A stretch of 64,000 nucleotides of DNA, taken from IMG/VR virus record IMGVR_UViG_3300033233_000019, positions 1 through 64,000 of that record, one strand, 5' to 3'. The position numbers were made by a program, and so were the translations under genes. Numbering within the stretch: the first letter of the stretch is position 1; each line of letters opens with the position of its first letter. Source of the DNA: a virus. Under the pieces are notes generated by a model, which worked only from the letters and a program-made list of their open reading frames with translations, ran no database searches and was not told the DNA's origin. Below are positions 1 through 64,000 of this stretch, in pieces.

Positions 1-179
1 CGGTGACACTGCCAACACAGCGTGATCAGATTGTCGAGCCTGTCGCTGCCCTGATGTGACCGATAAACGATATGATGGACGTGCAACCCGTCTGTCCATT
101 GGCACGAGCGGCACTTCCAGCCGTCTTGTTCCATTACTTCCCGGCTAGTGGTTTGACTCAGCACGCCGCATCCTTTCAT
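1..179 (-). CDS. HNH endonuclease, truncated by the window edge
   Basis: Reads leftward off the window edge, so only about 59 codons are visible. The ATG at 179 is followed by WKCRSC, then LHVHHIVYRSH and LITLCWQC: a CxxC pair, the paired histidines of the beta-beta-alpha metal fold, and a second CxxC, the usual zinc-braced HNH layout. The first 35 nt overlap the 3' end of the preceding ORF in another frame. No clear Shine-Dalgarno site, so the start is uncertain. It could be a homing nuclease or a packaging-associated HNH protein; the missing C-terminus would decide. Confidence 0.75.
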   Translation of the reverse strand, partial: MKGCGVLSQTTSREVMEQDGWKCRSCQWTDGLHVHHIVYRSHQGSDRLDNLITLCWQCH

Positions 180-369
180 CTGTGAAGTACTCTAACGGGT
201 ACGGCATTTGTTTCCCCGTCAGGTGGCGGTAAGCACGCCTAAGAATGACAACACCTTCTTGATTGGCACGGCCATTGGCAAAGCCGCCCTCACCGCCACC
301 TACCATTTCGGTATATCGTGCGGCCAAAATCCAAGCCGCAGACTTGTCGCCCTGGTCTTCAGTCTCCAA
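145..369 (-). CDS. hypothetical protein, 74 aa
   Basis: Family not recognised. The reading frame opens at a TTG at 369 with AGGA five bases before it, and overlaps the last 11 nt of the HNH gene at 359-784. The middle is glycine-rich (MVGGGEGGFANG) and the C-terminal half is basic and probably helical. The position directly behind a mobile HNH gene suggests it is the original neighbour of the 784-1542 gene, separated from it by the HNH insertion. That last point is inference. Confidence 0.5.
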   Translation of the reverse strand: METEDQGDKSAAWILAARYTEMVGGGEGGFANGRANQEGVVILRRAYRHLTGKQMPYPLEYFTDERMRRAESNH

Positions 370-784
370 AGTATCCTGCCTTTTCCACGGAGTCGAATAC
401 CAACTTCACCCACCCTTTGCCAAGCTGCTTTAGCTTCTCAGTCTCAACGCCTACACACAAGTCTCTCGTAGCTTTGCTTCTCCTGAAACATGCTGTCATG
501 GCGTACCATTCTTCATAAGTGAATAATCTGTTCTTGCCATAATTACAGCGTTTGCAACATACTACACAATTTGATTCAGAATAAGCCAGTTTGCTGTTTT
601 TGCGGTCTAAGTTTACCGCTTGGCTGTTGTGGCTATTAAACGGAACCCACTTTAGCCGGGAGCCACAGTAATGGCATGTTTCAATTTCTGTAAACTCAAG
701 AAACTGCTTGTATGTTAACTCGACTTCGTGTTTTGTGAAAAGCAGCTTATTGTACAGATACTCAAAGGGTCGAAGTTTATACAT
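359..784 (-). CDS. HNH homing endonuclease, family A copy 1
   Basis: 141 aa. Order of motifs: KLRPFEYLYNKL near the N-terminus, CHYCGSRLKW around residue 37, NLDRK (HNH-type Asp/Asn region), then NCVVCCKRCN and a YEEW helix. The same motif order recurs in the gene at 25862-26377 (KLRPFEALYN, CHYC, KLDRRDN, NCVVCCARCN, YDEW), so the two are paralogues. It starts on a TAATG overlap with the stop of the upstream gene and ends 11 nt inside the next ORF, typical of a freestanding homing gene inserted at a gene junction. DNA cleavage is inferred from the family. Confidence 0.85.
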   Translation of the reverse strand: MYKLRPFEYLYNKLLFTKHEVELTYKQFLEFTEIETCHYCGSRLKWVPFNSHNSQAVNLDRKNSKLAYSESNCVVCCKRCNYGKNRLFTYEEWYAMTACFRRSKATRDLCVGVETEKLKQLGKGWVKLVFDSVEKAGYFGD

Positions 785-1542
785 TATACTTCAACCCCAT
801 CAATTGATTTGTCCAGATCGTCTGCGATAGCGGACACGTCTTTGGCATCCACTGCGCCCGGTATCGGATCGTTCTGAGCGTTGTTCAGATACTCGATGGC
901 AATCACTTCTGCGCACCGGGCATCCGACGCCATGATCGCATTGCCCGTCTCCGGGTCACGAGCGACGGCACCGATGTTGACTCGTGCCTTCTCGATGGCT
1001 TGCTGCCACGTGGTTTCCTTGACCAGCCGCTTCATGTGGAGATTAACCCATACTAGCTCGTCTTCACCAGTCAGCCCCTTGAGCGTCTTGACGTGCTCCT
1101 GAATCTCTTTCAGGCTCATGCCGTCGCCCTCGTCCACGAAGCCGATGATGAAGTCACGCATCGGAATCAGCTTGCCGTCTTTGTCTTTGTAGTTTGCAGT
1201 TGGATCGAGCGACGTGATTTCCCGCAGCTTGGCGATTCCAAGCTTCTCATACTCGCTGCGGTCACAGCCGCACTCCGTCATGACTTCGACGATGCGGACT
1301 AAGTACTTGGCACGCTGCCGCTGCATGAGCGTGACGAAGTATTCTTCGGCGGTGTCGAAGCCGTAGCCGACGTAGTACTTCTTGTCTTTGATTTCGTAGA
1401 GCAGTTCCGCGATATCGAACTTGGAACGCTCAAGGGAGCCAATCAGGATTTCCAATTTCTCCCTGATCTTGGTGGATGCGCCAGCTTCGGCCTCACCGAT
1501 GATTGCCGCTTCGTTCTGCGGTACAACGAATACTTCTGCCAT
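784..1542 (-). CDS. hypothetical phage protein, 252 aa
   Basis: Start set at the ATG at 1542 because AGGAGA lies seven bases upstream; a longer in-frame start at 1569 would overlap the promoter -10. The N-terminal third (IREKLEILIGSLERSKFDIA, then GYGFDTAEEYF) is helical and resembles phage or plasmid proteins of the DUF3102/KorB-like kind, but I cannot assign a family firmly. No catalytic motif is visible. It has its own promoter (1568-1596) with a roughly 19-nt leader. Confidence 0.7.
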   Translation of the reverse strand: MAEVFVVPQNEAAIIGEAEAGASTKIREKLEILIGSLERSKFDIAELLYEIKDKKYYVGYGFDTAEEYFVTLMQRQRAKYLVRIVEVMTECGCDRSEYEKLGIAKLREITSLDPTANYKDKDGKLIPMRDFIIGFVDEGDGMSLKEIQEHVKTLKGLTGEDELVWVNLHMKRLVKETTWQQAIEKARVNIGAVARDPETGNAIMASDARCAEVIAIEYLNNAQNDPIPGAVDAKDVSAIADDLDKSIDGVEV

Positions 1543-1567
1543 ATCGTTTATCTCCTGTACTGCAAGC

Positions 1568-1596
1568 ATCCTACAGCGTTAGTCGCCGTCTGTCAA
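1568..1596 (-). promoter_or_regulatory. sigma70-type promoter
   Basis: On the minus strand: TTGACA (1596-1591), 17-bp spacer, TAGGAT (1573-1568). Predicted +1 near 1561, giving a short leader that holds the AGGAGA site of the gene starting at 1542. Confidence 0.65.
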
Positions 1597-1787
1597 GTTA
1601 CTTTAGTTTCGGCCTTGGCGTCGTCCTTGGCTTTCTGTACAAGGTAATCGGTGCGTGCCTCGTCCATCAAGATTGCTTCTTCGTGCTCCTGCTTGAGTCC
1701 CGGCGCATTCTTGGAGTTGCCGAACGCAGACTTACGGGTCTTGGCTCCAACCCAAACTCCAAATGTGTTAGGTGGTGCGTCTTTCAT
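1593..1787 (-). CDS. small hypothetical protein, 64 aa
   Basis: ATG at 1787 preceded by a clear AGGAGA site with a six-base gap. Charged and alanine/lysine-rich toward the C-terminus (YLVQKAKDDAKAETK), predicted helical and soluble. Family not recognised. It has its own upstream promoter (1809-1837) and its end overlaps the -35 box of the next promoter by a few bases. Confidence 0.7.
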   Translation of the reverse strand: MKDAPPNTFGVWVGAKTRKSAFGNSKNAPGLKQEHEEAILMDEARTDYLVQKAKDDAKAETKVT

Positions 1788-1808
1788 GCTGTTCTCCTTA
1801 ATAACTAA

Positions 1809-1837
1809 AGTATCTCACACTCCTGAACATTTGTCAA
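1809..1837 (-). promoter_or_regulatory. sigma70-type promoter
   Basis: TTGACA (1837-1832), 17-bp spacer, GATACT (1814-1809). Predicted +1 near 1802, 15 nt before the ATG at 1787, leaving room for its Shine-Dalgarno site. Confidence 0.6.
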
Positions 1838-2382
1838 GAGCTTATTGTAATACCTAATTTTAGATAATCGGCAGCCCTTTGAACAAAATCTGCAAACCTC
1901 GTTTTTCGTGAGCCTTTTTCAAAGAACTCACATACTTTTCTGAAGAGTACACCTTGTAGAATTTCATCTGTTCGTGGTCTTGGTTTAGTATCGGTCTGTT
2001 CAACCCATTCCTTCGTTCGTTGAGCTATTTCCCTTGGGTCGCTCGTGAATGCGGTGGTTTCTATAACGTGTTTTAATGTTTGTGTGTCGTTCAAGTTAAG
2101 TCCTGATTTTTTTAATTCCTCAAGAACAGGCTTTGGCAAATTACGTGCTTGACGAAATGCTACTCTGTACTGCTGAATAGTTCTTGCGCTAATTCGACAT
2201 TTATCAATAAGCTGACTCTTGTAACTATTCGTCGTTAGACCTTCGGGTGGATTCGTCAGAAGCTCTTCTAAAATACCGCCAGCCTCTATGCAGTTTCTCT
2301 TTGTCAATCGCTCACCAAGAACATTTCGCTCGTGGATGCTGCTCAAGTCTTGTTCAAGCTTTATTCTTTCGTTTATTTCCAT
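1834..2382 (-). CDS. hypothetical protein with possible helix-turn-helix, 182 aa
   Basis: ATG at 2382 with AAAGGA upstream. Overlaps the end of the ABC-GNAT gene by 29 nt, so the two are co-transcribed. The segment DKCRISARTIQQYRVAFRQA (residues about 60-80) has the spacing of a helix-turn-helix, and the rest is helical and basic. A DNA-binding partner for the neighbouring ATPase/acetyltransferase is plausible but is inference only. Confidence 0.65.
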   Translation of the reverse strand: MEINERIKLEQDLSSIHERNVLGERLTKRNCIEAGGILEELLTNPPEGLTTNSYKSQLIDKCRISARTIQQYRVAFRQARNLPKPVLEELKKSGLNLNDTQTLKHVIETTAFTSDPREIAQRTKEWVEQTDTKPRPRTDEILQGVLFRKVCEFFEKGSRKTRFADFVQRAADYLKLGITISS

Positions 2383-3670
2383 TTTTTTCCTTTATATAAC
2401 CCGGCCCAACAAATTTAGCCATAACTTTTTTACGAAGGTTCCATAACAATGTACCCGCTAACGAAGGTGTATCAATCACGCACTGCTTTAGGTCTTCCTT
2501 TGTCCAACCGGGTTTTAACTGGTTAGCTCCACCGGGATTAACAAATTGTGATGAAGCAAACGGAGCTATCAATTCTCGATTCTCTTTAGCTTCCATAAGG
2601 CTAAAACATTTTGCTTTTGATGCCCATTCAATCGGGGAAAGCGGAACAACCAATCCCACTGGCGGTTTAATTATTAGGTCGTCAACTCGTTTCATCCCTG
2701 CACGTTCAAATACAGGGTTAAATCTTGCCATTGCTGCTACGGTATCGGCGTCGGGGTGTAGTTCTAGGTATTTGCGAACAAGAGCTTGACCAACTCCGCA
2801 TCCTCTGTATGTGGGATGCACCACAACACGAGCAATACGATATTGGCGGCTACCGGGCAATAATTTGCCCACTAGCCAGCCTATAATATCGCCGCCCATT
2901 TCACCGTCGATTGTTGCAGAGAAATACTCTTGTCTTCCTCCAGTGTATTTGCCTTTGTAGTGAAGCTCCCCAAGAGGATGATTTCTGTATGCGTCTTTAC
3001 CGGGGGAAATTTTTCCTCCCGGTGTTTGCTTAGTACTAACATCCGTTTCTTGCTTTACTCTTATCTTGAACGGGGTATTTACAGAAGTCGTTCTCGATTC
3101 TGTTATCCAGCGTGACGGAAATGCTCTTCCTCGCACCACCAAATCAGGCTGAAGGAATGGAATTATATCGTCCTGTGCCGTGACAGCTATTAGCTGAATG
3201 CTTAGCTTTCTCAAAATCTTCTGAAAGCTGAATGATAGTACCTTTGCTGTGATGCGGTCCAACGTCGCTAAGAACTCATCAACGATTAGTAACTTCGTTC
3301 CAGCACACAAGCACGAGTACATTCGCGCTCGTGCTTGTTGGCTATCTGACAACTGATTGTACTTCAACGAGAATAAAGACGCATCGTTCAGTCCAACAGT
3401 GTTAAGTAGTCGTAGAGAAGTTTCATCGTCTATTGCCCATTGGTGCAGCGGCTTGTCTGGTATATTAATCGTGGTTGGTTCACCTAGCATTCGCATGAGC
3501 GTGGATTTCCCACAGCCTGATTCTCCTGTAATCAATACGATTGGAGGAAGCTCATCAGGCAGTTCTACATCTACAACTTTGTTTATCCACCCGTCAGTGA
3601 CACCGAATGCGTCAGCTATATCGGTTGACTCATTAGTGAGTGATATAGTGAAAGATTTTTCATACTTCAT
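2354..3670 (-). CDS. ABC-type ATPase fused to GNAT acetyltransferase domain
   Basis: 438 aa. N-terminal ABC ATPase: Walker A GESGCGKST (about residue 50), a degenerate signature YNQLSDSQQARARM, Walker B KLLIVDEFLATLD, but the H-loop position reads AVTAQDD without a clear histidine. C-terminal GNAT domain: RIARVVVHPTYRGCGVGQAL is motif A with its acetyl-CoA pyrophosphate loop. This architecture matches COG2401, ABC ATPase fused to a predicted acetyltransferase, whose function is unknown. There are no membrane segments, so it is not a transporter. Flanked by a possible HTH protein and a 180-aa protein in one overlapping operon. Confidence 0.85.
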   Translation of the reverse strand: MKYEKSFTISLTNESTDIADAFGVTDGWINKVVDVELPDELPPIVLITGESGCGKSTLMRMLGEPTTINIPDKPLHQWAIDDETSLRLLNTVGLNDASLFSLKYNQLSDSQQARARMYSCLCAGTKLLIVDEFLATLDRITAKVLSFSFQKILRKLSIQLIAVTAQDDIIPFLQPDLVVRGRAFPSRWITESRTTSVNTPFKIRVKQETDVSTKQTPGGKISPGKDAYRNHPLGELHYKGKYTGGRQEYFSATIDGEMGGDIIGWLVGKLLPGSRQYRIARVVVHPTYRGCGVGQALVRKYLELHPDADTVAAMARFNPVFERAGMKRVDDLIIKPPVGLVVPLSPIEWASKAKCFSLMEAKENRELIAPFASSQFVNPGGANQLKPGWTKEDLKQCVIDTPSLAGTLLWNLRKKVMAKFVGPGYIKEKNGNKRKNKA

Positions 3671-4202
3671 AGGTGGTTCCGCTCCAGTTCAATCCCCACT
3701 TAATGTACAACTCGACTCCAAGCTCTAGGCTGTTGATTGTGTCGGGATGTTTGCCCGTTACAGGAAGAATCGAAATATCTTCTGGCGGGACAAACTTTAA
3801 CGTTGATGCAGGTCTGCGTTGTTCGCCTTGAATCGGACGAGCATCGTCTGGCAATGGCCGTCCCATTTTGACAAACCAGTCTTTGACAATTGCGTCCCAA
3901 GATTCCGGCCAATGAATGCGCAAGTTGTAGCCTTTAGCTTTCAGATGCTCAACAAATTCTGACTTGACTGTGCCTGAAAATTTCTTGGAAAGAGTTCCAT
4001 GCACTTTTTCGGTGAGAGTTTTTAGCTCCTGTGCAGCAAGTTCTTCTTCAGTCGCTAAACGCCAAGGATTGCTCAGGGCTTTGTGCCACTGCTTATCTTC
4101 GATGTACCAAAACTCTAAACCCTGTTCGATGATGTTGCCTATCTTAACGATTTGTACAATCTTGTTGCTGAAGCGATTGATTACAAAATCACCGTTTTTC
4201 AT
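3660..4202 (-). CDS. hypothetical protein, 180 aa
   Basis: Start at the ATG at 4202, which overlaps the TGA of the nuclease gene (ATGA) and has GGAGGA upstream. The N-terminal 50 residues (NGDFVINRFSNKIVQIVKIG) look like a small beta-barrel. The rest is mixed charged helix with no recognised motif. It ends 11 nt inside the ABC-GNAT gene, so it may be a partner of that protein. Confidence 0.65.
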   Translation of the reverse strand: MKNGDFVINRFSNKIVQIVKIGNIIEQGLEFWYIEDKQWHKALSNPWRLATEEELAAQELKTLTEKVHGTLSKKFSGTVKSEFVEHLKAKGYNLRIHWPESWDAIVKDWFVKMGRPLPDDARPIQGEQRRPASTLKFVPPEDISILPVTGKHPDTINSLELGVELYIKWGLNWSGTTYEV

Positions 4203-5269
4203 AACTTCCTCCACTGCCTAAAGTTTTCACAATTGGCTTCGTTTGTCAAGTGCTTTATTTCCTTTGTTTTGTTGCCTTTAGATGCCTTGGCTGCGATTCG
4301 TTCAAGCTTCGCAGCTTCCTTAGCAACTCTCTTATCCTCTTTCGCAGCCTCTTTTTCAGTAGCTCTTTGCTCTTTGCGTGCATCGCGTATCGCCTCTCGT
4401 TTGGCTTTCATTCGATTTGTTACTTCGGTATGTGTCCGATGCAAATCGAGAGCATACTTGAAGCCAAGCCAGTCGGCGTTAGCCCAATCCATTTCGCAAT
4501 GCCACGGATCGAATTTGCCATCTTCCTTGCCCAACCGAATGATCCATCGATCATCCAGCTTTTCGCCAGTCTCTTCTTCATACGCTTGTTGATACGCTGC
4601 GGTCTGGTAGAGATATTCCACGTACAGATAATTGGAACTCTTCCAGTCGATCAGACTTTTGCGATTTTTGAACGGAGTCGAGCAACATGTTGGATCATCA
4701 CACGAGTCACAAACCGCAACACCGTCGAGCGTTCCCGCGAACTCGTAATTCCTGCTGTAAATCTTTCGCTCAGTGTAAACCCACCGAACGTTGTGCTGCT
4801 TCATCCAATCGAGAGCAGCTTCCACGCAACTCTTCGCTCGTTCGTCTTCCGGCCAATAGAGCGTTCCGGCTGGCTTGAGTCCAAGCTTGATCTTGATGTA
4901 GTCCTCAAGCCAATTGTGTGCTGCCGAACCTACGTTCGCAGCCTCTTCCAGCTTCTCTTTGTGTGCGGACTTCGCATTCGTAGCGAAGTGATCGAACTCT
5001 TCCAGCGACAGCGGGACTAATACTTCATTCCCGCTTTCGTCAGGCTGAGTCGGAATGATCCGCATCAACTTTTCGTACATCATCTTGCAGCCCCACGGCA
5101 CGAGCGCCGCAGACTTGTCGATGATGTGGCACACGGTTGTCACACCGTCTTTCCGTTTCAGTTCACCGTCCACGACTTCAAAGTATGCATGGATCGGATT
5201 GCCATAATACCGCAGGGTCACTTCGTCGTTGTAAAACTTGTACTCTTTGAACGGGCCAGTAACGATCAA
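4199..5269 (-). CDS. PD-(D/E)XK nuclease, RecB/Cas4-like
   Basis: 356 aa. Opens at TTG (a stop codon lies immediately before it in frame). Motifs in order: VTTVCHIIDKSAALVPWGCK near the N-terminus, a conserved histidine region SAAHNWLEDYI, then FAGTLDGVAV (motif with Asp), LIDWKSSN (D-x-K core) and QTAAYQQAYEEE (QxxxY). This is the phage RecB-type exonuclease fold. A CDSCDDPTCC cluster sits between the first Asp and the DWK motif and could hold metal. The C-terminal 70 residues are a lysine/glutamate coiled coil. Likely role: DNA processing during replication or recombination. Confidence 0.85.
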   Translation of the reverse strand: MIVTGPFKEYKFYNDEVTLRYYGNPIHAYFEVVDGELKRKDGVTTVCHIIDKSAALVPWGCKMMYEKLMRIIPTQPDESGNEVLVPLSLEEFDHFATNAKSAHKEKLEEAANVGSAAHNWLEDYIKIKLGLKPAGTLYWPEDERAKSCVEAALDWMKQHNVRWVYTERKIYSRNYEFAGTLDGVAVCDSCDDPTCCSTPFKNRKSLIDWKSSNYLYVEYLYQTAAYQQAYEEETGEKLDDRWIIRLGKEDGKFDPWHCEMDWANADWLGFKYALDLHRTHTEVTNRMKAKREAIRDARKEQRATEKEAAKEDKRVAKEAAKLERIAAKASKGNKTKEIKHLTNEANCENFRQWRKL

Positions 5270-5286
5270 TCAAACCAGTTTCTCGA

Positions 5287-5775
5287 TCACAAGCGACAGC
5301 CGCGTTTCGTCTTCTTGACCAAGCAATCAATCAGTGGATTGTCGTCCACAAATTCCTTGATCAGAGTCTTCCGCATTTCTTCGGTTGTTGGCTCTGTCGT
5401 CTTTTCGCGTTTCTTCCGCTTCGGCTTTGCACCCATTTCAAGAACAGCATCGACAACTTTTTCAGGGTGTCTTTCCGGCTCAGGTTCCGGCGCAGTCTTA
5501 GTTACTGGTTTGCTATTGACCAACTCTACATGCTTAGTCCATTGCTGCTGTCTCTCTTCAAGAGAGTCGATCAGCCGCACGTTGGCAAACTCGACATTGA
5601 CGGTCTGTGGCTTCGTGCCACCGATGGCACCGATGGGACGTATGATCGCTGCGCCCATCTTGGTGAAGCCTTCCAAATAACCTGCACGCCAGCCTTCGGA
5701 ATAGTACCTAACAAGCGTGTTTACAGCAGCTTGCAGGTATTCAGGAATCTCGATACTGATCGTGGGTTTCTTCAT
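5287..5775 (-). CDS. hypothetical protein, 162 aa, predicted leaderless
   Basis: N-terminal domain IPEYLQAAVNTLVRYYSEGW then a Gly/Pro stretch and a lysine-rich linker (KPKRKKREK). No family recognised. No Shine-Dalgarno site precedes the ATG at 5775; instead the promoter at 5784-5812 places +1 at about 5777, so the message should begin at or within two bases of the start codon. Confidence 0.65.
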   Translation of the reverse strand: MKKPTISIEIPEYLQAAVNTLVRYYSEGWRAGYLEGFTKMGAAIIRPIGAIGGTKPQTVNVEFANVRLIDSLEERQQQWTKHVELVNSKPVTKTAPEPEPERHPEKVVDAVLEMGAKPKRKKREKTTEPTTEEMRKTLIKEFVDDNPLIDCLVKKTKRGCRL

Positions 5776-5783
5776 GCTACACC

Positions 5784-5812
5784 ATTCTACACCCGTTTAC
5801 TGATCCTGTCAA
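5784..5812 (-). promoter_or_regulatory. sigma70-type promoter, leaderless transcript
   Basis: TTGACA (5812-5807), 17-bp spacer, TAGAAT (5789-5784). Predicted +1 about 5777 against an ATG at 5775. Confidence 0.65.
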
Positions 5813-5815
5813 GCC

Positions 5816-6013
5816 TTATTTTCTGCGAGGCTTTGGCTTGAACCGGAAGTTTCCCCGGCCTTTGTTGTTTTCCAATTCGTAACCCTTTTCCCACGCCGAC
5901 TTGTATGGCTCGTCTTTGTAGGGGTTGTCGATGAAGTTAACACCGATGCGGCACGCAACGCGGCCAGCTTCGATGAATGTACTACGCGGTTGAAGCTTCT
6001 CTTGATCTGTCAT
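5816..6013 (-). CDS. small RMF/CrpP-like protein, 65 aa
   Basis: ATG at 6013 with AGGAGA eight bases upstream. The pattern EAGRVACRIG, then NPYKDE and SAWEKGYEL, resembles the ribosome modulation factor family (A..G, NPY, W..GW), which also includes phage and plasmid CrpP-like proteins. C-terminus is strongly basic (FRFKPKPRRK). If the match holds, it may bind rRNA or ribosomes; this is a weak family call from a short protein. Confidence 0.55.
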   Translation of the reverse strand: MTDQEKLQPRSTFIEAGRVACRIGVNFIDNPYKDEPYKSAWEKGYELENNKGRGNFRFKPKPRRK

Positions 6014-6014
6014 T

Positions 6015-6626
6015 TCACTCTCCTGTGTCTGCTGCCAGTCTCTTCCGTTCTTTCTCTTCCTGCTCCCTTACTCTGCTGTTCACTTCCGCCAGCTTGGGAC
6101 GCGGTATCGGGTGCGTCGAGAAGTCTACGCGCTCCCATCCTGAATAGTTGTGACCTTGCTTCACGAAGACATGCAGCGGACACGGCTTGCCTTCGTAGCG
6201 CGACAGCGGACCACAGCAGCGGTCAACGTAATTGACTTCTAACAGGCCGACGCATACAGCTTGCGGAGCAAATTCTTTGATCGCCGCGACGATTTTGTTC
6301 GCGGTGTTGCCACTGCAAATCAAATCGTCCACGATGATATATCGTTTACTGGCTTTGAAGCCCTCAACATGATGGCAGCTATGAGTCGAGTCTTTTCCGC
6401 CAAACTCGCATTCCTTCCGAACAGCGAGAAGCTCTTTGCCCATTGCCAGCGCCAGCGGAGCAGCAATTAGCGAACCGCTAAGACCACGGAACGCTATCGC
6501 ATCGAAAACGTGAAGCGCCAGAGCCTTCCGGCAATTGTCCAACGTGGTCTGAAGATTGTTGCGACGGATCAAAGGCTCAAGGTAGCTCGTGTGCTCCCAC
6601 TTGGAATCTTCCAGATAGTCGCTCAT
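6015..6626 (-). CDS. phosphoribosyltransferase-like protein
   Basis: 203 aa from the ATG at 6626, which overlaps the previous stop (ATGA). The PRPP-binding signature is RYIIVDDLICSGNTANKIVA, preceded by FDAIAFRGLSGSLIA and LLAVRKECEFGGK, the usual order in type I phosphoribosyltransferases. Substrate cannot be read. It probably acts in nucleotide salvage for phage DNA synthesis. C-terminal tail is charged and helical. Confidence 0.8.
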   Translation of the reverse strand: MSDYLEDSKWEHTSYLEPLIRRNNLQTTLDNCRKALALHVFDAIAFRGLSGSLIAAPLALAMGKELLAVRKECEFGGKDSTHSCHHVEGFKASKRYIIVDDLICSGNTANKIVAAIKEFAPQAVCVGLLEVNYVDRCCGPLSRYEGKPCPLHVFVKQGHNYSGWERVDFSTHPIPRPKLAEVNSRVREQEEKERKRLAADTGE

Positions 6627-6817
6627 GGCTGTGTCCGATACACCTTTCTGTTTTGAATGTGAATTGTGAACTTCAAAAAGTTGAACCCGATACCAAAAGC
6701 TTTCTCTTTCCAACCCCACACATAGATATTGGGAATCAGGAACCAAACACGGTCACGGTGCCACCACCAAACCAAGTCGTAATATTTACGAATTTTCTTT
6801 TCGTGAAGTTTACCCAT
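6623..6817 (-). CDS. small aromatic-rich protein, 64 aa
   Basis: ATG at 6817 with AGGAGA upstream. Very rich in Trp, Tyr and Phe (YYDLVWWWHRDRVWFLIP), with the hydrophobic stretch broken by charges so a clean membrane helix is not evident. Its stop codon overlaps the phosphoribosyltransferase start. Not recognised. Confidence 0.65.
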   Translation of the reverse strand: MGKLHEKKIRKYYDLVWWWHRDRVWFLIPNIYVWGWKEKAFGIGFNFLKFTIHIQNRKVYRTQP

Positions 6818-6818
6818 G

Positions 6819-7355
6819 TCAGTCTCCTAATGCAGCGAATGCTGCGTTCGTAGCCTGTTGATCATCGACCTTTAGATATTCGCCCGTGCTGCTGATCGAC
6901 TTGTGTCCAAGCATCTGACGGACGTTCTCGATGCCAGCCGTGTGAATCGTAAGCTGTGCCAGCGTGTGCTTCAAGATGTGAGGATGGCACAAATGCTTTG
7001 GGATCGATGCAATCCGGCCAAGCTTCTGCACGATCTGCCACGCACGCTTGCGGGTGATGCTAAACAGCGGTCCCTCTGGATGGGCGTGACACCATGCTTC
7101 CAGAGCAGTCTTCTCATCGAACAGAGGATCGCTGGTATGCCTGAGTGCCTGAGTAGTCTTCATGCTGCCCTTGAGACGTTCGACAGTCACGAACCCATCG
7201 ACAACGTTAGCAGCCGTTAGCCCGTCTTTGCCCACGATTTCGCTGACGCGCAGCCCATGAGTGAAGCTTACAAGCAGCATCAGCCAATCGCGCTCCGACA
7301 CCTTGCGTGCTTCGGTCAGCAGCCGGGTCAACTCGTCTTTGGTCAAATGTTCCAT
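6819..7355 (-). CDS. minimal tyrosine recombinase
   Basis: 178 aa, only the catalytic domain; no N-terminal core-binding domain, close in size to Fim-type inversion recombinases. Visible catalytic motifs: HGLRVSEI (Arg I), LKGSMKTTQ (beta-hairpin Lys), HPHILKHTLA (box II), MLGHKS (His III) and STGEYLK (Tyr nucleophile). Box II reads H-x-x-K where the family has H-x-x-R, so the second arginine is replaced by lysine. No Shine-Dalgarno site; the promoter at 7362-7390 puts +1 on the A of the ATG. Could resolve phage multimers or invert a segment; no candidate att sites seen. Confidence 0.8.
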   Translation of the reverse strand: MEHLTKDELTRLLTEARKVSERDWLMLLVSFTHGLRVSEIVGKDGLTAANVVDGFVTVERLKGSMKTTQALRHTSDPLFDEKTALEAWCHAHPEGPLFSITRKRAWQIVQKLGRIASIPKHLCHPHILKHTLAQLTIHTAGIENVRQMLGHKSISSTGEYLKVDDQQATNAAFAALGD

Positions 7356-7361
7356 ACAAAG

Positions 7362-7390
7362 AGTGTCTCACGGTTCCAAAATCTTGTCAA
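7362..7390 (-). promoter_or_regulatory. sigma70-type promoter, leaderless transcript
   Basis: TTGACA (7390-7385), 17-bp spacer, GACACT (7367-7362). Predicted +1 about 7355, the first base of the recombinase ATG. Confidence 0.6.
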
Positions 7391-7462
7391 CTAAATCAGC
7401 ACGGCCCCGAAAAATAAAACCGCGATTGCGAACGCCGCCACACAGATCAGGAAGATGATCAT
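7391..7462 (-). CDS. 23-aa transmembrane microprotein
   Basis: ATG at 7462, two bases after the stop of the upstream gene; sequence MIIFLICVAAFAIAVLFFG and a short tail, a single membrane span with almost no soluble part. AAGG lies seven bases upstream. Its place behind a signal-peptide protein suggests a membrane-associated pair; a lysis role is possible but unsupported. Confidence 0.45.
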   Translation of the reverse strand: MIIFLICVAAFAIAVLFFGAVLI

Positions 7463-7464
7463 GG

Positions 7465-7683
7465 TTATGCCTTGAGCAATAACCGATGAGTACATGGCTT
7501 GATGGACAAGCATGTGTCGGGGTTGACTGGCAACGGCGGCAGCGGTACTTCCGGTTGCGGGTCAATCTCAAACGTTGGTGCCGGGTGAGGAATGTCTTTG
7601 TCGTCTTGCTTCGGCGTGTCCTGTGCCGCAAACGGCACGCATAACATCAGCAACAGCACAAATGTTTTCGTAGTTCCTCCCAA
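7465..7683 (-). CDS. secreted or periplasmic proline-rich protein, about 72 aa
   Basis: N-terminal hydrophobic segment TKTFVLLLMLCVPFAAQ looks like a signal peptide with a cleavage site after the double Ala. The mature part is proline and acid rich (IDPQPEVPLPPLPVN). The start is unclear: the TTG at 7683 has no site before it, while a GGGAGG lies just inside the frame. No family recognised. Confidence 0.5.
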   Translation of the reverse strand: MGGTTKTFVLLLMLCVPFAAQDTPKQDDKDIPHPAPTFEIDPQPEVPLPPLPVNPDTCLSIKPCTHRLLLKA

Positions 7684-7742
7684 TATTGTTTAACAGAACC
7701 ACCCTGCCGCTCCGCGTGAGCGTCGAGTTTGTTAGCTCCTGC

Positions 7743-7776
7743 CTCCTGATTAGCCGCCCATTGGCGGGATCAGGAG
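7743..7776. terminator. strong hairpin, no U-run
   Basis: CTCCTGAT (7743-7750) pairs with ATCAGGAG (7769-7776), with an inner CCGCC/GGCGG stem. No T-run follows on either strand, so it may be a processing or pausing structure rather than a simple terminator. Confidence 0.45.
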
Positions 7777-7816
7777 TGACAGGCTAACCGTATCTGAAAG
7801 TAGCCACGGTTCATGG

Positions 7817-7975
7817 TTAGTTTTCCTCCGGGTCATACAGGACAACAGCGTACTGCTGCTCTTCCGGCAATGACTCATTGGGTCGCCATTTCAGGTAGAC
7901 TCCCCGTTGCGCTAATACTTTCGCTTCGGGGATGCTTACCCGCTTCTCTTCGGCTTTCTGCTCAATGTCATTCAT
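7817..7975 (-). CDS. small hypothetical protein, 52 aa
   Basis: Starts at ATG 7975 (MNDIEQKAEEKRVSIPEA) and ends at TAA 7817. Charged, soluble, with GVYLKWRPNE and YAVVLYDPEE suggesting a small beta domain. Shine-Dalgarno is weak. Too short for confident assignment; kept because the frame is open, is codon-like and fills the gap between neighbours. Confidence 0.45.
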   Translation of the reverse strand: MNDIEQKAEEKRVSIPEAKVLAQRGVYLKWRPNESLPEEQQYAVVLYDPEEN

Positions 7976-8017
7976 GTGTTAGTCTCATTTGTATAAAGTT
8001 TTATTTGTCTATTGTCT

Positions 8018-8140
8018 TCATGTAGATGGTTGCAGTCCCACCGCCCTGACTTTGATGGTCAGGGTACTACTGACAGAGCAGCCGCCACAAATCGCGCCTA
8101 GAGTGCCAGCACCGCCGCAACTGCTAGAGGTATTCGCCAT
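8018..8140 (-). CDS. Cys/Gly-rich microprotein, 40 aa
   Basis: ATG at 8140 with AGGAGA five bases upstream. Begins MANTSSSCGGAGTLGAICGG; three cysteines in the first 21 residues in a glycine-rich context, then a basic tail. Family unknown. The spacing could suit a small metal site or a peptide that is processed; both are guesses. Confidence 0.5.
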   Translation of the reverse strand: MANTSSSCGGAGTLGAICGGCSVSSTLTIKVRAVGLQPST

Positions 8141-8153
8141 TTGCTTCTCCTTT

Positions 8154-8351
8154 CTACTTCACGAAGTACGTGTAGTTTCCATTCGCTTCTTGATTCCATT
8201 TGTTGATCAGCATCAGACCTTCGACGACTGGCATCCAGCCCATGCTTTCGGACAGGCCAATCTCTTTCAGGTGATGCGTGGTGAAGTGCAGCGTCTCGAT
8301 CAAACCGGACGCATTGACTCGACGATAGTACTTCATGCCAAGTGGATTCAT
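8154..8351 (-). CDS. small hypothetical protein, 65 aa
   Basis: ATG at 8351 overlaps the previous stop (ATGA) and has GGAGG six bases upstream, so that start was chosen over an in-frame ATG four codons earlier. MNPLGMKYYRRVNASG, then SESMGWMPVVEGLMLINKW; no motif recognised. Part of a run of translationally coupled microgenes. Confidence 0.6.
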   Translation of the reverse strand: MNPLGMKYYRRVNASGLIETLHFTTHHLKEIGLSESMGWMPVVEGLMLINKWNQEANGNYTYFVK

Positions 8352-8506
8352 CGTTGCCTCCATTCGTCAATTTTGAACTCAAGCCAGTTGATCAAGCATC
8401 GAAGCTTGCAGCAAACAGGCTGGTAATATTCGTCTCTCAGCCAGTCACAAAATTGTCCGACTCCAAGTTCTGTCGGACTGCCGCAAAATCGGCAAGGTTT
8501 AATCAC
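8348..8506 (-). CDS. cysteine-rich zinc-finger-like protein, 52 aa
   Basis: GTG start at 8506 with GGAGG four bases upstream, overlapping the previous stop (GTGA). KPCRFCGSP at the N-terminus and VCCKLRCL near residue 34 give two Cys pairs, compatible with one zinc site. Not recognised beyond that. Confidence 0.55.
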   Translation of the reverse strand: MIKPCRFCGSPTELGVGQFCDWLRDEYYQPVCCKLRCLINWLEFKIDEWRQR

Positions 8507-8673
8507 TCTGCCTCCAATGACTGCTTGACTGCCGCGATTGACGGGAAGGTTTCGCCCTGCGCTCCGCTGTTTGTGATATATGCGAAGCCGCCAGTAACCG
8601 GACGAATTTCGCCTACTGTCTTGCCCGACAGTTTGACTTCGACCACGACTAACTTGTGGTTGTAGTTGATCAC
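8503..8673 (-). CDS. small hypothetical protein, 56 aa
   Basis: GTG start at 8673 with GGAGA upstream; GTGA overlaps join it to genes on both sides. Beta-rich pattern (LVVVEVKLSGKTVGEIRPVT) then a short helix. No family recognised. It has regular codons and fits the coupled chain exactly, which is the main support. Confidence 0.55.
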   Translation of the reverse strand: MINYNHKLVVVEVKLSGKTVGEIRPVTGGFAYITNSGAQGETFPSIAAVKQSLEAE

Positions 8674-8846
8674 TTTGTCTCCGGTGTCTCTTCGGCCACA
8701 CGCTGCTCAAGATAGTCTAGCACATGCAGCGCAGTTTCGATGGGCAGCATCAGGCTATTGTAAATCAGATAGCCTGTCCTGTAAGCGGCCTTGTAGCCCT
8801 TGAGCCACAGGTCGTAGGCGTCTTTCGCATTCTTCAGGTTGTCCAT
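8670..8846 (-). CDS. small hypothetical protein, 58 aa, predicted leaderless
   Basis: Start placed at the ATG at 8846 (MDNLKNAKDAYDLWLKGY) because the promoter at 8854-8882 predicts +1 at about 8847. An in-frame ATG nine bases earlier would lie inside the -10 box. No Shine-Dalgarno site. Helical protein; the repeated KGYKAAYRTGYL pattern is reminiscent of small phage proteins of unknown function. Confidence 0.55.
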   Translation of the reverse strand: MDNLKNAKDAYDLWLKGYKAAYRTGYLIYNSLMLPIETALHVLDYLEQRVAEETPETK

Positions 8847-8853
8847 GTCTGGC

Positions 8854-8882
8854 ATAGTCTCATATTCCTTTCCGTTTGTCAA
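8854..8882 (-). promoter_or_regulatory. sigma70-type promoter, leaderless transcript
   Basis: TTGACA (8882-8877), 17-bp spacer, GACTAT (8859-8854). Predicted +1 about 8847, next to the ATG at 8846. The -10 is weak. Confidence 0.5.
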
Positions 8883-9061
8883 GCTTTTTCTTCGTCGCTG
8901 ACCTTTTTTATTAGCGCAGCGATAATCTGATGCGCCTGTTTTTCGGCTTCGTTCGACCAGCCACCATAGCATTCACTGCAATGGTACGTCGTGTACAGAT
9001 AACGGCTGATGTGCTGAAGACATTCCTCTCCGGTCTTTGCGTCATACTTCCGTTTACGCAA
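8879..9061 (-). CDS. small zinc-binding-like protein, 60 aa
   Basis: Start uncertain: TTG at 9061 has GGTGAG four bases upstream and overlaps the previous stop; a GTG at 9070 is the alternative. YHCSECYGGWSNEAEKQAH gives CxxC with a nearby His, compatible with a zinc site together with an upstream Cys/His. C-terminal helix is acidic/basic (ALIKKVSDEEKA). Confidence 0.5.
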   Translation of the reverse strand: MRKRKYDAKTGEECLQHISRYLYTTYHCSECYGGWSNEAEKQAHQIIAALIKKVSDEEKA

Positions 9062-9212
9062 AGTTCTCACCGGAGCGCAAGCGTGCAACCTTGATCACAG
9101 CCTTGCACAGTTCGACAGGATCAACATCAATCCAGTCTTCGGAAGGGGTCTCAAGTTCGTCTGCTACTAACTCGACGAACTCATCGGTCACTTCAACATC
9201 GAGATTCATCAT
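9054..9212 (-). CDS. small acidic protein, 52 aa
   Basis: ATG at 9212 with GGGAGA upstream, just after the stop of the 107-aa gene. Strongly acidic N-terminal two thirds (DVEVTDEFVELVADELE) and a basic end (VIKVARLRSG). Family unknown. The acidic face could mimic nucleic acid, as in several phage inhibitors, but nothing proves it. Confidence 0.5.
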   Translation of the reverse strand: MMNLDVEVTDEFVELVADELETPSEDWIDVDPVELCKAVIKVARLRSGENFA

Positions 9213-9213
9213 T

Positions 9214-9537
9214 TCATTTCTCCCTTATCCAGCATTTCTGACCTGAGTAGCAGACTTCAACGCTGTAGACTTCGATTCCCTTGGCTTGCGCCAGTTGCAC
9301 TAACCGCGCCGCCGCGTACTTGACTTCGCTCTCCTGCACGTCGTAGATGTGCTCGACGATTTCGTCGCCTTCTGGTCCGTTGCTCAAGAGTGACAGCCAG
9401 TACAGCCGCGCACGAACGATTCCTAGCCCAATTTCATTGGCCCACTTCGACGACTTCTCTGGCCGCACTTCCAGCCCGTCAGGGCCAATGTAGACTTCCA
9501 TCGAAATCGGAGTACCGTCTTTGAGTTTGTTGTGCAT
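9214..9537 (-). CDS. hypothetical protein, 107 aa
   Basis: ATG at 9537; a GAGG lies upstream at a long distance (about 13 bases). Beta strand opening (ISMEVYIGPDGLEVRP), central helices (IVRARLYWLSLLSN) and a C-terminal hydrophobic strand with two Cys. No recognised family. Confidence 0.55.
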   Translation of the reverse strand: MHNKLKDGTPISMEVYIGPDGLEVRPEKSSKWANEIGLGIVRARLYWLSLLSNGPEGDEIVEHIYDVQESEVKYAAARLVQLAQAKGIEVYSVEVCYSGQKCWIREK

Positions 9538-9552
9538 GATCTAAGTTGTACC

Positions 9553-9672
9553 TCAGTTCTGCATGTTCGACTGAATGTCGTAGACAAAATCGGCCAGAAA
9601 TCTCTTGACTCTGCCCGATCTGATCCATGCGTAAATGCGCGGCGATGGTGGACACTTCCTGAGTTGTCTCAT
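9553..9672 (-). CDS. basic microprotein, 39 aa
   Basis: ATG at 9672 overlaps the RlpA-like gene stop (ATGA) and has GGAGA five bases upstream. MRQLRKCPPSPRIYAWIRSG, very basic with two aromatic residues and one Cys. Translational coupling is the best evidence that it is real. Confidence 0.5.
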   Translation of the reverse strand: MRQLRKCPPSPRIYAWIRSGRVKRFLADFVYDIQSNMQN

Positions 9673-10049
9673 TGTGTCTCCGCAATCATTGGATGCACGG
9701 TGACAGCCCCGACACCGTATGGCTTCAGGCCGGCTAATCGAGCAGCCCCTTCAGACAGATCGATCACCCGGTCAGGATGATGGTATGGCCCACGGTCAGT
9801 AATCGTGACGATCACCATCCGGCCATTAAACGATACGAGCGCCCGTGTGCCAAGCGGCAGGACACGCGAAGCCGCCGTGAGTTTCATCCTGTCGAATCGC
9901 TTCCCATTCGCCATTGTGCGACCTTGATGAAACGTGCCGTACCACGATGCGTTGCCAGCCTGATCTTGAATCCTATATTTTTCAGCCGCCGACGCGGTTA
10001 GCGCCGTGAGCATCACGAATCCGCACAGGCAATTGCGAAGTGTTTTCAT
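9669..10049 (-). CDS. RlpA-like double-psi beta-barrel protein, secreted
   Basis: 126 aa from the ATG at 10049, which has GGAGG nine bases upstream. Signal peptide LCGFVMLTALTASAAE; mature part GNASWYGTFHQGRTMANGKR, then LPLGTRALV, VTITDRGPYHHPDR and IDLSEGAARLAG, all in the order of the RlpA double-psi beta-barrel domain (WYG...G..TA.G, DRGP, DLS..AA..LG). RlpA proteins bind or cleave septal peptidoglycan. The SPOR domain is missing. A role in cell-wall weakening at lysis or entry is inferred. The Asp of TDRGP is present. Confidence 0.85.
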   Translation of the reverse strand: MKTLRNCLCGFVMLTALTASAAEKYRIQDQAGNASWYGTFHQGRTMANGKRFDRMKLTAASRVLPLGTRALVSFNGRMVIVTITDRGPYHHPDRVIDLSEGAARLAGLKPYGVGAVTVHPMIAETQ

Positions 10050-10084
10050 GTTCAAAGCCCTCCGTATTTGGACGTGCTATTCTC

Positions 10085-10113
10085 AGCCTAGCAAACCCGG
10101 AAATGTTTGTCAA
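10085..10113 (-). promoter_or_regulatory. sigma70-type promoter
   Basis: TTGACA (10113-10108), 17-bp spacer, TAGGCT (10090-10085). Predicted +1 about 10078, 29 nt before the RlpA-like ATG. Confidence 0.55.
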
Positions 10114-10404
10114 GTAAATTCTTGCCTCCGCCCCTTGGAAAAAGCACCGATTAATTCCGCATATTACTTTGGTCATTACAGGAGCCACGGCCAGCCCATG
10201 TGCGTTTACCAGTTAGTACCGTTAGCCCATTAGCGTATCACTAATAAGTTATTAGTGAAGTAGTAAACATCAGGCCACTGGAAACGGGCCAGTGGAAATC
10301 CACCAGCCCATGACCGAAACGCGATTGGGAAGCTATGGCTGGACAGTTACACATTAGCTGCTTGATGTGTCTGTGCCAAACGAAATACCAGATGCTCGAC
10401 TTCA

Positions 10405-10652
10405 CGGATCGCGGGGAATTGAACCCCGTCCGCTTAATCGCTTCCCAATATGGTGATGCATCGACACCCCTGAGACGGTGACCACGTAGGATGCCGCACG
10501 AAGTTACGATGCATCAAACGGACACAGGATAGCAGCATAGGCGTTTTGGTTCGCCTATGATCCTGCGCCCGTCTCAGGCATCGGCTTATGGCAGGGTGCC
10601 GCGTGGTGTCACCGACTCCCTGCCAGCCTCTCATATCGAATCCTGACGCGAT
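10405..10652 (-). other. structured non-coding region between genes
   Basis: No ORF is supported in 10114-10652. The part from 10405 holds nested inverted repeats: a 10-bp perfect pair CCTGAGACGG (10469-10478) with CCGTCTCAGG (10569-10578), an inner ATAGGCG/CGCCTAT hairpin with 8-nt loop flanked by CAGGAT/ATCCTG, a GGCAGGG/CCCTGCC stem, two copies of GATGCATC, and a CGGA-GGGG/CCCC-TCCG hairpin (10405-10432) whose loop TTCAATT looks like a tRNA T-loop. Read on the minus strand it follows the stop of the 87-aa gene. Possibly a structured RNA; no promoter identified. Confidence 0.4.
10602..10652 (-). promoter_or_regulatory. intergenic element B, copy 2
   Basis: Follows the stop of the 87-aa gene. 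ATCG/CGAT hairpin ending in GATTCGATATG, then GGCAGGG/CCCTGCC stem enclosing TCGGTGACACCA. Shares sequence and order with 11099-11164 while the second stem differs, as expected for a conserved RNA fold. Confidence 0.4.
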
Positions 10653-10916
10653 TTATGGGTTATATCCACATGGATTCAGCACGGGATTTACAGATAGACG
10701 GGCCTCACGAGCAGGACGGGACTTGAATGCTACGGCCAGCCGCTCTTCCCATTCCGCCGCCTGTGCCTCAGTCATAGGCCCAAGCGGAGAGACTTCGACA
10801 CGGACAGGCTGAAGCTCTCCCGGCCACATCGGGGCCGCGTGCAGTGCAGCGAAGACGTTGCCATGCTCTCTCTGAAGAGCAAAGGCGAACGTCAGGACGT
10901 TGACGTTAGTCTCCAT
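10653..10916 (-). CDS. hypothetical protein, 87 aa
   Basis: ATG at 10916 with AGGAGA six bases upstream; 11-nt overlap with the preceding gene. VNVLTFAFALQREHG, then a proline-rich middle (MWPGELQPVRVEVSPLGP) and a helical end. No recognised family. Confidence 0.6.
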   Translation of the reverse strand: METNVNVLTFAFALQREHGNVFAALHAAPMWPGELQPVRVEVSPLGPMTEAQAAEWEERLAVAFKSRPAREARLSVNPVLNPCGYNP

Positions 10917-11094
10917 TCAGCTTCTCCTGTTCTTTCGCGTCGGCGGGAACCTGACGCATGTTTTTGATGGTACGGTTTTCCTTGCACCACGGACATGAGC
11001 CGTGATTGCGGCACGAGTGAGAGATTGCTTTGGCACCGTGATACGGCTTGCGGTGATCCTTGCGATTCGGATACTGCGTAGGATCGAGAGACAT
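10906..11094 (-). CDS. small zinc-motif protein, 62 aa
   Basis: ATG at 11094 with AGGAGG seven bases upstream. SCRNHGSCPWCKENRTIKN contains C-x5-C-x2-C plus His; this motif recurs in small proteins of many phages. It lies in an unbroken basic context, so RNA or DNA contact is plausible. Function unknown. Confidence 0.6.
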   Translation of the reverse strand: MSLDPTQYPNRKDHRKPYHGAKAISHSCRNHGSCPWCKENRTIKNMRQVPADAKEQEKLNGD

Positions 11095-11098
11095 GACA

Positions 11099-11164
11099 TT
11101 CCTCCTGATACTCTGGTGTCACCGATGTTCTACCAGTGCCCCATATCGAATCGTGGAGCGATAT
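11099..11164 (-). promoter_or_regulatory. intergenic element B, copy 1
   Basis: Directly follows the stop of the 81-aa gene. On the minus strand: ATATCG (10-nt loop) CGATAT hairpin, then CTGG...CCAG closing a stem that contains CGGTGACACC, then AGGAGG of the next gene. The same order (ATCG...GATTCGATATG, a second stem, TCGGTGACACCA) recurs at 10602-10652 behind another stop codon, with different stem bases. Confidence 0.45.
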
Positions 11165-11410
11165 TTAGCTCTTCAGTAGAGCCTTAGTGACTTTGTTGTC
11201 CGACACAGGAAACTTGCCCTGCACCTTGCCGCACTCCATGCACAGGTCAATTTCGATGTAGTCAGAATCGTTTCCAAGGCCGATGCCAGACGGCACGTAG
11301 CCATTGCTTGCGTGAATGTCGCCAACGCTATCGCTGAAGTTTGTCGAGCACATGTCGCTGGTCTTGCCAGTGACGCTCAAGATTCGTCTGCTACCACACT
11401 TGCATTCCAT
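11165..11410 (-). CDS. zinc-ribbon-like protein, 81 aa
   Basis: ATG at 11410 with GGAGAATAGG upstream. MECKCGSRR at the N-terminus, MCSTNF in the middle and LCMECGKVQG near the C-terminus give paired cysteines of a zinc ribbon. Preceded by pseudoknot leader copy 1, so it is probably co-regulated with the MoxR/VWA genes upstream. Confidence 0.65.
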   Translation of the reverse strand: MECKCGSRRILSVTGKTSDMCSTNFSDSVGDIHASNGYVPSGIGLGNDSDYIEIDLCMECGKVQGKFPVSDNKVTKALLKS

Positions 11411-11422
11411 CCTATTCTCCAT

Positions 11423-11491
11423 TGACCTGATCTTCAGTGCATGGCGGTCAATCCATGCAGACGAGCGCCGGAAGACCAGCGCCCGTTTCAC
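11423..11491 (-). promoter_or_regulatory. pseudoknot leader element, copy 1
   Basis: Minus strand order: GTGAAAC, 11-bp stem (ACGGGCGCTGG with CCGGCGCTCGT, two G-T pairs), hairpin TGCATGG-ATTGACCG-CCATGCA, then CTGAAGATCAGGTCA. Loop TGACC is complementary to the downstream GGTCA, giving an H-type pseudoknot just before the Shine-Dalgarno site of the 81-aa gene. Confidence 0.65.
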
Positions 11492-13644
11492 TAGCACAGC
11501 TTGCGAACACCCCGGCCATTGCAGCCAGCGCAGTCGTGAGTGTATGCACCATCCGGCCAATAGCTAGCGTGCGGGTTGTGTAGCTTGCCTTGACCGTGGC
11601 ACACTGGACAGGGTGAAAGTTTCTTCAGCAGATTATCGCCTCCGCTGCGCTCAAACATCACCTTGTCGTGATCATCCAATTCAGTCCGCATGTGAAGCGA
11701 GATTTCAACTTCGCCCAACGTTGCGAAGAACGTGATCATCTTGCGTGCATAGGCCCGTTGTGCCAGTTCAGTCGCTGCACTCGTGGTGCATGAACCACAG
11801 AAGTAATTGTCAGAGACTAACCAGCGCGGTGCAGGTTGCTTCAAGAGCCACTGGATTGCCTGAAAGTCCACAGTGTTGCCACCGTAAATGTCAGGCAGCC
11901 TTTCACCAGCGGTCAGTTTGAACGAGCGACCATCCTTGGAGTAAATGACAAGCGCACCGCTATACTCGTTGCCCCTGTCGTCCCGGTTATGACCGCCGTT
12001 GTAATACGCGATTTGACCGATAGGCAAAGATTCAGCCAGCCGTGACAAACGCTCGTGATCCAGATTCATCGAACCCGATGCGTCAATCAAAACCGTGCCG
12101 CCCTTTTGCTCACCGATGCGTTCAAAAATCTTCCCCGGTTTTGGATCGAAGATTCGGGGAATGCGCGAAACGTTAATGCGCGAACCACTGTTCGCCAGCC
12201 TGTAATCGATGCCCTCTGTGATCTTCTTGGACATGCGATAGTCAAGCTTGCGAATCTTCATGGTCGGCATTGCACCGCTACCGTGGTACTCCAATAACTC
12301 TTTGATTGTTTCTGGATCAAGCAGTGCAAGCGACTCAGCCGTGATGCGACCATCTTCCATTGCATCCTGAATCTGATCGCCAGAGTCACCGATGCCGCCT
12401 TTGGTGCCTTCAGGCTGCGCCTGTTCATCATTGCACGGAACGTCAGCGGCCTGATCCCCGTCGCTGTCGCCTTCCGCTTCGCCTTCACCGGACTCGTCTT
12501 CATTGGACTCATCTTCAGAGTCGCCTTTGCCAGCGTCGGAATCACCGGACTCTTCTTCAGCCTCTTCGTCTTCATCGGAGTCGCCTTCGCCAGATTCGGA
12601 ATCACCAGACTCCTCAGATTCGTCTTCGTCGGACTCGTCAGACTTGGAATCACCGGACTCAGACGAATCATTCTCGTCTTCCTCTTCAGCTTTGCTGTCC
12701 GACTTGTCGGTCTTTTCTTTCTCGTCTTTCTTGTCCGACTTTGACTTCGCTTCCTTCTCGTCTTTCTTGTCGTCGGATTTTTTGCTATCCTGTTTCTTGT
12801 CCGACTTTTTCTCTTCAGGTTTTTTCTCTTCGTCTTCCTTTGCTGATATGCGACCGGAAGGCGATTGATCCTTGTCTGACTTCTTGCTGTCCTGCTTTGG
12901 TTGCGGTTTGCCTTGACCACCACCTTGCTGCTTAGGCTGGTCAAGCTTCGCATCATTGTTGGACAGCGTAAGGAACGGACGCATGATCGACTGCGCCTTC
13001 ACAACGTTGTCATGTTCCAATGCCTTGACAGCTTTTGCAATCGCAGCGAGAATGCCAGCCTTGCCAAGCGCCGCTTCAAAGGCAGCGACTACCTTGCTGA
13101 TAGTCTTCGCTACACGCGCTTCAGGAGTCTTCGACTCGCAACCACGGCGATTAGTGACACCGTAATGCAAGATGGCTAGTGCGCGAACCACAGGAACCAT
13201 ATTGACTCGCACTAACTCAGGCTCGACTTCCGCCATTTTCTTGATCTGCGGAAGAATCATGCTAACTGCTCTCCGCATATCACCTAATGCGAAGACCAGT
13301 TCGTCACGACGCGAACTGTCATTGTTGAATGGCATTGCCAGCGTGTGAATCCGCATGTCTTCCACGCCCTGAAACAGCGCAGTCATTTTTACTTCAGTGA
13401 CGCAAGGAAGATTCGCGTGCGATGCTTCGTGCCGACGCACTGCACGGTCACGAGCGGCCTGACCGATGGGAATGTAGGCGGTATTCGTTTTCGGATCGAA
13501 TGCGCCTGAAGCCTGTCCACCTTGTCCCATCACTCGCGCAGTGACTACCACGCGATTGACACGAGCCGGGAAATACTCAAGAGGGAAAAGCGGATTCGAT
13601 ACGTTGACGCCGCCGTGCGTGTTTTCCATGCCTTCTTGTTTCAT
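11491..13644 (-). CDS. VWA-domain metallopeptidase-like protein (DUF2201/CobT-like)
   Basis: 717 aa. Residues 72-76 HEASH form an HExxH zinc motif. A long lysine/serine/aspartate/glutamate low-complexity linker spans roughly 235-410. The VWA domain has LIDASGSM at about 519-526 (MIDAS DxSxS). Two DnaJ-type zinc motifs, CPVCHGQG and CAGCNGRG, close the protein. This is the layout of DUF2201 putative metallopeptidase/VWA proteins, which pair with MoxR AAA ATPases; such an ATPase is the next gene upstream. Start ATG 13644 follows GGAG by seven bases. Probable role: AAA-driven remodelling or cleavage of a host or virion target. Confidence 0.85.
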   Translation of the reverse strand: MKQEGMENTHGGVNVSNPLFPLEYFPARVNRVVVTARVMGQGGQASGAFDPKTNTAYIPIGQAARDRAVRRHEASHANLPCVTEVKMTALFQGVEDMRIHTLAMPFNNDSSRRDELVFALGDMRRAVSMILPQIKKMAEVEPELVRVNMVPVVRALAILHYGVTNRRGCESKTPEARVAKTISKVVAAFEAALGKAGILAAIAKAVKALEHDNVVKAQSIMRPFLTLSNNDAKLDQPKQQGGGQGKPQPKQDSKKSDKDQSPSGRISAKEDEEKKPEEKKSDKKQDSKKSDDKKDEKEAKSKSDKKDEKEKTDKSDSKAEEEDENDSSESGDSKSDESDEDESEESGDSESGEGDSDEDEEAEEESGDSDAGKGDSEDESNEDESGEGEAEGDSDGDQAADVPCNDEQAQPEGTKGGIGDSGDQIQDAMEDGRITAESLALLDPETIKELLEYHGSGAMPTMKIRKLDYRMSKKITEGIDYRLANSGSRINVSRIPRIFDPKPGKIFERIGEQKGGTVLIDASGSMNLDHERLSRLAESLPIGQIAYYNGGHNRDDRGNEYSGALVIYSKDGRSFKLTAGERLPDIYGGNTVDFQAIQWLLKQPAPRWLVSDNYFCGSCTTSAATELAQRAYARKMITFFATLGEVEISLHMRTELDDHDKVMFERSGGDNLLKKLSPCPVCHGQGKLHNPHASYWPDGAYTHDCAGCNGRGVRKLC

Positions 13645-13655
13645 GTGGTTGCTCC

Positions 13656-13719
13656 GACCTGATCATCAGTATGCAGTGGTCAGTCTGCATATACGCGGCA
13701 ATGGTCTGCCGCGTTTCAC
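13656..13719 (-). promoter_or_regulatory. pseudoknot leader element, copy 2
   Basis: GTGAAAC right after the MoxR stop codon, hairpin ACGCGGCA-GACCAT-TGCCGCGT, hairpin ATGCAG-ACTGACCA-CTGCAT, then CTGATGATCAGGTC. Loop TGACC pairs with GGTC(G). The pseudoknot 3' strand abuts the GGAG of the VWA gene. Confidence 0.65.
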
Positions 13720-14928
13720 TTAGAAGCCACGCTTGCGAGTCAGCGCAGCGGTTGACAGGCTGGACAGAAACTCAGGGCCAGCCGTGCCGAATACAGCCTT
13801 CGCAAGTAATTCGTCGCTGATCATGCCAGACTTGCGAAACCGCGAGAAAGAGCGAGTCATGCGTGTGGAAGGTAGCCGCGAGAATTGCCACGGCTTTGTA
13901 TCCAGAGCACGGTAGTAATTCATGCAGACTGCAATCTCGTCTTCAGTACAGTCAGCCAGAGCCGCAGGGTGCGGAGTAGTTGCGGTTAAGAACGCTTCGC
14001 ACCTATCCAGCAGCGGAGGCGCAAGCTGTTCAGGCGGATCATTCGTGGTGCCGATGCAGCAGAACCCCGGCGCAACGGAATCGATGTACGTTCCATCGGC
14101 CAAAAGAATCTGCGGTTGATCATCCCACACGCTATAGAACAGCGACTCGACTTCGCCGCCCGTGTGCGTGAACTCGTCGAACTGAAGAGGACAGCCATTG
14201 ATCAGAGCTAGCGGTACTGGCCCCATCACGAATTTCTGAACGGTGACACCATCCTCTTTCGCCAGTTGATACGAGCCAAGTAAATCTTCCAACGTGGTAC
14301 GTGGTGTCATGGTCACACGGTACACCTTGCGACCACCTACAAGCGCCTGAAGCGTCTTGTATGCAGTGGTGGACTTGCCAGTGCCAGCAGGACCAGTCAG
14401 CCCGATTCTGCGAACACCAGAATTAATCAGTGCCACGAGCACATCCTGCCAAGGTGCAGCAGGATTCACAAGTTTCTTCCCGCCCTTAACAGCGGTGATT
14501 GACGTTGCCTTGGCGACCTTGGGAGCAACCGGGGCGACAGGTGCCGTGACTTCCGCGACTTCGCCATCGATAGGATCGACAGCGACAGGAACCTGCACGA
14601 TTGGATCGATGCCCGGTTTGCCAATGTCCATCGGAGCAACCATGGGAGCGACCATCGGTGCAACTTCCGGCGCTTCGCCAGCCGGAACCGTTTCGCCGCG
14701 CATATCGGACGGGCGCATTTCGCCAGCCGCAACTTCGTGACAGGTCGGATCGCAATGCATGATCTTGCCAGTGACGGGTGAGCCGGAATTGTCACGCTTG
14801 CGCCATTGGTAGTAATGCGCCATTTCAAAGGACACAGCAGGAGCGCCGCCCTTCCAACCAAGAATTGTGCCGCCGCACACGACGCACTTACCGGTGAACT
14901 TCACTTTGTAACGTCTCTCTTCAGCCAC
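13720..14928 (-). CDS. MoxR-type AAA ATPase with N-terminal zinc motif
   Basis: 402 aa from GTG 14928 (AGGA eight bases upstream); an ATG three codons earlier touches AGG and has no spacing. CVVCGG and a later HCDPTCHE form a zinc site in the first 65 residues. A Pro/Val/Ala linker follows. AAA core: Walker A GPAGTGKST (about 179-187), Walker B PLQFDEFTH, sensor CIGTTND, and an arginine-rich C-terminal lid. CobS/MoxR ATPases act on VWA partners; the VWA gene is immediately downstream. Confidence 0.85.
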   Translation of the reverse strand: MAEERRYKVKFTGKCVVCGGTILGWKGGAPAVSFEMAHYYQWRKRDNSGSPVTGKIMHCDPTCHEVAAGEMRPSDMRGETVPAGEAPEVAPMVAPMVAPMDIGKPGIDPIVQVPVAVDPIDGEVAEVTAPVAPVAPKVAKATSITAVKGGKKLVNPAAPWQDVLVALINSGVRRIGLTGPAGTGKSTTAYKTLQALVGGRKVYRVTMTPRTTLEDLLGSYQLAKEDGVTVQKFVMGPVPLALINGCPLQFDEFTHTGGEVESLFYSVWDDQPQILLADGTYIDSVAPGFCCIGTTNDPPEQLAPPLLDRCEAFLTATTPHPAALADCTEDEIAVCMNYYRALDTKPWQFSRLPSTRMTRSFSRFRKSGMISDELLAKAVFGTAGPEFLSSLSTAALTRKRGF

Positions 14929-14941
14929 GATACACATCCTA

Positions 14942-15023
14942 TGACCTGATCTTCAGTATGCAGTGGTCAATCTGCACATACGCATCGGCACGTCGCCATT
15001 ACCGTGATGCCGATGCGTTTCAC
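14942..15023 (-). promoter_or_regulatory. pseudoknot leader element, copy 3
   Basis: GTGAAAC, 11-bp perfect stem ACGCATCGGCA/TGCCGATGCGT, hairpin TGCAG-ATTGACCA-CTGCA, then CTGAAGATCAGGTCA. Loop TGACC complements GGTCA. Sits between the 25-aa gene and the MoxR gene. Confidence 0.65.
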
Positions 15024-15101
15024 TCAGCCCTTACGAATTAGATAATCGAGACATGCAAAGAAAAATGCTATCTCGACTGCTAGCCAAATGTGCGCCAGCA
15101 T
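15024..15101 (-). CDS. 25-aa membrane microprotein
   Basis: ATG at 15101 shares its A with the previous TGA. MLAHIWLAVEIAFFFACLDY followed by a positively charged end (LIRKG): one membrane span, inside-positive C-terminus. No Shine-Dalgarno site of its own, so it would rely on coupling. Confidence 0.4.
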   Translation of the reverse strand: MLAHIWLAVEIAFFFACLDYLIRKG

Positions 15102-15313
15102 CACAGCACCGGATCAGGATAAAGCTCGCCGCGCAAGAATGCGCGTTCCAGTTCATCCTGTGCTTCAGGGGAGGGAAGTTGTTTGTCTTTCGGTTTGCAG
15201 TCAGCATGTAGCACCAAGTGCGGTTGAAGGTGACGGACAATTTTGATTGCCTCACCGGGAAAAATATCTTCGTTGCAATTCAGGCAGTGACCAAAAAACT
15301 TTGCGTACATCAT
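15101..15313 (-). CDS. small zinc-motif protein, 70 aa
   Basis: ATG at 15313 with GGAG upstream. FGHCLNCNEDIFPGEAIKI then LVLHADCKP: C-x2-C, then H-x2-C, the same zinc layout as the N-terminus of the MoxR gene (CVVCGGTI...HCDPTC). The shared motif suggests a common origin or a common binding target. C-terminal half is helical and acidic. Confidence 0.6.
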   Translation of the reverse strand: MMYAKFFGHCLNCNEDIFPGEAIKIVRHLQPHLVLHADCKPKDKQLPSPEAQDELERAFLRGELYPDPVL

Positions 15314-15314
15314 G

Positions 15315-15506
15315 TCAATTGCTCCGTTTCGGATTGAATGACGTTGTGAACCACAGTGGATTCTCTTCAGCGTAGAACCACGGACTGCATTGCCCTGACT
15401 TCGTGCGATACGAGAATGCACGTTCGGGCCGACTCAAACGCTCGACTTCCGTCTTAGTCGCAACCGTGATCTTGAGCATCGTGCGGATTGCTTTAGGTTT
15501 CAGCAT
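15315..15506 (-). CDS. small hypothetical protein, 63 aa
   Basis: ATG at 15506 with AGGTG eight bases upstream, directly behind pseudoknot leader copy 4. MLKPKAIRTMLKITVATKTE, then SGQCSPWFYAEENPLWFTTS; basic N-terminus, aromatic C-terminus. No family recognised. Confidence 0.6.
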   Translation of the reverse strand: MLKPKAIRTMLKITVATKTEVERLSRPERAFSYRTKSGQCSPWFYAEENPLWFTTSFNPKRSN

Positions 15507-15517
15507 TGCAATCACCT

Positions 15518-15576
15518 TGACCTGATCATCAGAGTGCAGTGGTCAGTCTGCACTAACGGGCCGAAGCCCATTTCAC
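15518..15576 (-). promoter_or_regulatory. pseudoknot leader element, copy 4
   Basis: GTGAAAT, short hairpin GGGC-TTCG-GCCC, hairpin AGTGCAG-ACTGACCA-CTGCACT, then CTGATGATCAGGTCA followed by AGGTG. Loop TGACC complements GGTCA. The first stem is a compact UUCG tetraloop here, while copies 1 and 3 have 11-bp stems. Confidence 0.65.
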
Positions 15577-15596
15577 TCATCAACTTCAGAGTGCAA

Positions 15597-15821
15597 TTAG
15601 CGGTTCAGAAACTCTCTGATCATGTGCGATGCGGGAATCAAGCGGTGAGCGTTGTTATCACCGATGCGCTTGCGTGCCAACTCACACGCCAGCGACTCAG
15701 TGCAGAGTACCACACGGTTTTCAGTGCGGCCTAACTGATCAAGAATCTGATCGCGTGTGTAGACTTCAGTGACGTACACGGTTTCGTGATTCCAGACGTT
15801 GACGTAATCAGCGTTGCTCAT
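15597..15821 (-). CDS. small hypothetical protein, 74 aa
   Basis: ATG at 15821 with GGGGGAAA upstream. VNVWNHETVYVTEVYTRDQI, then RVVLCTESLACELARKRIG. No motif recognised; compact alpha/beta pattern. Three-base gap from the upstream gene. Confidence 0.6.
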   Translation of the reverse strand: MSNADYVNVWNHETVYVTEVYTRDQILDQLGRTENRVVLCTESLACELARKRIGDNNAHRLIPASHMIREFLNR

Positions 15822-15822
15822 G

Positions 15823-16071
15823 TTATTTCCCCCATGCTTGATCGCGTCCCTGATTCGGGCGCTTGTGAAGTGATGCCGTGCAAACTAGCCCGATGAATTT
15901 GCCAGTCCAAGGATCAGCGACGTATGCATGTCCCATCGTGTTAGCGGGAGGACAGCCGTACAGATTGACGACGCGAACGCGGTCACCAGCGTTCAGCGAC
16001 GTGCGACCATCGATCACGTCCAACATGCAAGGATTGTAAGTGTAGATGCTGTTCGCTCTGACTCGTTTCAT
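15823..16071 (-). CDS. small hypothetical protein, 82 aa
   Basis: ATG at 16071 overlaps the previous stop (ATGA). GDRVRVVNLYGCPPANTMGH and YVADPWTGKFIGLVCTASL read as beta strands of a small SH3-like barrel, a common fold for tiny phage proteins. Fold call is inference. Confidence 0.6.
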   Translation of the reverse strand: MKRVRANSIYTYNPCMLDVIDGRTSLNAGDRVRVVNLYGCPPANTMGHAYVADPWTGKFIGLVCTASLHKRPNQGRDQAWGK

Positions 16072-16223
16072 TTTACGCTCTTGAGATAAACCTGTTCGAT
16101 GCTGTCATGCTGCTCTTTAGCAGCTTCGATTAAAGCTTCGCAGGTTTTGCAGTAGTCGCCGTTGTTCTGGCATGTGCATTGTTGGTTGCTGCGTTGAATG
16201 CGAGAGTACTCAGCTTGCTGCAT
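16068..16223 (-). CDS. small cysteine-containing protein, 51 aa
   Basis: ATG at 16223 with AGGAGT upstream. CTCQNNGDYCKTCEALIEAA has four Cys in 14 residues, compatible with one zinc; remainder helical. First gene of this leftward operon. Confidence 0.6.
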   Translation of the reverse strand: MQQAEYSRIQRSNQQCTCQNNGDYCKTCEALIEAAKEQHDSIEQVYLKSVK

Positions 16224-18176
16224 ATCGTTTACTCCTGTTTTGAATGGTTTTGGAATCGCCACAGTGACCTGATCACTCCGTTGCAATCGGTGGTGACGGT
16301 GTATGTCGATTCCAGAACCACTCAAGGTTTCTGGCGAGCATCACAGCCCGCTAGGTTGAGGTTTGCGAAGAGCAGTTCACTTAACTTTTCCGTGAGCCGT
16401 GCAGCATGTAACGCTGCGACTGCGCCCTGCTCTTATATGTTGCGAGGAAGACTGCCAATCTTCCTGCATCCTTTGGCTACGCTTGCGTCTCACGTTTCGG
16501 CTTCCCGCGTACTGCTGTACTATCTCGCGGTCTTCAGGAGCTTCGTCGTGGCGGTCAGGTTCGCCGCCCTTCCCTGAGCTTGCTTGCCTACTTTGTGAAA
16601 CCTTGCCATGTCCAGATATTCTCATGGCTGGTATCCAATTTCAATAGCTATTTCGTGTATTTTACAACCCCTTTAGAATCAGCGAGAAATAAAGATCACG
16701 AGTTTACTACTTCGATACTTGACATGGGAAAATTGGATTAATTAGTCGCAGTTAGCCGCAAGTCATTGAGCCAGCACGACTTACGCTAACGAGCTAATGT
16801 TAACTAAAGCGTAAACAAATTAGTCCGACGCTAATCTCCCAATTGTAAAGGACTTACGCGCATACGTTCGTCGTTTGTTCGCTTCTGTTAACACGGCCAT
16901 TTGAATTACCACGGCTGTGCGAATCCGGCCACATGCGACCAGCCCGTGATCGCGTCAGGATGCCCTAAGACGCGCAGGACGTGCCACGATGCCACCGCGA
17001 CACCACGGACACAGCCACGAGCACGCCAGCCACGAATCCGGCCATCCTGCGAACGGGCGCTATGTGATCCCGGCCAGCTACGCGGCCATGAACGAATCAC
17101 AAGACCCGGCCATGATCAAGATGCATGAGAGAGAGAGAGACAGGAGCCTGTTAGCTGAGTAATAAACGATATTGCAATTAGTGCCGTTAGCGCCAACAGT
17201 CACCATCGTGGCTCTTTCGCTTTGCGTTCGTAACGTGACTAACGTGGACACAGCCTTCGGCTCACTTAGCACACCTATGAAAAACCATAGGCTGATCTAT
17301 GTCCGATAACGCTGCACACCTGTTGTGGGAGATATGATAAATCATAGATTGTAAGTGGTTGAGGCCATTAGCCCGTTAGAGCGATTAGCTACGCAAGTGG
17401 AACAACTGGACTAATCGTGACTAATGTTGACTAATTGGTTAAGGGAACAAAACCGCGTATTGTCGAGCGTCGTATCTATCTTATCTATCTATAACTTACA
17501 GACCACAAATCTGCTAATTGTAAGTCCTTTAGAATCAGTTAGCCCATTAGCGCGTCAGTAATGCAGGAGCAAAATGTTCTAAGTCCTTTTGAATCAGCAA
17601 TAAGGAGTCTCTAATCGGTCGAGAGGGGTGGGGTAGGAGAGTCCCCGGCGTATGGCACCAGACGCATTGCTGGCGCAGCCTCAAAGTGGACTAATCCCAC
17701 TAACGGGTACATCTATGGTTTTCCATATGCTTGCATATACTTACCGCCTAATAGGGACTCCTTCCTCAGAATAGGGTGGTGCATCCCTGAAAGGGTGGTA
17801 GTACCCGTGGCTAACTGGTACATAGGGATATACGATATGCTAACGTGCCAACGCAAGTATATCCTGCTGTGCCGTTACAAGCCTTTGGTGTCTTTGTCAC
17901 CCATTCAGGGCTGGATTGTCAACTTGGGAGGGTCACATTGTCAACCGTTAGCCAGTTAGTCTGTGTCACGAAAACAAGTGGTACATTTATACCTATTGAT
18001 GTTGATTTTATGGTTTAATAGGTCATAGTATACCTATATGCAAGATATCGCGTTTAAGACTGAGGAACTGCAGATTGCTCTCGGTAAGCGTATACTCACC
18101 AGAACAACGCTTCGTGTTCAACTTTTGGCGCTGCCCGTGCGACTGAGATTCCTGAACAAACTAGGTAATATTTACA
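16224..18176. other. long gene-poor region with TTAG/CTAA repeats, candidate origin
   Basis: No ORF with a ribosome site and recognisable protein could be supported in about 1.9 kb; short arginine-rich frames at 16377-16625 look accidental. Many copies of TTAGCC[C/A]xTTAG and ACTAAT occur (for example near 17370, 17410, 17535, 17955). CTTTAGAATCAG or CTTTTGAATCAG follows AAGTC or AACCC at three sites (16664, 17518, 17578). A GACCTGATCAC near 16264 resembles the tail of the pseudoknot leaders but lacks the matching loop. A (GA) run lies at 17138. Confidence 0.5.
17409..17438 (+). repeat. three tandem 10-bp iterons
   Basis: GACTAATCGT, GACTAATGTT and GACTAATTGG follow each other with exact 10-bp period, so the copies lie on one DNA face. 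Typical spacing for a replication-initiator or regulator array. Single ACTAAT or TTAG motifs flank it. Confidence 0.55.
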
Positions 18177-18177
18177 C

Positions 18178-18206
18178 TTGACATTCATGCCGAGATTTGG
18201 TAGAAT
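18178..18206 (+). promoter_or_regulatory. plus-strand sigma70-type promoter of the moron island
   Basis: TTGACA (18178-18183), 17-bp spacer, TAGAAT (18201-18206). Predicted +1 at 18213. It points against the surrounding minus-strand genes and drives the island at 18313-20330. Confidence 0.7.
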
Positions 18207-18212
18207 GTCTTC

Positions 18213-18292
18213 GGGTTGGTCACTGTCGGTACGTGTAGGCGGTCTGTAAATCCGTCCTCTCGTGAGTTCGACTACCCTTCCCTCATGCACCA
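18213..18292 (+). tRNA. tRNA-Tyr-like degenerate element, anticodon GUA
   Basis: Begins at the predicted +1. D-arm CAC-TGTCGGTAC-GTG, anticodon-like loop CTGTAAA, GAGTTCGACT and a terminal GCACCA are visible, but the acceptor pairs only partly (GGGTTGG with ACTACCC) and no proper T-stem forms. Probably a decayed tRNA or a tRNA-like leader, not a working tRNA. Confidence 0.35.
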
Positions 18293-18312
18293 GATGTTGT
18301 AACGGAGGAAAA

Positions 18313-18678
18313 ATGAATAAACTGCTTCCCCTGTTGCTTTCATTCGGGATGCTGTTTGGCGGAAACGCCTTTGCAGCCCAGAAAGCGACGCAACAGATTA
18401 CGATTACGGTTGTCGCACAGCTTGGTATTTCCACTGTGTCGTTACCGGGAATGGTAATCGGACAACCATACAATGCACAGATTCAAGTGACGGGCGGAAT
18501 TGCTCCGTACACTTACTCTGTCGATCCCTCAACTGTCAATCCGCTTCCTGCGGGTGTGACACTCAACGCAGCGACGGGAGTTGTTTCCGGTACGCCGACC
18601 ACGTTGCCAGCCTCTTGCACACCTAATCAGGCTTGCACAATCAAGGTAACATTCGCAGTTACGGATAGTACACTCTAA
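18313..18678 (+). CDS. secreted Ig-like-fold protein, 121 aa
   Basis: ATG at 18313 with GGAGG upstream. Signal peptide LPLLLSFGMLFGGNAFAAQ; mature part contains SLPGMVIGQPYNAQIQVTGG and LPAGVTLNAATGVVSGTPT, the signature of putative-Ig (He_PIG, cadherin-like) domains. Such domains bind carbohydrate or protein surfaces. First gene of an overlapping run (TAATG to the next). Export from the host cell is inferred from the signal peptide. Confidence 0.8.
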   Translation: MNKLLPLLLSFGMLFGGNAFAAQKATQQITITVVAQLGISTVSLPGMVIGQPYNAQIQVTGGIAPYTYSVDPSTVNPLPAGVTLNAATGVVSGTPTTLPASCTPNQACTIKVTFAVTDSTL

Positions 18679-18944
18679 TGCACACTCTAATGAAACGCTG
18701 GCTTGCTGTCATTGGGCTGAGTCTAGTTTTGATGGGATGCGGTGGGCCAGCGCCTACTCCGGTTAATCCGCCTATTGCTTCGACGGCGATAGTCGGCCAA
18801 CCATACTTGCTTGTCATTCAAGGCACGCAGTGTACATTCGTGTCAGGAACGCTCCCGGTGGGTCTAACCATGAGCGGTTGCATAATCAGCGGCGTGCCTA
18901 CTCAATTAGGATTGTTCACATTTACCGTGAGTGTGACGCAATGA
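18678..18944 (+). CDS. lipoprotein with Ig-like domain, 88 aa
   Basis: Shares the A of its ATG with the previous TAA. N-terminus MKRWLAVIGLSLVLMGCGG carries a lipobox (LMGC). The rest (IVGQPYLLVIQGTQC, SGTLPVGLTMSGCIISGVPT) is a short He_PIG-type Ig fold like its upstream neighbour. Likely host outer-membrane or cytoplasmic-membrane anchored. Confidence 0.75.
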   Translation: MHTLMKRWLAVIGLSLVLMGCGGPAPTPVNPPIASTAIVGQPYLLVIQGTQCTFVSGTLPVGLTMSGCIISGVPTQLGLFTFTVSVTQ

Positions 18945-19288
18945 TAAAACGAAATTGGTTACTAACACTCGTTATGTTAATGAGCACTTTCAATTTAGGT
19001 ACAACCCAGAAAACGACGAGACAGGTTGTAATCCCGGTGCTTGTTCAACACAGCGCGACGTTGTTATGGGCTGGTGATTCGGGTGTAACATTCAAAATTT
19101 ATCGCAGCACAACTTCTGGAAGTGGATACATCATGGTCAACCTGTCACCAGTGACTACGAAAAGTTATCAAGATTTTACGATTCTGAGTGGGGTCACATA
19201 CTATTATGTGGTCACTGCTTACGATCCGGCGACAAATTTGGAAAGCGAATACAGTAATGAAGTGATCGCTGTCGTACCACTACCATAG
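18941..19288 (+). CDS. secreted fibronectin type III-like protein, 115 aa
   Basis: ATG at 18941 overlaps the lipoprotein stop (ATGA). Hydrophobic N-terminus NWLLTLVMLMSTFNLGTTQ, then FKIYRSTTSGSGYIMVN, YQDFTILSGVTYYYVVTAYD and ESEYSNEV, the strand pattern of an FnIII domain. With the two genes before it, forms a set of three exported adhesion-type folds. Confidence 0.75.
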   Translation: MIKRNWLLTLVMLMSTFNLGTTQKTTRQVVIPVLVQHSATLLWAGDSGVTFKIYRSTTSGSGYIMVNLSPVTTKSYQDFTILSGVTYYYVVTAYDPATNLESEYSNEVIAVVPLP

Positions 19289-19296
19289 GAGGGATA

Positions 19297-19422
19297 ATGA
19301 AGAAAGACAACAGAGATGATTGGGAACTACACAGGGACGGAGACTGTGAGTTCGATTGCCCGTTCTGCTATGATGAGGGGTTTGAGCATACTCAGATCGA
19401 AGCGGAGGAGACTAATGACTAA
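19297..19422 (+). CDS. tiny acidic zinc-motif protein, 41 aa
   Basis: ATG at 19297 with GGAGGG upstream. CEFDCPFCYDEG (C-x3-C-x2-C) recurs as YEFDCPFCYKED in the gene at 20094-20330, and the DNA is nearly identical over that stretch, so one copy is a duplication of the other. Ends eight bases inside the next gene. Confidence 0.6.
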   Translation: MKKDNRDDWELHRDGDCEFDCPFCYDEGFEHTQIEAEETND

Positions 19423-19615
19423 CACATCTAGGATAGACGTAGGAACGGTCAACGTCTGCATCAAGCGGGTCTGCTACGACTGCCGCAAGGGAGACGATCC
19501 TATTCGGCAGTCGGACGGCGATTGGATGCACATGATGATGGGATTCGATGATTGGTCTGAGCACTGCCCTGCTGCGAGGCTGCACGAGTTGTTATGGGAA
19601 TATCATGGCTTGTGA
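19415..19615 (+). CDS. small hypothetical protein, 66 aa
   Basis: ATG at 19415 with GGAGGAG upstream. NVCIKRVCYDCRKGDD then GFDDWSEHCPAARLHELLW; four Cys and two His could form a zinc site. Not recognised. Confidence 0.6.
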   Translation: MTNTSRIDVGTVNVCIKRVCYDCRKGDDPIRQSDGDWMHMMMGFDDWSEHCPAARLHELLWEYHGL

Positions 19616-19650
19616 GAAGTGTTGGCGGCTTATCTTCGGATGATGTATCG

Positions 19651-19746
19651 TGGCGGGAGTCAAGCGGATCACCGTGTGAGTCCGGTTGAAAACAGCAGAC
19701 TGTAAATCTGCCGCCCCGGCATCGGTGCGAATCCATCCCCATGCCA
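19651..19746 (+). tRNA. tRNA-Tyr-like degenerate element, anticodon GUA
   Basis: A perfect anticodon arm GCAGA-CTGTAAA-TCTGC (anticodon GUA) sits in a sequence ending GCCA, but the 5' part is about 14 nt too long and the T-arm is replaced by GGTGCGAATCC with poor stem pairing. GGAT-CACCG pairs instead with CGGTG-ATCC. Probably a decayed or repurposed tRNA upstream of the lipoprotein gene. Confidence 0.35.
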
Positions 19747-19760
19747 TATTAGGAGGAACA

Positions 19761-20009
19761 ATGAAGTGGTTGATTTTAGTTCTGGTTAGTTTTATGCTAG
19801 TTGGCTGTCACAAGAAGCCAGTCAAAGCATTTGTCGAACCTTTACACTTCAGCGAAACAATCAACTACGATTGTATCGACCACATTGAAGTGCAGCGCGG
19901 GTATTGTCGCAAGCCGTTGGGCAGCGATGTAGCAACTTGCAGTCTGGTGAAACCAGTAAAGAAGAATACTGAAGAATGCCAGAAAGCAAATAACGTTTTT
20001 CCAGACTAG
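19761..20009 (+). CDS. small lipoprotein, 82 aa
   Basis: ATG at 19761 with AGGAGG six bases upstream. KWLILVLVSFMLVGCHKKP is a lipoprotein signal with lipobox LVGC. The mature part carries four further Cys (DCIDH, GYCRKP, TCSLV, EECQK), likely disulfide-bonded outside the cytoplasm. Family unknown; candidates are superinfection-exclusion or surface-masking lipoproteins, by analogy only. Confidence 0.7.
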   Translation: MKWLILVLVSFMLVGCHKKPVKAFVEPLHFSETINYDCIDHIEVQRGYCRKPLGSDVATCSLVKPVKKNTEECQKANNVFPD

Positions 20010-20022
20010 TAGAGGAGAAAGA

Positions 20023-20094
20023 ATGTTTAATGTGGCGTTTTTTGCGCTGTTACTCTTGTGCGTGTACGCACTAATTTTAGGATGGAGGAAGTAA
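20023..20094 (+). CDS. 23-aa membrane microprotein
   Basis: ATG at 20023 with GGAG upstream; MFNVAFFALLLLCVYALILG then WRK. Single membrane span with positive C-terminus. Stop and next start share an A (TAATG). Confidence 0.55.
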   Translation: MFNVAFFALLLLCVYALILGWRK

Positions 20095-20330
20095 TGATTG
20101 ATGATCTGTATCATTGTCCGCGATGCGAGGCTGGTGAGTCTACAATCGGCAGCACATTTCGTTGGCACGGCTATACGCCACAGGAAGGCTATAAGAATGC
20201 GGAGCAATGCTTCGACGGTTTTACTCGTGCTGTAGTAGAAATTCTTCTAGACGACTATTACGAGTTCGATTGCCCATTCTGTTACAAGGAAGATGATGAA
20301 GACGGATTGGAATGGGACGACGAGTACTAA
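20094..20330 (+). CDS. small acidic zinc-motif protein, 78 aa
   Basis: ATG at 20094 with GGAGG six bases upstream. Two zinc-type motifs: YHCPRCEAG near the N-terminus and YEFDCPFCYKED near the C-terminus, the latter duplicated in the 41-aa protein upstream. Strongly acidic end (DDEDGLEWDDEY). Function unknown. Confidence 0.65.
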   Translation: MIDDLYHCPRCEAGESTIGSTFRWHGYTPQEGYKNAEQCFDGFTRAVVEILLDDYYEFDCPFCYKEDDEDGLEWDDEY

Positions 20331-20389
20331 AGACCTGATCATGCCGTGCAATCGCAAACGTATCATATTGTACGGATACAATCTTATCG

Positions 20390-20444
20390 CGCCTTGAAAA
20401 CAACTTTAACTCATAAGTTGTAGGTTCGATCCCTGCGCCCACCA
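20390..20444 (+). tRNA. tRNA 3'-half remnant
   Basis: Good T-arm GTAGG-TTCGATC-CCTGC followed by GCCCACCA, but no matching 5' acceptor upstream, and the loop TAACTCAT does not sit in a proper 5-bp anticodon stem. Best read as a decayed tRNA-Met-like 3' half. Confidence 0.35.
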
Positions 20445-20446
20445 AC

Positions 20447-20514
20447 ACCGACTTCGTTCAGTGGCAGGATGCCTTAGGAGCATCACAGGGGGTCGATTCC
20501 ATTAGTCGGTGCCA
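20447..20514 (+). tRNA. tRNA-Glu-like pseudo-tRNA
   Basis: Perfect 7-bp acceptor ACCGACT/AGTCGGT with encoded GCCA end and a tRNA-Glu-like D-arm start TCGTTCAGTGG. Length is only 68 nt: the anticodon arm is shortened (GATGC-CTTAGGA-GCATC steals the D-stem 3' strand) and the T-stem has mismatches. Unlikely to be charged normally. Confidence 0.4.
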
Positions 20515-20592
20515 TCCACTCACACTCGACTTGTCATTGAGATTGTGCAATATTCTTCAACTGGTCACTTATTCTATGTGCTCGTTCGCCTG

Positions 20593-20991
20593 TCATTTTA
20601 TGCACTTTCCCGGCGCATGGTTCATGATTTCAGGATCGATGTCGGATGCGATATCCGTCATGCGAACGTCATGTAGAGGGCAGGACGGGTCTTGACAGTG
20701 GCAGTATGGGTCTAACGCTTCGGTATGTGGGAGCGTTACTCGCGCAGCGCATGGACCAGCGTTACCGGGCGTGCGTGAGCACCATCCTTGGGGTGGTTTG
20801 TCGCAAACCGTTGAACGGTCGGGATCGACGGTTACTGGATTGTAAGGAATGGAGCCGGGAGCGTGGGTCGAACACGCAGCCTTCTGATTACAGATCAGAT
20901 ACTCTGCCAATTGAGTTATCCCGGCGCTTATCTTGTTTAGAGTAATGTTAACGTCTCGTAGTTGATTATAAATCTGCCAACTCAAATCCAT
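20593..20991 (-). CDS. uncertain ORF spanning the tRNA-Thr locus, 132 aa
   Basis: The ATG at 20991 has a strong AGGAGG site, and MDLSWQIYNQLRDVNITLNK looks like a real N-terminus. The frame then stays open through the whole tRNA-Thr gene (20850-20925), giving a non-protein-like middle, and ends in a Cys/Pro-rich tail (PYCHCQDPSCPLHD). Either a tRNA landed in a gene without breaking the frame, or only a short N-terminal peptide was ever real. Confidence 0.3.
   Translation of the reverse strand: MDLSWQIYNQLRDVNITLNKISAGITQLAEYLICNQKAACSTHAPGSIPYNPVTVDPDRSTVCDKPPQGWCSRTPGNAGPCAARVTLPHTEALDPYCHCQDPSCPLHDVRMTDIASDIDPEIMNHAPGKCIK
20850..20925 (-). tRNA. tRNA-Thr (UGU)
   Basis: Complete cloverleaf: acceptor GCCGGGA/TCCCGGC, D-stem ACTC/GAGT, anticodon arm TCTGA-TCTGTAA-TCAGA (anticodon UGU, reads ACA), T-arm GCGTG-TTCGACC-CACGC, discriminator U and encoded CCA. 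76 nt including CCA. The only tRNA of the window with all stems intact. Confidence 0.93.
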
Positions 20992-21062
20992 TTGTTCCTC
21001 CTAGCATAACTCCACATTGCTCCAAGTATCAGAGCCAGCAACCACAAATCTAAAAGCCACAT
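20982..21062 (-). CDS. 26-aa membrane microprotein
   Basis: ATG at 21062 lies inside the end of the HNH gene; MWLLDLWLLALILGAMWSYA then ARRNKWI: one membrane span with a positive tail. It contains the AGGAGG of the next ORF, so the two would be coupled. No ribosome site of its own is obvious. Confidence 0.4.
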   Translation of the reverse strand: MWLLDLWLLALILGAMWSYARRNKWI

Positions 21063-21454
21063 TTGGACTTTACAAAATGTTCATAAACTACTTTTATCCA
21101 GTCGGAAAACTCTTCAACAGTCAAATTACTTTTAGCCTGATTGCACCGTTTGCAGCAGGGCACTACATTGGACAAAAGATATCCGGCACTAGGCACGACT
21201 TGATCCAACCCTGAGCTTGTAGTGTTTAACGAACCTCCACAATAATGACATGGCTGTTTTAATAGATGTTCGTGTTCATAGATGGTTATGTTGCAAAACT
21301 TACCTTTTGATTTGGCAAGAGACAAAAGCACACTGTATCTTCCTTTTGGAGTTCTTAGATAAGCGCGGTTTAGCTTGTCCAATAAATCCTTATGCTTGGC
21401 ACGATATGCTTTTCTAGTTGCCCGCTCTTTATCTTTGTCTTTATATCTACTCAC
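21050..21454 (-). CDS. HNH endonuclease, family A copy 2
   Basis: 134 aa. Basic N-terminus (KDKDKERATRKAYRAKHKD), then PCHYCGGSL, GLDQVVPSAGY and VVPCCKRCNQAKSN followed by FSDWI. Same motif order as the HNH genes at 359 and 25862, with D-Q in place of D-R. Overlaps the next start by eight bases. Probable freestanding homing nuclease. Confidence 0.85.
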   Translation of the reverse strand: MSRYKDKDKERATRKAYRAKHKDLLDKLNRAYLRTPKGRYSVLLSLAKSKGKFCNITIYEHEHLLKQPCHYCGGSLNTTSSGLDQVVPSAGYLLSNVVPCCKRCNQAKSNLTVEEFSDWIKVVYEHFVKSKCGF

Positions 21455-21662
21455 TCTTCACCTGATATTCTGGTTGTAATGATATTCCTTTTTTAGAATA
21501 GAAACAAGCCTCTTCCAACTTCGTCTTTACGATTGAAAGCTGTCTGCCCTCTGGCAAAGCCGCCTCGATCACACACAGAAGTGTATCGAATGCGTGTCCG
21601 ATGTTCTGGACTCGTGCGAATCCTTTTACGTTTAATTGGCGATCATCAAATAAATCATTCAT
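21447..21662 (-). CDS. Acb2/Tad1-like hairpin protein, candidate anti-defence
   Basis: 71 aa. GHAFDTLLCVIEAALPEGRQ, then LSIVKTKLEEACFYSKKGI: two helices joined by a turn with R..SI.KT.L..A, the pattern of the Acb2/Tad1 hairpin family, which sponges cyclic nucleotide signals of CBASS or Thoeris defence. N-terminus MNDLFDDRQLNVKGFARVQN fits as a lead-in. The family is recognised by pattern only, without any search. Confidence 0.5.
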   Translation of the reverse strand: MNDLFDDRQLNVKGFARVQNIGHAFDTLLCVIEAALPEGRQLSIVKTKLEEACFYSKKGISLQPEYQVKSE

Positions 21663-21865
21663 TTCTTCTCCCCGTAGAACTGAAAAAACTTAAAGACCGG
21701 ATCGTCCGGGTCTGCTCTGTAAACCAAGACTGCTCTAAACTCGTCCGCTGTCAGACAGCCCTTCTCTTGGTTGCATGTGTTACACGCATCCTTGTTCCAC
21801 TTCTTGTCTTTGCTGCCTTTGCATGTCGGAACAACGCGGTCAAGCGTGTGATTCTTACGACTCAT
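21659..21865 (-). CDS. short HNH-like protein, 68 aa
   Basis: HTLDRVVPTCKGSKD then WNKDACNTCNQEKGCLTADE: the second half of an HNH fold (DRVVP, N..C..CN..KG), without the first CxxC pair. Could be a trimmed homing nuclease or a standalone HNH. Weak ribosome site; four-base overlap with the next gene. Confidence 0.6.
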   Translation of the reverse strand: MSRKNHTLDRVVPTCKGSKDKKWNKDACNTCNQEKGCLTADEFRAVLVYRADPDDPVFKFFQFYGEKK

Positions 21866-21895
21866 GACCGCAGTAATAGTATCGCTTGACCGGGA

Positions 21896-22402
21896 TTACG
21901 GCTTGATCATCCTCCAAGGAATGCCAGCTTCAGTAAACATCATCTGAGAAATCTTGATGGCTTCCAGCCAACGCTGGACTCGCGGATCACTCATGTCAGG
22001 CTCGTAGCCGACAATCTCACCGATGCGCGACTGGATGGCGTCCTTGGCACATTCGTTGCAGATCGGCGGGAAAGAGAAGCTTGGGTAAACATACAACGTG
22101 CCGCCCTTCGCGTAATCGCCAGCCTTGCGTATTGCGTTCGACTCAGCATGAACCACCAGTTTGTACTTCAGTTCGCGGTCAGCATAACGTTCCGGCGAAT
22201 CCACGACTCCACGAGGAAATCCGTTGTAGCCAACAAATTCCTTTTGCAGATCGTAGTTGACCAGCACAGCGCCTACTTGCGTGCTTGGGTCTTTCGACCA
22301 TGTGCTGACAAGCTTCGCCATTTCCAAGTAGCGACGATCCCACTTCTCCTGCTTGTCTTTGTAATCTCCGGTTGCCTGATTGATTCTTCCTAACTCGTTC
22401 AT
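21896..22402 (-). CDS. dCMP deaminase
   Basis: 168 aa from the ATG at 22402 (GGAGG upstream, ATGA overlap). Zinc deaminase signature: VVHAESNAIRKAG supplies His and the catalytic Glu, and FPPICNECAKDAIQ supplies the PxxC..C zinc cysteines. STWSKDPSTQVGAVLVN at the N-terminus is typical of deoxycytidylate deaminases. Makes dUMP for thymidylate synthesis in the host cytoplasm, beside the ribonucleotide reductase. Confidence 0.9.
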   Translation of the reverse strand: MNELGRINQATGDYKDKQEKWDRRYLEMAKLVSTWSKDPSTQVGAVLVNYDLQKEFVGYNGFPRGVVDSPERYADRELKYKLVVHAESNAIRKAGDYAKGGTLYVYPSFSFPPICNECAKDAIQSRIGEIVGYEPDMSDPRVQRWLEAIKISQMMFTEAGIPWRMIKP

Positions 22403-22548
22403 TGCTCCTCCAACCACTTCTCAAAATATTTGGCGTTCGTGAAAGCCATGTCGCTCTCACTCTTCGTCAGCTTGCGCTCAATTGGTGTGCTGATCGTTCG
22501 CATGAACACCACCAACTTCATCATTTCTTTTTTGGTGTCTGCGTCCAT
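22399..22548 (-). CDS. small hypothetical protein, 49 aa
   Basis: ATG at 22548 shares its A with the previous TAA; the stop overlaps the deaminase start (ATGA). MDADTKKEMMKLVVFMRTIS, helical, charged, no motif. Coupling on both sides is the support. Confidence 0.55.
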   Translation of the reverse strand: MDADTKKEMMKLVVFMRTISTPIERKLTKSESDMAFTNAKYFEKWLEEQ

Positions 22549-22760
22549 TACAGCTTTTCCCAATCGATAGGTTCATTAAATCCGGCTTCAGTACGAAGAT
22601 CATTCAGCTTCTTCGCTATCTGAGGCTCTCCAATTGCCAGAGCCAGACCAATCACATCGATGAACGACTTGTTCCAAAGCTTTCTCGCTTCGACCATGCC
22701 ATATGCATCGGTGTCAACTGGTGTTGGATGATTGTCGATTCCGTCCTTGTTAACTTCCAC
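22548..22760 (-). CDS. small hypothetical protein, 70 aa
   Basis: GTG start at 22760 with GAGGAGGA upstream, overlapping the end of the reductase gene by 11 nt. NKSFIDVIGLALAIGEPQIA, then KKLNDLRTEAGFNEPIDWEK; helical, no recognised family. Position suggests a reductase accessory protein, unproven. Confidence 0.6.
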   Translation of the reverse strand: MEVNKDGIDNHPTPVDTDAYGMVEARKLWNKSFIDVIGLALAIGEPQIAKKLNDLRTEAGFNEPIDWEKL

Positions 22761-24387
22761 AACTTCCTCCTCGCAAGTCGCAAACGTCCGCTTGCTCGTA
22801 AATTATTTCGTCCTTGTGCTTCAGCGCCGTTTGATACGACACCGGGACTAATGGTTGACCGCTTCGCGCACCATCCGGGTAAAACGTAATGCCGCGCAAT
22901 TGAGGCAAGTACTTCATCAGCATCTTGCCCATCGGCTTAACCTTGTCTTCGTTGTTCCACTCGCTGCCCCAAGGCGGCAAGTTGATTGTGCTGCTAATCG
23001 CATGATCCACGTAACGCTGCATGAATGCTTGAAAAGCAACGCGGCGCTCCGGGGTTTTCGACAACTCGTAAGCGTCTTCAATCTTGTCTGGATCGATACC
23101 TTTCTTGATCAACCTCTCAGCAGTTGGGTCAACGACGTACTGAAGGGCGCGTTTCTTGCCATCGGTGAAATAAAGTCTGCGATACGCAACACAGAGTATA
23201 GGCTCAATACAAGTAGTAGTTTCTCCCACAATTCCGATAGTTCCATTCGGAGCGAGGGCGCGATTCTTGACTGGTGTCGATAGGTTCCAAAGCTTCGCGT
23301 ATTTTTTGGACGCATCGTCGCTCTCCTGTTCATAAAGCATCAACCAAGCTTTCAACTCTTCGCACTCACCATAGACGTGTCCGCGTGTGAGCAACCACTC
23401 TGCGACTCCCATCAGACCTAATCCAAGGCGGCGGTTCTTATCTCTAACTTCACGAATCTTCTCTGTCGGAACATCGCTATAGACTGTCCCGGCCAACAGA
23501 AACGCGATTGCTGCTTGGACTGCTTGTTGGAACTCAAGCAGTGAGGCAAATCTCACCATGTTGAGCGATCCAAGATTGCAGATATCGCTGTCTTCGTGGC
23601 TCGTGATTTCGGTACACGCATTTCGTAAGTTTTCCCCTTCGTTCTTGAAAGCGTCGATGCTGAAGCCGGGGTCACCCGTGCTCATCGCTTGCTTCAGTGT
23701 CTTGTAAAACCTTTTGCGTGTGTGGGTGCCGTCAGCTTCAAACTTTCTGAAAAACTCCGTGTCCAAAATCGTGCTGATGTTCGTCATGTCGAGCGGCGCA
23801 GGAAAATCATAATCCTTCGCCTTCAACGCCACAACTTCCGGCGACCAATTCTTGATCGTAGTGAACGTATCAATGTCAGGATGATTCCAGTGCAGCCCTG
23901 CCCAAATCGCGCCTCTACGATTACCACCAGAGCGAATGAATCGCCCGGACTCATTGACCATTTGCATCAATGCAAGCGGCCCACTGGCGACACCGCCTGT
24001 CTTCTTGATTGGCTCACCATATCCGCGAAGATCGGAATACACCACACCTTCGCCAGCACCAGTCATAAGTGACATGCTGGATTTGTACATCAAGCCAGAC
24101 CAACCCTCACGACTGTCTTCGGCGCGGAACAACGCACAATTCTGTGTTTGGTGAAATGGTTTTCCGGTTGCTGCCAAATAACGACCACCGGGAAGAAATT
24201 TTCTGTCACGAATCAGACCTTCAACAAACGCGATCAACTCTTTGTCTTTGGTTACAGAACTGAGGACAGTGTGCGCGACTCTATGTGCCAACTCTGCCCA
24301 TGTTTCTTTCGTACCGTCGCCCTTCACTTGCAGATATCGGTTCTTGGCAACTTCTCGTGCGAGACTACCCCACTTGTCCAGACTCAT
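22750..24387 (-). CDS. ribonucleotide reductase, class II (B12-dependent) type
   Basis: 545 aa from the ATG at 24387 (GGAGAG upstream). FHQTQNCALF carries the first redox Cys; SSMSLMTGAGEGVVYSDLRG and RSGGNRRGA are NrdJ-type; ACTEITSHEDSDICNLGSLN holds the N-x-C-x-E active site; GTIGIVGETTTCIEPI follows. It is shorter than usual NrdJ proteins and ends CDLRGGSCGS, lacking the long C-terminal zinc tail. Supplies deoxynucleotides for phage replication. Needs adenosylcobalamin from the host if the class call is right. Confidence 0.85.
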   Translation of the reverse strand: MSLDKWGSLAREVAKNRYLQVKGDGTKETWAELAHRVAHTVLSSVTKDKELIAFVEGLIRDRKFLPGGRYLAATGKPFHQTQNCALFRAEDSREGWSGLMYKSSMSLMTGAGEGVVYSDLRGYGEPIKKTGGVASGPLALMQMVNESGRFIRSGGNRRGAIWAGLHWNHPDIDTFTTIKNWSPEVVALKAKDYDFPAPLDMTNISTILDTEFFRKFEADGTHTRKRFYKTLKQAMSTGDPGFSIDAFKNEGENLRNACTEITSHEDSDICNLGSLNMVRFASLLEFQQAVQAAIAFLLAGTVYSDVPTEKIREVRDKNRRLGLGLMGVAEWLLTRGHVYGECEELKAWLMLYEQESDDASKKYAKLWNLSTPVKNRALAPNGTIGIVGETTTCIEPILCVAYRRLYFTDGKKRALQYVVDPTAERLIKKGIDPDKIEDAYELSKTPERRVAFQAFMQRYVDHAISSTINLPPWGSEWNNEDKVKPMGKMLMKYLPQLRGITFYPDGARSGQPLVPVSYQTALKHKDEIIYEQADVCDLRGGSCGS

Positions 24388-24550
24388 TGCTCTCCTTGGA
24401 TGCTTCGTCTTCGTGCCGTTGCTGAATGTCTGCAATCATCATCAACGCCACGCCGCACGCGACAACTCGCTGATGAATGTCGTGCAGCGAAAGCATAACC
24501 AGAAGCATGATCAGTATATTGATTATGATGGCACCGATTACGATCCACAT
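24365..24550 (-). CDS. small membrane protein, 61 aa
   Basis: ATG at 24550 with GGAGG four bases upstream. GAIIINILIMLLVMLSLHDI is a membrane span; a second hydrophobic patch (VVACGVALMMIADI) and an acidic tail follow. Its ribosome site lies just after the tmRNA terminator. Ends 23 nt inside the reductase gene. Confidence 0.65.
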   Translation of the reverse strand: MWIVIGAIIINILIMLLVMLSLHDIHQRVVACGVALMMIADIQQRHEDEASKESNESGQVG

Positions 24551-24559
24551 GTTTCCTCC

Positions 24560-24597
24560 AAAAATTAACGGGCGCGTTCTGTTGCAAGGTCGCGCCC
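24560..24597 (-). terminator. rho-independent-type terminator of the tmRNA region
   Basis: On the minus strand GGGCGCG pairs with CGCGCCC across an 14-nt loop, followed by GTTAATTTTT. Lies about 220 nt past the tRNA-like 5' half of the tmRNA. Confidence 0.7.
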
Positions 24598-24689
24598 TAA
24601 CCCCTATCCGCGTTACGCCGAAGCGTAAGCGAAAGATGGTTCCACCGAAAGATGGGGAACAGTGATGGACTTGCGCCCACCCTGCCAAC

Positions 24690-25145
24690 CTTCAATCATG
24701 GAACTTGCGATAAACGGTTTAGCATTTATCCGTTGCATGTCGTTTTAAGGTGCGCCATACTACCACCGCATTGTCCATGATCCCTGAAATGTATCCGTCG
24801 AAACCTTGACACGCCCATTATAAACAGTTGAACACGTTTTTACGGCCCACGTTTGAACGTCAATGTTTGTCTTCGTTCAACTGCTTATGGTGGACGTGAC
24901 GAGAGTCGAACTCGTGTCCGCATACACCAACAATCACTTCATACCATGCTTAAACTTATAAAATTTAGGGCGGGGTGGTTATGAACCGTTCCCCGTTATC
25001 CCCAAATGGCAAGTTGCGACCTTGCCGTGCTTATTGCCCACACCAACGGAGCGCCGTCTACAGTCCTGAATCTTGTACAGGCGTAACGTCCCGGCTAGAC
25101 TGCTACCGTATGTTGGAATATGCGATGCGCTTCACTGTGAGCAAA
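24690..25145 (-). ncRNA. ssrA: tmRNA, circularly permuted (two-piece) gene order
   Basis: The tRNA-like 3' half comes first on the minus strand: T-arm ACGAG-TTCGACT-CTCGT, then CACGTCC-A-CCA ending at 24888. After a 71-nt intervening segment (24817-24887) comes the 5' half: GGGCGTG (24816-24810), TCAA, GGTTTCGACGG (24805-24795), the hallmark tmRNA D-loop. GGGCGTG pairs with CACGTCC over seven positions (one G-U), and CAGTTGAAC/GTTCAACTG closes the intervening loop. ATACAT and TTTCA after the D-loop match GTGTAT and TGAAG before the T-arm (helix 2). Candidate tag frames end at TAG 25095 (Ala resume at 25130 or 25142, ending TVAV). A GATAAA/TTTATC pseudoknot-like stem and a terminator follow. 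Outer ends approximate. Confidence 0.8.
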
Positions 25146-25150
25146 CTTAA

Positions 25151-25393
25151 TTAGCCAAGCAGCTTGTGAAGTTCATCCAGACCAGCGTGAACCAGCTTCG
25201 CCTCTTCGGTCTTCGCAGCCGTGGCTGCCTTCAGAGCAATCAACTTTCCTTCGGCTTCGGCAACCTTGGCGAACGCAGTCACACCGCCCGTAACCTGCCC
25301 GACAGCAGCCTTCGCTGCGGCACTCTTCGTGTACAGCTTGTACCCGAAAAACGCAGCGATGGCGAGAGCCACCAGAACGATGAATGTGATCAT
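25151..25393 (-). CDS. membrane-anchored alanine-rich protein, 80 aa
   Basis: ATG at 25393 with AGGAGG upstream. MITFIVLVALAIAAFFGYKL is one membrane span; the rest is an alanine/lysine helix (AEAEGKLIALKAATAAKTEE), probably coiled coil. No family recognised. It ends immediately before the tmRNA. Confidence 0.65.
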   Translation of the reverse strand: MITFIVLVALAIAAFFGYKLYTKSAAAKAAVGQVTGGVTAFAKVAEAEGKLIALKAATAAKTEEAKLVHAGLDELHKLLG

Positions 25394-25480
25394 ATTCCTC
25401 CTTGTTAACAACGGGAGCCTCACGGCCCTCCACCAGTTGCATTTACGATGCAACAAACGCCAGTACCCGGACCACCAAGT

Positions 25481-25810
25481 TTACGTCTTGGAACGGTTAT
25501 GACTTTCTTGTGGTACACCCAACTTCCTGCCGTTCGTTTTCCAGTGCTCCCTTTGAGCGTTCGTCTTCAAGTCGCAGAAGTCGGCTATATCCCGCAAGCA
25601 AGCTGCGTCCAGAATGATGCTGTTGTCCAGTGGGCGATACGTGTATTTCCACCACGCTCCGTGCCAGCGTACAACACCCAAAGATACTGAGGATTGTCGG
25701 CTGATCACCGTAAAGACCCGCGTCTTCGCGTGATAAGCGTCACATTTCCCGTTGTCCCTGAAATTCAGGAACGCGCCTTGCGTCCATTCCTTATCCAACT
25801 CTGTAAGCAT
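25481..25810 (-). CDS. hypothetical phage protein, 109 aa
   Basis: WTQGAFLNFRDNGKCDAYHA, then LGVVRWHGAWWKYTYRPLDN and ILDAACLRDIADFCD. The last two stretches recur in small phage proteins (strand-W-strand then L..I..F) of unknown role. The ATG at 25810 lies inside the -10 of the promoter; a TTG at 25798 just after the predicted +1 may be the true start. Confidence 0.6.
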   Translation of the reverse strand: MLTELDKEWTQGAFLNFRDNGKCDAYHAKTRVFTVISRQSSVSLGVVRWHGAWWKYTYRPLDNSIILDAACLRDIADFCDLKTNAQREHWKTNGRKLGVPQESHNRSKT

Positions 25811-25837
25811 TGTACACTACTCCATTTGGTTTGTCAA
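25809..25837 (-). promoter_or_regulatory. sigma70-type promoter
   Basis: TTGACA (25837-25832), 17-bp spacer, TACAAT (25814-25809). Predicted +1 about 25802. Confidence 0.6.
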
Positions 25838-25861
25838 GTTTTTTCGCAATAAAACTTGACA

Positions 25862-26377
25862 TTATTTCTGCCAGCTTCGGATCAGATTACCAATTAGCAC
25901 CCATTCGTCGTAGCTGAAGTGGTCAGACTTAGACCTATTGCATCGAGCACAGCACACTACACAATTATCCATTGTGTAACCTACCTTGTTATCTCGTCTG
26001 TCGAGCTTATAGCCGTTAGCGGTGCTATAGGGCTTCCAAACTACCTTATCGTCGCAATAATGACACCTATTTATGGTGGTGAACTTAACAAATTCGGCGT
26101 AAGTCAAGGACACTGTGGTGCGTGCTTTAGCTAACTTTACTAGCACGTTGTATAAAGCCTCAAATGGACGCAATTTATGGTGCGCTCTATAGCACGAATT
26201 ACAGCCTGTGTTCTTACCTCGCAATATATTAGATGCAGTCTTCGTAAATTCAATTCCGCATTTACAGCGGCATTGCCAGACTGAATGATGTCGGTCAGCA
26301 GTATATGTCGAAACTAAATAAAGAATTTTTAAGTTACCAAATACTCTTCCTGTAAGATTTACAAATTTATTAGGCAT
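25862..26377 (-). CDS. HNH homing endonuclease, family A copy 3
   Basis: 171 aa. N-terminal part CRCKCGIEF and GCNSCYRAHH is an extra zinc-rich domain; then KLRPFEALYNVL, RCHYCDDKVVW, KLDRRDNKVGY, NCVVCCARCN and YDEW, paralogous to the 359-784 gene. Starts on a TAATG overlap with the DNA polymerase stop, with GGAG upstream. Insertion behind a polymerase gene is classic for phage homing nucleases. Confidence 0.88.
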   Translation of the reverse strand: MPNKFVNLTGRVFGNLKILYLVSTYTADRHHSVWQCRCKCGIEFTKTASNILRGKNTGCNSCYRAHHKLRPFEALYNVLVKLAKARTTVSLTYAEFVKFTTINRCHYCDDKVVWKPYSTANGYKLDRRDNKVGYTMDNCVVCCARCNRSKSDHFSYDEWVLIGNLIRSWQK

Positions 26378-28842
26378 TATTTTCTCCAACAACTATCGAT
26401 GTGAAAATCAAACGTCATTTTTACCTTGCTCATTTTTTCGGCAGCAGCTACAGCAAATGCTCTGCCAGTCATATTAGCCACAAGTTTGCTATACCGAACC
26501 GGGCATTGAACTAATAACTCGTCATGTACCATTGCCAAGATTTTTGCTTTCAACCGTGGCAATGTATGCCATAAAAAGGGCATTCCTTTAGAACTATATC
26601 CGCATCCCATAGCCAGTTTAATTATACTGGCATTCGTTCCCTGAATAGGGTGATTCTTGCCCTGCCGCTCAATACGCCCGAACATCGACTTCATCATTGA
26701 TGAGACTGTCCAAGCTTGAGGCATTTGGCGGTGGAGCATGTCATATAACGCTTCATCTGATGGCTTCTTGCCATTCGCTGCCGTGTACGCTTCGGTTTCA
26801 GTTTCGACTGTTTGCTCCCACAACGCCTCAGTCCACTTGGGCCGCATGATACCGAAAAACTTCGGGTCTTTCCGCATCCACTTTTCCCAACGCGATCCTT
26901 CCTCTTCCTTTGCTGACTCGATAATCTCTTGTATGGCGCGATCCCATGTTGGCTCAGGGAACAGTCGTCGGCGACCAAACATGTCCCACGCGGCGCGGTT
27001 GTCTCGTGCTGCTTGAGCCGATGCGTCCAAATAATTCCAAAGATCAGGGAAGCTGTCTTTGTGCTTATCCAAAATATCTTGAGCCTCTTCAACTGATTTA
27101 CCAGTCTGTGCGGCAAGGTTCGATGCCTGACCGCCGTAAGGGATCAGGAAGTTAGGAACCTTCGCATCATCACGCTTATGACCGTGATTCTGGCATTTGC
27201 ATTTCTTGTGCTGTGGTAATCCGTCAGCGCCAATCTTGTAGTACACACACTCAGGTGATGCCCACCCCGGCCATTCAGCAGGATACATCATTTCGGCGCA
27301 AACTTCGTGAACGTCGTCGCCGTGGTTAAATGCGTCGATCCAAACTTTCTCGCCAGACAACTCTGCCAGAATGCGAAGTTCTGCGCCTGACATGTCGGCA
27401 GTCACAATGCAGTAACCTTCAGGTTCGTCCGCGTCTGGTGGATCAGCCACGAAGCACGCACGAATCTCTTCCGCCTTTGGGATATTCTGACCGTTTGGTT
27501 GCGAACTTGTCGAGCGACCTGTTTCAGCATCTAGCTGATTGAACTTCGGGTGTAATCTATAATCGTAAGGATGCAGCCAGCCTTCCTGCCAGCCTTCGGC
27601 TTCCTTGGTTTTTTTGTGCTTGAATCCCGGCGAAGTTGTCCATGTGCTTGTCCACGTCTTGCCGTAGGTCTTAATCGACTTGGACAGCTTTCGGTATTTC
27701 AGGAATGCCGCGATCACCGGAACGTGCTTGTACTCCGACAGGTCGGAATCGTCTGTGCTCGTTAGCCCCTTTAGCCCCGGCATCGTTTCAAACACTTCAA
27801 GCATCTGAGCGCCTGATGAGTAATTGATCAGCGCATCACCTTCGCACTTGGCAACCAGATTGCGCTGCTTGGTGCGCCGCTTGCCAAGGTCGGATGCTTC
27901 CTTCTTCAACTTGTCACGCAGTGGTCGGCGCACTTGGTCTTTCAAGTCGATTGACTTCCACTTTTCCTGCGCTTCAGCAATCTGCACATCTGTAATCACG
28001 GCGCTCTTGGAACCAACAAGCGGAACAAGCACCGGGTCAAGTTCTTCAGTAAGCAGTTTTTTGAAATCTGCGATATTGCGATCACCAATTCCATTCCACT
28101 TGTCTGTGTCCACGCGCATACCGTGAATGTGCATGTCAATGAATGAGCCGATTGCGTTGTTCTCGATTCCGGCTATTTCAATCATGCTGGTGTCTTTGAG
28201 CAACGGATATTGAAGCTGGCGAAAAGCAAGTGGCAACACCACGTCAATCGCGGCATACTCAACTTGCTCCGATGTTATCGGGTCAGTCAGGTTGAATGAC
28301 ATTTGTAGGTCTTTGTTAATCTGCGCGTTGAAATAACGTGCGGCCATTTCCTCCATTGAGAAGTAGCCGTAATCTTTCAGCGAGTGTTCACCAGCCACGA
28401 GCAATCGCTCCACAACGTCGCACGAGAACAATTTCCACGTCCGCATTCCGAAGCACCAGTACGACTGCTCGTACTCAAACCCAAGATTGACTCCTACTTT
28501 AAGATAGTCACCAGTGCATAGGAAAGGAGTGAAAGCGTCAACCACAGCCCGTAGGCGAGGATCAAGGTTCTTACCATAGTTGCCCTGCGTGGCACCAAGT
28601 ACTGTGGAATTGCCGTCAACAAAAGCAAGCAGATCGACAACAAACTGTTCATTTCTGTCTCCAATCTGCCAGAGACGATCCCGGCGAACGTAGAAGTCCT
28701 TAGCCGGGGTCGTTTCTTTGTCCCACCCAAGAACTCGCTTGGACTTGAGCAAATGATTTGTCATTCGCAGCAATCCTGCACCGTCTGTCACGAGTGTTGG
28801 GTTCAACGGCGGATTCAACTTCAGTGGAGCTAACTCACTCAT
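26377..28842 (-). CDS. family A DNA polymerase
   Basis: 821 aa from the ATG at 28842 (ATGA overlap). 3'-5' exonuclease region LGWDKETTP near the N-terminus; polymerase motif A IVTADMSGAELRILAE, motif B region AKVPNFLIPYGGQASNLAAQ and motif C ILAMVHDELLVQCP. Motif A reads DMSGAEL where most have DYSQIEL. A CKCQNHGHK insert before motif B may bind zinc. Main replicative polymerase of this phage by context with the primase-helicase and SSB genes. Confidence 0.92.
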   Translation of the reverse strand: MSELAPLKLNPPLNPTLVTDGAGLLRMTNHLLKSKRVLGWDKETTPAKDFYVRRDRLWQIGDRNEQFVVDLLAFVDGNSTVLGATQGNYGKNLDPRLRAVVDAFTPFLCTGDYLKVGVNLGFEYEQSYWCFGMRTWKLFSCDVVERLLVAGEHSLKDYGYFSMEEMAARYFNAQINKDLQMSFNLTDPITSEQVEYAAIDVVLPLAFRQLQYPLLKDTSMIEIAGIENNAIGSFIDMHIHGMRVDTDKWNGIGDRNIADFKKLLTEELDPVLVPLVGSKSAVITDVQIAEAQEKWKSIDLKDQVRRPLRDKLKKEASDLGKRRTKQRNLVAKCEGDALINYSSGAQMLEVFETMPGLKGLTSTDDSDLSEYKHVPVIAAFLKYRKLSKSIKTYGKTWTSTWTTSPGFKHKKTKEAEGWQEGWLHPYDYRLHPKFNQLDAETGRSTSSQPNGQNIPKAEEIRACFVADPPDADEPEGYCIVTADMSGAELRILAELSGEKVWIDAFNHGDDVHEVCAEMMYPAEWPGWASPECVYYKIGADGLPQHKKCKCQNHGHKRDDAKVPNFLIPYGGQASNLAAQTGKSVEEAQDILDKHKDSFPDLWNYLDASAQAARDNRAAWDMFGRRRLFPEPTWDRAIQEIIESAKEEEGSRWEKWMRKDPKFFGIMRPKWTEALWEQTVETETEAYTAANGKKPSDEALYDMLHRQMPQAWTVSSMMKSMFGRIERQGKNHPIQGTNASIIKLAMGCGYSSKGMPFLWHTLPRLKAKILAMVHDELLVQCPVRYSKLVANMTGRAFAVAAAEKMSKVKMTFDFHIDSCWRK

Positions 28843-31019
28843 TTCGATCCCCATGAATCTTTGTACTCCCAATAGAGCCTGTGGCCTTCTTTTCCGTTTC
28901 TGTAGATTCCAATCTTGTCGGCCATGCGACACAACGTGTCCCACGAGCAACTTGTCTCTGCCATCAACTGCGCGTCGAAATCATCTACGTACCGTTTACT
29001 CTCGACTGCGAACACCGCCTTGATTGATTGCTCACGCTTGCTATTGCGCTTATCGTTGTTCACATCACGACTCTCGCGGTCCGCCGCAATGTCGTCGGCT
29101 GATTGCAAATTCTCTCCAAGATATTCGACCTTCGCTTGTTCACCAAGCTGCGGTAACGCTGGCATGACAAACCCAATCGTTTTGAAATCGATGCCGGGGA
29201 ACTGACCAAGATTGCGCTTGATCTGCGACATGGTGGTTATCTCATCGTTGCGAGTGAACATCCAACCCATACGAGCGACTTCACCAATCGCAGCGGAGCC
29301 ACCGATCTTATGCAATGCGTTCGCTACGCCTTGCTGTTTGTTGTGGTGGGCGATCAGCAGAATAGCAATCTGGTAATCCGCCGCCAGTCTTGACAGCGGC
29401 ATCATAATCTGCCGCACATCCTGTGTCTTGTCGCCTTTCTTGTTGCCAAGGTAATTCATCAGTGGATCGATCACGACCAACTTAATGTCGCTGTTTTCCA
29501 GAACTTGTTTCTCGATGTACTGAATGTCTTTGTCGAGATTGAGTGTGACAATCTCTCCCGGTCTGCCTTCGATACCTTGCACCATCAGCAATCGTTTTAG
29601 GTCACCATCTGCTGCCAAAAATCTTGGGCCGATGATCGTGTTGGGATCGTCTTCCTCAGACAGCAACAGCGTGGTCGCCGGATCGTTTTCATTTTTGGAG
29701 CCATCGATGAAGTCTGCACCATTGCTCAATCGAGCGGCGAAATCGAGAGCCATCAAAGTTTTACCGATGCCAGCATCACCGGAGAACACGGTAACGAATC
29801 CAAGCGGCACCCGATTCTTCCAGAGCCACTTCGTCGTGTCCATCTTCGCCAGATCAATCGTCACAACTTTGATGTGCTTCTCTGGCTCGACGACAGGCTC
29901 ATCGTCAACAGGTTGCGGTGTAAGCGCCGATTCCTTCAGTGTTGCGAAACTGAATCGTTTTCCGAACTTTGCCTCAGCCGCATCGCGGAACTGTCTCCAA
30001 TGATTTTCAGAGCACGAATTGTGAAAACAGAAATACCCCAATCCCGATGGACCAACGAAGACAGCAGCGTCTTTGTTGCCGTGCTCCGGGTTGAAGAAAC
30101 ATTCGTTGAGGACAAACTTGTATCGACCATCCGGGTCTTCTCCCTCGCTCTTAATTTCGATGCCGTAGAAATCCAGAAACGCACGCATGTGCTCTTTGGT
30201 GTATTCAACGTGCTTGCTAGCAACGAGGCCACTTCTCTTCGTGGTCACGGGAGTTATTGCCTTTGCAATCTCGACAGTCGAAGCAAGAGCAGTCAATTGC
30301 TCAAGTGTAACGCAATCCATTCCACCAACACCGTTGGCAACCAACTTCGATACGCGGTGAAATCTTTTCTGCGCCGCGTGCTCTTCCCCCTTGCGTGCCA
30401 TACTGCCGTAAGCTTTCACGATGCGTGCCGCATTGAAAACCGACTTGTCCACTTTCACTTTGTCAGTATCAAACTTCGCGGCCAGCGCACCCAAGACAGC
30501 TTTCAACAATGCAGTAACATCGCTAGTGTTGTCCAGATCAACGCGATACAGCAGATGGTAACCATTGCCAGAGTCTCCGAACAAGGGACGCGGCCAGCCT
30601 TCGGCCTTGAGATACTTGAAAATTTCAGATACCTTTTCCTTCGCAAGCGCCTTCTCCTCGTCTGAAGAACTGATGCCAGCCGCACGCTGTGGGTCAATGT
30701 CCAGCAGCAGCCAACGGCGGCGAAGAATTTGAGAGTCTTGGGTTGTCTCGTTCGCATTCTCGCGTGACTTGTTGCACGAGCGGGAAATCAGCGACGGTTC
30801 GCAGGGATTCAACGTATAGTAAACAGCGGTATAGCATTGGCCTACTTCCCTAATATCTTTTGCCAACTCCCCATGATCATCGTAGTAACCAGAAATTGTA
30901 CCAAGGTTGCGCCCGTTTTCAGCTTTCGCTTTCGGGATTCGGAGTTCGACTACTGCGCCTTCGGGAAACAGCGCAGTGATTGCTGCACGAATGTCTTCCA
31001 ACTTAATTTCTTCCGCCAT
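28839..31019 (-). CDS. primase-helicase (AEP-type primase fused to RecA-fold ATPase)
   Basis: 726 aa. N-terminal half has RRWLLLDIDPQRA (DxD catalytic pair) and FGDSGNGYHLLYRVD, typical of archaeo-eukaryotic-type phage primases; CFFNPEHGNKDAAV and FHNSCSENHW follow. C-terminal half: Walker A SGDAGIGKT, TTLLLSEEDDPN, Walker B IKLVVIDPLMNYL and LLIAHHNK, the RepA/AAA_25 helicase core. Start ATG 31019 with AAAGG upstream, overlapping the NUMOD4 gene by 17 nt. Unwinds and primes at the fork. Confidence 0.88.
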   Translation of the reverse strand: MAEEIKLEDIRAAITALFPEGAVVELRIPKAKAENGRNLGTISGYYDDHGELAKDIREVGQCYTAVYYTLNPCEPSLISRSCNKSRENANETTQDSQILRRRWLLLDIDPQRAAGISSSDEEKALAKEKVSEIFKYLKAEGWPRPLFGDSGNGYHLLYRVDLDNTSDVTALLKAVLGALAAKFDTDKVKVDKSVFNAARIVKAYGSMARKGEEHAAQKRFHRVSKLVANGVGGMDCVTLEQLTALASTVEIAKAITPVTTKRSGLVASKHVEYTKEHMRAFLDFYGIEIKSEGEDPDGRYKFVLNECFFNPEHGNKDAAVFVGPSGLGYFCFHNSCSENHWRQFRDAAEAKFGKRFSFATLKESALTPQPVDDEPVVEPEKHIKVVTIDLAKMDTTKWLWKNRVPLGFVTVFSGDAGIGKTLMALDFAARLSNGADFIDGSKNENDPATTLLLSEEDDPNTIIGPRFLAADGDLKRLLMVQGIEGRPGEIVTLNLDKDIQYIEKQVLENSDIKLVVIDPLMNYLGNKKGDKTQDVRQIMMPLSRLAADYQIAILLIAHHNKQQGVANALHKIGGSAAIGEVARMGWMFTRNDEITTMSQIKRNLGQFPGIDFKTIGFVMPALPQLGEQAKVEYLGENLQSADDIAADRESRDVNNDKRNSKREQSIKAVFAVESKRYVDDFDAQLMAETSCSWDTLCRMADKIGIYRNGKEGHRLYWEYKDSWGSK

Positions 31020-31419
31020 TCTTGCCTTTCACATAGGGATTATTTTCACCTATGCGGTTTTTGCAATAGGCCAAATAATTTGGGTAGTTCATGTTTTCTT
31101 TTTGTGTTCCCCATACCAAATTGGTTGGTATGTTGTTTTGTGAATTTTCGTCGTTGTGTAAACAATAAGGTTTACCTATTGGCGCTGGTCCGTTGAATGC
31201 TTCACAAACCAGCCGTGCAACTTTGTAAGTTTGATGATTGCGCTTGTGTCTATAAATGAAACGCTTTCCGTCCCATTGTCCAAAAGAAACAGTTCCGCCA
31301 TATGAGCGATATCCACCATTCGGCATTGCAATCGTATAAGGTACAACTCTAATCCGTCCCAAAGATGAGGCTTCTAAATTTGGGACGGATAGAATTGATT
31401 TCCATGTTTCGTTATTCAT
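31003..31419 (-). CDS. NUMOD4/HNH homing endonuclease
   Basis: 138 aa, starting on a TGATG overlap with the SSB-like gene. WKSILSVPNLEASSLGRIR is NUMOD4; YKVARLVCEAFNGPAPIGKP, LHNDENSQNN and NLVWGTQKENM are the HNH core of this class. Sits between SSB-like and primase genes, as expected for a homing gene. Confidence 0.9.
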   Translation of the reverse strand: MNNETWKSILSVPNLEASSLGRIRVVPYTIAMPNGGYRSYGGTVSFGQWDGKRFIYRHKRNHQTYKVARLVCEAFNGPAPIGKPYCLHNDENSQNNIPTNLVWGTQKENMNYPNYLAYCKNRIGENNPYVKGKNGGRN

Positions 31420-32051
31420 CAAAAAGGAATATCATCGTCCGAAATCTCGACGCTTCCTTCCTGTGGCCCGACTTCAACGCCAGCCTTTGCAGCCGAACGT
31501 GTGGTGCTGGTTGGAGCCGGAGTGGTCTTCGGAGCGGAAGTTCCTACTGAAGCATTCTTCGGAGCAGTCTTCGGAGCAGTCTTCGGAGCAGCCTTCTGCG
31601 CGGGTTTCTGATCCTTCTCCTTGTTGCAATCGCGGACGAAATCCGCAGGAATGCCGACAGCCTGATTCTTGATCGGAGCCAGAATCGTTGCGATGTTGGC
31701 AAAAATCTTGCCTTCCGCGCCTTCGTTCTGAATCACATCCAGTTGGCATTGCTTGCCGATGAGCGTCTCAAGGTCGAGCGACTCGCCGGGGTCTTTTCCA
31801 AGCAAACGCCGAACTGCTTTGAACATGATGCTTTTTTCGTGAAGCGACAAACTCATCTGCTGCATCAAACGAAATGGCCTTCCATCAGAATCGGTATCCG
31901 ACAGGATGAAGATGAAGCGGACACGATGCTTCGTGCCGTAGTTGGTGGGCTGATCGCCCAAGTCAATAACGTCCGCAAGGACAGCCTGATACAGACCGTC
32001 AGCGGGAATCTCGAAATCCTTCTGCTCTTTCTTGTTAACCACAATCGCCAT
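31419..32051 (-). CDS. single-stranded DNA-binding-like protein
   Basis: 210 aa. N-terminal beta-rich domain (GLYQAVLADVIDLGD, HRVRFIFILSDTDSD, FRLMQQMSLSLH) fits an OB fold of the DUF669/SSB-like kind; a Pro/Ala/Thr/Lys linker follows and the protein ends VEISDDDIPF, the acidic SSB tip that recruits replication partners. First gene of the leftward replication operon, behind its own promoter. Confidence 0.8.
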   Translation of the reverse strand: MAIVVNKKEQKDFEIPADGLYQAVLADVIDLGDQPTNYGTKHRVRFIFILSDTDSDGRPFRLMQQMSLSLHEKSIMFKAVRRLLGKDPGESLDLETLIGKQCQLDVIQNEGAEGKIFANIATILAPIKNQAVGIPADFVRDCNKEKDQKPAQKAAPKTAPKTAPKNASVGTSAPKTTPAPTSTTRSAAKAGVEVGPQEGSVEISDDDIPF

Positions 32052-32094
32052 ACTGTTTACGACCTTTCTCGTGCTCTGTTAGCAACGTGGAACC

Positions 32095-32123
32095 ATTCTA
32101 GCACAGGTGCCGCTCCGTGTCAA
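32095..32123 (-). promoter_or_regulatory. sigma70-type promoter of the replication operon
   Basis: TTGACA (32123-32118), 17-bp spacer, TAGAAT (32100-32095). Predicted +1 about 32088, a 37-nt leader before the SSB-like ATG at 32051. Confidence 0.7.
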
Positions 32124-32127
32124 GGAT

Positions 32128-32301
32128 AAAAGTGCAGTTGCGGTGAGGAACCCCGGAAGCAAATCGTCCGAAGAGCTTGGTGGAATACCCTCTGCCGGGT
32201 AGCATATGACTCCGGTCAGTTCTCTCCCATATTCAGTCCTGCTCCTCCACCGACCAACGATTGAAGTCTCGCCGTGCGTGGATTCTCCTCCGTAACTGCA
32301 C
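32128..32301 (-). ncRNA. candidate 170-nt structured small RNA
   Basis: Promoter 32308-32336 predicts +1 at 32301, exactly the first base of a closing stem GTGCAGTT-CGG (32301-32290) that pairs with CCG-AACTGCAC (32143-32132), followed by TTTT. Inside: AGGA-AATCC with GGGTTCCT, CAATCGT with ACGATTTG, GGTGGA with TCCACC and an apical TACCC-GGCAGA-GGGTA hairpin. No start codon with a ribosome site opens a convincing ORF in it. A rod closed at its ends resembles 6S-like RNAs, but no family is recognised. Confidence 0.65.
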
Positions 32302-32307
32302 TCACAC

Positions 32308-32336
32308 ATCCTACTCCCGATCCTGCATTCTGTCAA
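32308..32336 (-). promoter_or_regulatory. sigma70-type promoter of the structured RNA
   Basis: TTGACA (32336-32331), 17-bp spacer, TAGGAT (32313-32308). Same boxes as the promoter at 1568-1596. Confidence 0.7.
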
Positions 32337-32601
32337 GAAGAAATGAGATTTGTTGAAAACAAAGCACATCTTTAGAAACCCACACCATATACTAACTATG
32401 ACTAACGAAGTACCGCCCGGATCACCCGCTAACCCTGAGTACACGCTTAGGTATCCGTTAGCCGCACGGATCGGGTGTAGTGGACGGTATACTTAGAGGC
32501 TGTTAGCAACCCATTAGCCCGATTAGTCGCGTAAATTGTTGATTACAAATATATATGTCAACTGTCTGTTAACTGTTAATTCCGCGCAAAATTCAAAGTT
32601 A

Positions 32602-32663
32602 TTGAAAACAAAGGAGTTATGCGACAAACGCTTATTTTGGCGTTAAAAGTCCTTTGTTTTCAA
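32602..32663. repeat. 14-bp perfect inverted repeat in divergent control region
   Basis: TTGAAAACAAAGGA (32602-32615) and TCCTTTGTTTTCAA (32650-32663), 34 nt apart, with an ACGC/GCGT pair inside. A further TTGAAAACAAAG lies near 32353. TTAGCC-type repeats also occur at 32456-32530. Possible operator or part of an origin. Confidence 0.55.
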
Positions 32664-32723
32664 AGCTTTACCCGGAAAGTATTCGGCGGCTATCAAGTTG
32701 TTGAAACAAAAGAAATAAAAGTG

Positions 32724-32752
32724 TTGACATTTGATGCAATTTAGTTTACAAT
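32724..32752 (+). promoter_or_regulatory. sigma70-type promoter, leaderless transcript
   Basis: TTGACA (32724-32729), 17-bp spacer, TACAAT (32747-32752). Predicted +1 at 32759, the A of the next ATG. Confidence 0.75.
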
Positions 32753-32758
32753 GTAAAG

Positions 32759-33322
32759 ATGAGAGAACTTCGACCCGGAATCGATTATCTAACTGAAGGC
32801 AACGCTGGAATAAGATACAATCGGCGGCGTGCTCAAGAAGCAAAAGAATTGAGTAAACCTAAGAAAATAAAAACTTTGGCAGCAGTCTTGGAAGACTTCC
32901 ACAATAGAGCCAAAGACCAGACCAAACGACTAGGCTTGCTTCGATATATGACAACTATTATACTAAAAGAGGTTAGTTTAGAAGAACTTACAAGGAAAAG
33001 AAAAAAATTCGACGAGTTCAAAAACGATATTTTCCCTTTGACTGAGGATTGGTGCTGGTTGTGTAATAAGCAGTTAGCCACGATTAGGCACCACGTCATA
33101 CTGCTGAGAAACGGCGGTCCTGAACTGGCGAAGCCTAATGTTGTTTTGCTGTGTCAAAATTGCCATAATGTCATTCATCCGTGGTTGCACGAGTCGAACG
33201 TATCACAATCGGAACTTACAAGGATTATTGATGTTTTCCAAAAAGCAAAAGAAGGAAAACTGTCTAGGAGTCAGGCAGAAATTGAGATGTCTATAATTTT
33301 CGACGGTCTTTTTGCGATCTAA
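32759..33322 (+). CDS. HNH protein, predicted leaderless, 187 aa
   Basis: Basic N-terminus (YNRRRAQEAKELSKPKKIK), long helix, then WCWLCNKQLATIRHHVILL and NVVLLCQNCHNVIHPWL: CxxC, HH and CxxCH, a standard HNH fold. No Shine-Dalgarno site; the promoter sits so that transcription should begin on the start codon. First rightward gene; could be a nuclease expressed early or a regulator using the HNH fold. Confidence 0.75.
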   Translation: MRELRPGIDYLTEGNAGIRYNRRRAQEAKELSKPKKIKTLAAVLEDFHNRAKDQTKRLGLLRYMTTIILKEVSLEELTRKRKKFDEFKNDIFPLTEDWCWLCNKQLATIRHHVILLRNGGPELAKPNVVLLCQNCHNVIHPWLHESNVSQSELTRIIDVFQKAKEGKLSRSQAEIEMSIIFDGLFAI

Positions 33323-33356
33323 ATAATTATTTTTCCTTTATTTTCAACAACATAAC

Positions 33357-33386
33357 TTGTTTACTAAGGAATCACTGTGGTATAAT
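33357..33386 (+). promoter_or_regulatory. extended -10 promoter of the rightward operon
   Basis: TTGTTT (33357-33362), 18-bp spacer, TGG-TATAAT (-10 at 33381-33386) with the TGn extension. Predicted +1 about 33393. Confidence 0.7.
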
Positions 33387-33392
33387 AGTACT

Positions 33393-33543
33393 ATACACAA
33401 ACGATGGGAACTAACGCTTTAACCGGGCCTCCTCCTGCTGGCTCCCGCCAGTACCCGGTCTTAGGGGCTAGCGAACACCGTCGTCAGACGGGATCAAGTA
33501 GTTAGCCCCAATATCGTATATTAGAGGAGTCGTTGAAGGCCGA
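33393..33543 (+). promoter_or_regulatory. structured 5' leader of the glycosyltransferase operon
   Basis: Two nested stems: ACCGGG/CCCGGT enclosing CTGGC-TCCC-GCCAG, and GGGGCTA/TAGCCCC enclosing CCGTC-GTCA-GACGG, then AGAGGAG before the ATG at 33544. About 150 nt with no ORF. No known riboswitch recognised. Confidence 0.55.
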
Positions 33544-34563
33544 ATGAAAGACTTGAGCATCATTATTCCGGCCTATGGGTTGGACGACGCAATTGGTTTA
33601 TGGGCAACGATTGAGGCTTGTGTCTTCGATCTGGAAAGTTCCGGGCTGACTTATGATTTTCGGGTCTGTGTGAACGGAGTCTCTATTCCGCCCGAAGAGA
33701 CGGAGACAATTCACAAGTATCTAAATAGCGCCGGGTTAGTTGGTGAGTGGGTTCACAAAGATAAACCACAGTGCCCTGCTCGTGCGAGACAATTGCTGGC
33801 AAAAAACTGCGACAGCAAATACATCTTCTTATTGGACAATCATTGCATTCCAATGCCGGGGTACTTCAAGCGCGGCGTTGAGATATCGGATAAATACAAC
33901 ATCGATCTTCTGCATTCGGTCACACACATGTTTACAGGGTTTCGCCGTGACTACGAGTACAAGCTTACACTGGAAAAAAATTTTTGGGCAAATGAGGGAT
34001 ACCAAACTCCTCTGAAGAATGTTCCATACCCGATTGCCGCCGCAGGACATGGCGGGGTCGTTCTTCGCAATTCCACGCTGAAAGAAACAGGCGGATATTG
34101 GGAAGGCTTCGACGGCTATGCTGGCGAAGAGATGTATGTGGACATGAAGTATTGGTTGCTCGGCAAGAAAGTTTGGATTGACCCAGATTTTGTTCACGCT
34201 CATTGGGCAGCACGCAGGAAGTATCAACGTCGTAGTTCAGAGGGTTATTTCCTGAACATGCTAATGGCCACTAACATTATCGGCGGCGAAGCATGGATGA
34301 ACAGGGTCTACAACAACGTCAAGAACAGCGACATATTGCCACAACCTGTTAATGTAGAAAGCAGTTCAGACGACATAATCGATGTGGGAAATTACGTCGA
34401 AGACTTAGAAAGCAAACTACAGCCGGTAAAAATTTTGGACAGCAGCTATCTCGATAGAGCTAGATACAATTCACGAGAACACGCTGGCTGGATGGCGCGT
34501 AACAGAAAAATGACGCTGGATGAGTTGCTTGAGTACTTCAAGAGAAACGGTATTCGTACTTAG
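33544..34563 (+). CDS. family 2 glycosyltransferase
   Basis: 339 aa. DLSIIIPAYGLDDAIGLWAT opens a GT-A fold; KYIFLLDNHCIPMPGYF holds the D-x-H/D metal-nucleotide position; GHGGVVLRNSTLKETGGYWE and FDGYAGEEMYVDMKYWLLGK are the acceptor motifs of GT2 enzymes. C-terminal 80 residues are helical. Adds sugar to an unknown acceptor, perhaps a virion protein or DNA; other sugar genes follow. Confidence 0.85.
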   Translation: MKDLSIIIPAYGLDDAIGLWATIEACVFDLESSGLTYDFRVCVNGVSIPPEETETIHKYLNSAGLVGEWVHKDKPQCPARARQLLAKNCDSKYIFLLDNHCIPMPGYFKRGVEISDKYNIDLLHSVTHMFTGFRRDYEYKLTLEKNFWANEGYQTPLKNVPYPIAAAGHGGVVLRNSTLKETGGYWEGFDGYAGEEMYVDMKYWLLGKKVWIDPDFVHAHWAARRKYQRRSSEGYFLNMLMATNIIGGEAWMNRVYNNVKNSDILPQPVNVESSSDDIIDVGNYVEDLESKLQPVKILDSSYLDRARYNSREHAGWMARNRKMTLDELLEYFKRNGIRT

Positions 34564-34577
34564 GATAGAGAGTAAAA

Positions 34578-34985
34578 ATGTTTGATAGCACAAATTATCA
34601 AAAGCAATACTATCTATTAAACAAAGAAAAATCTGCCTCTAGGAAGAAAGTCAGTCGAGAAAGAAATAAGGAACACTACACCGAATACCAAAGGTCTTAC
34701 AGAGCTACGCACAAAGGCCAGACCAAGAACTATAATTTACAACACGATTACGGAATTTCCGTTGAAGATTACGACGTCTTACTTAAAACGCAGTTTGGCA
34801 AGTGTGCTATTTGTGGAGCCGTGGAATCTACTCATAGATATAAAAGTTTGAATGTAGACCACGACCACAATAGTAATAAGGTTCGTGGGCTATTGTGTCA
34901 TAAATGTAATATTAGACTTGGCTCGTTTGAAAACAATTTAGACTGGCTTAGAGCCGCCCTAGACTACTTGGGAGTTAGTCTCTAA
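34578..34985 (+). CDS. endonuclease VII-like HNH, family B copy 1
   Basis: 135 aa. Basic helical N-terminus; YGISVEDYDVLLKTQFGKCA opens the module, then ICGAVES, NVDHDHNSNKVRGLLCHKCN and LGSFENN. This DHDH...RGLLC..CN pattern is the recombination endonuclease VII family. It shares a TAATG with the next gene. Five copies are scattered through the late operon, most likely freestanding homing nucleases. Confidence 0.9.
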   Translation: MFDSTNYQKQYYLLNKEKSASRKKVSRERNKEHYTEYQRSYRATHKGQTKNYNLQHDYGISVEDYDVLLKTQFGKCAICGAVESTHRYKSLNVDHDHNSNKVRGLLCHKCNIRLGSFENNLDWLRAALDYLGVSL

Positions 34986-36415
34986 TGACTACCACAAATT
35001 ATACTCTTGTAGTTACTTCGTGCGAAAGACCTGAACTTCTTAAGCAAACTTTATTATCGTTTGCAATGTATGCCGACATAGAGCCGATTGATACCGTTGT
35101 CATTGAAGATGGCAATTCGGACGCTCCAGCTTGGTTCGAGAATATTCAAGGGCTTGGCAAACTTAGATGGCTAAAGAACGGTGTTCGTCGAGGGCAGACC
35201 TATTCTATCGATAGAGTTTATTCGGAAGTTAAGACCGAATATCTTTTCCATTCAGAAGAAGATTGGTTGTACACCCGCACAGGATTTATCAAAGAGAGTC
35301 TTGATATCTTGGCAAAATACTCAGATATCTCTATGGTTGGCATTAGAGGAAAATCCGAACATCCCGAATTTTTTGACGCAGAGCGCGGGTTCAATATTCG
35401 GCAGAAAGATTGGAATGGATGGGGCGGTATTTCTTGGAATCCCGGCCTTCGCCGTTTGGAAGATTACAATCGAATCGGAAAGTTTGGCAATCATGTCGAT
35501 TACGACCTGACATGCCATGAGCATAAGATTAGTACAATTTACCGCTCGTTAGGATTCTTCATGGCGAGTCTCCCGGTTGCCTGCAAGCACATCGGAGCAG
35601 ATCACAAAGTTTGGAGTCGAGCAGTTGTATTACCCAAAATTCTGGTAACTATACCCGCTTGTCACCAATACTATGTCGGTAATTTGGCACATGAAAATTA
35701 CGACAAGCATCAAAACACTTTTGTCGGCGATCAGATTTTGGCGTGTCGTGAAACGTGGCTTAAGGATTCAAAATTAGACTACAAGTTTTTCTATGGGCAG
35801 GGCGCTGATCGTGAACCGGGCGAAGATGAAGTTTTTCTCGATGTACCGGACGATTATCGCAGTCTGACCAAGAAGCTGAAAGCCACTTGTAAATGGGCGC
35901 TTGATCACGGATATGAATACATTTTCAAGTGTGACGACGATACTTACGTTTGGGCTGACCGTCTGCGTACAAGCGGGTTTGAACATCACGATTATGTTGG
36001 CTACGATTGGGCTTGCAATTCATCGAACAAACATCATTGTTTTGCTGGTGGATTCGCGTGTTGGTTTAGTGCGAAGGCCGCGAAAGTAATTGCCGATGCA
36101 CTGGACACAACTGAACCTGCGGACGATGTTTGGGCTGGTCACATGCTGCGGGATGCAGGAATAAAGCTCGTGCATGATGCCCGGTATCATCCGAACAACG
36201 CGAACAAGTTCATCAACATTGAAGACGTTCCTTTGCAGCACGCATACATTGCACTTCATGCGTGTGACTCGGAGACGATACGTCAGCTTCACGAAAGAGC
36301 GTGGATGTTAAGTGATTCTCCGGTGAGCAACGCAACAGGGTTTACGGAAGCAGACAGACAGAGTAAAACTTTTGAGCAAGAGCTTGCAGACCTAATGGGA
36401 GGGTTACAGGTATGA
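34985..36415 (+). CDS. two-domain glycosyltransferase, GT2 plus GT31-like
   Basis: 476 aa. N-terminal GT2-type domain: YTLVVTSCERPELLKQTLLS, IDTVVIEDGNSDAPAW, then LFHSEEDWLYTRTGF. C-terminal domain from about residue 220 (VTIPACHQYYVGN, FKCDDDTYVWADRL, CFAGGFACWFSAKAA, DDVWAGHMLRDAG) has the DxD and GG motifs of GT31/fringe-type transferases. The second domain is paralogous to the gene at 36626. Likely builds a disaccharide on one acceptor. Confidence 0.82.
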   Translation: MTTTNYTLVVTSCERPELLKQTLLSFAMYADIEPIDTVVIEDGNSDAPAWFENIQGLGKLRWLKNGVRRGQTYSIDRVYSEVKTEYLFHSEEDWLYTRTGFIKESLDILAKYSDISMVGIRGKSEHPEFFDAERGFNIRQKDWNGWGGISWNPGLRRLEDYNRIGKFGNHVDYDLTCHEHKISTIYRSLGFFMASLPVACKHIGADHKVWSRAVVLPKILVTIPACHQYYVGNLAHENYDKHQNTFVGDQILACRETWLKDSKLDYKFFYGQGADREPGEDEVFLDVPDDYRSLTKKLKATCKWALDHGYEYIFKCDDDTYVWADRLRTSGFEHHDYVGYDWACNSSNKHHCFAGGFACWFSAKAAKVIADALDTTEPADDVWAGHMLRDAGIKLVHDARYHPNNANKFINIEDVPLQHAYIALHACDSETIRQLHERAWMLSDSPVSNATGFTEADRQSKTFEQELADLMGGLQV

Positions 36416-36579
36416 GCGACACAACGGTTGTTACGCAGGAAGAAATAAAAGAGCTAAAAGCTAAAGTCAACAAGAGTATCGAGCAGTTGGTTCGCATGGT
36501 CTTGCAAGTAAAGAAGAGGGTTGACCAATTAGACGAGCGTATAGCCATATTCAACGCTAGGGCGGGTCATAAGCTATGA
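36412..36579 (+). CDS. coiled-coil small protein, 55 aa
   Basis: ATG at 36412 overlaps the glycosyltransferase stop (ATGA). TQEEIKELKAKVNKSIEQLV and VKKRVDQLDERIAIFNA form heptads over nearly the full length. Unknown role, perhaps scaffolding the glycosyltransferases. Confidence 0.6.
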   Translation: MSDTTVVTQEEIKELKAKVNKSIEQLVRMVLQVKKRVDQLDERIAIFNARAGHKL

Positions 36580-36629
36580 ATTATTTCTGGCCGAACATGA
36601 TAGGGGAGTCTCTTTGGCATAAGACATGA
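36576..36629 (+). CDS. possible 17-aa coupling peptide
   Basis: ATG at 36576 and TGA at 36629 each overlap their neighbours by four bases: MNYFWPNMIGESLWHKT. The following gene lacks a well-placed ribosome site, so translation through this mini-ORF could deliver ribosomes to it. Only the overlaps support it. Confidence 0.35.
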   Translation: MNYFWPNMIGESLWHKT

Positions 36630-37285
36630 AAATTCTAATTGCGATAATGGCGTGTTGGCATCGTGAGAATTACGCGGACGCACAACGAGAGACATGGATA
36701 CGGGACATTCCGGCAGGAGTAGATTACAGATTTTTTTTCGGACCTAACGACAAACGTTTACCGAAAGCCGATGAGGTTTTTGTAACTTGCAAAGACGACT
36801 ACCGCAGCCTTCCTTTGAAGGTAAAAGAAGCAATGCAGTGGGCCTATGAACAAGGCTATGATTACGTATTCAAAACCGACGACGATGTTTATGTACGTCC
36901 TGACAGATTAATGCTTAGTGGTTTTGAGAAGTACCCATATTCCGGGTTTAGTTTTCAGGAGTATGGTGCAGTAGGTTTGGCGTATTGGTTAGATCGAGAC
37001 TGCGTGAAGTTAGCTTCAGACAGCGATCCTTGGCTTGACGCCGAAGATTCTTGGATCAGCCAATTGATGAAAAGGAATGGAGTTCCATTCCGACACGATC
37101 CAAGATATAGACTGGTTATCGTGGATCGTTTAGGTAGCAAAAACATAATTCAAGGTATGCCGGGATTTGAAAACGACATGATTGCCGTTGCAGAATTTCC
37201 CGGTCAAACAATGCATGTGCCACATCAGCATTGGAAGGATTCACTTGAGGAATACAACGAGATAATGGAGAGAGTTTTAATCTAG
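36626..37285 (+). CDS. GT31-like glycosyltransferase
   Basis: 219 aa. ILIAIMACWHRENYADAQRE, RFFFGPNDKRLPKADEVFV, then DYVFKTDDDVYVRPDRLML (DDD metal motif) and FQEYGAVGLAYWLDRDC. Closely resembles the second domain of the 34985-36415 protein, so a duplication within this cassette. Substrate unknown. Confidence 0.78.
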   Translation: MKILIAIMACWHRENYADAQRETWIRDIPAGVDYRFFFGPNDKRLPKADEVFVTCKDDYRSLPLKVKEAMQWAYEQGYDYVFKTDDDVYVRPDRLMLSGFEKYPYSGFSFQEYGAVGLAYWLDRDCVKLASDSDPWLDAEDSWISQLMKRNGVPFRHDPRYRLVIVDRLGSKNIIQGMPGFENDMIAVAEFPGQTMHVPHQHWKDSLEEYNEIMERVLI

Positions 37286-37293
37286 GAGGATAA

Positions 37294-38292
37294 ATGGTTT
37301 TCGAGGGGGAGAGCGTACTAATTTCAGGTGGAACAGGTTCAGTAGGTAAGACTCTGGTGCGCCGCTTACTAGACAGTACAGGAACACAAGGAACACCACG
37401 TAAGATTGTGGTTCTGTCGCGGGGAGAAGCTGAGCAATATGCGATGCGCGAGTATTACCAGCGCAAAGGTACTGCGGTCAGCAAGTTGGATTTTGTAATA
37501 GGCGATGTTCGTGATTATTCTACGTTAAGTGCTTCTCTGCGCGACGTGGATATTGTCATTCATGCGGCGGCAATGAAACAAGTTCCGGCATGTGAGTATT
37601 TCCCATATGAAGCGGTTCGTACTAACGTCGAAGGCACGGAAAACATCATCAGGGCGATTCAGAACCAAGATTATCCGGTCAAGACAGTTCTTGGCATTTC
37701 AACGGATAAGGCGTGCAAACCGACTTCGTGTTATGGGATGACAAAGGCAATTCAAGAACGCCAATTAGCACATGCAAATATGCGTCATCCCTCCACGAGG
37801 TTCATCGGTGTGCGATATGGCAACGTTCTAGCATCAACTGGATCAGTCATACCACTGTTCAAGGAGCAGATTGAGAAGGGTGGCCCTGTCACCGCAACAT
37901 GTGAAGAAATGACTCGATTTTTTATGAGTCTCGACGACGCAGTGGATATTATTTTTGCAGCAATTAAGGGAGCATTGCCGGGAGAGACATACATCCCTCG
38001 TATGCCAGCCTTACGGATTTCTGATCTAGCAAAAGCCATGATTGGCAAGAAGAAAACAGAATTGAAGTACACAGGCATTCGACCCGGCGAGAAAATGCAC
38101 GAGATTTTGATCAGTGCAGACGAGATTTACCGAACTTCAGATCGCGGCAAGTATTACTCTATTGCCTCAAACCTGCCTGAAATTCAGATGCTACCCGACG
38201 AACTTTGTCTCGACAAAGAATACAGTTCTTCAGATGTGGTATTGCCGTCGAACGAAGTGATTGGGTTTTTGAAGAAAAACAGCCTTTTATAG
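37294..38292 (+). CDS. nucleotide-sugar dehydratase (CapD/PseB-like SDR)
   Basis: 332 aa, ATG 37294 with AGGAGG upstream. SVLISGGTGSVGKTLVRRLL is the NADP Rossmann motif; FVIGDVRDY and DIVIHAAAMKQVPACEYFPY follow, then ISTDKACKPTSCYGMTKA with the SDR tyrosine/lysine pair, and IRPGEKMHEILIS, all typical of UDP-GlcNAc 4,6-dehydratase/CapD proteins. Would make an activated deoxy-sugar for the neighbouring transferases. Confidence 0.88.
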   Translation: MVFEGESVLISGGTGSVGKTLVRRLLDSTGTQGTPRKIVVLSRGEAEQYAMREYYQRKGTAVSKLDFVIGDVRDYSTLSASLRDVDIVIHAAAMKQVPACEYFPYEAVRTNVEGTENIIRAIQNQDYPVKTVLGISTDKACKPTSCYGMTKAIQERQLAHANMRHPSTRFIGVRYGNVLASTGSVIPLFKEQIEKGGPVTATCEEMTRFFMSLDDAVDIIFAAIKGALPGETYIPRMPALRISDLAKAMIGKKKTELKYTGIRPGEKMHEILISADEIYRTSDRGKYYSIASNLPEIQMLPDELCLDKEYSSSDVVLPSNEVIGFLKKNSLL

Positions 38293-38317
38293 AGTCACGA
38301 TTCATAACAGAATTTTA

Positions 38318-38380
38318 ATAATGTGACGATGGCGTGAAGAGCGCCAATTTCTGATGGACGGGATGCTGCGGTATCCCGCC
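38318..38380 (+). promoter_or_regulatory. two-hairpin leader before the JAMM gene
   Basis: TGGCG-TGAAGAG-CGCCA then CGGGAT-GCTGCGGT-ATCCCG followed by CCCACCA. No tRNA loop motifs are present, so not a tRNA. Could end the sugar operon or control the next gene (GGGGAG, ATG 38423). Confidence 0.45.
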
Positions 38381-38422
38381 CACCAACGAAAGATATACAC
38401 TTGCAAGACGGGGAGTTGATCA

Positions 38423-38854
38423 ATGGCAAGCAAGGTGAAGGTAAGCAGAAACGCTCTTAACTACTTTCGCAAGCTGGCAAGAAGCACCGACAAAGAAATT
38501 GAAGCCTATCTCATAGGGGAAGTAGTTTCACCCCAACTTACCGTAATTCATCGTTTTGTATATACGAAGAAATATGAGAAGCAAACTACTGACGAGGTAA
38601 AGTGGTTTGATAAAGAGACAGATGCATTGAAACTAGAAGCGGGAGAGCAGAAGTTAGCAGTTGTAGGAAGTATCCATAGCCATCCGAATTATTGGCCGAT
38701 TGTTTCGGCAACGGATCATATTGCACATGTCACTGATCAAATGAGGATCATGGGAGTTTGTGCGACCATGAAACGCAAGACGATGGTCTGTTTTTGGGTC
38801 ACCGAAAGCTGTTTACCCTGCGAAATAATCTACAATGAAAAAGGGAACGACTAA
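38423..38854 (+). CDS. JAMM/MPN-domain metalloprotease-like protein
   Basis: 143 aa. KEIEAYLIGEVV provides the upstream glutamate; GSIHSHPNYWPIVSATDHIA is the H-x-H-x7-S-x2-D zinc motif. This is the JAB/MPN fold used for isopeptide or peptide cleavage, also found in phage tail-assembly proteases and in radical or ubiquitin-like systems. No NlpC partner here. Target unknown; next to head genes, so a virion-maturation role is plausible. Confidence 0.85.
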   Translation: MASKVKVSRNALNYFRKLARSTDKEIEAYLIGEVVSPQLTVIHRFVYTKKYEKQTTDEVKWFDKETDALKLEAGEQKLAVVGSIHSHPNYWPIVSATDHIAHVTDQMRIMGVCATMKRKTMVCFWVTESCLPCEIIYNEKGND

Positions 38855-39128
38855 TTTACTAAAGGGTGAGATTCGCAAGGCGCTGAAGAATGAGCGTCTG
38901 ACTCCGAATCAGCGTCGTGAGTACATCTGGATGCTGGCCGAACTTGACGGGTATGTTTTCAAGTTCAAGGAAACAAAATCGCCCGAGGAATTGCCGACTG
39001 AGGATGAAATATTCGCACGAGACTCGCAAAAACGAATCAGGGAATTGCTTGGTGGAGAGGAGACACATGCAAGTACCAATGGTGAGCAGAGCGGAAGCAA
39101 AGAGGTTCTCAAAGGCGTGGAGTCATAA
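38835..39128 (+). CDS. hypothetical protein, 97 aa
   Basis: ATG at 38835, 20-nt overlap with the JAMM gene. Helical: KGEIRKALKNERLTPNQRRE, YIWMLAELDGYVFKF, then a charged acid-rich tail. Location before terminase large subunit and size would fit a small terminase subunit, but no HTH is evident. Confidence 0.6.
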   Translation: MKKGTTNLLKGEIRKALKNERLTPNQRREYIWMLAELDGYVFKFKETKSPEELPTEDEIFARDSQKRIRELLGGEETHASTNGEQSGSKEVLKGVES

Positions 39129-39270
39129 AGGCGTTGCGCTTGTTATTGATGATCCATTATGCCAGTTCGCAGCAGACTTTGCGAATGTGGTGTTGAAGTC
39201 ATTCGTACAGAGCTTCGTGCAGGAGAAAGCCGAAGCCGCAAAGCCAAAAGTCAAGATCGTGGAGGGATAA
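39067..39270 (+). CDS. small hypothetical protein, 67 aa
   Basis: ATG at 39067 with GAGGAG upstream; overlaps the previous gene by 62 nt in another frame. RAEAKRFSKAWSHKGVALVI, then FVQSFVQEKAEAAKPKVKIV. No family recognised; helical with a basic end. Confidence 0.6.
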   Translation: MQVPMVSRAEAKRFSKAWSHKGVALVIDDPLCQFAADFANVVLKSFVQSFVQEKAEAAKPKVKIVEG

Positions 39271-39271
39271 C

Positions 39272-39430
39272 ATGAACGGGATGCAATATCTACAACACAG
39301 TTTTACACTGCCAGCGGGATCGACCAACATTTCCTCGCAGAAATGGGATTTGGCGTTCATGTCTCGTGAAGAGTTTGTGGCGAAGTACCAAATCTCCAAC
39401 AAAGAATATGACAAGCTTGTGAAAGGGTAA
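39272..39430 (+). CDS. small hypothetical protein, 52 aa
   Basis: ATG at 39272 with GGAGGG upstream. MNGMQYLQHSFTLPAGSTNI, then WDLAFMSREEFVAKYQISNK. Adjacent stop and start on both sides (1-nt gaps). Not recognised. Confidence 0.6.
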   Translation: MNGMQYLQHSFTLPAGSTNISSQKWDLAFMSREEFVAKYQISNKEYDKLVKG

Positions 39431-39431
39431 C

Positions 39432-39920
39432 ATGGAAGAAGTTTACCCTAAGCTTTGGATTGGCGACGACCAAGATTATCTGAAGATGAAAGACCGGGAA
39501 GGTTGGGCATTCGTAAGAGCGTGCAAAGAAGGGCCGGGCGGTCACCGTTCTATGGTGGGCTACACGACTCGTGGCGCTCCGAAAGGTCCGAACTATTACG
39601 CGGCGTGGAAAGACAATCATATCGCGCTGAACCTGATCGACTCCGATGATCCGTCACATATCCATGATGAGTCAATTCTTCCTGCTCTTGAATTTATCAA
39701 GAAATTCTTGAGCGAAGGCAACAATGTTTTGGTTGCGTGCAACAAAGGCCACAGTCGAGGCCCAAGCATCACAATGATGTTCTTGGGAATGATTCACGAT
39801 CTGCCCTCAAACTTCAGAGAGGCATTCCGGGTCTTCAAGATTTTGTATCCGAAGTACGATCCGGCACAGGGAATTGAGTTCTACGTGAAGCATAAATACG
39901 CTTCTCTGACAAAGGAATAA
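39432..39920 (+). CDS. dual-specificity phosphatase-like protein
   Basis: 162 aa. LWIGDDQDYLKMKDREGWAF opening, HIALNLIDSDDPSHI, then VLVACNKGHSRGPSITMMFL: a C-x5-R P-loop as in cysteine phosphatases (CNKGHSR), in the usual place after a helix. Residue before Cys is Ala where most have His. Its relatives occur in phages near packaging genes. Substrate could be protein, RNA 5' end or lipid. Confidence 0.78.
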   Translation: MEEVYPKLWIGDDQDYLKMKDREGWAFVRACKEGPGGHRSMVGYTTRGAPKGPNYYAAWKDNHIALNLIDSDDPSHIHDESILPALEFIKKFLSEGNNVLVACNKGHSRGPSITMMFLGMIHDLPSNFREAFRVFKILYPKYDPAQGIEFYVKHKYASLTKE

Positions 39921-39921
39921 C

Positions 39922-40467
39922 ATGGCAGATGATACCAGAGTTTCGGAAGAGCAGAAAGCGCAGTTGTCCAAACGGCGCGGACAGGCGGCGGCACAGATCG
40001 TCGATCCTGAAGAGCGCAGAAAGTTCATTTCGGCGCAGGGAGACGCGGAAGCGGCCAACAAGGGCGAACTTCCCGTTGCGAAGGCAAAGAAAATGAGTGA
40101 AGAGTCTGGACTGATGGGCTACAAGAAAGGCACACCTTATGTGCCGAAGACTGGTGCAGCAATTGTTCACAAAGGTGAGCGCGTTGTACCCGCCGAAAAG
40201 AATAACCCGATGGGCCTTGCGGAAGCAGCTTTGGGTCACCAAGATCGTGAACCAGCAGATAAGCCAGCAAAGCGCATCAAAGAAATTCGTACTCGTAAGA
40301 CTAAAAACGGCGCTTTCATACATGAACACCATCACACACGACCGGACGTGCATCCTATGGAAGAGCACGCATCGGCGGATCAGGAAGCCATGCTTTCTCA
40401 TATGGGATCACAGGCACCTAATATGGGTGAGTCTGAACCTGCACAAGCGGAAGGCGCAAGCGAGTAA
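39922..40467 (+). CDS. hypothetical protein, 181 aa
   Basis: ATG at 39922 one base after the phosphatase stop. Helical, charged N-terminus; YVPKTGAAIVHKGERVVPAE resembles the short VLHKGE-VVP motif seen in phage structural proteins; C-terminus Glu/Ala-rich with a histidine run (HEHHH). Possibly a minor structural or packaging protein. Confidence 0.6.
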   Translation: MADDTRVSEEQKAQLSKRRGQAAAQIVDPEERRKFISAQGDAEAANKGELPVAKAKKMSEESGLMGYKKGTPYVPKTGAAIVHKGERVVPAEKNNPMGLAEAALGHQDREPADKPAKRIKEIRTRKTKNGAFIHEHHHTRPDVHPMEEHASADQEAMLSHMGSQAPNMGESEPAQAEGASE

Positions 40468-40469
40468 AC

Positions 40470-42437
40470 ATGAAATACGCGAAACTCTTGGAGAACGAGT
40501 CCGACGCATTAACCCTCAATCCGAATTGGCAGCATGTTGGTAAGACCAAACCGGATTTGATGGCAAACGCGAAGGCAAGCTTCAAGAGATTGACAGCACC
40601 AGATCAGACATTGGTCGATGCGTCATGGACAAAGTATTGTCTTGCTGAAAAGATTGCGTACAATCTGGAAGATGCAGTTTGGTTTCGTTATCTAGCGCAG
40701 ACAAATTTGTTCTTTCTCTGCAACTTGCTTGAGAAGTACCAGCACATTACGTTTGACGCGCACGAAGAAATTTGCAACAAGTTTTTCGTCCGCAAAGACC
40801 CGACGTTCGCAACGTTCCGCGACTTCGCATCTGCATACGTCGAATTGAAAGAACGGTTGCTGCTCGTACCTCGTGGCGGCTTCAAGTCGTCGATTGACAT
40901 TGCAGACTGTATCCAGTACATCATCAATTATCCAGAAGTAACCATCTTGATTATGACTGGTGTGTACAAACTGGCGCAAGACTTCGTGGGTGAATTGCGT
41001 GGACACTTTGAGAAGGCAGTAGCCAGCGTAGATTCAAAAGACAAGAAAACCTATGGTCACCGGATCATGGATGATGGCACCGTCAGTTTGTTTCAGGTAT
41101 TGTTTCCTGAGCACTGCGTGATCCCCACTGAGGGGAGCAGCCTTGAGTTTCAAACGCCAGCCTGTAAGGTTCCTGACAAGGAGCCAACAGTCATGGCGGC
41201 ATCTATTGAGCAGTCATTGTCAGGTTGGCACTTTTGTATTGTGAAAGCCGACGACGTTGTGACTAACGAAAACTCGCAGACAATCACTCGTTTGCAGACA
41301 GTAGAACGTCAGTTGAGTATCAACAAAGCTATGTTGCACCCGTTCGGTTTTTTTGACAAGATTGGAACGTGGTACGACGAAGCAGACATTTACGGCATCG
41401 ATATTAAGCGTGCCGAAGACCTTATCAAAGAGAACTTGCAACCTGACACTATCATCTACTTGAAGGCGTGTTGGGAACCGACAGAACAAGCAAAGAAGCT
41501 TGGTAAGATCGAAGAAGAAATGGTCGAAGCCGATTGGAAGCTTTGGTTTCCAAAGGATCGCAGTGGTATCCAACGTTTGTCTTACAAATTTCTGATGGCA
41601 GAAAAGCGTAAGAACGTTGAAATGTTCGCAATTAAGTATCTCAACGATCCACGCAAGGTTCATCAGGTCAAGTTCCCGCATGAACTTCTGATGCGTAGAA
41701 CGATCCCTGCTTCGCAGCTTCCCCATACCGGGATGATTGTGCAGACATGGGATACAGCGTATTCATTGCAGAGTTGGGCCGACTACACGGTTGGCGTTAC
41801 TGCGTTGATCTATGCTGGCAGGTTCTACATTATCGATTGCGTGCGCGGCAGGTTCAATGATATTGAACTTCCACGCATTATCGCAACGACTGGCTACAAG
41901 TGGAAGCCGAAAAGAATTGCAGTTGAGGAATCAGTAGGAGTCAAGTGGATGAATCGAGAGATTCGCCGCGAAATGGACAAGCTGAACATCAGCATTCCTA
42001 TTGAGTATGTTCCTCTTGGGGTAGGTAACAAGACTCGCGCCAAGGAAATGAAGGCAAAACCAGTTCTTAGGTTACTTGGCGACGAACGGTTGTTTTTCAG
42101 CAAGTCGTCCGCGTCATTAGAGGAAATGTTCACTGAACTGGAAGGTTTCCCGAACAAGACGCACGACGATGTTGTGTCGGCGCTGTCAATTCTGGTAGAA
42201 CAGTTTGGCGCATACGCTGACATGGAAGCGCGGGTAAATTTTGCAGCTTCCGATTTCACAGCCGATCAAAAGTCTAAGGCGCAGCACGAGCGTATGTACT
42301 GCGATGGTGCTTACTCAAAGTACAACCAGAATTTCGCTCTGACTGAGGACAACATGATGGACATATCCTCACGACAGGAAATTCCTCAAGCACCTGACCC
42401 GATGGACGTGAATCCATTGGCCGATCTAGGAATATAA
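40470..42437 (+). CDS. terL: terminase large subunit
   Basis: 655 aa. ATPase: adenine region then LLLVPRGGFKSSIDIAD (Walker A with G-G-F-K-S-S) and FCIVKADDVVT (Walker B). Nuclease: IVQTWDTAYSLQSWADYTVG, RIAVEESVGVKW and FPNKTHDDVVSALSILVE provide the acidic triad of the RNase H fold. Motor and cutter for DNA packaging into the capsid; two bases after the upstream stop. Confidence 0.92.
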   Translation: MKYAKLLENESDALTLNPNWQHVGKTKPDLMANAKASFKRLTAPDQTLVDASWTKYCLAEKIAYNLEDAVWFRYLAQTNLFFLCNLLEKYQHITFDAHEEICNKFFVRKDPTFATFRDFASAYVELKERLLLVPRGGFKSSIDIADCIQYIINYPEVTILIMTGVYKLAQDFVGELRGHFEKAVASVDSKDKKTYGHRIMDDGTVSLFQVLFPEHCVIPTEGSSLEFQTPACKVPDKEPTVMAASIEQSLSGWHFCIVKADDVVTNENSQTITRLQTVERQLSINKAMLHPFGFFDKIGTWYDEADIYGIDIKRAEDLIKENLQPDTIIYLKACWEPTEQAKKLGKIEEEMVEADWKLWFPKDRSGIQRLSYKFLMAEKRKNVEMFAIKYLNDPRKVHQVKFPHELLMRRTIPASQLPHTGMIVQTWDTAYSLQSWADYTVGVTALIYAGRFYIIDCVRGRFNDIELPRIIATTGYKWKPKRIAVEESVGVKWMNREIRREMDKLNISIPIEYVPLGVGNKTRAKEMKAKPVLRLLGDERLFFSKSSASLEEMFTELEGFPNKTHDDVVSALSILVEQFGAYADMEARVNFAASDFTADQKSKAQHERMYCDGAYSKYNQNFALTEDNMMDISSRQEIPQAPDPMDVNPLADLGI

Positions 42438-42446
42438 GGATACCCA

Positions 42447-44570
42447 ATGGCAGACGAACAAAGATTGGAAAAAGACGGTAATCCAAACGCCCAACTTGGT
42501 GCTGAAGATTACACATCGACGGGCGAAATCAAGACACTATCTGGTGATTTGGCACTCGTGGTTGGGTCAGCGCAAAGTGCAGAACAATTCATTGCGAATA
42601 AGCAGTGGCATTTGCTCTGGCGTGATGCGGATTTGCTGTATCAAGCGCCACGTCCAATGTCTGTGTATGAGAACACATACATTCTGGAACCTAACGTTCA
42701 GCGATTCACCGTCGCTAAAGTGTGCAACGCAGTTGTACCGCAGTTGTACAAAGGTCTTTTCTACGATGATCCTCCGATGGTTCTGCGCCCACGCGCAGGT
42801 ACACGTCAGGAAATCGTTGACGCAAACTCAACTCTGTTCTCCTATATGTTGGACGCTTGCAATTTCAAGCGCGAAACCAAGTGGGGTCTGGAACAGATGG
42901 CTCATCTTGGAACATCGATTTGGAAGTGGGGTCTAAAGTACGAGAAGGTATTGGTTCAGAAGCGCACGGCGACACGCATCAACATCACACAAGGTTCCGC
43001 AGAGTCGGAAACTTCGGAAGTAGTTGTGTCTGACGATCTGCCTAACATCACCACTACCGAAAAGATCGTTCCTCGTCCGTTCTTTGAGTACCGGGAAATC
43101 TCCCGCGTGTTGCTTGATAGTCATACCGAAGTCGGTGATATCCGTGAAGCTAAGTGGGTATGCGATGTTCGATACATGGACTTCTATGACATGCAGGACT
43201 TGCAAGAGTCCATGACTGACAAAGACGGAAAACTGACCGAAGACGGTTGGGATTTTCCAAAGGACATGAAGGATTTGTGGTGTGAGCCTAGCGGCGGTGC
43301 ATCCGAAGCGCCAGCAGTACGCGCCTCTGAGCAGCAGTCTATGGTTCGTGGCGTAGTTCATCACGCCGAAGACGTAAATGTGAAGAATAGTCCCGATCCG
43401 CTTCGCAAGAAGCTGGAAGTTTTGGAATATTGGGACAAGAAACGAAAAATTCTCGTGTTGGGTCGCAAGAAAGTGATCTACACAGGGAAAAATCCGTTCA
43501 ACCAGATTCCATTTCTCAGCGCAAACTGGTGGAATCGACGTAAAGCATTTTATGGCATGGGTCTTGGCCTGATCGTGGGTCAAAATCAGCGCGTTGATCA
43601 AGGAACAATCAATGCAATTCTGAAAATCCTCAGTTTCGGCATCAATCCGATCTATCTGCGTAAGCGCGACAGCAATTCGCCCACACAGATGATCAGAACT
43701 GGTCTAGGAAAGATTCTGACCGTCGATGGCGAAGTCGAAAAGGCTTACAAGCTGATGGATACTCCGAAAGTACCGAACGAAGTTTGGTCGGCACTTCAGG
43801 AATCAGAACGCGCAACAGAATCTTCTTCTGGTGCAGATCAGATGCTTGTGCAGGGCAGCACCGCTGGCCCACGTACATCGATGGGGCGTACAGCGGGTGG
43901 TGCAAACATCCTCGCGGGTGCTAGTGCAACTCGTTTGGACGGGCCGCTTGACAATTTCATTGGTCAAGTGTTCACTCCGTTCCTGTACATTCTCGACTTT
44001 CTGATTTTCAACTACGTGCCAGATAAGGAAATCGTTTCCATTCTTGGTGATGAACTTGGCAAGGAATATGCCAAATCGCTCGACATGCAAGAGTTCCACG
44101 ATGCCAAGTACGAGTACGAAGTTCTCGCTGGCGCAAGTCTGGCTGCAAAGCGCACAATGGCACAGTCCATGACGCTGATCACTCAGATTTTCTCGCAGCC
44201 GAACATCCAAGAGAATTTGGCAGACATTAACGAAGAGTACATCGACTTCAAGCCAATCTTGAGTATGTGGATGGAAGCTTCGGAGTGGAAGAACAAGCAG
44301 GATATCATCAAGAAAATGACTCCTGCAATGAAACAGAAACGCGCAGCAGCACAGCAAGCGGCGCAGCAGCAAACCAAGGCAGCTATTCAGCAGCAGACTG
44401 ATCAGCAAAAATTCCAGCAGAAACAGCAGTTGGAAGATCAGGCAACTGAGGGCCGAATCAAGCGTGACTTGGTGAGAGAAGCTTTCCGCAAAACGTCAGG
44501 CAGTCAAGCTTCAGAGGGAGTTTCCAATCCTAAAGGTCTAGGCGGCGAAGAGACACCGTTTGGTGCATAA
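42447..44570 (+). CDS. portal protein
   Basis: 707 aa, between terminase and scaffold. VYENTYILEPNVQRFTVAKV, VVPQLYKGLFYDDPPMVLRP, TSIWKWGLKYEKVLV and INAILKILSFGINPIYLRKR fit portal core strands and stem. C-terminal 100 residues are Gln/Ala/Lys coiled coil (AQQAAQQQTKAAIQQQTDQQ), as in barrel-bearing portals of short-tailed phages. Identified mainly by position and size. Confidence 0.8.
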   Translation: MADEQRLEKDGNPNAQLGAEDYTSTGEIKTLSGDLALVVGSAQSAEQFIANKQWHLLWRDADLLYQAPRPMSVYENTYILEPNVQRFTVAKVCNAVVPQLYKGLFYDDPPMVLRPRAGTRQEIVDANSTLFSYMLDACNFKRETKWGLEQMAHLGTSIWKWGLKYEKVLVQKRTATRINITQGSAESETSEVVVSDDLPNITTTEKIVPRPFFEYREISRVLLDSHTEVGDIREAKWVCDVRYMDFYDMQDLQESMTDKDGKLTEDGWDFPKDMKDLWCEPSGGASEAPAVRASEQQSMVRGVVHHAEDVNVKNSPDPLRKKLEVLEYWDKKRKILVLGRKKVIYTGKNPFNQIPFLSANWWNRRKAFYGMGLGLIVGQNQRVDQGTINAILKILSFGINPIYLRKRDSNSPTQMIRTGLGKILTVDGEVEKAYKLMDTPKVPNEVWSALQESERATESSSGADQMLVQGSTAGPRTSMGRTAGGANILAGASATRLDGPLDNFIGQVFTPFLYILDFLIFNYVPDKEIVSILGDELGKEYAKSLDMQEFHDAKYEYEVLAGASLAAKRTMAQSMTLITQIFSQPNIQENLADINEEYIDFKPILSMWMEASEWKNKQDIIKKMTPAMKQKRAAAQQAAQQQTKAAIQQQTDQQKFQQKQQLEDQATEGRIKRDLVREAFRKTSGSQASEGVSNPKGLGGEETPFGA

Positions 44571-44579
44571 TGGAGGATT

Positions 44580-44939
44580 ATGAATATCGAACCGGATGTT
44601 GAACTAACAGGGATCGAGAGAGCGCACTTGTCAGTGTGGCTGTCTGATCCAAGCTTCAAAATCGTGCAGAAACTTTTGGAAGATGAGGTTAAGAAATTCA
44701 ACATTAGCCTCATCAATGCTACTACCCCGGAAGAAGTTGTGGTTCGTCACAGCTATGCTAAGGTAGCGGCGCAGATTTATTTGGGGCTGATCAACCGGAT
44801 ACAAACTGAAGTGGAGTTTTACACAAAGTCTCCGAAACCTTCAGACAAGCCAGTTGACCCGACAGAAGAATCGTTGGATTTGGGCGACCTTGCAGAAGCA
44901 ATGGCCGATGTACCAAATCTGATGGAAATTGAGCCGTAA
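44580..44939 (+). CDS. hypothetical protein between portal and scaffold, 119 aa
   Basis: ATG at 44580 with GGAGG six bases upstream. Helical: HLSVWLSDPSFKIVQKLLED, VRHSYAKVAAQIYLGLINRI, then an acidic end (EESLDLGDLAEAM). Possibly a head-completion or scaffold accessory protein; inference from order only. Confidence 0.65.
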   Translation: MNIEPDVELTGIERAHLSVWLSDPSFKIVQKLLEDEVKKFNISLINATTPEEVVVRHSYAKVAAQIYLGLINRIQTEVEFYTKSPKPSDKPVDPTEESLDLGDLAEAMADVPNLMEIEP

Positions 44940-44996
44940 GCGGAACGTCCGCTATAGAAATCGTAGAGCGTAACAAACGCGCTATAAATGTGGAGT
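44940..44996 (+). promoter_or_regulatory. tandem-hairpin leader, copy 1
   Basis: AGCGGA-ACG-TCCGCT, spacer ATAGAAATCGTAG, AGCG(T)AACAAACGCGCT, then ATAAATGTGGAGTAAT before the scaffold ATG. The same plan with different stem bases occurs at 48838-48900. Confidence 0.5.
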
Positions 44997-45000
44997 AATT

Positions 45001-45963
45001 ATGTCAGACGAAACACCCGTTGTGGAAACACCCGTCGTGGAGCCAGCCGCTCCTGTAACGCCAACTGAGGTTGTGTACGAATACCAACCCGTAGATGATC
45101 TTGGTCGCCCGTTGGGTGCCAAGCAGGTTTTCAAAGGAAAAGATTTTCAGGAAATCGCAAACAAGATTGCCGAATCGAATATGAATCTGGTGAAGCTCAA
45201 TCGTGACCTGAACCGGAAGAATCGTCTTGGCGAGTTTGTTCCCGATAACATTCCTGAGACAGCAAAACGCATCAATCGTGACGCTGTGGACTTTCGTCCG
45301 CGTCCGTTGACCGACGAGGAGCGCATTTCGTTGGCGCATGACATGGCTGATCCGGCCAAGTTTGATGAGGCTTCGGATCGCTTGTTTACAGCCAAGATTG
45401 GCGCAAGTCCTAAGCGCATCAGCGAAGTGCTGACAAGCGCACAAGACGATATCGCGGCAATGCGAACCAAAGAGGAAGGCGACCTTTTCGTTAAGGCCAA
45501 TCCTTCTTACTACGTTTGCATGGAAAATTTCAGAACCATCGCTAACTGGATGATGAAGAACGATCTAGCACCAGTTCGTGAAAACTTTCAACTTGCATTT
45601 GACACGCTGAAACCAGTCGGATTACTGGTAGAAGCTCCAATCCCGCGTGAGGATCATCCACCTGTCGTTGCGGCACCAGTCGTAGCGCCTGTAGTGGAAC
45701 AACCTCCGGTAAATTCGCAACCGGAGCCGGAACCCGTTAGTCGGATTACTAACGACGAGCCGCAGACGCAGCCAAAGCGTACACCTAGAGTAGCATCTGG
45801 ATTAACCCGTGACCAAGGCTCAGACTTTGGCACACCTTCCAAGAGCAATACTCTAACGGTGGCAGAGATCGAAGCAATGTCTTCGGAAGTTTACAAGAAG
45901 CGTTTATTGACCGAACCCGGCTTTTCAAAAGCTGTGGATGAGGCATACGCTCCAAAGAAATAA
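45001..45963 (+). CDS. scaffolding-like protein
   Basis: 320 aa directly before the capsid gene. Val/Pro/Glu-rich N-terminus (ETPVVETPVVEPAAPVTP), helical middle (QEIANKIAESNMNLVKLNRD), proline-rich linker and a basic C-terminal helix (MSSEVYKKRLLTEPGFSKAV). Composition and position match phage scaffolds; no sequence family recognised. Confidence 0.7.
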   Translation: MSDETPVVETPVVEPAAPVTPTEVVYEYQPVDDLGRPLGAKQVFKGKDFQEIANKIAESNMNLVKLNRDLNRKNRLGEFVPDNIPETAKRINRDAVDFRPRPLTDEERISLAHDMADPAKFDEASDRLFTAKIGASPKRISEVLTSAQDDIAAMRTKEEGDLFVKANPSYYVCMENFRTIANWMMKNDLAPVRENFQLAFDTLKPVGLLVEAPIPREDHPPVVAAPVVAPVVEQPPVNSQPEPEPVSRITNDEPQTQPKRTPRVASGLTRDQGSDFGTPSKSNTLTVAEIEAMSSEVYKKRLLTEPGFSKAVDEAYAPKK

Positions 45964-46000
45964 CCGATCATTCAACTTCGTCTCAGGATAGGGTAACTAT

Positions 46001-47032
46001 ATGAGTTTCTCTCCTAGCTCCAACGCGCAGTCGAATCTTCCACAGAGCACCGTGAAGTATTACGACAAAAAGTTCCGCGAGAACTTGAAAGCGCAGACCC
46101 CATTCGTCGCTTGTTCGGAACGTCTCGACCTGCCGATGAAGTCTGGTAACCAGTACCAGATGTTTATGTACGTTCCCCTGGCGGCAAACGTGACCGCACA
46201 GACTGAAGGTACAGTCGGCAACGGCATCGCGGTGTCCGTTCTGACAAACACAGCGACCATCGGTGAGTACGCCGATTACGCTAACTTCTCTTCGCTGTCT
46301 CTCGCTACCGCGATTGACAACACCGTCGAGAACGTTGCGCGTGAAATGTCGTACCGTCTTGGTGAGTCTCTGAGCGCACTGGTTCGTGCGACTGCTGATG
46401 GCGCAAGCGCCATTGACAGTTCCGTGCTGACCTCGCTGGCTGCAACTTCCACGACTTCGTTTACGGCCCTGAGCCTGTCTCAGATTCGTAACAGCGTGCA
46501 GAGTATGGCTGGCCGCTCGATTCGTCCTTTCGACGAAGCAAGCAAGGCATTCTGTGGCGTTATCCACCCGTTCGCCCTTGGCGACGTGCTGGCTGACAAC
46601 AGCAACGATGCCCCGCTCGACATGCTGAAGCACACCCCCGTGGGTCTGGCACGCATGGAAGAGCTGATTTCGGTCGATCTGACTGAAGTGATTGAACTGC
46701 CGTCCAGCGGTGTTCAATTCTTCCAGACGAACCAAGTCACCACGACAGGGACATACAAGTCCGTGTCGAACCTGACTGCACTGCGTACCTACATCTTCGG
46801 GCGCGATGGGATTTACTCCATCAACCTTGGAGCACAGGGTGACACAGGCTTCGGTGATGGTGAATGGCGCAACATCAAGTGCAACATCGTTCAGAACGCT
46901 GAACCGACTGTTGCCGATCCTGAAGGGCTGATCCCCGGATGGACAAGCTATCGTGTTCACTTCACGACTTCGCTTGGACCGGATACCACTATCCGTATGC
47001 GTCAGATTGATGCTGCTTCGGCAATCAGCTAA
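46001..47032 (+). CDS. major capsid protein, N4 gp56-like
   Basis: 343 aa. QSTVKYYDKKFRENLKAQTP, LDLPMKSGNQYQMFMYVPLA, FSSLSLATAIDNTVENVARE, FCGVIHPFALGDVLADNSND and LRTYIFGRDGIYSINLG read as the HK97-fold capsid of the N4 gp56 family. Codon use is the most regular in the window, as expected for the most expressed gene. A terminator-like stem follows. Confidence 0.85.
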   Translation: MSFSPSSNAQSNLPQSTVKYYDKKFRENLKAQTPFVACSERLDLPMKSGNQYQMFMYVPLAANVTAQTEGTVGNGIAVSVLTNTATIGEYADYANFSSLSLATAIDNTVENVAREMSYRLGESLSALVRATADGASAIDSSVLTSLAATSTTSFTALSLSQIRNSVQSMAGRSIRPFDEASKAFCGVIHPFALGDVLADNSNDAPLDMLKHTPVGLARMEELISVDLTEVIELPSSGVQFFQTNQVTTTGTYKSVSNLTALRTYIFGRDGIYSINLGAQGDTGFGDGEWRNIKCNIVQNAEPTVADPEGLIPGWTSYRVHFTTSLGPDTTIRMRQIDAASAIS

Positions 47033-47054
47033 TCACTGATAAGAAGAAATTGAT

Positions 47055-47081
47055 GAGGGTGTCAAAATCATTGGCACCCTC
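47055..47081 (+). terminator. terminator-like hairpin after the capsid gene
   Basis: GAGGGTG (47055-47061) and CACCCTC (47075-47081), followed by ACAATCGTTTTG; weak T-run, so probably partial read-through into the next gene. Confidence 0.5.
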
Positions 47082-47107
47082 ACAATCGTTTTGAAAGGAC
47101 AAATTCT

Positions 47108-47596
47108 ATGGCAGATGTACAAGAATCTTATCCTCTACCGACAACTGGTCTTCTGAAGCCGACTGAAATCGTGCTGACTGGTTCTGGTCTTTCCACATTG
47201 GTTACCGCGAGACGCTACATGGTCACGCTGTCGCTTAATGGAACCAGTTCCGTCGCCGTGACTGCGGCTGCGAAGGACATTGCTGGTGCCGATCCGTCTT
47301 ACACAGGAGCGTTTCATTGGGTTGCGCGGAATGCTGCGCCTCAAGCTGCAAACGCTGGTGATGTGGTCGAGTCTTATCCGGTTTCCACTGACGGTGTTGT
47401 GGCGAACATTGCTTCGTTCAACTCCGACAAGTCGGTTGCGGCTCTGACTTCGGCTTCTAATCCGCCTACTGTGTATGCACACACGGTTGGTGAAGCACTG
47501 GTCGAGTGCTTCGTTCCGTCCTTCGACGTTGACGGTGCAAACGACTACCTGAAGGGTGGCGTTTACACAGAGTTGATTGTCATTGTGACTCCGTAA
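47108..47596 (+). CDS. putative head decoration protein, 162 aa
   Basis: ATG 47108 with AAAGGA upstream. All-beta, Ala/Val/Thr/Ser-rich: IVLTGSGLSTLVTARRYMVT, LSLNGTSSVAVTAAAKDIAG, YLKGGVYTELIVIVTP. Position behind the capsid gene and between two hairpins suggests a capsid decoration protein. No family recognised. Confidence 0.6.
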   Translation: MADVQESYPLPTTGLLKPTEIVLTGSGLSTLVTARRYMVTLSLNGTSSVAVTAAAKDIAGADPSYTGAFHWVARNAAPQAANAGDVVESYPVSTDGVVANIASFNSDKSVAALTSASNPPTVYAHTVGEALVECFVPSFDVDGANDYLKGGVYTELIVIVTP

Positions 47597-47605
47597 TTCA
47601 AAATC

Positions 47606-47636
47606 GGGGCAGTGAAATTGAGAAAGTAACTGCCCC
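47606..47636 (+). terminator. hairpin after the decoration gene
   Basis: GGGGCAGT (47606-47613) and ACTGCCCC (47629-47636), 15-nt loop, no T-run. Sits between two head genes; possible processing site. Confidence 0.45.
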
Positions 47637-47666
47637 ACTAACTAAGCGGAGAGGAAAGGAAAGCTA

Positions 47667-47993
47667 ATGTCTGAAGTAAACGCTTCATTAACAAAACGTG
47701 TTGGTACAAGCGACATTAACTACGAGAACTATCAGGTTGCGGCAACTTCTAGTTCCTTCCCTAAGACCATTGTCTCCCGTGACACAGGTACGATTTTGGG
47801 TACAGTTCCACCGGGTCAGGCTGGTCTGAAGTTGGTTGATGGAACGCAGCAACAGTCTGTTGCTCGTGTATGCGCCGTTCCTCGTCAGACTGTTGGTGGA
47901 GTCGCAATGGACGGTGATGGTAACTTCATCCGTAAGGAAGATGATGCCACTTATCGTGGTAATGCGGCTGGCTACAGCAATCTTGGCGAGTAA
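47667..47993 (+). CDS. hypothetical structural protein, 108 aa
   Basis: ATG 47667 with GGAAAG upstream. SEVNASLTKRVGTSDINYEN, TGTILGTVPPGQAGLKLVDG, FIRKEDDATYRGNAAGYSNL. Beta-rich with no motif; probably a minor head protein by position. Confidence 0.55.
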   Translation: MSEVNASLTKRVGTSDINYENYQVAATSSSFPKTIVSRDTGTILGTVPPGQAGLKLVDGTQQQSVARVCAVPRQTVGGVAMDGDGNFIRKEDDATYRGNAAGYSNLGE

Positions 47994-48004
47994 GAGAGTT
48001 TCAT

Positions 48005-48027
48005 TAGCGAGTCACTTGTGACCCGCT
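48005..48027 (+). terminator. hairpin after the 108-aa gene
   Basis: AGCG-GTCAC / GTGAC-CGCT around a two-base loop with one A-C mismatch, followed by ATTAAAGCTTTCTTTT. The next 200 nt (48028-48224) hold a CTTTTG/CAAAAG stem and no ORF. Confidence 0.55.
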
Positions 48028-48224
48028 ATTAAAGCTTTCTTTTGGATAACTATCAAAAGGGATGTAAGGTCGGATTACCTGAACCCTGAGTAGACGGTGA
48101 GTCCAATAGGCAAGCATTCATCCGGCCAGATGGTGTCTTGCTGCCCAATACGAAACGTAGATTGCCATCCCAACAATCACTGTACAGGCGTTTTCGTGTT
48201 GCGGTCTTTTCTTAGGAGGAAAGA

Positions 48225-48836
48225 ATGGGGAGCACAGTAGGCAAAGAAAAAGCACCGTGGGAGTCGTATTCAGCTACGTTTGAAGAGAAGCTCGATCCGC
48301 AGTTGGAAGAAGCTATTAAACGATATGCTGAAACTGCACACGGAAAAACAAGCAACCAAAACGCCGAAGAGTTGTGTCGGCAAAAAGAAATCAGTGCCGA
48401 AGTTGCAAAAGAGTATCAGTGGGTAACTCCCGACGAGTATGCAGACGAAGGGCCGCGAATAGGCAAGGTTCTGCATTCATCGGAATTGATTACGCTGCTG
48501 AGAAACAAATGCAAGCTTCGCTGTTGGTATCGTGACCATCCTCAAGCTAGAAAGGTCACGCTCGTTGTTCAACGTTGGGCGCAGATTCCCGAAGTCGGCT
48601 GTTGGGTTCAGCTTGGCTTCATGCCAGAGTACACGATCATGGGTTTCGACGATCATGGCGTGCCATTGGCAGAAAGATATCGGGGCTGGCGCACATGTAT
48701 TTTGCAGTTGATTTTGAAGGGGCTTATCGCTGAAGAACTTGCCAACAAGGTCTTCGGATATGCTCATGGGACTGTTTCAGAGCGGTATCTTGAAACGCTG
48801 TATGGTTTCAGGAATCGCCGTTTTGCAGTGATCTAA
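48225..48836 (+). CDS. hypothetical virion protein, 203 aa
   Basis: ATG 48225 with TTAGGAGGA upstream. Helical N-terminus (KLDPQLEEAIKRYAETAHGK), then VLHSSELITLLRNKCKLRCW, VTLVVQRWAQIPEVGCWVQL and an arginine-rich end. No family; lies where head-tail connector proteins are expected. Confidence 0.6.
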   Translation: MGSTVGKEKAPWESYSATFEEKLDPQLEEAIKRYAETAHGKTSNQNAEELCRQKEISAEVAKEYQWVTPDEYADEGPRIGKVLHSSELITLLRNKCKLRCWYRDHPQARKVTLVVQRWAQIPEVGCWVQLGFMPEYTIMGFDDHGVPLAERYRGWRTCILQLILKGLIAEELANKVFGYAHGTVSERYLETLYGFRNRRFAVI

Positions 48837-48837
48837 C

Positions 48838-48900
48838 CGGAACGCCGGAATATAAATGTGATGTAGCCGGAACAACCGGGATAGAAATTGTGGAGTAATA
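48838..48900 (+). promoter_or_regulatory. tandem-hairpin leader, copy 2
   Basis: CCGG-AACG-CCGG, spacer AATATAAATGTGATGTAG, CCGG-AACAA-CCGG, then GATAGAAATTGTGGAGTAAT before the ATG at 48903. Matches the plan of 44940-44996, including the ATA.AAATGTG and GTGGAGTAAT parts, although the stems differ. Confidence 0.5.
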
Positions 48901-48902
48901 CA

Positions 48903-49448
48903 ATGACAGAAGAAAATCAGCAAGAACAGTTGTCACCCGAAGAGTTTGAGAAGAAACGTCAGAGACTTGAACTTCGTCGGTTGGAAGCGGATACGCAGGA
49001 CATTGAAGAGCGTTTGGCAGAGCGCGAAATGAAGCGCGAAACCAAGCGTCAACGCAGCATCAACAACGGCCAGACATTGCGCCAGATCGAAGCCAGCACA
49101 AAGGCTGTGCAAGAACATTGCAACCATAAAAAGGGCGGCAGTGGAGCACAGGGATTTATTGCCGGTGAGGGCGATGATTCTCAGTACTCCGTGCTGAAGC
49201 ATCGTATGCCCATGGGCGACGTGTGGGTTCGCTGTCTGCGCTGCGGTAAAACATGGAAGCCACCCGTGGAGTCGAAGTACACGGTTAAGGGCAAGTTTGA
49301 CCAAGACGCATTCAACGCTGCCGTGCGCGAGTACGAGTCAGCAGTTGCGTTTCAGACTCGTAACCAGACGAGCGGATCGATTCAGTTCCGGGCTTCTGAC
49401 GGCGGTAAGCACTTCCGTGAAGTCACCAAAGATGTGAATTTGCGTTAA
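48903..49448 (+). CDS. coiled-coil protein with zinc-like motif, 181 aa
   Basis: Start at 48903 with GGAG upstream. EFEKKRQRLELRRLEADTQD and EERLAEREMKRETKRQRSIN give a long charged coiled coil; then HCNHKKGG and VRCLRCGKTWKP form a C/H-rich zinc-ribbon-like pair, followed by a short strand region. Possibly a structural adaptor. Confidence 0.6.
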   Translation: MTEENQQEQLSPEEFEKKRQRLELRRLEADTQDIEERLAEREMKRETKRQRSINNGQTLRQIEASTKAVQEHCNHKKGGSGAQGFIAGEGDDSQYSVLKHRMPMGDVWVRCLRCGKTWKPPVESKYTVKGKFDQDAFNAAVREYESAVAFQTRNQTSGSIQFRASDGGKHFREVTKDVNLR

Positions 49449-49451
49449 CCT

Positions 49452-49545
49452 GCGGTAAGCATGTCGGCCTACAGTGCCGACTACGTGCCTATAAAAGGCA
49501 TTCGGTGAAACTCCGAGCAATCGCCCGTTATAGCCGGGCGCTAAA
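49452..49545 (+). promoter_or_regulatory. three-hairpin intergenic element
   Basis: GTCGGC/GCCGAC, TGCC-TATAAAA-GGCA and CGCCCG-TTATAG-CCGGGCG in a row between the zinc protein and an endonuclease VII-like gene. The last stem precedes TTTAATG without a good Shine-Dalgarno site. Confidence 0.45.
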
Positions 49546-49549
49546 TTTA

Positions 49550-49954
49550 ATGATAAAAACACACTGCAAGAACGGTCACGCATTGACCAAGGATAATTTA
49601 GTATTACGAAAGAACGGTTACGCGCAATGCCGTGTGTGCTTTAATAAGTCGGCTAAAGAATGCACCAAACGCTGGCGCACTAGGCATCCAGACAAGGCTA
49701 AATACAGTAAACTAAAATATCGTTACGGTGTTACTCCTGAACAGTATGAAACAATGTATGAACAGCAAGAAGGAAAATGCATTTTGCCTTCATGTGGTCG
49801 CCCTATAAACGCAACCAATCACGATCACGTTTCTGGATTGCTTCGTGGTTTGATGTGCAAAGAACACAATATAGCACTTGGATTATTTTCTGATAGTCCT
49901 AAGCTGCTAAGAGAAGCGGCTGAGTATTTAGAAAGGTTCATTTATGGCAGGTAA
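49550..49954 (+). CDS. endonuclease VII-like HNH, family B copy 2
   Basis: 134 aa. THCKNGHALTKDNLVLRKNG and YAQCRVCFNKSAKECTKRW give an N-terminal zinc domain; YGVTPEQYETMYEQQEGKC, NHDHVSGLLRGLMCKEHNIA and LFSDSPKLLREAAEYL follow. Overlaps the next tail gene by 11 nt. Confidence 0.9.
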   Translation: MIKTHCKNGHALTKDNLVLRKNGYAQCRVCFNKSAKECTKRWRTRHPDKAKYSKLKYRYGVTPEQYETMYEQQEGKCILPSCGRPINATNHDHVSGLLRGLMCKEHNIALGLFSDSPKLLREAAEYLERFIYGR

Positions 49955-51056
49955 CTCGACTATTTCCTTACAGAGCGTGGTTGATGATGCCCTGTCAATG
50001 GGAGACATTGCGCCAGCTTTGTCTACAGGTGGCTTCAGCGATCAGCCAGCACTCTCGATTGCTAACGACGTTTTAAACGCAATGCTTTTGGGTGGCCCCG
50101 GTGGGGAGCCGTTTAACTGGAAGTGGAACCGTTTCTTCGTCCAACCTTTCGCAACGATTTCGTTGCAGCAAGACTATTTCGTACCCGGTAACATTAGGCT
50201 TGGGTGGTTAGAGTCTGCCTTCGCAGTAGATATCAACAACACTTCCATTCCAAAACCTAAGCGTTCCATCGAATGTCATCGTGACCTTCTGCCTACGGAC
50301 GCGCAAACAGGCTATCCCGGCAAAATGTGCTGGATTCCAAATGATCAGTGTCTCACAGGAACATGGGGTCAACATCCGTTAGGCCCGACTTCTGTGGGTT
50401 CACCCGGTGAGCAAACTGGCGGGGCAAGCATCACAGGTGCTCAGAACCCCGGCCCGAATGTGATATACACCGATCCTGTTGGAACAACCAATCAGCCAGT
50501 CAACGCGACCACAATCATCACCGATCCCAACGGCAACCTTTGGGTTGTCACTACATACGGTCAGTGCGGCGCTACACAACCCGTGTGGCCTACAAATCCG
50601 GTGTACCCGACTCTCGCAAGTCCAAATACAGTTGCGACTACGCAGACCGATGGGTCAGTCGTGTGGACAGCCATCAACCCGAAAGGGCAGGGCTTCCGGT
50701 TGAATCCGATTCCGCCCGTTACAGGCATTAGCTGGTTAGTCCAGCCAATCGCTCAGTTGCGTCCGACGCGCTTCACTGCGCTGGCAAACACGCTTGAGCC
50801 GATTCCCGACGACTACGAGAAATATTTCAAGCAGGGATTCTTTGCACAGTGCTATCGCAGAAATCCCGATCAAAAAGTTCGCGCTCGATTCACAGAAGAG
50901 TGGGCGCTGTTCATGCGTGATTTGGACATGGCAGTTCGTTCCGGTCAGCGTGAAATGGATGACTTCGGATTCTATCCGGGTCAGTCAATCATGGATGCAG
51001 GTACTGCTTTTAATCCCATAAATCCAGCCATGCCATATGGGGTTTGGAATGGCTAA
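49944..51056 (+). CDS. tail protein (tubular-protein-like), 370 aa
   Basis: N-terminal 80 residues DDALSMGDIAPALSTGGFSD, then FNWKWNRFFVQPFATISLQQ; C-terminal part YEKYFKQGFFAQCYRRNPDQ. Between them sits a beta insert IITDPNGNLWVVTTYGQCG...TDGSVVWTAINP, a module also in the next tail proteins. The core is paralogous to the 52211-53110 protein. Likely part of the short tail tube or neck. Confidence 0.7.
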   Translation: MAGNSTISLQSVVDDALSMGDIAPALSTGGFSDQPALSIANDVLNAMLLGGPGGEPFNWKWNRFFVQPFATISLQQDYFVPGNIRLGWLESAFAVDINNTSIPKPKRSIECHRDLLPTDAQTGYPGKMCWIPNDQCLTGTWGQHPLGPTSVGSPGEQTGGASITGAQNPGPNVIYTDPVGTTNQPVNATTIITDPNGNLWVVTTYGQCGATQPVWPTNPVYPTLASPNTVATTQTDGSVVWTAINPKGQGFRLNPIPPVTGISWLVQPIAQLRPTRFTALANTLEPIPDDYEKYFKQGFFAQCYRRNPDQKVRARFTEEWALFMRDLDMAVRSGQREMDDFGFYPGQSIMDAGTAFNPINPAMPYGVWNG

Positions 51057-51477
51057 CATAAAGACGCATTGCAAGAATGGTCATGAATTCACAGAAGAAA
51101 ATAGTCGTTGGACTATTAAAGACAATGGAAAACGCCGTCGTATTTGTCGTATTTGCAACAACGAGTATCATCGCCAAATACGACATACAAATCCTTCTGC
51201 TAGAGACAAGATTCGTAAATACGAACGCGAGTACAAATTAAAATATAAGTACGGTGTTACCGCCGATATGTGGAGAAACATGTTTGAGAAACAAGGCGGC
51301 TGTTGTGCCGGATGTAACACTTCATTTGAATTTGTAACGCCCTGTGTGGATCATTGCCACATTACTAATGATTTTCGCGGACTACTTTGTCATGCCTGTA
51401 ATCGCGGAATTGGTCTTTTGAAAGATAGTCCTGAACTTTTAGAAAAACTGGCAACTTATTTGAAAAATAACCACTGA
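51049..51477 (+). CDS. endonuclease VII-like HNH, family B copy 3
   Basis: 142 aa. THCKNGHEFTEENSRW opening, RRICRICNNEYHRQIR, YGVTADMWRNMFEKQGGCC, CVDHCHITNDFRGLLCHACN and LKDSPELLEKLATYL. Nearly the same design as copy 2 at 49550. Starts eight bases inside the tail gene before it. Confidence 0.9.
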   Translation: MANIKTHCKNGHEFTEENSRWTIKDNGKRRRICRICNNEYHRQIRHTNPSARDKIRKYEREYKLKYKYGVTADMWRNMFEKQGGCCAGCNTSFEFVTPCVDHCHITNDFRGLLCHACNRGIGLLKDSPELLEKLATYLKNNH

Positions 51478-51560
51478 ACAGAGGAACCCTAATTCAAGGG
51501 TACAGTGGCTTTACCGTTGTCGTGCTCTGGTTTAGAAAGACGGTAAACAGGAATTACATC

Positions 51561-52202
51561 GTGAAACATTTTTTGCTGTCTATCATTCTTGCATTGTCAC
51601 TGTTGACACAGACCTGTGTCGCGCAGCCAAACATCAGAGAAACTCAACACGCAGCAATGCACTGGCTGCTGTTTCAAACTGAAAAAGATGCATGGTATTG
51701 CACCGGATATGCAATTTCGGAGCACGCAGTTTTAACAGCGGGACATTGTGATGAACCCGGCATGTCGGTATCATTTGATAAGGAACTGGAACTAAAGCCA
51801 GCACCAACTGAAATCACTGCAAAGTATTTTGATGGCAATGATCATATGATTTTTGTGGTGCCTTCTATTACATTTGCTGATACAGTATACTATAACCCAA
51901 AAAAATATAAGCTGCCCAAGCAAGGTGAGCATGTTTACTATTGGGGTAATCCTGAACGTCACCGAGATTTGTATCGTGAGGGTTATATGTCAGGTATTGA
52001 TCCCGATCCCGATACCGATCTACGCACAAAAGATGCAGGAATTTACTTCATCATAAACGCTGCTCCCGGCGATAGTGGTTCAGTTGTTTTTGCCGAAAAT
52101 GGTCGCATTGTTTCAATGGTTAGCGCATCGGGCGACAGTACAATTATGCTTGGTTATCCGCTGGCATTCACACCAGAGCAGGTAGCTGAAGCCGAAAAGT
52201 AA
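51561..52202 (+). CDS. secreted trypsin-like serine protease
   Basis: 213 aa from GTG 51561 (AGGA upstream). Signal peptide HFLLSIILALSLLTQTCVAQ. AVLTAGHCDEP has the catalytic His, VYYNPKKYKLPK a possible Asp region, and INAAPGDSGSVVFAENGRIV the catalytic Ser (GDSGS). Chymotrypsin-fold, V8/glutamyl-endopeptidase style. It lies between two tail genes behind a hairpin leader (GAACCCT...AGGGT). Could cleave host surface proteins at release or act in virion maturation; the signal peptide favours export. Confidence 0.8.
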   Translation: MKHFLLSIILALSLLTQTCVAQPNIRETQHAAMHWLLFQTEKDAWYCTGYAISEHAVLTAGHCDEPGMSVSFDKELELKPAPTEITAKYFDGNDHMIFVVPSITFADTVYYNPKKYKLPKQGEHVYYWGNPERHRDLYREGYMSGIDPDPDTDLRTKDAGIYFIINAAPGDSGSVVFAENGRIVSMVSASGDSTIMLGYPLAFTPEQVAEAEK

Positions 52203-52210
52203 AGGAATCT

Positions 52211-53110
52211 ATGGCAAGTACAATCACGCTGCTGCAAACAATGGAGTGGGCTAAGAAGCTGAACTTCAATCGTAGTTCTGCTATCGGGAACTATCTTGAA
52301 CCAGCCATGACGAGCGCAAACATTGTGAAGCAAGCAATCCTTGGCGCACCGTTTGAGTGGCGCTGGAATCGCAAAGAATACGCTTGGACATGTGTCAACC
52401 CGGCAACAGTTTGGGCCGCAGTCACCGTGTACGCTTTGAATTTTCGTTTCAAAGACCCGAATGGAAACATTCAGATGGTCACTGCTATCGGATCGGCTCC
52501 GCACAAAAGCGGTGTTGTCCAGCCTACTTGGAGCACCAACACAGCAGGTAACGGAACAACCGCAGATGGCGATCTAGTATGGACGGTGTTTGATCTTCAG
52601 ACATACCAAGTGAGCGTTCCTGATTTTGGCTGGATCGAGCACGCATCCGTGCAAGATATCGGCCAGTCTCCTGCTAAATGGTATTCAGTTCAGCCACAGT
52701 TGTCTTTAGCTTTGGATTCTTCCCAAGCTCGTCCAACAAAGATTTCGGCACATACAGATGATCTTAACGGCAACATTGGTTTCGTGCTTATGCCTGTACC
52801 TGACAAAGCATACCCGATGAACATCCACATTCAGAAGAAAGCTTCGCTGTTCACGAGCGTAAACGACACATGGTCACCGATCCCCGATGAGTATTCTTAC
52901 ATCTACAGTTGGGGTTTCTTGGCGTTGATGTACATGTTTGCTGATGATCCAAGATTCAACATGGCTAATCAAAAATTCGTCGCACATCTGTTGGCTAACA
53001 ACGAAGGTCTGACTGAGACTGAAAAGAATATGTTCTTGGGTAATTGGGGTGGTATTACAGGCTCCGAAATCGCCAGAGGGCAGCAAGGCGCTCAAGCAAG
53101 ACAAGTTTAA
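52211..53110 (+). CDS. tail protein, 299 aa, paralogue of the 49944 gene
   Basis: MASTITLLQTMEWAKKLNFN, FEWRWNRKEYAWTC, insert FRFKDPNGNIQMVTAIGSAP...TTADGDLVWTVFD, then PMNIHIQKKASLFTSVNDTW and YSYIYSWGFLALMYMFADDP. Shares core and DPNGN insert with the 370-aa protein. Probably the partner ring in the tail. Confidence 0.7.
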   Translation: MASTITLLQTMEWAKKLNFNRSSAIGNYLEPAMTSANIVKQAILGAPFEWRWNRKEYAWTCVNPATVWAAVTVYALNFRFKDPNGNIQMVTAIGSAPHKSGVVQPTWSTNTAGNGTTADGDLVWTVFDLQTYQVSVPDFGWIEHASVQDIGQSPAKWYSVQPQLSLALDSSQARPTKISAHTDDLNGNIGFVLMPVPDKAYPMNIHIQKKASLFTSVNDTWSPIPDEYSYIYSWGFLALMYMFADDPRFNMANQKFVAHLLANNEGLTETEKNMFLGNWGGITGSEIARGQQGAQARQV

Positions 53111-53166
53111 ACTTGAAGAAGGAAATTCTGCATAGGCGAGAATGCCGGAAAGACACGGTATAATCT

Positions 53167-53469
53167 ATGGCAGCACCAACTTTTGTTGATCCATCCGGCG
53201 CACCAATTGCCAATGGCGTTATGGTTGTCAGCTTGAATGCTGACGCAAAATCGTCACTTGGGCAGGTTCACAGCCAGCGCACAAGATTTGCACTCGACTC
53301 TACAGGTACACCTGATGTGTCCGCAGTGCAACTTTTGTCGTCTCTAGCAAACAACTATGACAGCAACAACACTCCGTCGTATTCCGTAACGGTGTACAAC
53401 GCTTTAGGTGAACGAGTTTGGGGGCCAAGCATTCCGGGCGATCCGGCGCTTCCGTCTCCTCTTCAGTAA
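53167..53469 (+). CDS. small tail-associated protein, 100 aa
   Basis: ATG 53167, no strong Shine-Dalgarno. TFVDPSGAPIANGVMVVSLN and YSVTVYNALGERVWGPSIPG are typical beta-strands of fibre-base proteins, and the same start pattern (LFQDADGVVLNKGYLLFELS) occurs in the next gene. Likely a small fibre or fibre-base. Confidence 0.6.
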   Translation: MAAPTFVDPSGAPIANGVMVVSLNADAKSSLGQVHSQRTRFALDSTGTPDVSAVQLLSSLANNYDSNNTPSYSVTVYNALGERVWGPSIPGDPALPSPLQ

Positions 53470-53477
53470 AGGAAAAC

Positions 53478-54386
53478 ATGCCAGCAACAAAAACAAAATT
53501 GATTGGTGGATTGTTCCAAGACGCAGACGGTGTTGTCCTGAACAAAGGCTATTTGCTCTTTGAGTTGTCACACGACTCACAGGTTACAGGATTGATCACT
53601 CAGGTTTGCGCTGGTGTGAATATCAAGATCACCCTAAATTCCAGTGGTAGCGTTGACCAGACTGTAGCCCAATACATTTGGGGTAACGACGATCTGCTTC
53701 CAATCAACAGTTTTTATACAGTCGCGGGTTACACTGCGGCTGGTCAGCTTGCTTGGGGGCCGAATCACCAGCAAGTAACAAGCGGCGCAACGTTCGACGT
53801 TGGCACTTGGGTTCCTGACCTGTTGACTAATTGGAATCCTCCTCTTCAGTCGCCAGAACTCGACACAAACGGAGTACTGAACGGCAATCAAGCCAAGCTG
53901 AATTTGAAAAACGGTAAGAACATCGCCATCACGGATGCGGGTAACGGTGACGTTACAATCGCTGGCCCAACATTCGCTGGCGGAAAAAACATCACGGTCA
54001 CAGGAAACACTTCAGGCGGCGCTGGAACAGTAACTATTGCTGAGATTTCTACTCCTTACGACATTGGTATTCCGATTGTCGGACAGCCAGATGCCAGCGA
54101 GTCAATCGGCTACATCATTCCACGAGCAGTTACCTTCCTTGGAAATTTCTCAGGATCGTATGCTACGAGCGCAGTAGCTTCTGCCGGAACGATTGTTTTT
54201 GTGATCAAGAAAAACAATGCTCAGGTCGGCACTGTCACTTTCACTGCAAGTGTGACAGGTGTTTTTGCTTCAACAAGCGGCTTACCAGTATCGTTTGCCG
54301 CAGCAGATTTGCTTGAATTAGTTGCCCCGGCAGTTGTCGATGCAACGTGGGCGAACGGAAGATTTACGATTGTTGGGAGCCGATAA
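53478..54386 (+). CDS. tail fibre-like protein, 302 aa
   Basis: ATG 53478 with AAAGGA upstream. KTKLIGGLFQDADGVVLNKG N-terminal virion-binding-like part, then glycine-rich repeats (GGKNITVTGNTSGGAGTVTI) and a C-terminal beta domain (IVFVIKKNNAQVGTVTFTAS). Composition is that of a phage fibre. Confidence 0.65.
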   Translation: MPATKTKLIGGLFQDADGVVLNKGYLLFELSHDSQVTGLITQVCAGVNIKITLNSSGSVDQTVAQYIWGNDDLLPINSFYTVAGYTAAGQLAWGPNHQQVTSGATFDVGTWVPDLLTNWNPPLQSPELDTNGVLNGNQAKLNLKNGKNIAITDAGNGDVTIAGPTFAGGKNITVTGNTSGGAGTVTIAEISTPYDIGIPIVGQPDASESIGYIIPRAVTFLGNFSGSYATSAVASAGTIVFVIKKNNAQVGTVTFTASVTGVFASTSGLPVSFAAADLLELVAPAVVDATWANGRFTIVGSR

Positions 54387-55480
54387 TGAGTACACCTGTC
54401 GTTTACACAATTTCGTCGCCAAACGGCAGCGCAGATAGATCAGTTACAGGCTATGCCTCCGCATTGAAGCAGCTTTTGTTATTCAACGCTGCATCAGGAA
54501 CTTTCTTAAATGTGGACGGAACAGCCTTCACGCTTTCATCGTTTACTCCTGATCCTAATGCTGGCGGAAGTCAGTTTCAATGTGCTGGCCCAATGTCTTC
54601 GGGCTGCGATGCTGCGGGAAATTGGTACAGTAACCTTGATAGTAGTCCTCATTATGTCGAAAAGTATGATAAGGCTTCTAAGCTGAAGCTTACGTCTAAC
54701 ACAGACTTTCCGACAGTAGGTTCGTTAGGGCCACCATCGGTCAACGTTCAAAAAGACAATTCTAGCATCGAGCACGTCGTGGCATTCGAGGACAATGCGG
54801 GTCAAATCGCAGTGTGGGATACAGGTATGCTGTTGCAAGGTTATGCGTTTGTTCGCAATCCTTCTGGTGCTGTATCGAACTCGTCATTCACTTCATGCTA
54901 CGACAAAAACGGTTTGCTTTGGGGATTGACCAACACTTCACTTAGCAACAACGGAAATTCCAATCTAGTGTCTATCGATCCGGCTGGCGGTTCAACTGGA
55001 AACAACTTCAACACTGTGGCATGGTTTACTGTTGCAGGAGTGACATACGGGCAATCGATGGCAATGTGGTATGTTGCTTCTGATCACTCATTGGTCTTAG
55101 CAACTCGTACCGGGTTTTTGATCAAATGGGATATCGCCACTCATTCTATTGTCGCAAACGTTGATCACTCAGCACAACTTGGAAGTCAAGATTATGGAAC
55201 TGCTGCTGGATGGGCAAAGACCGGAACCCTGCTAAACGATAAGATTCACTTTGGCGGACTGAATGGCGTTCTGTATGTGTTCAATGCAGTGACTTTGGCA
55301 ATTGACACTACTTACAATTTCCGAACAATTCTAAGCAACGGTACGTTTGGCTGGCCTGTTCTTCCGCTCCAATATTTTCCTGAGCAACAGCTTGTAGTAA
55401 TCAACTACACTGGAAATACTTGGAAGATTGTGCAGCTTGCCCCTAAAACGCATCGAAGAATGATTTTCATCAACACATAA
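54386..55480 (+). CDS. beta-propeller-like tail protein, 364 aa
   Basis: Start shares TAATG with the previous stop. Repeated blade-like segments: GCDAAGNWYSNLDSSPHYVE, HVVAFEDNAGQIAVWDTGML, GLLWGLTNTSLSNNGNSNLV, VLATRTGFLIKWDIATHSIV, FGGLNGVLYVFNAVTLAID. Such repeats suggest a beta-propeller that may bind sugar on the host surface. Function inferred. Confidence 0.6.
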   Translation: MSTPVVYTISSPNGSADRSVTGYASALKQLLLFNAASGTFLNVDGTAFTLSSFTPDPNAGGSQFQCAGPMSSGCDAAGNWYSNLDSSPHYVEKYDKASKLKLTSNTDFPTVGSLGPPSVNVQKDNSSIEHVVAFEDNAGQIAVWDTGMLLQGYAFVRNPSGAVSNSSFTSCYDKNGLLWGLTNTSLSNNGNSNLVSIDPAGGSTGNNFNTVAWFTVAGVTYGQSMAMWYVASDHSLVLATRTGFLIKWDIATHSIVANVDHSAQLGSQDYGTAAGWAKTGTLLNDKIHFGGLNGVLYVFNAVTLAIDTTYNFRTILSNGTFGWPVLPLQYFPEQQLVVINYTGNTWKIVQLAPKTHRRMIFINT

Positions 55481-55489
55481 GGATAGAAC

Positions 55490-55855
55490 ATGGCTAATAG
55501 ATTACCTGATGGCGAAGCTTCTTGTAATTCGGTTTATGATAACTACATTCAAAACTCCAAAAGACGGGGTTTGTCGTTTGAGCTAACCAAAGAAGAAGCA
55601 AAAAGTCTGTTTACATCGAATTGTTATTATTGTGGTGTTGAGCCATCAAAATTTCGCCAGCCTAAAAACAGGATTCGTTCAGGATTCATGTACAACGGTA
55701 TCGACCGGGTAAACAATGAAATTGGGTACACGGCAGATAATTGTGTAACATGTTGTTTTGTCTGTAACCGCATGAAATACATTTTGTCGCAAAAAGAGTT
55801 TTTGGAACATATAAGCCGAATTGCAGCTTATAGGATTGGCGGATTAAATGCCTAA
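55490..55855 (+). CDS. HNH endonuclease, family A copy 4
   Basis: 121 aa. GEASCNSVYDNYIQNSKRRG, then NCYYCGVEPSKF, NGIDRVNNEIGYTADNCVTC and CFVCNRMKYILSQKEF. Same order of motifs as the minus-strand family A genes, here on the plus strand in the tail operon. Overlaps the next gene by eight bases. Confidence 0.88.
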   Translation: MANRLPDGEASCNSVYDNYIQNSKRRGLSFELTKEEAKSLFTSNCYYCGVEPSKFRQPKNRIRSGFMYNGIDRVNNEIGYTADNCVTCCFVCNRMKYILSQKEFLEHISRIAAYRIGGLNA

Positions 55856-58800
55856 TCAAATCGGGTTATCTGGTGGTCAGCCACAAAAACAAACCAGATT
55901 CGCACCACTATATACTGGCAGATGGAGTTCAGGTTTATGGACTAATCGTTCTCCTCTTCGTGATGGCAACACATCGCGCATCGTGGAAAAGTTCTATGGT
56001 GCTGCGGGTGATGCTCTGATCGACGGCCTGAACGTTGAAATCACAAACAGACTGACATTGGCTCGTAGACCGGGCAATCCAGTGTTCGATTCAAACACCT
56101 ACACTGGTGTTGACAACATCCAAGCATTCAGCATGTTCTCTCCGACTACGGAGCAGATCGATGTGATGATTGACGAAGCTAATCAGCTTTCGTCTCTGTT
56201 CGGCGGCGTTAAGTCACTCGTATGGAATAAGAGTGTTGGCGCTGGACAGACATACATGCAGCCAGTTGGCAACAGTCTGTATTTTGCCAACGGCATTGAC
56301 AACAAGAAATGGCTCCAAAGTCTAGTGACTTGGGCCGCAAGCACACAATGGAACGGGCCAACATCGCCCTACATGACTACGTTTCTGATTGATTCCAACG
56401 GGAACATTCAGCAATTGACTGCTTGCATCATCGGCATCACTTCGACAACTGTAGCCAGCGGTGTCCTGACTGTGACTGCCACAGAGACATTGCAGCCCGG
56501 TGGTCTACTGAGCGATCTTGTGACACCCGGCTTGCAGGTAAAGTTTCCTGCGGCTCTAGCGGCAACAACTCTTCAAGGATTGATAGTCACCGTTGACACA
56601 GTTAGCGGTTTGACATTCACTGCAAAAGTCACCCTTGCCAACTACGCTTCGACTCCTGAGACTGCCAAAACGATGAACGTGTTTGGCGGCTTTCCGGTTT
56701 CTGGTGTAGGCGTTCCAACATGGTCAACAACTCCACTGACGCCCGGTATGGCAACGCCATCCGATGCCCTCACGCTTGATGGAACAGTTCAGTGGACTAA
56801 TCGCGGTACTCCGGTTGAGAATTGGGGCATCAAACCGCCCACAACGACAATGCCGAAGCCGGGACTCAACTCTTCGCGTGTCGCGTGGAACACGAATACA
56901 TTCTACTCCAATCCGGGTGTGATCATCGACGCTAACGGGAACATTCAGTTAGTCACCATCGATGGCATTTCTGGTGCCTCAGTACCTACATGGGGAACGA
57001 ACGTCAACGATCTAACGGTTGATGGTGGAGTAACGTGGAAACTTATCCAGAAGGCTCCTTTAGGATGGGCCGCTGGAACAGCATATACGCCGGGAGTATT
57101 TGTCACTGGCGCAACAGCCGGAACAGGCACATGTTTGTTTCGCCTTCGAGCCTTCTCACAGCCATTGCTCAAGAACGGCAACATCGACGTTTGGACGTGG
57201 AATCACGATCATAGTCGCGGTGTTGGATCGTTCGCTCTTTTGGCTCCCGTGGTAGCTGGCGTTTCAAACGCTGGTACTCACACCACAACCAACACTTATG
57301 TTGGACATGCAACAGTCAATTGCATTTCAAAGACAACCCCAGTATCTTCTTCTCCCGGTAACGGCGATGATGGATTTTGGGATCAGCAAAGCAACGCTGG
57401 TGAGTGGGTTAGCAATAGCCGTATCTATGCGCCGCACGCTGACACGAGCAGTGTCATTAGCGGCACGCTAACCGTTGGAGTACCCGGACAGTATACTTTC
57501 GCGCTGAATCACCATGATGGTTGTTTCATCGGCTTTGGTGGCGGCGCAACGAAAGTGTCTGGCGTGCTCATCGACGACGCAGCGGTTTCCCCTGCCAGAA
57601 CCACAACAGCAATGTTCGGTTATCCGATCTTTGGTGGTACTGACACTGGTCTATCAGGAAACGCAATCTGGAATGACACGGTTACAGTCAATTTTCCTGT
57701 AGCTGGTGACTATCCGTTTGAAATCGACTATGCGTACTGGTATCACTCTTCGTCGCACACTGAGCAGCCTGTAATGAAAGGTGCTCCCAACTCCGAAGTG
57801 TACATGGAAATGGTTTGCAACGGCAAGACCATCATTCCTACCACACCAGTGAGCGGTGCGACACAACCTATTTGGCCGGATTGGACAACTGCTTTTGCAG
57901 CATACGATTCGACTGCGAACGACACAAAATACCCCACAGTAACCGATGCATCTGGAACAATGGTTTGGGAAAATCTTGGGCCAGTAACCGATTATGTGTG
58001 GGTGGCAACAACCACATTCACGCTGCCAAATCAGATCATCATTGATCCTAACGGCAACCAGCAAGCGCCGTATCGAACAGGCGTAACTGGTTCCGATGCC
58101 TCAACTGAACCTTCAGTGTGGGCAACAGGAATCGGGCAACTGACCAACGACAATCCCAACCTTATATGGATATGTCATGGTGGAGCATCCTCGTCCGCGT
58201 TAGGTGGAACGTTAAGCACGTTCTCCGATCAAGGATGGGAGTATTGCATCGCTTTGGTTAACACGCTGGACAACACTGTGTCGAACTGTGGTAAGTTGTC
58301 AGTCGGAACAGGAAAAATCATCGGCGCGAAGAGTTTGAACTTTGCGGCTGGTGACGGTCTTCCTCCTGCATCGCAGATCGATCCACAGGTCGATTATGTG
58401 GCGATATTCAGAACGACTGACGGTTTGGGCGTGCCGTTCTTGATTCCGGGGTTGGAGAATAACACCTTCTACACAATCTCACTGGCAGAATATCTGGCAA
58501 ACGGATACTCTGATACGACACCGGATACGTCGCTCGACAACCTTATTCAAGGCCCGATTTCGGGAGAAAACACTCCTCCCGCTGGCGGCGCTCAGAATTT
58601 GACGTACCATTTGAACCGCATCTTCTTCAGCGTTGGCAACGTGGTCTACTGGACTTCTGGCCCGGACGATCCCATTGGCAACGGTCTGAACGGTGTGTCA
58701 CCTTTGAACTTCGACCAATTACCGTCGCTGGTAAAGCGCATTGTGCCAACTGGATTGGGAGCACTGGTATTCACAGTTTCCGATATCTTCATCATCAACG

Positions 58801-59663
58801 GAACTGGAACGTCAAACAATCCTATCCAGAGTGCTCAACCGTTTATCTCTGGTATTGGTCTGCTGAGTTACAACGCTTTGGCGCTCAAGGGAACAACGAT
58901 TGGCATGTTCACTACGGACAAGCAATTCTTGATCCTTGACCCGACGAGCGGCGTTTCAATCGCTGGATTCCCAATCGGTGATCGTCTTCGCAAGAACAAC
59001 GGTCAGCCGGGAACAGCATGGAACCCTAAGAATGTGTATGTGACGTGGCACGCTAACGGCGAAGACCACGCATGGTATCTTTCGGATGGAGCGAACGGTT
59101 GGTACAAACTAATCGACACTCCTGCTCCTGAAGACCCCGGACACTACACATGGTCGCCATTCGCTAACATCGTTGGCGGTTGCAAGGCTGTCTTGAGTAT
59201 CGAAGTTAGTCCCGGTGTTCACGAATTGTTGCTTGGCCCAACAGGGTCAGGAGAGATTCTGCACAGAGACTTGACTACATTCACGGACGGTGCAAGCAGC
59301 ACGTATGGCGCTTGGGCGGTTATTGGTTCGGCTGTGTTAGCACAACCGGGTCAAGTTGCCGAAGTCATGTTTATCACAACTGAGTCAGTTCGGACTGGTA
59401 CTTCGCTTACGTTGGGAATTTTGGTTGACGAAGCGTTACCGTACTACACTGGCCCATTTGAAATATTGAAAGTTTGGGAAGACGATCCTACGGGTATTCC
59501 ACCAAGCCGTTCAATATTTGGTCAGAGATTCTACATGTCAGAATCGAAAGACAAGCCAGCAATTTGCCGCCACATGCAGTTCCAGATTAATTGGGTGAAG
59601 GAAGAAGTAGCAAGCGAACTTCTGACGCTCACAGTATTCGGTGCGTACAACCAAGAAAGTTAA
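55848..59663 (+). CDS. large tail protein, 1271 aa
   Basis: Longest gene of the window. RFAPLYTGRWSSGLWTNRSP and GLNVEITNRLTLARRPGNPV at the N-terminus resemble stabilisation or tubular protein B of short-tailed phages. At least three copies of a module with DxNGN...VT...G.S...PxW...T.DG.V.W are inserted (around residues 180, 365 and 730). C-terminus FGQRFYMSESKDKPAICRHM. No long coiled coil, so not a tape measure. Confidence 0.72.
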   Translation: MPNQIGLSGGQPQKQTRFAPLYTGRWSSGLWTNRSPLRDGNTSRIVEKFYGAAGDALIDGLNVEITNRLTLARRPGNPVFDSNTYTGVDNIQAFSMFSPTTEQIDVMIDEANQLSSLFGGVKSLVWNKSVGAGQTYMQPVGNSLYFANGIDNKKWLQSLVTWAASTQWNGPTSPYMTTFLIDSNGNIQQLTACIIGITSTTVASGVLTVTATETLQPGGLLSDLVTPGLQVKFPAALAATTLQGLIVTVDTVSGLTFTAKVTLANYASTPETAKTMNVFGGFPVSGVGVPTWSTTPLTPGMATPSDALTLDGTVQWTNRGTPVENWGIKPPTTTMPKPGLNSSRVAWNTNTFYSNPGVIIDANGNIQLVTIDGISGASVPTWGTNVNDLTVDGGVTWKLIQKAPLGWAAGTAYTPGVFVTGATAGTGTCLFRLRAFSQPLLKNGNIDVWTWNHDHSRGVGSFALLAPVVAGVSNAGTHTTTNTYVGHATVNCISKTTPVSSSPGNGDDGFWDQQSNAGEWVSNSRIYAPHADTSSVISGTLTVGVPGQYTFALNHHDGCFIGFGGGATKVSGVLIDDAAVSPARTTTAMFGYPIFGGTDTGLSGNAIWNDTVTVNFPVAGDYPFEIDYAYWYHSSSHTEQPVMKGAPNSEVYMEMVCNGKTIIPTTPVSGATQPIWPDWTTAFAAYDSTANDTKYPTVTDASGTMVWENLGPVTDYVWVATTTFTLPNQIIIDPNGNQQAPYRTGVTGSDASTEPSVWATGIGQLTNDNPNLIWICHGGASSSALGGTLSTFSDQGWEYCIALVNTLDNTVSNCGKLSVGTGKIIGAKSLNFAAGDGLPPASQIDPQVDYVAIFRTTDGLGVPFLIPGLENNTFYTISLAEYLANGYSDTTPDTSLDNLIQGPISGENTPPAGGAQNLTYHLNRIFFSVGNVVYWTSGPDDPIGNGLNGVSPLNFDQLPSLVKRIVPTGLGALVFTVSDIFIINGTGTSNNPIQSAQPFISGIGLLSYNALALKGTTIGMFTTDKQFLILDPTSGVSIAGFPIGDRLRKNNGQPGTAWNPKNVYVTWHANGEDHAWYLSDGANGWYKLIDTPAPEDPGHYTWSPFANIVGGCKAVLSIEVSPGVHELLLGPTGSGEILHRDLTTFTDGASSTYGAWAVIGSAVLAQPGQVAEVMFITTESVRTGTSLTLGILVDEALPYYTGPFEILKVWEDDPTGIPPSRSIFGQRFYMSESKDKPAICRHMQFQINWVKEEVASELLTLTVFGAYNQES

Positions 59664-59665
59664 CA

Positions 59666-60367
59666 ATGGCAACATTAAAAGAATCCTTGGCAACCGATTT
59701 AACGGGTTACGAGCCAGTTGACGTATCCAAGAACTTTGGACTCCCTCCAATGAGGGAAGGTCAACCTACTAAGAATCCGTTTCTTCGCTGTCCAATGCCA
59801 CCTGTTACGGTTACGCCGGATTCTCTTCGACAGTACTATATCGGGGGTCAGGTTCCTCAATTTCGTATCTTGACTCCCAACAACAACCAAAGTGGCGGCG
59901 GCAATGGTGGCGGAACAACAATCGTTGGCGGCGGCGGTACGGTAGTTACTCCCGCAGCCGGATCAAGTTCCACACCAGCAGCTATTGCAGCAACATCAGT
60001 ATCGTTTACGACTCCGAACCTGAATAACGGCCAGACATACGAAGCAATTCTGCCCATGTCTAAATCGTTCCAGCTTCTTCAGCTTGCCGCAAACGATACA
60101 TGCCGTGTTGAGATATACGGAAACGGCACAGCACAGAACAACGATCTGGCACGCGCACTCGATGCACCACCGCTGCCGGGATCACAGCAGGACTTGATCA
60201 CGGACGTTGTGCTCGACACAGCGCCGTTCAAATGGACATTCCAGAATCGAGTGGGAGCCAATTCGGACAGCCCGCAGCAATCATTGATCTACATCACGAT
60301 CACTAATCTTGATGTTAGTAGCATGACGATTACGATTACGCTGTTCTATGTGCCGCTTGAAAGCTAA
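59666..60367 (+). CDS. tail-associated protein with Gly/Asn linker, 233 aa
   Basis: ATG 59666, two bases after the previous stop. N-terminal part LPPMREGQPTKNPFLRCPMP, then a glycine/asparagine/threonine linker (GGGNGGGTTIVGGGGTVVTP) and a beta-rich C-terminal domain (VEIYGNGTAQNNDLARALDA). Typical two-domain adaptor with flexible hinge; no family. Confidence 0.6.
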   Translation: MATLKESLATDLTGYEPVDVSKNFGLPPMREGQPTKNPFLRCPMPPVTVTPDSLRQYYIGGQVPQFRILTPNNNQSGGGNGGGTTIVGGGGTVVTPAAGSSSTPAAIAATSVSFTTPNLNNGQTYEAILPMSKSFQLLQLAANDTCRVEIYGNGTAQNNDLARALDAPPLPGSQQDLITDVVLDTAPFKWTFQNRVGANSDSPQQSLIYITITNLDVSSMTITITLFYVPLES

Positions 60368-60369
60368 TT

Positions 60370-60639
60370 ATGAATCGTGAAATCACAAGTTCGTTGTGGC
60401 CCTTGACGGGTGATGTGGATGCTGAAGCGGGTAACACGTTAGTCCGCGTTATCGGCATTCAAGGTCGAACCGTTGACAATCCGACGCTGTTTGGCGGCGA
60501 ACACATCGCCTACGATCCAGTGACAAACCATTGGATACCCTTTCTTGAGGCAACGATCCAAGTGAACGGTATGACGGTCAGCGATGATCCATACATCAGT
60601 GTCAATGTGCCAAAGCCAGTTTTGGTGAACGGTTCCTAA
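60370..60639 (+). CDS. small tail-associated protein, 89 aa
   Basis: ATG 60370, gap of two bases. EITSSLWPLTGDVDAEAGNT, GEHIAYDPVTNHWIPFLEAT. Beta-rich, single domain. Shares its stop with the start of the next endonuclease (TAATG). Confidence 0.6.
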   Translation: MNREITSSLWPLTGDVDAEAGNTLVRVIGIQGRTVDNPTLFGGEHIAYDPVTNHWIPFLEATIQVNGMTVSDDPYISVNVPKPVLVNGS

Positions 60640-61013
60640 TGACTAAAAATCAGAGGAATAGCTACATGCGGGAATACAGCAAACGTTGGAAACCCGGCTG
60701 TGATTTCAACAAAAACAGAAATCTAAAGCACAAATACGGGATCACACTGGATCAATATCAACAGATGTTGGTTTTGCAAAATAATTTGTGCTTGTTGTGC
60801 AAACAGACTTTTGATTTTAACGACAACGTTGGTTATGGCAGTCCAGTAATAGACCACGATCACGGCTGCTGTTCTGGAACTAAGTCTTGCGGAAAATGCA
60901 TTCGTGGAGTGATTCATCGCCGTTGCAATATCGGCTTAGGAGCGTTTTCGGACGACGCTGTGCAATTGAGACTAGCCGCTGAATATTTGGAGAAATTCAA
61001 TGTTAAATCTTAA
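60639..61013 (+). CDS. endonuclease VII-like HNH, family B copy 4
   Basis: 124 aa. YGITLDQYQQMLVLQNNLCL, LCKQTFDF, VIDHDHGCC then GKCIRGVIHRRCNIGLGAFS. A four-Cys insert (CCSGTKSCGKC) sits between DHDH and the CIRG segment. Starts on TAATG, ends 14 nt inside the next gene. Confidence 0.9.
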   Translation: MTKNQRNSYMREYSKRWKPGCDFNKNRNLKHKYGITLDQYQQMLVLQNNLCLLCKQTFDFNDNVGYGSPVIDHDHGCCSGTKSCGKCIRGVIHRRCNIGLGAFSDDAVQLRLAAEYLEKFNVKS

Positions 61014-61416
61014 CGATACAACTCCTGCGGCACAGGCAGGATATCAGAATGGCGTATGGCAGGAAGATTCCTCTGGCAACGCTTCAATTGCTATGAAGTT
61101 CCAAGGCTTCGGCGGCAAGACAACAATCGCCCCGGTAGCTGGCGCATTGACTGTTGATTGCTCATTAGCAAACAGCTTCTATATCAATGTGAATGCAGCG
61201 ATCACATCTATGAACATCACCAACCCGGTTGACGGGCAGGAGATTACAATTCTGTGGGTTCAGGATGGCACTGGACATGCAATTGTGCTGGCAGGAAACA
61301 TGCAAGGTGCGACTGCACCGACGACAACCGCCAACAAAGTAAGCTGCCAAAAGTTCACGTACAACACTGGCAACGGCAACTGGTACGCAGTTTCCGCTGG
61401 CGTTGTAAACATGTAA
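61000..61416 (+). CDS. tail fibre-tip-like protein, 138 aa
   Basis: ATG 61000. SIAMKFQGFGGKTTIAPVAG, FYINVNAAITSMNITNPVDG, NGNWYAVSAGVVNM. Short beta-helix-like repeats (NxIT...) and a GNWYAV ending are common in phage receptor-binding tips. Family not firmly recognised. Confidence 0.6.
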   Translation: MLNLNDTTPAAQAGYQNGVWQEDSSGNASIAMKFQGFGGKTTIAPVAGALTVDCSLANSFYINVNAAITSMNITNPVDGQEITILWVQDGTGHAIVLAGNMQGATAPTTTANKVSCQKFTYNTGNGNWYAVSAGVVNM

Positions 61417-61424
61417 GGAGAGAC

Positions 61425-61829
61425 ATGGTAACAACACGATGGATTCAGCCGGAAGACCACGACTTGATTACTGAGTCGCTAAAGACCGACGAGTATCACT
61501 TCGGAAATGAAGCCGATTTTTTCTATGATCCAGATACCTGTTGCAACGTCTACGAAGACGAAAACGGGCCGATCATGTATTTGAGGGGATACGTCGATTC
61601 CCAAGTCGGTGAGAGAAGCGTTTGTATCGATATTCAGTTCTTGTCGAACATCGACGCGAGACGCAATATGGAAGCACTGCTGTTCGCCAACAAGTATTTC
61701 GTGGCAAACTGCAAAGAGCAAGGATTTGAAGAACTGGTCTTCAGTACCAAGTCTACAAGACTGAAGAAATTTTGCACGAAGTATCTTGGCTTTGCCGAAG
61801 TAGATGGCAAAATGCATAAGGTTTTATAA
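61425..61829 (+). CDS. GNAT acetyltransferase-like protein, 134 aa
   Basis: Start at 61425 with AAGGAGAG upstream. WIQPEDHDLITESLKTDEYH opens as a phage GNAT, YLRGYVDSQVGERSVCIDIQ forms the central strands and GFEELVFSTKSTRLKKFCTK the acyl-CoA part, though the classic Q-x-x-G-x-G loop is not clear. Found among structural genes in many short-tailed phages. Role unknown. Confidence 0.6.
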   Translation: MVTTRWIQPEDHDLITESLKTDEYHFGNEADFFYDPDTCCNVYEDENGPIMYLRGYVDSQVGERSVCIDIQFLSNIDARRNMEALLFANKYFVANCKEQGFEELVFSTKSTRLKKFCTKYLGFAEVDGKMHKVL

Positions 61830-61854
61830 CTGCCAGCTTAATTACCTGTGCAGC

Positions 61855-61884
61855 GGGGAGTGCCCTTTCACTCCCCAATTTTCT
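61855..61884 (+). terminator. rho-independent-type terminator
   Basis: GGGGAGTG (61855-61862), CACTCCCC (61869-61876), six-base loop, then AATTTTCT. Strong stem at the end of the tail block. Confidence 0.75.
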
Positions 61885-61897
61885 AAAGGGAGAAATC

Positions 61898-62314
61898 ATG
61901 AAAATGTCTAAATGTCACCCAAATAGATTACATTGGGGAAAAGGATTATGCAAAAGGTGTTGGAGTAAAAAGTGGTACGCTCAGAACAAAGCAAAATGGG
62001 AGCGATACTATCAGAAAAACAAGATAAGAATTTGCAAACGAGTAAAACTTCGTGCCAAAAGTATACCGGATAGGCATATTGTGGAAAGATACGGCATTAC
62101 TTTGGAACGCTGGATTGAAATATTTGAAAATCAAGGCCAAGTTTGTGCTATATGCAAAACTGGCAAACCTAACGGACGTGGATGGCATACTGACCACGAT
62201 CACGACACTGACAAGGTGAGAGGCATATTATGCCACCACTGCAATGTCGGTATAGGAAACTTAAAAGATAGCATTGAGCTATTAAACAGTGCTATAAGCT
62301 ATTTAAGAGAATAA
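61898..62314 (+). CDS. endonuclease VII-like HNH, family B copy 5
   Basis: 138 aa. CHPNRLHWGKGLCKRCWSKK zinc domain, YGITLERWIEIFENQGQVCA, ICKTGKPNGRGWHTDHDHDT and DKVRGILCHHCNVGIGNLKD. Clear AGGGAG site upstream; only copy standing right behind a terminator. Confidence 0.9.
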   Translation: MKMSKCHPNRLHWGKGLCKRCWSKKWYAQNKAKWERYYQKNKIRICKRVKLRAKSIPDRHIVERYGITLERWIEIFENQGQVCAICKTGKPNGRGWHTDHDHDTDKVRGILCHHCNVGIGNLKDSIELLNSAISYLRE

Positions 62315-62322
62315 GAGGGCAC

Positions 62323-63180
62323 GTGGGATTTTGCGGCGGTAATGTTTCAAGTCAAGAAAAAACGGCGCAAGCTAATCAGGCTGCATTGTCGAACACATTG
62401 ACGCAACAGGCACAGACAATCATGGGTGCCAGTTCCAAAGTGTTCAACGACCTGATCGCTGCATTTGCGCCTATCGTGGCGGCAGGGCCATATCAGGAAG
62501 GCTTCTCGCTCTCCCAATTGGCCGAAATGAAATCTCAGGCGGTCACGCAGACAGGCGTTGCTGCTCGAAATGCCATGACTGCGGTCAAGCAAGCTGCATC
62601 TGCCCAAGGCGGCGGAAACATCCCGCTTCCCGGTGGTGCGACAATCGGCGCTGAAATTGGTGTTGCCAATGCTGCCGCTCAGACGGGCGCAGCGCAGCTA
62701 ACAGGCATCGACCTTGCAAGCAAAGAGCAAGGTCTGAAGAACTTCTATGCTGCCGCTGGTGTACTTGGCGGTGCTCCCGGCGCAGCTTTCGGTGTGGCTA
62801 ACCAAGCGGGTCAGGTGGCAACAGGCGCAGCAGCGGCCTCTGCGCAGACAGCCGAAGATATCACAAAGGTTCAAAACCAGCCCGGATGGGGTCTTAGCTT
62901 GCTGAGTGCAGCTTCCTCCCTTGGCGGCGCGGCAATCGGCAAGTGGTGCTGGATTGCTGAAGCACTATACGGTGTTGACGCTCCGAAGACGATATTGGTT
63001 CGTAAGTGGATCAATAACGTTTACGCGAAGACGTTCGTTGGTAAGATCGTGTTGTTCTTCTACGGTCTGCTTGGCAAACAGGTTGCCAAGTTAGTCAAAG
63101 TTAGTCCTATGTTGCAGCGGGTTTTCCACCCGATTTTCGACAAGGCGCTGGCAAAGGCAGAAGCATTCTACAAGGAATAA
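62323..63180 (+). CDS. internal virion-like protein, 285 aa
   Basis: GTG 62323. Gln/Ala/Gly-rich helical protein (TAQANQAALSNTLTQQAQTI, AGQVATGAAAASAQTAEDIT) with a glycine-zipper GWGLSLLSAASSLGGAAIG and a basic C-terminal part (VRKWINNVYAKTFVGKIVLF). Such ejection proteins cross the host envelope with the DNA. The extra C-terminal WCWIAEALYG...KFYGLLGK segment is also seen in phage proteins of host-specificity type. Confidence 0.65.
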   Translation: MGFCGGNVSSQEKTAQANQAALSNTLTQQAQTIMGASSKVFNDLIAAFAPIVAAGPYQEGFSLSQLAEMKSQAVTQTGVAARNAMTAVKQAASAQGGGNIPLPGGATIGAEIGVANAAAQTGAAQLTGIDLASKEQGLKNFYAAAGVLGGAPGAAFGVANQAGQVATGAAAASAQTAEDITKVQNQPGWGLSLLSAASSLGGAAIGKWCWIAEALYGVDAPKTILVRKWINNVYAKTFVGKIVLFFYGLLGKQVAKLVKVSPMLQRVFHPIFDKALAKAEAFYKE

Positions 63181-63182
63181 TT

Positions 63183-64000
63183 ATGGCAGAAGAAACTGAA
63201 CAGAAAATCGACAGTCCCACAGTTGAGCCGACTGAAGAAACGACAGACAACAATCAGCAAGCTGAAGCTGATGTTCAGCCGAAGGAAGAGTCTACTTCAG
63301 GCGCAGAGGACAAGACTGCCGCTTCTGAACCCGCTACTGCACAGCGCATGATTGGTGCGCGTGAAGATAACGCACAGTACGCCAATGCTCCGACGTATTC
63401 ATCGGACGAGGCTGTCAGCACTGTTTCTCAACAGTTGTCGCCTGAGCAGCAAAAGATGATGGCGCAGCGTGCAGCAGAGCATGAAGCTATCGATCATACC
63501 GCGAGTAAGTGGAGACATGCAGCCGAAGCTATGGCTGGCGGTGAAGCCACTACCTACAAGTATGACGCTGCAACCGGAGAACTGAAGTCCGAAAAGAAGC
63601 CGTTGACCAAAGGCCAGATTATGATAGGCATTCTTGCCAACGTGTTAGGCGGCATGGGTGCTGGCGCAGGTGCGCGTAATCCGGCTGAAGCCATCGGTCA
63701 AGGATTCCAGTACGGTGCCAATCAGGTGAAACAGCGTGACGAACAGGCACGTCAGCAAGCGACTGACGACTGGAAGCGTCGTGTTCAGACTATTCAGACT
63801 AACTTTCAGATTCACCAGAACGAAATGGCTCAGAACAAATTGGGATGGGACGCCAGCATGGAAGATGTTAAGCTTGGCGCTCCGCTCTACAAGATGCTGA
63901 CCGATGGTGAAGCTGCTGGTGAGTTCAAGGACGAAAACGGCAAGCCGATCAAGGTCATTCAGAAAATCATTTCAGGCAGCGATTTCCAGAAGGAAATTGC
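63183..64000 (+). CDS. internal virion-like protein, runs off the window
   Basis: Open from ATG 63183 to the edge (272 codons). Acidic Glu/Thr/Gln-rich start (EETEQKIDSPTVEPTEETTD), then MIGILANVLGGMGAGAGARN, a glycine zipper, and a Gln-rich helix (VQTIQTNFQIHQNEMAQNKL). Pattern similar to the previous gene, consistent with ejection or peptidoglycan-crossing proteins. C-terminus not visible. Confidence 0.65.
   Translation, partial: MAEETEQKIDSPTVEPTEETTDNNQQAEADVQPKEESTSGAEDKTAASEPATAQRMIGAREDNAQYANAPTYSSDEAVSTVSQQLSPEQQKMMAQRAAEHEAIDHTASKWRHAAEAMAGGEATTYKYDAATGELKSEKKPLTKGQIMIGILANVLGGMGAGAGARNPAEAIGQGFQYGANQVKQRDEQARQQATDDWKRRVQTIQTNFQIHQNEMAQNKLGWDASMEDVKLGAPLYKMLTDGEAAGEFKDENGKPIKVIQKIISGSDFQKEI

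What the first reader, a model, noticed from the sequence alone, without database searches (positions are those of the whole stretch)
24690..25145. Circularly permuted tmRNA gene in a phage
The CCA-ending 3' half (T-arm, CACGTCC-A-CCA at 24888) is transcribed before the 5' half (GGGCGTG, GGTTTCGACGG). The two acceptor strands pair at all seven positions (one G-U), and the 71-nt segment between them closes with a 9-bp stem CAGTTGAAC/GTTCAACTG. This is the two-piece arrangement known from alpha-proteobacteria, some cyanobacteria and beta-proteobacteria. A phage copy could rescue ribosomes or add its own degradation tag; the candidate tag ends TVAV rather than the usual AA.
Basis: partly seen in the sequence, partly recalled or inferred. 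Interest (0 to 1): 0.88.

Follow-up and report, generated by a model that had tools for sequence, protein, structure and literature searches.

The report
Permuted tmRNA gene in a phage
A virus that probably infects soil Acidobacteriota carries its own two-piece ribosome-rescue RNA (tmRNA), with its gene halves in swapped order and an unusually long 36-residue tag, although its likely hosts make the ordinary one-piece RNA with a 9-residue tag.

Summary
The permuted tmRNA is real. It lies on the minus strand: acceptor piece ~24950-24888, 71-nt intervening hairpin 24887-24817, coding piece 24816 to ~24570. Rfam tmRNA_permuted scores 56 bits (cut-off 47). That score alone would not settle it, because tRNA plus standard-tmRNA tandems reach 41-72 bits in Acidobacteriota. 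Comparison settles it: ten distinct tmRNAs of related phages pair at every acceptor and T-stem position, 8 of 12 pairs have double-sided changes, and the alanine-identity G3-U70 pair never varies. The tag is in the usual place, 24723-24616 then UAA: AKPFIASSMIEGWQGGRKSITVPHLSVEPSFAYASA (36 aa). Relatives encode 11-33 aa; nine of the ten tags end in Ala. The closest cultured relatives, Tunturi_3 and Tunturi_4, infect Tunturiibacter (Acidobacteriota) and carry the gene unannotated. No permuted tmRNA was found in 297 Acidobacteriota genomes; eight examined have standard tmRNAs with 9-aa tags. Phage permuted tmRNAs are already published, so this is a variant: a new phage clade, a host phylum with only the standard form, and long tags. 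No smpB was found, so host SmpB is assumed.

The parts
24888..24950 (-). acceptor piece (transcribed first): GCAUG-UA motif, P2 3' strand (24937-24918), T-arm (24919-24899), acceptor 3' strand CACGUCC 24898-24892, A 24891, CCA 24890-24888; the 5' end is estimated
   Evidence: RF04321 hit 24948-24696; pairing and covariation
24817..24887 (-). 71-nt intervening segment removed in processing; hairpin closed by a 14-15 bp stem that starts just after CCA and ends 4 nt before the coding piece
   Evidence: fold z -3.9; 0 of 20,000 shuffles; same geometry in L010, L162, L163, L164, L167 and other phages
24795..24816 (-). coding piece start: acceptor 5' strand GGGCGUG with G3-U70, D-like loop GGUUUCGACGG
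24724..24796 (-). P2 5' strand and pseudoknot-1 region leading to the resume site GAUAAAU|GCU
   Evidence: cofold, P2 coevolution test, resume spacing 85-96 nt in all relatives
24613..24723 (-). tag reading frame, 36 codons + UAA: AKPFIASSMIEGWQGGRKSITVPHLSVEPSFAYASA
   Evidence: position and frame match relatives
24560..24612 (-). 3' end of the coding piece: hairpin/pseudoknot GGGCGCG-ACCUUGCAACAGAA-CGCGCCC then U-rich tract; GCAACAGAA shared with alphaproteobacterial and other phage permuted tmRNAs
   Evidence: weak alpha_tmRNA match; motif in 23 of 24 alpha references and 7 of 10 phage-clade tmRNAs
   Evidence: about 150 nt upstream of the acceptor piece; relatives have no room for it
22750..24387 (-). 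downstream gene: ribonucleotide reductase large subunit; synteny tmRNA -> RNR shared with L005 (58% identity)

Best explanation
This is a phage-borne, circularly permuted tmRNA gene. Shown: sequence, order, pairing, covariation, tag frame, distribution. Inferred: one transcript is cut by host RNase P before GGGCGUG and by 3'-end enzymes after CCA, releasing the intervening hairpin and leaving two pieces held by the acceptor stem and P2. Host AlaRS charges it through G3-U70, host SmpB and EF-Tu deliver it to stalled ribosomes, and it adds a phage-specific 36-residue tag ending YASA before the UAA stop. The likely benefit is recycling ribosomes stalled on broken mRNAs during infection, under phage control.
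For: RF04321 56 bits, E 3e-8. Of 12 acceptor and T-stem pairs across 10 distinct phage tmRNAs, 100% of cells pair, 8 have double-sided changes, 0 of 500 shuffles equal this; U-G at 3-70 in all 10. Summed over the ten, P2 strands fit their own partners better than swapped ones (7 of 100,000 permutations as good). The gene is found in 12 of 14 related records longer than 50 kb. The tag starts 85-96 nt after GGG in all; nine of ten tags end in Ala. No tRNA body upstream and no standard 3' half downstream, so it is not the tandem artefact.
Against: No transcript or two-piece evidence. No consensus promoter found. The window's tag is longer than most and ends SA, not AA. The window's score lies within the range of tandem false positives, so the case rests on pairing and relatives. 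No phage smpB, so function depends on an assumed host SmpB.
Confidence: 0.85

Rival explanations
1. A decoy: the RNA competes for SmpB or EF-Tu and inhibits host trans-translation, like the tRNA-like-domain-only tmRNA of phage DS6A; the tag frame is incidental.
For: A DS6A-like molecule inhibits tmRNA (PMC4131195, PMC11915505). Long, sequence-variable tags.
Against: Tag frame, resume position and C-terminal alanine are kept in relatives whose RNAs are otherwise very divergent.
Confidence: 0.1
2. A relic or pseudogene picked up by recombination at a host ssrA, no longer functional.
For: Low covariance score; ssrA is a frequent integration site (PMC11915505).
Against: Hosts have the standard form, not the permuted one. 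Compensatory changes and retention in 12 of 14 larger relatives show selection.
Confidence: 0.04
3. A standard tmRNA lying next to a tRNA, misread as permuted.
For: This arrangement explains all 12 Acidobacteriota chromosomal RF04321 hits.
Against: In the window there is no tRNA body upstream and no T-arm/CCA half downstream, and the two acceptor halves pair 7 of 7 with each other.
Confidence: 0.01

Closest known systems
Two-piece ssrA of Methylophilales phage Melnitz and related marine phages (PMC9004378)
   Same: phage-borne circularly permuted tmRNA, tag in the downstream piece
   Different: Melnitz's is alpha-type and linked to a glutamine riboswitch, in a marine myophage; here the phage clade is soil/acidobacterial, hosts carry only standard tmRNA, and most tags are 26-36 aa
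Alphaproteobacterial permuted tmRNA (Rfam RF01849; Caulobacter two-piece tmRNA)
   Same: piece order, intervening segment between the acceptor halves, G3-U70, GCAACAGAA element near the coding piece 3' end
   Different: alpha references here have ANDN/ANNN-type tags of 10-13 aa and mostly a GGAUCGAC-type D region; the tree separates them from the phage set
Permuted tmRNAs of gammaproteobacterial phages SM1, DLP_6, Moby, Rb1, XacN1 (found here)
   Same: permuted, intervening hairpin ending 4-6 nt before GGG, mostly GGUUUCGAC-type D region; four of the five lie nearest the clade in the tree (moderate support)
   Different: 12-14 aa tags ending in AA; scores 103-137 bits
Unannotated tmRNAs of Tunturiibacter phages Tunturi_3 and Tunturi_4
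   Same: same phage lineage by DNA polymerase (39%, 35%); for Tunturi_3 also by terminase (50%); permuted tmRNA
   Different: tags VNKI...MLAA (29 aa) and ANTV...YAVAA (33 aa); Tunturi_4 has a GGQ release-factor-domain gene just upstream

Membership tests
permuted tmRNA (RF04321) | covariance-model score over the gathering cut-off | tested here: met
   56 vs 47 bits
permuted tmRNA (RF04321) | 3' acceptor/CCA half precedes the 5' half and the two halves pair with each other | tested here: met
   7 of 7 pairs, compensatory changes
permuted tmRNA (RF04321) | no normal-order partner half elsewhere in the genome | tested here: met
   whole 98.9-kb record searched, single match
tmRNA | G3-U70 alanine identity pair | tested here: met
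   U-G in 10 of 10
tmRNA | P2 helix joining the two pieces | tested here: met
   cofold and permutation test
tmRNA | in-frame tag with stop codon after the PK1/resume site | tested here: met
   36 codons + UAA, spacing as in relatives
tmRNA | tag C-terminus of the usual hydrophobic-Ala-Ala kind | tested here: inconclusive
   window ends YASA; 6 of 10 clade tags end AA, 9 of 10 end A
two-piece tmRNA | mature RNA in two pieces; alanine charging; tagging | not testable with these tools
   needs RNA and protein experiments
alpha_tmRNA (RF01849) | full-length match over its cut-off | tested here: not met
   18.9 vs 50 bits, 3' end only
beta_tmRNA (RF01850) | full-length match over its cut-off | tested here: not met
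   38.8 vs 84 bits, tRNA-like domain only

The most novel reading that the evidence does not exclude
Permuted tmRNA is a mobile phage trait that has become its own lineage, carried into hosts of several phyla regardless of the host's gene form. The acidobacterial-phage branch evolved long (26-36 aa) tags that change the fate of tagged proteins (different protease or adaptor, or slower degradation) instead of copying the host's 9-aa tag.
Probability: 0.25. Interest if true: 0.7.

Novelty: new variant of a known kind. Interest (0 to 1): 0.48.

Why it matters
Here a whole phage clade keeps the permuted form of tmRNA while a bacterium of the same genus as its cultured hosts, and the host phylum at large, carries only the standard form. 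That makes two questions testable with isolated phage-host pairs (Tunturi_3 and Tunturi_4 on Tunturiibacter): whether a phage tmRNA replaces or out-competes the host's, and what an unusually long, phage-specific tag does. The phage genes were missed by the original annotation.

Tried and rejected
blastn of the locus against phage records: no match. Three tight DNA patterns in viral contigs gave one hit, L002, a beta-like permuted tmRNA in an otherwise unconnected contig. Short alternative frame MLNRLSQVP* at the resume site: rejected, out of frame with the position used by relatives. Acidobacterial permuted tmRNA as donor: 12 of 297 genomes rang, all overlapping standard tmRNAs that follow a tRNA or a second tmRNA. 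Typing as alpha or beta: neither full model passes for the window; different clade members lean to different models. The tRNA-like-domain tree separates the alpha references (support 0.996) but does not resolve the donor, and no betaproteobacterial or cyanobacterial genomes were sampled. Extra rescue factor in the window phage: no RF-1 domain and no SmpB. The 200 nt upstream of the acceptor piece folds only modestly (z -2.2) and holds no tRNA. No consensus promoter.

Full report
Observation. On the minus strand the window reads T-arm, CACGUCC-A-CCA (to 24888), 71 nt, GGGCGUG (24816-24810), GGUUUCGACGG. Rfam tmRNA_permuted (RF04321) matches 24948-24696 with 56 bits against a cut-off of 47, E 3e-8; beta_tmRNA matches the tRNA-like domain only (38.8 bits, below its cut-off) and alpha_tmRNA matches weakly at the 3' end (18.9 bits). 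ARAGORN does not call it. There is no other tmRNA match in the 98.9-kb virus record.

Is the score enough? No. In 297 Acidobacteriota genomes 12 gave RF04321 hits of 41-72 bits. Every one overlaps a full standard tmRNA (149-198 bits); where the flanks were read, a tRNA gene or a second tmRNA, or other unrelated sequence with a T-arm-like stretch, precedes it. In the window this reading fails: there is no tRNA body upstream, no T-arm/CCA half downstream, and the two halves pair with each other.

Relatives. The DNA polymerase and terminase are closest to Tunturiibacter phage Tunturi_3 (39% and 50%); the polymerase also matches Tunturi_4 (35%). A viral-contig search found L005 (52%) and 26 further records. 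Permuted tmRNA over the cut-off is present in Tunturi_3, Tunturi_4, L005's record and ten of the 26 further records; among records longer than 50 kb, 12 of 14 have it, counting the window's. It is unannotated in the two isolates, and the paper on them does not mention tmRNA (PMC11924767). After removing identical copies there are ten distinct sequences.

Structure. Across the ten, all 120 acceptor and T-stem cells pair; 8 of 12 pairs have changes on both sides (0 of 500 shuffles, and sliding the partner destroys it). The U-G pair at 3-70, the alanine identity element by established tmRNA/tRNA-Ala knowledge, never varies. Summed over the ten, P2 strands anneal better with their own partners than with swapped ones (7 of 100,000 permutations as good; the window's own pair ranks first both ways). 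In six of ten, the intervening segment is a hairpin whose stem begins 0-1 nt after CCA and ends 4-5 nt before GGG, with unrelated sequences; the other four have short segments (25-38 nt) without such a stem.

Tag. The resume codon lies 85-96 nt after GGG in all ten. The window's frame is AKPFIASSMIEGWQGGRKSITVPHLSVEPSFAYASA-UAA (24723-24613). Others: ANTVTSTIRNVASVRTGFFRSAEPITNRYAVAA, VNKIDRSVVAVVPASRKVRVAQFATMLAA, ATKSVGSRIASFVKGLFSFDGFAIPVLA, AKTNKSRKAYGMFFGGNTVGQLSVAA, VTESVSHSRVRFSVRKSVVAAQLLAA, GKSVYDKMVAALSVETQEVASELVMA, ATTEKPKAFAATAGR, ANEETLAMEAAA, AKPLAMAAAAA. Seven of ten exceed 25 aa; nine end in Ala. ARAGORN independently reads five of these frames. For L165 it proposes a different, downstream frame; the frame given here was read by hand from the conserved position, as were those of the window, L011, L014 and L163. 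Standard tmRNAs of eight acidobacterial genomes encode 9-aa tags such as AEPQFALAA, alphaproteobacterial permuted references mostly 10-13 aa, and other permuted phage tmRNAs 12-14 aa. The most frequent tag length in the tmRNA database is 10 aa (PMC11915505).

Host form. Eight of eight acidobacterial genomes examined, including Tunturiibacter lichenicola M8UP30 (titled Edaphobacter lichenicola; same genus as the hosts of Tunturi_3 and Tunturi_4), have full-length standard tmRNA. The window phage's own host is not known; Acidobacteriota is inferred from its relatives. The mismatch is probably not unique: phages of Pseudomonas, Stenotrophomonas and Xanthomonas also carry permuted tmRNAs, and those genera are known for standard tmRNA (general knowledge, not tested here).

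Origin. The GCAACAGAA element near the coding piece end is shared with alphaproteobacterial permuted tmRNAs (23 of 24) and 7 of 10 clade members (one as GUAACAGAA), which argues for descent from existing permuted genes rather than a fresh permutation. The tRNA-like-domain tree groups eight of the ten (support 0.94) near gammaproteobacterial-phage copies and away from alphaproteobacteria (0.996); L010 and L167 fall outside this group, and beta- and cyanobacterial genomes were not sampled. The donor stays open.

Context. Genes on both sides run the same way; a ribonucleotide reductase gene follows in the window and in L005 (58% identity). No smpB occurs in any of the phages. Tunturi_4 has a GGQ-bearing RF-1-domain gene directly upstream of its tmRNA, and Tunturi_3 has one elsewhere in its genome.

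Verdict. A genuine permuted tmRNA gene, new variant of a known kind; mechanism by analogy with bacterial two-piece tmRNA, with processing, charging and tagging inferred.

Noticed in passing
Acidobacteriota genomes, e.g. loci L182-L193: RF04321 gives hits of 41-72 bits on standard tmRNAs, typically when a tRNA lies just upstream; users of this model should check that the two acceptor halves pair with each other.
   Followed up: yes
L184 (G183:C13 201907-202671): Two standard tmRNAs in tandem in an acidobacterial genome, the upstream one with a degenerate 3' end: the kind of intermediate expected if permutation arises by tandem duplication and loss of outer halves.
   Followed up: partly
L241-L245: Unannotated permuted tmRNAs (103-137 bits, 12-14 aa tags) in Xanthomonas phages Rb1 and XacN1, Stenotrophomonas phages DLP_6 and Moby and Pseudomonas phage SM1.
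   Followed up: partly
L240 (Sinorhizobium phage Phosso): Permuted tmRNA match spanning about 600 nt, implying an intervening segment of several hundred nt.
   Followed up: no
L010:1915-2262 (-), Tunturi_4: RF-1-domain protein with GGQ motif (possible ArfB-like rescue hydrolase) directly upstream of the tmRNA; another in Tunturi_3; none in the window phage.
   Followed up: partly
L006:39751-39825 (-), Tunturi_3: tRNA with a predicted four-base anticodon (gaaa) about 350 bp downstream of the tmRNA.
   Followed up: no
L246 (Ruegeria phage V10) 43-476: GOLLD RNA next to a permuted tmRNA.
   Followed up: no
window 24955-25150: About 200 nt between the upstream small ORF and the tmRNA, fairly structured (z -2.2), with no tRNA and no identified function.
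   Followed up: partly

Follow-up and report, generated by a model that had tools for sequence, protein, structure and literature searches.

A predicted structured non-coding transcript ahead of the early replication genes of a phage that probably infects an acidobacterium

Structured leaders of the ompA type, in which a 5′ stem-loop stands at the start of the message, protect or attenuate the mRNA that carries them. More generally, a helix joining the 5′ and 3′ ends is a common shape among stable non-coding RNAs. In 6S RNA (RF00013) the closed molecule is a rod whose single large central bubble imitates an open promoter. Here we compare with these systems a stretch of about 170 nt in the control region of a phage genome, which a first-pass annotation had described as a promoter-to-terminator RNA gene recalling 6S.

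The window, i.e., the whole stretch of 64,000 nucleotides analyzed (positions 1 to 64,000 of IMG/VR record IMGVR_UViG_3300033233_000019), belongs to a virus record of 98,912 bases. The closest match to its DNA polymerase is on another IMG/VR contig (best segment 52% identical); the nearest named phages are two cultured ones of Tunturiibacter, Tunturi_3 (39%) and Tunturi_4 (34%), and from this kinship the host is probably an acidobacterium. The control region, ~700 bases long, is flanked by a leftward SSB-like gene (31419-32051) and a rightward HNH gene (32759-33322). It contains three strong promoters, leftward P1 (−35 at 32336), leftward P2 (32123), and a rightward promoter (32724), which make up 3 of the 14 promoter-like sites scoring at least 10 of 12 window-wide. 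Both P1 and P2 are upstream of, and collinear with, the SSB-like gene and then 28839-31019 and 26377-28863 (helicase/primase and polymerase genes). The C-terminus of the SSB-like product, DDDIPF, is presumably an SSB-type tip. The gene was assigned to phrog_862 (function unknown), and one of its tblastn matches, PQ867850.1, is annotated as a putative ssDNA binding protein. Cumulative GC skew reaches its minimum near 32000, as expected of divergent transcription or an origin. The features of the region are as follows.

31419-32051, minus strand: SSB-like gene, downstream of P2, C-terminus DDDIPF; first leftward gene, followed by helicase/primase and DNA polymerase
32079-32444, minus strand: open frame of 121 codons, judged non-coding (ORF list, codon score, homology searches)
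32095-32123, minus strand: promoter P2, TTGACA 32123-32118, 17 bases, TAGAAT 32100-32095, extended −10 (promoter scan)
32128-32131, minus strand: TTTT following the closing helix; the run is too short to register in the terminator scan
32132-32301, minus strand: predicted non-coding transcript of ~170 nt, from the P1 +1 to the far arm of the closing helix (fold prediction, codon score)
32132-32139, minus strand: 3′ arm of the closing helix, AACTGCAC, with CCG 32143-32141 (repeat scan, fold prediction)
32163-32254, minus strand: long internal arm, helices with mean pair probabilities of 0.42-0.83
32255-32274, minus strand: internal hairpin CGGCGA/UCGUUG, mean pair probability 0.90
32294-32301, minus strand: 5′ arm of the closing helix, GTGCAGTT, with CGG 32292-32290 after one mismatch (repeat scan, fold prediction)
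32308-32336, minus strand: promoter P1, −35 TTGACA 32336-32331, 17-base spacer, −10 TAGGAT 32313-32308 (promoter scan)
32602-32663, no strand assigned: inverted repeat with TTGAAAACAAAGG arms, the strongest in the window; lies between P1 and the rightward promoter, with a third half-site at 32353
32724-32752, plus strand: divergent rightward promoter TTGACA-N17-TACAAT, preceding the HNH gene 32759-33322 (promoter scan)

The letters of P1, TTGACA-N17-TAGGAT, are as the first-pass annotation gave them, six bases separating the −10 from a G at 32301, the predicted +1. Promoters with a perfect TTGACA and a 17-base spacer that score at least 10 of 12 occur nine times in the window versus a mean of 0.73 in 150 dinucleotide shuffles. 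The looser count (at least 10 of 12; 14 sites versus 9.3 expected) is unimpressive alone. The −10 of P1, TAGGATG, recurs in another member of the class (1596, minus strand). Because this class is so strongly enriched, P1 is very probably a real sigma70-type phage promoter, and the putative RNA thus has the promoter of its own that a small-RNA gene requires.

The far end is less clear-cut. No intrinsic terminator was called by the scan anywhere in 31400-33000, and just four T follow the long-range helix, so that the promoter half of the proposed promoter-to-terminator gene stands and the terminator half does not. A promoter leading into a non-coding, closable transcript is likewise retained; a clean gene is not, as four bases separate the TTTT from the −35 of P2.

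It had also been stated that no ORF fits. Taken literally this is incorrect, since the 121-codon frame (32444-32079, minus strand) crosses the region, but its substance, that the content is non-coding, agrees with the codon score of −0.167, a value found among off-frame readings but not among 21 window genes (−0.001 to 0.195). Neither tblastn against phages nor Pfam gave a match to the frame, and a coding gene across 32079-32444 was therefore rejected on codon use and lack of homologues in these sets. A stop-free run of this length arose in just 57 of 2,000 mononucleotide shuffles of 32052-32445, which counts slightly against the non-coding view.

The closing helix has eight pairs, GTGCAGTT (32301-32294) with AACTGCAC (32139-32132), plus extra pairing of CGG (32292-32290) with CCG (32143-32141). 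It was confirmed from the letters that the predicted +1 at 32301 is the first base of the stem and that the partner arm ends directly before the TTTT. The pair probability of the helix is 0.97 to 0.98, both alone and within longer read-through RNAs (170 to 310 nt), and forbidding it costs about 12.6 kcal/mol. Until the 3′ arm emerges, part of the 5′ arm is paired elsewhere in predicted folding intermediates, which would permit a timed switch. The rod-like shape first attributed to the RNA was not recovered: in the prediction the fold branches into a hairpin (32274-32255) and a long arm. The window has one case of a promoter with a helix of eight near +1 and TTTT past the far arm, and 150 shuffled windows gave two, a figure that flatters the finding because the criteria were fixed only after the case had been seen. 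By other measures the fold is ordinary. A comparable end-to-end helix is present in 18 of 1,278 arbitrary 170-nt windows; the inverted repeat of the closing arms scores 10, a score reached or exceeded by 30 repeats of the window; and the overall fold energy (z −1.82) was equaled by 9 of 200 shuffles, with the RNA strand at z −1.74 and its complement at −1.91. Equal stability was found in 16 of 107 GC-matched stretches of the window. The predicted RNA holds eight GGA motifs, counted with a CsrA-type sponge in mind.

Searches for relatives of the window RNA in sequence databases brought none to light. In phages, blastn gave only short, chance-level matches, and plasmids gave none. In viral contigs the exact 37-mer core was absent, a single-arm pattern matched 19 stretches with one match each, and the two-arm pattern was absent. 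The two-arm pattern matched once in genome contigs, in a proteobacterial MAG (L054:2863-3053), where it belongs to a longer inverted repeat with an ssb-like gene on one side and a uvrA-like gene on the other (both named by eye). There the 5′ arm agrees for a few bases past the pattern and the interior lacks similarity to the window RNA; as about half a match is expected by chance in our estimate and the interior is dissimilar, we count this locus as chance. The L054 arms contain GTGAGTGCAGTTNCGGA, a word also present at the P1 start. A single-sequence covariance model found nothing at an E value of ≤10 in 23 of the 31 loci L002 to L032 (eight duplicates or near-duplicates omitted). In 22 further sources it matched just the RNA itself, the opposite strand of the RNA, and, weakly, a single other stretch (E 7.6). 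The searched sets may omit records very near the window, which bears on this absence of relatives. No second copy was found in the rest of the record, and a miniature transposable element with terminal inverted repeats was rejected, the unit being single copy in the record and no target-site duplication being seen by eye at the arm ends.

Antisense matches to the phage’s own transcripts exceeding 11 bases were limited to one 16-mer, an exact identity between 32175-32190 and 59492-59507 on the sense strand of a late tail gene. This is the sole long-distance 16-mer repeat of the window besides a dispersed repeat family, and with about one such repeat expected per window by our estimate it is near chance. 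An antisense target was rejected here, as the 16-mer has the same sense as the late message, i.e., the wrong strand.

Several other repeats were noted in the window. The word TTGAAAACAAAG occurs three times (32353, 32602-32613, and 32652-32663), always in the control region, two of the copies forming the strongest inverted repeat, and exact copies are also found in loci L003, L011, and L020; it is probably a regulator or origin site. A 1,775-base gap between predicted genes (16263-18037) is rich in GCTAAC/ACTAAT words. Within the window, AAAGGACT is confined to this gap and the 32-kb control region, and CCTTTNGAATCA, from the gap, is common to L004 and L007. The dispersed repeat of ~35 bases (pieces TGACCTGATCTTCAGT and TGCAGTGGTCAGTCTGCA) lies among leftward genes at 11423, 13666, 14942, and 15535.

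The promoter match, the helix, the non-coding content, and the position before P2 are what the analysis shows. With a confidence somewhat short of even, we favor a role as leader or attenuator, played by a structured RNA at the head of the early replication operon (SSB-like, helicase/primase, and DNA polymerase genes). P1 would make a leftward non-coding transcript whose first base would be locked in a long-range helix closing at ~170 nt, just ahead of P2. A stop or pause of the polymerase at the closing helix and UUUU, or processing there, would leave a short closed RNA; read-through would produce operon mRNA with a protected 5′ end, and P2 would be an independent supply of operon mRNA without the leader. 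Transcription itself, the stopping or processing, the 5′ protection, and any regulatory effect are what we infer. The leader reading draws on a +1 that is also the first paired base, a helix that persists at 0.97 to 0.98 in RNAs of 170 to 310 nt and is costly to forbid (about 12.6 kcal/mol), a promoter class enriched in the window (9 versus 0.73), non-coding codon use, and a unit that ends just before the P2 −35, both promoters being aimed at the SSB-like gene. It has to contend with the lack of a terminator in the scan of 31400-33000, the ordinary fold energy, the searches that found no relative, the frequency of similar inverted repeats in the window, and the predicted pairing of part of the 5′ arm elsewhere before the 3′ arm emerges. 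The same closed helix from +1 and non-coding codon use would suit a discrete small RNA of ~170 nt, unrelated to 6S, that acts in trans on messages or protein independently of the operon, and the phage group does have other RNA genes. We regard such an RNA as unlikely, however, with no terminator in the scan, no Rfam family, and, as its sole antisense match longer than 11 bases, a 16-mer on the wrong strand for the late message.

The arms could instead be a DNA element, a pair of inverted protein-binding sites (AGTGCAGTTRCGG) of operator or origin type on either side of the P1-P2 interval, with the RNA fold incidental. They are indeed near-identical 13-mers adjoining P1 and P2, in a control region crowded with further inverted and direct repeats and close to the cumulative GC skew minimum near 32000. 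The sites nevertheless occur only as one pair, the remaining two of the four window matches having two mismatches each, and the 5′ arm sets in at the very base predicted as +1, a register for which a binding site has no need; the explanation is a serious rival but, again, an improbable one. Chance, i.e., an ordinary non-coding spacer between tandem early promoters with a common inverted repeat that happens to start at +1, is favored by the ordinary fold energy, the 30 window inverted repeats scoring at least 10, the 18 of 1,278 arbitrary stretches with a similar end-to-end helix, and the post hoc criteria. Against it, promoter, +1 helix, and TTTT came together in the 150 shuffled windows only twice, and we hold chance to be rather improbable. 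Far less probable than any of these is the regulator suggested at first pass, a 6S-type RNA of the phage, which would occupy RNA polymerase in the manner of an open promoter and turn transcription from leftward to rightward. Length, closed ends, and location in a divergent control region invited the comparison, and nothing beyond these supports a 6S-like mode of working. RF00013 had no match at an E value of ≤10 over the whole 98,912-base record, although the same search matched 8 of 14 control genomes, 4 of them over the cut-off. Rfam at an E value of ≤10 gave seven weak matches in 32000-32760, none to 6S and none inside the predicted RNA. Window-wide, the Rfam families found were a tRNA and a permuted tmRNA only. 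With the covariance model unmatched and a branched predicted fold, membership in the 6S family was rejected. On balance, the promoter is probably real, and the structured transcript it would make, ordinary in kind, is plausible but unproven.

A different RNA, one that shows covariation, is present near the polymerase in five non-redundant relatives of the phage. Among 27 viral loci gathered by a polymerase-based search, a stretch of ~420 nt near RNase H and polymerase genes is shared by L004 (Tunturi_3), L007 to L010, L011, L013, and L016, and is non-coding by the ORF map. L011 was joined to this group by eye and profile; L013 and L016 are alike by sequence and are linked to the other stretches only through the following domain.

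L004:4233-4299, L007:7170-7239, L011:6707-6764, L013:7383-7432, and L016:7393-7441, all minus strand: covarying RNA domain (alignment, covariation)

In the four non-redundant members, 7 of 10 pairs were changed on both sides with 100% of cells paired, and none of 500 shuffles scored as high on four of five measures, counts that lean towards the structure because it was drawn from the same sequences; the fifth measure, further pair types, was equaled or exceeded in 391 of 500 shuffles. With L004 added the alignment was poorer (94% of cells, seven pairs). A model built from the four members recovered held-out L004 at the expected place as its next-best match (E 0.071 in 426,008 bases). Rfam at an E value of ≤1 gave no match to the ~420-nt stretch in the four loci searched (L004, L007, L011, and L016), and possibly the covarying RNA represents a new phage RNA family. 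Folded leftward as a whole, the stretch has an unremarkable energy in L004 (z −0.34) and L007 (z −1.26). Values are lower in L013 (−3.51 leftward, −4.78 rightward) and L016 (−1.85); given this mixed picture, the strand was called from the domain and the promoters. Two tandem promoters bracket the stretch in L004 and L007 (in L007 the second falls below the scan cut-off and was read by eye), whereas those of L012 and L029 enclose apparently coding genes, so the promoter bracket itself is unspecific. The domain model (R2) had no match at an E value of ≤5 in the window, L033, or L034, and homology of the window RNA with the relatives’ control-region RNA was rejected, the model finding nothing in the window’s record.

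A 109-kb viral contig has another structured RNA in a leftward stretch close to its polymerase: a class A RNase P RNA (RF00010; L017:6556-6831, minus strand; 126.8 bits versus a gathering score of 100), on a locus with 26 tRNA genes called. Together with the relatives’ RNA, this indicates that structured RNAs near the polymerase are not rare in the group. The window RNA belongs neither to the relatives’ domain family nor to RNase P RNA. Phage-borne permuted tmRNAs were also noted in the window (24696-24948, minus strand), L003 (14408-14637), L004 (cultured Tunturi_3; 9213-9437), and L007 (11187-11442), and Tunturi_4 has two type-P5 twister ribozymes (L005:24894-24951 and 25817-25878). The paper on the Tunturi phages reports tRNAs (PMC11924767); in its main text the terms tmRNA, non-coding, RNase P, and promoter have no occurrence.

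If real, the window RNA would add an RNA layer to the early gene control of phages probably infecting Acidobacteriota, a large and little-studied soil group. The covarying RNA of cultured Tunturi_3 and its relatives, which has no Rfam match, is the better lead and can be tested in the laboratory. A broader conjecture, which we consider distinctly doubtful, is that the polymerase-adjacent control region is where each acidobacteriophage lineage keeps a structured RNA gene of its own (the 170-nt RNA, the 420-nt RNA of five relatives, the RNase P RNA), with a shared role in starting replication or switching early transcription, possibly via the host RNA polymerase.

Set beside the relatives’ RNA, the window RNA is likewise predicted to be non-coding and structured and lies in a control region near the polymerase, with a tandem-promoter bracket as in L004 and L007; the relatives’ RNA, however, is ~420 nt long, has another sequence and fold, and is read away from the polymerase gene. 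With 6S RNA it shares a length near 170 to 190 nt and a helix joining both ends, but its predicted fold is branched, in contrast to the 6S rod with its single large bubble. Like the leaders of the ompA type, it would begin in a helix at the first transcribed base, ahead of genes in the same direction; it differs from them in that the helix is long-range, enclosing ~150 nt, and in that a second promoter stands between helix and gene.
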